Origin: Opitutales bacterium
GTDB lineage: Bacteria; Verrucomicrobiota; Verrucomicrobiia; Opitutales; Intestinicryptomonadaceae
Reading direction: 5' to 3'
NCBI GenBank assembly: GCA_021641325.1
Contig: JAJXPD010000114.1
Coordinates: 1 to 7,151, forward strand
Length of the DNA stretch: 7,151 nucleotides
Shown here: positions 1 through 7,151 of the stretch, piece by piece
How positions within the stretch are numbered: position 1 is the first letter of the stretch
How the letters are laid out: each line of letters starts with the position of its first letter
Notes under the pieces: generated by a model
The model's database searches: none
The model's input: the letters and a program-made list of their open reading frames with translations, nothing else
Told to the model about the DNA's origin: nothing
Program-made: the position numbers and the translations under genes

Positions 1-407
1 CCGATGTCGCGGCCGCCCTTAACCCAAACGGTGCGCTTGCGGCCGTCGGCAAAAACAATCTCCATTTCGCCGCCGAAAACCTTGCCCTTGGGCTGGTTTT
101 CGAACGCGTGGAGAAGGAAGACGTAGTTCGCGTTTCGGTTGACGTATTTGGAAACGTCCACTTCGGGCACGTTCTTTTCGTTGCTTGCCGAAATTACCCA
201 GTTGCCGCCGTGCTTCGACGGATCGGCGACGATGAACCCCATTCCGCCAAGCTCCATGCCTCCCGACTTGAAGTTTTTGACCGACGCCATCTTTCCGTTG
301 ACCGCCTCCGAGATGTCGGCAACCTGCGTCTTTTCCCCGTCGCAACCCGCCGCAAAAAGCGCGAGAGCCGACGCCGATAGTAGTAGTAGTAGTTTTTTCA
401 TTCCCAT
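1..407 (-). CDS. Lipoprotein with a glycosidase-type beta-sandwich module, partial (C-terminus beyond left edge)
   Basis: This frame is open from an ATG at 407 or 401 to the window edge, giving about 134 visible residues. The second ATG (401) starts MKKLLLLL, a classic lipoprotein signal peptide. It has two lysines, a hydrophobic core and a lipobox ending AAGC, so Cys20 would be the lipidated residue; Asp21 follows it. Residues about 49-134 align by eye with residues 197-279 of the upstream glycoside hydrolase: both have ELGGM, then a Tyr-Val core strand, then an acidic/Gly turn, then W-(hydrophobic)-(basic), and RD(I/F)G. Proteins ending this module with a 'DG...RD.G' pattern are common among PVC-group carbohydrate-active enzymes. 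The specific function is unknown because the rest of the gene is missing. No Shine-Dalgarno motif precedes either ATG, so the start choice is uncertain. The gene lies 31 bp after the glycosidase stop on the same strand, so co-transcription is likely. Confidence 0.85.
   Translation of the reverse strand, partial: MGMKKLLLLLSASALALFAAGCDGEKTQVADISEAVNGKMASVKNFKSGGMELGGMGFIVADPSKHGGNWVISASNEKNVPEVDVSKYVNRNANYVFLLHAFENQPKGKVFGGEMEIVFADGRKRTVWVKGGRDI
378..392. repeat. (TAG)5 microsatellite inside the lipoprotein signal peptide
   Basis: There are five perfect TAG units on the plus strand. Read on the coding (minus) strand they are five consecutive CTA leucine codons forming the hydrophobic core of the signal peptide. 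CTA appears uncommon in this GC-rich coding context. Slippage here would add or remove a leucine without changing the frame. Confidence 0.9.
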
Positions 408-438
408 ATATATTGTGGTTATTGTGTGTTGTTGAATA
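408..438 (-). other. Short intergenic leader between glycosidase and lipoprotein genes
   Basis: These 31 bp separate two co-directional genes. The coding-strand sequence is A/C-rich (it contains CAACAACACACA). It has no hairpin with a T-run and no purine-rich Shine-Dalgarno motif. This supports read-through transcription and an unstructured, SD-less translation leader for the lipoprotein. Confidence 0.6.
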
Positions 439-3400
439 TTATTCGGCGACGATTTCGAAGAAGGGCGAGAACTCCTTGAGCTTCGACGTGTCGATTTCTA
501 TTTTCAGCATGCCGTCCGACTCTTCGAGCGGGATTTTTTCGAGGCGTTCGCCCGTGATTTTAAGCGCGTAAAGCGAGAATTTTTTGCCCGCGCCGAAAAG
601 CGAAGCCACGTCGTCGAAGAATCCCAAGCTCGGCTTTTCGAGCGTAGCCGACACTTTGCCGACCTGCATGAGAATAGGCGTCGTGCCTTTCGAGATAAAC
701 GTCGTTTCGTCGCGCGAAACTTTGAAGTTCGTAGAGATGTTGTTGGTGTTGAAAATGAACACAATTCTCCCCGACTCCGCAAGCGGGTTGCCGTCAACCG
801 ACGACGCCGCAACCGCCGCGGGAACCGAAACCGACTTTACCGTAAGCGCGCCCACCTTCTCGTTTTTCGTGGCGGGCTTGAGCGCGACAGCCTCGGTATT
901 TGCGGTCGCAACTTTCACAAGCTCCTCTTTCACGCGCATGGTGATTTCGCCGGTGTCGCTCTGGAAGACGCCCTTTGCGGGGTCTGTCGCGTTGTCGGCG
1001 GGAAGTATGCCTGCCTCGCGCAGGCGTTTTGCGGCTTGGGAAATGTCGAACTTTTTGTCGCCCGCGCCAGTTCCCGCGACGTTCGACGCAGCCCACGACG
1101 CCGAAGAGCCAATCGGCTCGAACTGCAAGTCGGCGGGCTTCGTTTTGATTTTCGCGGCGGCGGGCGATTTGCGGGCGGTCGGGAACTCGATTCCGAAGCC
1201 CGTAAGCAGCGCGAGTTTCGACTGCTCCGTGTTCATGGCGTTGCCGACTTCGCGCGAGTTTTCAAGGTATTTGTCGTCGTAGACAATGTCCACGCGGCGG
1301 TCGGAAGTTTTGACGTCGCCCCTGAAAAACAGCACGGAGGTCAAAAATTCGTTTGCGCGGAACACGGGGCTGCCCGCCACTTCGAAAGGTCCGAGCGCGC
1401 CGCGCGATTTAAGAACCGCAACATCGTGGACTGTGAGGTTGTCGAAGCCCTGCAACGCCGAGTACGACGGGAACAGCACGCCGCCCTCGTGTTTGTAGGG
1501 ATTCCAGTGGCAGTGCTGCCATTCCGAAAGCATCATGGGCCTTCCCGCCACGCGCTTCGCGGCGGCGGCTCTGAAATATTCGCCGAAGTCGGACACAGAC
1601 GACTCAGAGCCCACTACCGAACCCTCCGACATGAACGCGCTGGGGTGTTTGTGGTAGACGTTGAGCGCGGTGTAATCGCCCGCCTCCGCGCTTAGCAGCG
1701 CAAACGATGTTGCCCTCACGCAGTTGTGCTGGTGGAGCGGAACGTTGAAGCCCTCCTCGCCGCGCACGACGCCCTCGCAGAAGCGTTGGAGGTCGCGCCC
1801 GTTTTCGATTATGAACAGGGCGATGTCGCGCTGTGAAATGCCTTCGTCGGATATTTTCACGTCGTCGAAGCTTTTGAGGTTGCGGCGGACTTTCCATTCG
1901 GGCTCGTTCCAGTTTTCGAAAGTCTTGTACTTGTTTTTGAGGAACTCCACGAACTTTGCGTTTACAAACTTCTTCACGCGCGGCGACGCGTTGCGAAGCC
2001 CGACGGGGCCAAGCTCGATTTCGTTGAAATATTCGGTGGAGACAATGGAGGGGTCGTCCTTCCACTTTTTGCCTGTGTATTTGTTGACGAGGTTAAGCTC
2101 CCACTTGACGAACTTGCGCCAGTCGGCGCGGGTCTTTTCGTCGCCGAAGAACATGAGAATTTTCACGTCGAACCTGTCGGCCCAATTGAAGTCGGGGTTG
2201 CCGAGGTCGTGGCTCGAAAGGTTGAAGTGCGAGTACACGCCCTCGCGCGCCATGGCGTAGAAGAAGTAGTCGTACATGTCCTTGTTGTACTCCCTGAGAG
2301 TGTACGGCGCGGAGAATTCCCTGTTGCCGCGCATGGAAATGCGCCAGCGGACGAGGTTGTAGCCCTGCCTGCGCATCATTTTTGCAAGCTCGTCGATGTC
2401 GGCGTGCGTCTTGATTGTCGTGCCGAAGCCGTCGCCGGGACGCCAGTTCGTGCCCTGAAACTTCACGGGAACTCCCGCGCGGTTTTCAAATTCGAAACGC
2501 CCGTTTTCGGAGACTCTCATTTTGCCGAAGCTGCCCGCGGGCGCGCTTTCAACCTGCTTGGAGAGGTCGAGAGCCGTGCCCTCCTTCACCGCCAAGTCGG
2601 AGATGTCCACGGGCTTCCACTGGCTCAAATCGTACTGTTTGGGAACGATTGTATCGAGGCTTTCGCTCGAAACCGTAATCGCGAAAACGTTGAGCTTTTC
2701 GCCGTCGATTCTTATGCTTTTGATTGCTCCGGCGTTTTCCTTAAACACGAATTTTGTGAAGTAAAGCACTCCGCCGTTCTTGCCCCCCCCGAAAACGGGA
2801 ATGCACTTGGAGTTAAATTTCGTAGTGCCGGCGGAGTCGCCGAAATCCCTGTCTTTGCGAATCCAGAAATGCTCCGACCCGCCGTTTTCGAAAGAAACGA
2901 GCATGCTTGCGCAGGCGTGGTCGGTATACTTCAAGTCGTTCGAGACCGCGCCCAAAACGTAGACGTATTTGCCGCGAATACCTTTGCCCGACAAATCGGC
3001 TTTCAGCGGCGTCGATACAGAAACAGCCGCCGCGCGGTTGACGCCCGACTTCGGGAAATCGTACTTCATTCCGCCAAGCTCTACAACTCCCTCGGGGAGG
3101 TTTTTATACGCCGAAATGCCGCCCTTCGAGCCGTCGGCCGGAATGTTTGCGCATTCGGAAATGTCGACCGTGTACGTGCCGTCCCACTTGGCGGGGACTT
3201 TCGCCTCTACCGACACCGACACCGGCACGCCTTTTTTCACACTGATTTTGGCGGGTATGCCGCGCGCGTATGTAGCCTCATGCCCGCTTTGCCCCGCAAG
3301 CTCGGCTTCGGGCTTGCCGTCGAATGCGAGGTTTCTGAACAGAGTGCGGTTTGAGAGCACCGCGCCGTTTTTGTCGCGCGCAAAATTGCTGCGCAGAAGA

Positions 3401-3672
3401 ATGTTGAGCGTTGCGTCGGAATCGGGCACAACGGTGAAGCCCATTTTACTCCATTCGGAGTCCGACACTTTTTTTGTGGCGGTTATCGTTTTCGGGGCGT
3501 CGCTGCGCCAGTTTGCGTGGCCCGCGCCCGTGCCTTTTATCTTGGCGACGACCTTTACGTCGGCGTCCGACCACGAGAAGATTTCCGCAACGTGCGATTT
3601 TACCGCGTCCGCCGCAAACAATGAAGCCGCCGCGAGTGTTGACAATAGTATTATAGGTGTTTTTCCAAACAT
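439..3672 (-). CDS. Secreted multidomain glycoside hydrolase, clan GH-A type TIM barrel
   Basis: The protein has 1077 residues starting at [10 protein letters not shown]. The frame stays open upstream to 4161, but that extension lies antisense to gpmI, and the signal peptide (hydrophobic core residues 6-20, likely cleavage near A20-A23) fixes the start at 3672. Visible layout: residues about 25-165 resemble a CBM4/9-like sandwich; 196-290 are a second beta-sandwich shared with the downstream lipoprotein; about 340-400 are a connector of the 'W-PVD-S' and 'ALDLS' type; about 400-790 are a TIM barrel opening with [10 protein letters not shown]; about 890-1077 are C-terminal beta structure containing SDTGEI. 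The proposed acid/base is Glu551 in YFNEIE, and the proposed nucleophile is Glu717 in MMLSEW. These are strand-4 and strand-7 positions about 165 residues apart, as expected for retaining clan GH-A enzymes. Substrate and CAZy family cannot be assigned by eye. The protein is probably periplasmic or extracellular and acts on polysaccharide. No C-terminal sorting signal is seen. Confidence 0.88.
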
Positions 3673-3829
3673 AGTAATCCGTGTGTGTGTTAAAGGGTTT
3701 GACGTTAACCGATTTCCGCCGCGCATGCAAACATTTTTTCCCGCGCCCCCGCCGATTCTTTCTTTCCGTGAAAATTGTGTTGCGCGATGCGATTTTGATG
3801 TTTTCATTGTCTTCCGATTTTTAAAATTT
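3673..3829. promoter_or_regulatory. Divergent intergenic region between the glycosidase and gpmI
   Basis: These 157 bp must hold the promoters and 5' leaders of two divergently transcribed genes. No convincing sigma70 -35/-10 pair was found on either strand. On the gpmI side the sequence just before the ATG is AT-rich (TTTTTAAAATTT) with no Shine-Dalgarno motif. On the glycosidase side the leader contains an (AC)5 run and GGATTACT before the ATG. A GTTAAC palindrome lies at about 3703-3708. The assignment as a regulatory region follows from gene arrangement, not from a recognised motif. Confidence 0.5.
3681..3690. repeat. (GT)5 dinucleotide run in the glycosidase 5' leader
   Basis: There are five perfect GT units, which read as (AC)5 in the glycosidase transcript, ending 8 nt upstream of its ATG. 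A similar CA-rich stretch precedes the lipoprotein start. The run could be slippage-prone and would then alter leader length. Confidence 0.85.
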
Positions 3830-5404
3830 ATGAACGGAGTAAAAAGACCTGTAATATTAGTAATCAGGGACGGTTGGGGCGAAAACCACGACTCCTCCCT
3901 CGACAAATACAATGCGGTAAAACTGGCGGACGCGCCGTTTTGCAAAATGCTCTCGAAAAAATGGCCGCGCACCGAAATTTCGGCTTGCGGGCTTGAAGTC
4001 GGTCTCCCCGAAGGAATCATGGGCAACAGCGAAGTCGGACACCAGAATATCGGCGCGGGCAGAATCGTTGACCAGGAAATCGTAAGAATCGACAAGGGCT
4101 TCCAGACTGGCTCGGTGCTCGAAAGCCCCGTACTCAACGAAGTCTTCAAGAAGCTCGACAACGGCGGCGCGCTCCACCTCTTCGGGCTTTGCTCAGACGC
4201 CGGCGTGCACTCGATGCTCCGCCACCTCTACGCGCTCCTGAAAATCTGCGCCGACAAAAAGTACGACAAGGTTTTCCTCCACGCTTTCACCGACGGACGC
4301 GACACCCCGCCCACGAGCGGACTCGGATTTATCCGCGAAGTCGAAGGCAAGATGAAGGAATACGGCGTCGGACAGGTTGCGTCGGTAATCGGCAGATTCT
4401 GGGCGATGGACAGAGACAAACGCTGGGACAGAGTCGAAAAAGCCTACGACTGCCTCGTCGGAACAAAGGCCGAAGCCGCGGTCTCCAACGCCGAAGACGC
4501 GTTCAAAAACTACTACGAAAAACCCGCCGCCGACAACATGCAGGGCGACGAATTCATCGTCCCCACTTGGATTGAAAAGGACGGGAAGCCCATCGGCAGA
4601 ATCGCCGATGGCGACGCCGTCATATTCTTCAACTTCCGCGGCGACCGCCCGCGCGAGCTTACAAGCGCGTTCATCGACAAAGGCTTCGACGGCTTCGACC
4701 GCTCGAAAACACCGCAGGTCTTCTTTGTTACAATGACCGAATACAAGGTCGGCCTCTGCCCCAACGTGCTCTTCCCCAAGCCGCCCAAAATGGTCAACAT
4801 TCTCGGCGACTACGTTTCCTCGAAGGGTCTGGCACAGCTGCGCTGCGCCGAAACCGAAAAGTTCGCGCATGTAACGTTCTTCTTCAACGACTACCGCGAA
4901 GAACCTTTCAAGGGCGAAGACCGCATTCTCATCGACTCGCCCCGCGACGTGCAGACTTACGACCAAAAGCCCGAAATGAGCGCGCCCGCAGTAGCCGACG
5001 CGGTCGTCAAGGCGATTCGCGAAAATAAATACGCGCTTATCGTCGTAAACTTCGCAAACGGCGACATGGTCGGGCACACCGGCAACCTCAAAGCCGCCGT
5101 CAAAGCGGTCGAAACCGTCGACAAATGCGTGGAAAAAATCGCGCGCGCGGCCGACGAATTCGGAGCGGCTCTCGTCGTCACAGCCGACCACGGCAACAGC
5201 GACCAACTCTTCGAACCCGCCATCAACGAAGCGCATACCCGCCACACGATGAACCCAGTGGAAGTTGTAATCTACGGCAAGGGTCTCGAAGGCCTGCTCA
5301 TGCGCAAAAGCGGCACGCTCGGCGACATCGCCCCGACCGTACTCCAACTCATGGGTCTCAAAAAGCCCGAAGAAATGACAGGTCAGTCCCTCATCGCAGG
5401 CTAG
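3830..5404 (+). CDS. gpmI: 2,3-bisphosphoglycerate-independent phosphoglycerate mutase
   Basis: The product is 524 residues, close to the usual 510 or so for the family. It interconverts 3- and 2-phosphoglycerate in the cytoplasm (glycolysis/gluconeogenesis) using two Mn ions and a phosphoserine intermediate. Family signatures are intact: DGWG (metal Asp14), GNSEVGH with nucleophile Ser67, SDAGVHS (His127), TDGRD (Arg157, Asp158), [19 protein letters not shown] (Arg189, Arg195), FFNFRGDR (Arg270, Arg273), Lys344 in the [13 protein letters not shown] segment, Asp412/His416 in GDMVGHTG, Asp453/His454 in TADHGN, and His472 near HTMNP. The start at 3830 puts the DGWG motif at residue 14, as expected. 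The open frame upstream is antisense to the glycosidase and is not believed to be coding. There is no Shine-Dalgarno motif. The gene is divergent from the glycosidase and convergent with gpsA, so it is probably monocistronic. The function call is very secure. Confidence 0.97.
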
Positions 5405-5444
5405 CAGCCTGCACGGGGCGCGAGGCAGGCTGCAGCCTGCACGG
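5404..5444. repeat. 13-nt direct repeat and 16-bp palindrome at the gpmI stop
   Basis: The sequence GCAGCCTGCACGG occurs at 5404-5416, starting on the last base of the gpmI stop codon, and again at 5432-5444. Between them, and overlapping the second copy, is the perfect 16-bp palindrome GCAGGCTGCAGCCTGC (5425-5440). It could form a hairpin or cruciform or be the core of a dispersed repeat. There is no T-run after it, so it is not a canonical terminator. Confidence 0.8.
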
Positions 5445-5566
5445 CGACAGAGGGGGCTGCCGCCCCCAAAAGGCGGTTTTCGCTACCACGAAAACTCCCG
5501 CCTGTCCCCTCGCTCAAACGCAAGGTGCGCCTCCCTACGGAGCTTCGCTCCTTTCTGTGATTATGC

Positions 5567-5590
5567 GGCGCGGCCATAACCGCGCCTTTT
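5567..5590 (+). terminator. Rho-independent terminator candidate for gpmI
   Basis: The stem GGCGCGG/CCGCGCC (7 bp, all G-C) encloses the loop CCATAA and is followed directly by TTTT. It lies 162 nt after the gpmI stop in the correct orientation. The T-run is short, so it may be only moderately efficient. Confidence 0.55.
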
Positions 5591-5691
5591 CCCGTTTAGT
5601 TCGTATTGGCTTCGCCAATTACTGGTGGCGAGATATGCGACATTCGGAAAAGAAATTAATTTAAATAGACGCGCTTTGCGCGGATAAAATC

Positions 5692-5730
5692 AAAAGCGGA
5701 AATTCCAAGTTTCGGAATTTCCGCTTTTTT
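5692..5730. terminator. Strong bidirectional terminator between the convergent genes
   Basis: A perfect 15-bp inverted repeat, AAAAGCGGAAATTCC (5692-5706) and GGAATTTCCGCTTTT (5714-5728), has a 7-nt loop. The plus strand has six T after the GC-containing stem. The minus strand reads CCGCTTTTGATTTTAT. It can therefore stop gpmI read-through on the plus strand and the gpsA/repeat transcript on the minus strand. Confidence 0.85.
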
Positions 5731-5737
5731 GTAAACT

Positions 5738-5933
5738 CAACTTTTATCCCAGCGCACTCTAAAAATCTTCGTGCGCCAGCACTCTAATTTTAGGGGCGTC
5801 AAAATGCCAGTATAAGGGCGGCTTTGCGCGCGGCACAGGGCGCGTGGCGTACTTCCGTACGCGAGCGGTCTGGGGCGTGCGCGAAACGCCCTTAGACTGG
5901 TGCTTTCACGCCACGTGTGCGTGGCGTACGCGG
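5738..5933 (-). repeat. Structured repeat unit A
   Basis: This is an imperfect direct repeat of unit B, with an offset of 234-235 nt. Both begin with CAACTTTTATCCC on the plus strand. The long arm pairs CCAGT (5807-5811) with ACTGG (5896-5900), TAAGGGCG (5813-5820) with CGCCCTTA (5887-5894), TTT with AAA, and CGCGC (5827-5831) with GCGCG (5879-5883). The apical stem is GCGTAC/GTACGC (5847-5862) with a 4-nt loop that reads GGAA on the minus strand. A short second hairpin pairs GTGC (5771-5774) with GCAC (5779-5782), flanked by CTAAAAAT and ATTTTAG. An extra 8-bp hairpin at 5908-5927 (ACGCCACG, loop TGTG, CGTGGCGT) follows the long arm and overlaps the partial copy. Confidence 0.88.
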
Positions 5934-5970
5934 CTATCCGCAAACATTAGTCGGCTCGCGAAACGCCCTA
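5919..5970 (-). repeat. Degenerate partial third repeat unit
   Basis: The segment GTGGCGTACGCGG at the left and CTCGCGAAACGCCCTA at the right match, in the same order and orientation, the apical and right-arm parts of unit A (5844-5893). The TTCCGTAC portion of the apical hairpin is missing, as expected for deletion between the two GTAC copies. The middle (CTATCCGCAAACATTAG) has diverged. The segment lies between units A and B. Confidence 0.5.
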
Positions 5971-5972
5971 CC

Positions 5973-6159
5973 CAACTTTTATCCCAAAGCACTCTAAAAA
6001 TCTTCGCGCCGTGCGCTGTATTTTTAGGCGCGTCAAAGTGCTTTCATAAGGGTGGCTTTCCTGTGCGAACAGGGCGCGTGGCGTACTTTCGTACGCGAGC
6101 GGTCTGGGCGTACAGGGAAACGCCCTTAGGAAAGTGCTTTCACGCGCCGTACGCGCCGT
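5973..6159 (-). repeat. Structured repeat unit B, abutting the gpsA stop codon
   Basis: This unit is a direct repeat of unit A. The long arm pairs CTTTC (6041-6045) with GAAAG (6130-6134), TAAGGGTG (6047-6054) with CGCCCTTA (6121-6128), TTT with AAA, and CCTGT (6060-6064) with ACAGG (6112-6116). The apical GCGTAC/GTACGC stem (6081-6096) has a loop reading GAAA on the minus strand. The second hairpin is GCGC, loop CGT, GCGC (6006-6016) enclosed by a perfect CTAAAAAT/ATTTTTAG stem (5994-6001 with 6020-6027). The right end is a tandem 9-mer ACGCGCCGT (6142-6150 and 6151-6159), directly next to the gpsA stop at 6160-6162. Confidence 0.88.
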
Positions 6160-7149
6160 CTAAGACAACATGCGGGAGAGACACTCCTCGCGGGTTAGCT
6201 TGCCCTCGGAGAGGTCGCACAACGCCGTCATAATCGGCAGCTTCACGTGGTAGAGTTTGTCGAACATTCTGCAAATCTGGATTGTCTCCAAGCCCGCGCA
6301 AACCCTGCCGTTGAGCTTTGCCTTCGCCGCCTCCGCGTCAAGCCCGCGCCCAAGCTGTTCGCCCGTTCTGCGGTTGCGCGAATCGGGGCTCATGCAGGTC
6401 GTCAAAACGTCGCCCAAAATGGCGGATTCTTTTACAAAAGAGTCGCTCCATGCGCCGAGGGACGCCGCCGCCCTGTAAATTTCCTGAAAGCCGCGCGCCA
6501 TGACAATCGCCTTTGTGTTTGCGCCAAGCTCCATGCCGTCGCAGAAGCCCGCCGCGAGCGCGACTATGTTTTTGAGAGCCGCCCCGATTTCGACGCCCAC
6601 GACGTCGTCGGTAGGGCGCACGCGGAAGTTCGGCGTGCAGAAAGCCCCGGAGGCGCGGACCGAATCGGCGTGCGAGTCGAGCGCGATTACAGCCTCCGCG
6701 TATTTGTCGAGGGCAACTTCGAAGGCGATGTTCGGACCCATTATCGAGCCGCAGGACGACGCCTGCGGAATCGACTCGCGCAGAATCGCCGACGGCCTGC
6801 GCCACGTTCCGATTTCGATGCCTTTGCCCGCATTGAGCATGATTGAGCCGTTCGGAATGTATTTTGCGAAATCGCGCGCGGTCGAGGCAAGGTACTGAAT
6901 GGGCATTACCCACACGACCATTTCCGCGCCGTCGAGCACTTTCGCGGGGTCGTTGGAAAATTCGACGTTTTCGGGAATTTTGATGTCGGGCAAAAAGAGC
7001 GAGTTTTCGCGCTTTGCCGCCACCGATTCCGCGACCTCTTTTTCGCGCGCCCAAACGGAGACGTTCGGGACGTTTTTCGAAAGGATAATCGAGAGCGCGC
7101 TGCCCCATGCGCCCGCGCCCACCACTGCTACTTTTTTGAATTGTACCAT
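6160..7149 (-). CDS. gpsA: Glycerol-3-phosphate dehydrogenase [NAD(P)+]
   Basis: The protein is complete at 329 residues, typical for the family. It reduces dihydroxyacetone phosphate to sn-glycerol 3-phosphate in the cytoplasm, supplying the backbone for phospholipid synthesis. The N-terminal Rossmann motif GAGAWGSAL (residues 11-19) sits right after a short first strand, which supports the ATG at 7149. Other signatures are GKGIE (108-112), GPNIAFEVA (138-146, where many homologues have GPSFA-E), the catalytic Lys193 in EIGAALKNIVALAAG, the 209-224 region with NTKAIVMARGFQEI, and SRNRRTGEQLGRG (257-269) for nucleotide and substrate contacts. The gene stops with TAG, and the structured repeat array begins at the next base. 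It is convergent with gpmI. Only 2 nt of upstream sequence are visible, so promoter, ribosome site and operon partners cannot be judged. The function call is secure. Confidence 0.96.
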   Translation of the reverse strand: MVQFKKVAVVGAGAWGSALSIILSKNVPNVSVWAREKEVAESVAAKRENSLFLPDIKIPENVEFSNDPAKVLDGAEMVVWVMPIQYLASTARDFAKYIPNGSIMLNAGKGIEIGTWRRPSAILRESIPQASSCGSIMGPNIAFEVALDKYAEAVIALDSHADSVRASGAFCTPNFRVRPTDDVVGVEIGAALKNIVALAAGFCDGMELGANTKAIVMARGFQEIYRAAASLGAWSDSFVKESAILGDVLTTCMSPDSRNRRTGEQLGRGLDAEAAKAKLNGRVCAGLETIQICRMFDKLYHVKLPIMTALCDLSEGKLTREECLSRMLS

Positions 7150-7151
7150 TT

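Follow-up and report, generated by a model that had tools for sequence, protein, structure and literature searches.

Dispersed imperfect hairpins at gene 3' ends in relatives of an Opitutales bacterium: candidate non-autonomous mobile elements recognised as folded single strands

The 3' end of gpsA in the window (the whole stretch of DNA analysed, 7,151 nt) bears two long imperfect hairpins, and these belong to a family of hairpins dispersed at the 3' ends of genes. Our preferred reading, to which we give a probability of roughly 0.48, is that they are non-autonomous mobile elements recognised as a single-stranded hairpin. If this is right, the family is a dispersed repeat addressed to stop codons, with one orientation preferred and with shape conserved rather than sequence; one genome could mark at least 100 genes with the same hairpin just after their stop codons, and either a novel mechanism of DNA movement or a novel type of 3'-end signal would follow. 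The initial annotation of this DNA had proposed a selected fold, a possibly genome-wide and lineage-specific distribution and the lack of a described RNA family. These parts of its interpretation stand, and the address at gene 3' ends with a preferred orientation was unforeseen. That position and orientation point away from a free-standing RNA and toward an element that is mobile or marks a gene border.

Copy A (5790..5915, + strand) and copy B (6024..6149, + strand), both located as covariance-model matches, lie between the convergent genes gpmI (3830..5404, + strand; cofactor-independent phosphoglycerate mutase, Pfam PF06415 and PF01676) and gpsA (6160..7149, - strand; NAD-dependent glycerol-3-phosphate dehydrogenase, PF01210 and PF07479). 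The folded strand is antisense to gpsA. Copy B ends 10 nt short of the gpsA stop codon at its 3' end, and copy A follows on the far side of copy B as seen from gpsA. As direct repeats, the two copies match over 143 nt (77% identity) and over a further 40 nt (90% identity), at a measured spacing of 234-235 nt, close to the 235 nt given in the initial annotation. The 40-nt repeat is the leader of each unit, at 5735..5774 in unit A and at 5970..6009 before copy B (both + strand). A small hairpin stands 5' of copy A (5758..5794, + strand; recognised from sequence and fold, with CTAAAAA and TTTTAG flanks), and copies in the relative G001 are preceded by a module resembling it. Its counterpart 5' of copy B (5994..6029, + strand), recognised from sequence, is paired otherwise in the predicted minimum-energy fold of a longer stretch (5973-6170). 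The pairings described in the initial annotation can be read directly from the DNA. The base of the long arm is CCAGT/ACTGG in copy A and CTTTC/GAAAG in copy B, the upper arm is CGCGC/GCGCG and CCTGT/ACAGG, and the small hairpin is GTGC/GCAC and GCGC/GCGC, respectively. Both copies contain TAAGGGYG/CGCCCTTA and the same A/G mismatch, and their apical 40 nt (5835-5874 and 6069-6108) differ at one base. The spacer between the units (5916..5969, + strand) contains a GCGAAACGCCCTA fragment resembling the 3' arm. Beyond the elements, an inverted repeat with A-/T-rich ends (5692..5728; 15-nt arms, 100% complementary) is, from its sequence, likely a terminator in the gpsA sense, and a terminator-like site was found behind copy A in the gene sense. 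Elsewhere in the window, GCAGCCTGCACGG occurs twice directly 3' of gpmI (5404-5453) within a repeat-rich intergenic region, and a 1077-residue open frame (442-3672, - strand) had no Pfam match at E<=1e-3.

Folding and covariation both support selection on the fold, as the initial annotation had held. Copy A (5738-5925, + strand) folded with z -6.5 and copy B (5973-6170, + strand) with z -7.3, and in each case 0/200 shuffles were as stable; the - strand of copy A gave z -4.1. Covariation was analysed in 24 diverse copies, drawn from the window and 7 other genomes. Of 743 cells in this alignment 93.8% pair, compared with 66.9% in shuffles, and 27/31 pairs have changed on both sides. The covariation score was 0.730; shuffles, a control that ignores the relatedness of the copies, gave 0.223 (0/500 as high), and sliding the partners by 1-3 columns, a control that preserves relatedness, gave at most 0.155 and also bears on the advantage that the structure gains from having been derived, with the alignment, from one set of sequences. 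Further copies were searched for stem changes that do not compensate, and they compensate instead.

The 1.3-Mb genome G033 provided 78 copies for comparison. Their nine outermost pairs are standard in 670/687 cells, and all four Watson-Crick pairs were seen at 8/9 of these positions. The outer arms have 65% mean identity, 70/78 5' arms being distinct, and the inner part is 89% identical. A GC bulge is kept (first base in 77/78, second base in 77/78), as are a G.A mismatch (78/78) and an A.G mismatch (74/78). A C.C mismatch was present in 8/8 sequences of the first alignment and in 38/78 copies from G033, the remaining ones having other combinations. Natural variation in the family offers abundant material for studying selection on structure alone. 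Compensation without selection would be expected if template switching at inverted repeats copied one arm onto the other. Such quasi-palindrome correction is a known mutational process that would act on long hairpin DNA, and in these copies the two partners of a pair have often changed jointly. However, it should erase the bulge and the mismatches, yet these are kept in 74-78 of the 78 copies, and G-U wobble intermediates are present, with 22 such cells among the nine outermost pairs. Address and orientation are left unexplained as well, and we consider this route very improbable.

One strand of the element folds better than the other. The model strand, which is that of the initial annotation, was more stable than its complement in 25/26 copies, and in 97/98, 28/28 and 17/18 copies from G033, G036 and G026, although part of this bias is built in because strands were assigned by model score. 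The mean folding energy in G033 was -67.2 kcal/mol for the model strand and -56.4 kcal/mol for the complement. Outside four mostly fixed G-U columns, the G033 copies have 55 G-U cells and 27 A-C cells, and 17 columns lean toward G-U and 8 toward A-C, with cells that are not independent of each other. Our inference is that the element acts through the strand antisense to the adjoining gene.

Relatives were located through a gpmI protein search. The closest gpmI was 94% identical (L001, in G001, labelled uncultured Verrucomicrobiota bacterium), and several of the next were labelled Opitutales. No element lies beside gpmI in G001, and five copies elsewhere in that genome have 77-79% identity to copy A. 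A first covariance model, built from 8 copies, detected the family in 8/88 relatives of G001 (G001, G009, G012, G017, G019, G021, G026 and G033). A second, built from 24 diverse copies, detected it in 4/34 relatives of G033 and picked up G036, which the first had missed. Carriers number 9 relatives in total, with elements of roughly 105 to 132 nt, model matches of about 102-132 nt and from 1 to at least 126 matches per genome. The highest number, at least 126 with the second model, came from G033, in which 150/683 candidates were scored. In a class-wide draw 4/384 genomes matched with 9 candidates scored per genome; a weak match in G059 (E 8.6e-4) from this draw was left out of the carrier count. 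The family is therefore spread through genomes and restricted to a lineage, as had been suspected from the two window copies. An Rfam search of the window gave no match at E<=1, and across 8 further loci its only matches, two weak ones, fell beyond the element boundaries and scored under the gathering threshold. Literature searches listed no account of these hairpin repeats. Among viral contigs, one sequence-pattern match was obtained, without a covariance-model match, and two further patterns matched nothing; one G012 copy searched against plasmids and one G033 copy searched against phages gave no match.

Several loci have a modular structure. In G012, L196 joins a different inner hairpin to outer arms belonging to one subfamily, and the inner stem of L185 is that usually seen in the other subfamily; both look like module swaps. 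The upstream flanks of L186-L197 in the same genome share two further modules behind the elements, one with a ACGAACCTC hairpin that is terminator-like in look and the other with GGGCTATCCCC. Tandem partial units stand upstream of full copies at L082, L098 and L104 in G001; they keep the leader and the 5' arm to the apex and then continue as other sequence. A second hairpin class, more diverged than the first, is present at L162, L163, L170, L271, L280 and L283 in G033. It often stands inverted at a distance of 24-60 nt behind the first class, and the two in this arrangement form dimers resembling REP pairs.

The position of the elements relative to genes was measured as the stop of a frame of at least 80 codons on the opposite strand, relative to the element ends. 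We used 188 copies hand-listed from the model matches, a count that leaves out duplicates on the antisense strand, copy L142 at a contig end and any match that was weak or partial, holds at least one duplicate (L119 and L335 are one place in G026) and includes some rows of the second G033 class, which are less tied to stop codons. A stop lay within 5 nt of the element 3' end in 71/188 copies and within 5 nt of the 5' end in 5/188, and the same was true of 209/9400 random positions (2.2%) drawn from these loci. Between -40 and +45 there were 126 copies at the 3' end and 24 at the other end (n=188), with 1676/9400 random positions. The 3'-end association was seen in 71/98 copies in G033, 11/18 in G026 and 7/28 in G036, where 3/28 had it at the 5' end. 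Taken by genome, it is strong in G033, in G012 and for most copies of G001, and weak in G036. In a first set of 66 copies, the right-hand frame was on the opposite strand in 59; the left-hand frame was on the same strand in 26 and on the opposite strand in 37, and none was seen in 3. The element follows the TAA of the AdoHcyase gene directly in G001, and in some copies the reading frame terminates inside the element. A dedicated neighbour gene was rejected as an explanation after a Pfam scan of 20 of the 126 neighbour proteins: 19 belong to ordinary kinds of family, one of them being a Xer-like recombinase, and the remaining protein had no Pfam family.

The copies appear to have moved to their present places. 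Sixteen genomes were searched for gpsA orthologues, of which 13 matched, and after one fragment was left out 12 could be read at the 3' end; the element was present in 0/12. In G001, the genes for an AraC-type regulator, a Na/H exchanger and LptF/G are each followed by a copy, and these copies share 98-99% identity. Two G012 copies are identical to each other, and the genes behind 17 G012 copies showed no mutual BLASTP match at 1e-8. Near-identical copies behind unrelated genes indicate that the copies have dispersed. In G033, the median nearest-neighbour identity between copies is 91%, which suggests that these copies are older or more varied. Conserved placement was considered and rejected. 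Cross-genome BLASTP among the 126 neighbour proteins gave 4 pairs, which we take, on reading their sequences, to include FtsK and ribosomal L19, and all four were regarded as probable independent insertions. Flanking sequence was taken for a portion of the G033, G036, G026 and G012 matches. In a comparison of 120 rows, flanks sharing words of at least 5 nt were found in 25/120, compared with 13/120 when swapped, some copies being counted twice.

Searches for an enzyme that might move the elements covered four families (Y1_Tnp, DDE_Tnp_1, reverse transcriptase and tyrosine recombinase) in draft genomes. Y1_Tnp was found in 2/22 of them (G026 and G034) and was absent from 8/9 carriers, and no element lies within the 3.3-kb locus of the G026 gene. 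DDE_Tnp_1 was found in 1/24, the non-carrier G045, and in none of the 9 carriers. The copy-rich draft genomes G001, G012, G033 and G036 yielded no Y1, DDE_Tnp_1 or reverse transcriptase. Tyrosine recombinases occur in all 24 genomes, and G033 has a single one at E<=1e-10; this sole gene is itself followed by an element directly after its own stop codon (L168). Retroposition, by a route like that of SINEs, is another explanation: a nick close to the stop codon would be the site at which a transcript of the folded strand undergoes reverse transcription. The preference for one folded strand is in keeping with it, and so is the sharp gene-side end, since similarity between copies stops within a few nt on that side in most subfamilies (in one G001 subfamily, less tight to stops, it continues 15-31 nt past the 3' end). 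However, the non-gene end is sharp too in G033, where many copy comparisons also stop near 0 on that side, and reverse transcriptase (RVT_1, PF00078) was found in 1/24 draft genomes, G021 being the only one of the 9 carriers searched to have it. This is the least probable of the explanations considered here.

The location of the hairpins is also compatible with a cis-acting RNA element. A gene-sense hairpin would shield the 3' end of the mRNA from exonucleases and copies would be kept by selection, or, on the other strand, the hairpin would keep antisense transcription from entering the gene. Elements directly after stop codons and the strong folding of both strands in G033 fit this explanation. 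It is the main rival to the mobile-element reading and, although less probable, is supported mainly by the copy-specific arms that remain paired. Separate terminator-like sites within 200 nt in the gene sense were found at 8/17 copies in G012 (0.1 expected from shuffles), 1/2 in the window, 3/15 in G001 (0.7 expected), 4/28 in G036 (0.5), 2/18 in G026 (0.5) and 4/10 in the others (0.2), and at 6/98 in G033 (2.2 expected from shuffles). A hairpin-plus-T-tract terminator was present at 2/65 G033 gene ends with an element and 1/45 without (3/110 together; L161-L180 and L257-L296). Terminator-like sites are thus rare at G033 gene ends, and another 3'-end device would be useful there. However, the gene-sense form of the explanation predicts wobble pairs on the gene-sense strand, and the G-U pairs lie on the other. 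The antisense form depends on transcription arriving from the left side, where the neighbouring gene is so oriented in only 26/66 copies. A plain barrier requires no fixed orientation, and the spread of the copies is left unexplained by a cis-acting RNA alone.

For the reading as mobile elements, the following steps may be proposed. The folded strand, antisense to the gene, would be the strand that matters, and an enzyme would read the imperfect hairpin as single-stranded DNA. Insertion would be aimed at the stop codon or at the end of translation or transcription, and the inserted copy would become the start of the 3' untranslated region of the gene. The copy-specific arms that stay paired (70/78 distinct in G033) count against this reading, as they also fit upkeep in place. 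Further points against it are that no enzyme was found, that there is no clear target duplication and that the address is weak in G036. More tentatively, the family might represent a new class of mobile element, in which an enzyme would move a folded single-stranded hairpin and not a sequence, and the target would be the end of a reading frame.

Some features of the family resemble those of known dispersed repeats. REP repeats are dispersed palindromes located mostly downstream of genes, sometimes as inverted pairs, that may act as RNA; their units are 20-40 bp long and tagged GTAG or CGTC, and GTAG repeats occur in O. terrae (PMC3733652). O. terrae is a phylum-level relative, and the present hairpins lack its GTAG tag. 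The family could be a known class of repeat, either REP/REPIN mobilised by a RAYT or the MITE of a DDE transposon. As in REP, BIME and REPIN sequences, the copies are dispersed, palindromic and downstream of genes, and G033 has occasional inverted dimers like those of REPs (PMC3733652). Unlike these repeats, they carry a tag near an end in few of 188 copies (GTAG in 6, CGTC in 24), and their units of about 102-132 nt, much longer than 20-40 bp, have a fixed set of mismatches and one preferred orientation to the gene. No RAYT (Y1) flanked by these hairpins was found in the draft genomes. The REP/REPIN identity failed on the tags and on the RAYT, which is missing from 8/9 carriers. Like MITEs, the elements are short, non-autonomous, dispersed inverted repeats adjoining genes, but their fold covaries over the whole length with kept mismatches, and they have a strand asymmetry and a stop-codon address. 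They also show no clear target duplication, and DDE_Tnp_1, the DDE family searched, was found in none of the 9 draft carrier genomes. Neither Y1_Tnp nor DDE_Tnp_1 was found in G001, G012, G033 and G036, and membership in a known repeat class appears improbable.

Like intrinsic terminators, the hairpin stands behind a stop codon. Unlike them, the G033 elements lack a U-tract, their gene-sense end having about three T and then mixed bases, and separate terminators follow in 8/17 G012 copies. The attC sites of integrons are imperfect hairpins after a gene stop, with the folded strand antisense and the shape kept above the sequence, and their core boxes have the motifs RYYYAAC and GTTRRRY. These boxes were found in 0/188 copies, and identity with attC was rejected for this reason. 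An integron would also call for an IntI-type integrase; tyrosine recombinases, taken without regard to subtype, occur in all 24 genomes. The elements are also dispersed behind core genes, whereas attC sites are arrayed in cassettes. Even so, like attC, the present hairpin lies behind the stop codon, its folded strand is antisense to the gene, and its shape is conserved over its sequence.
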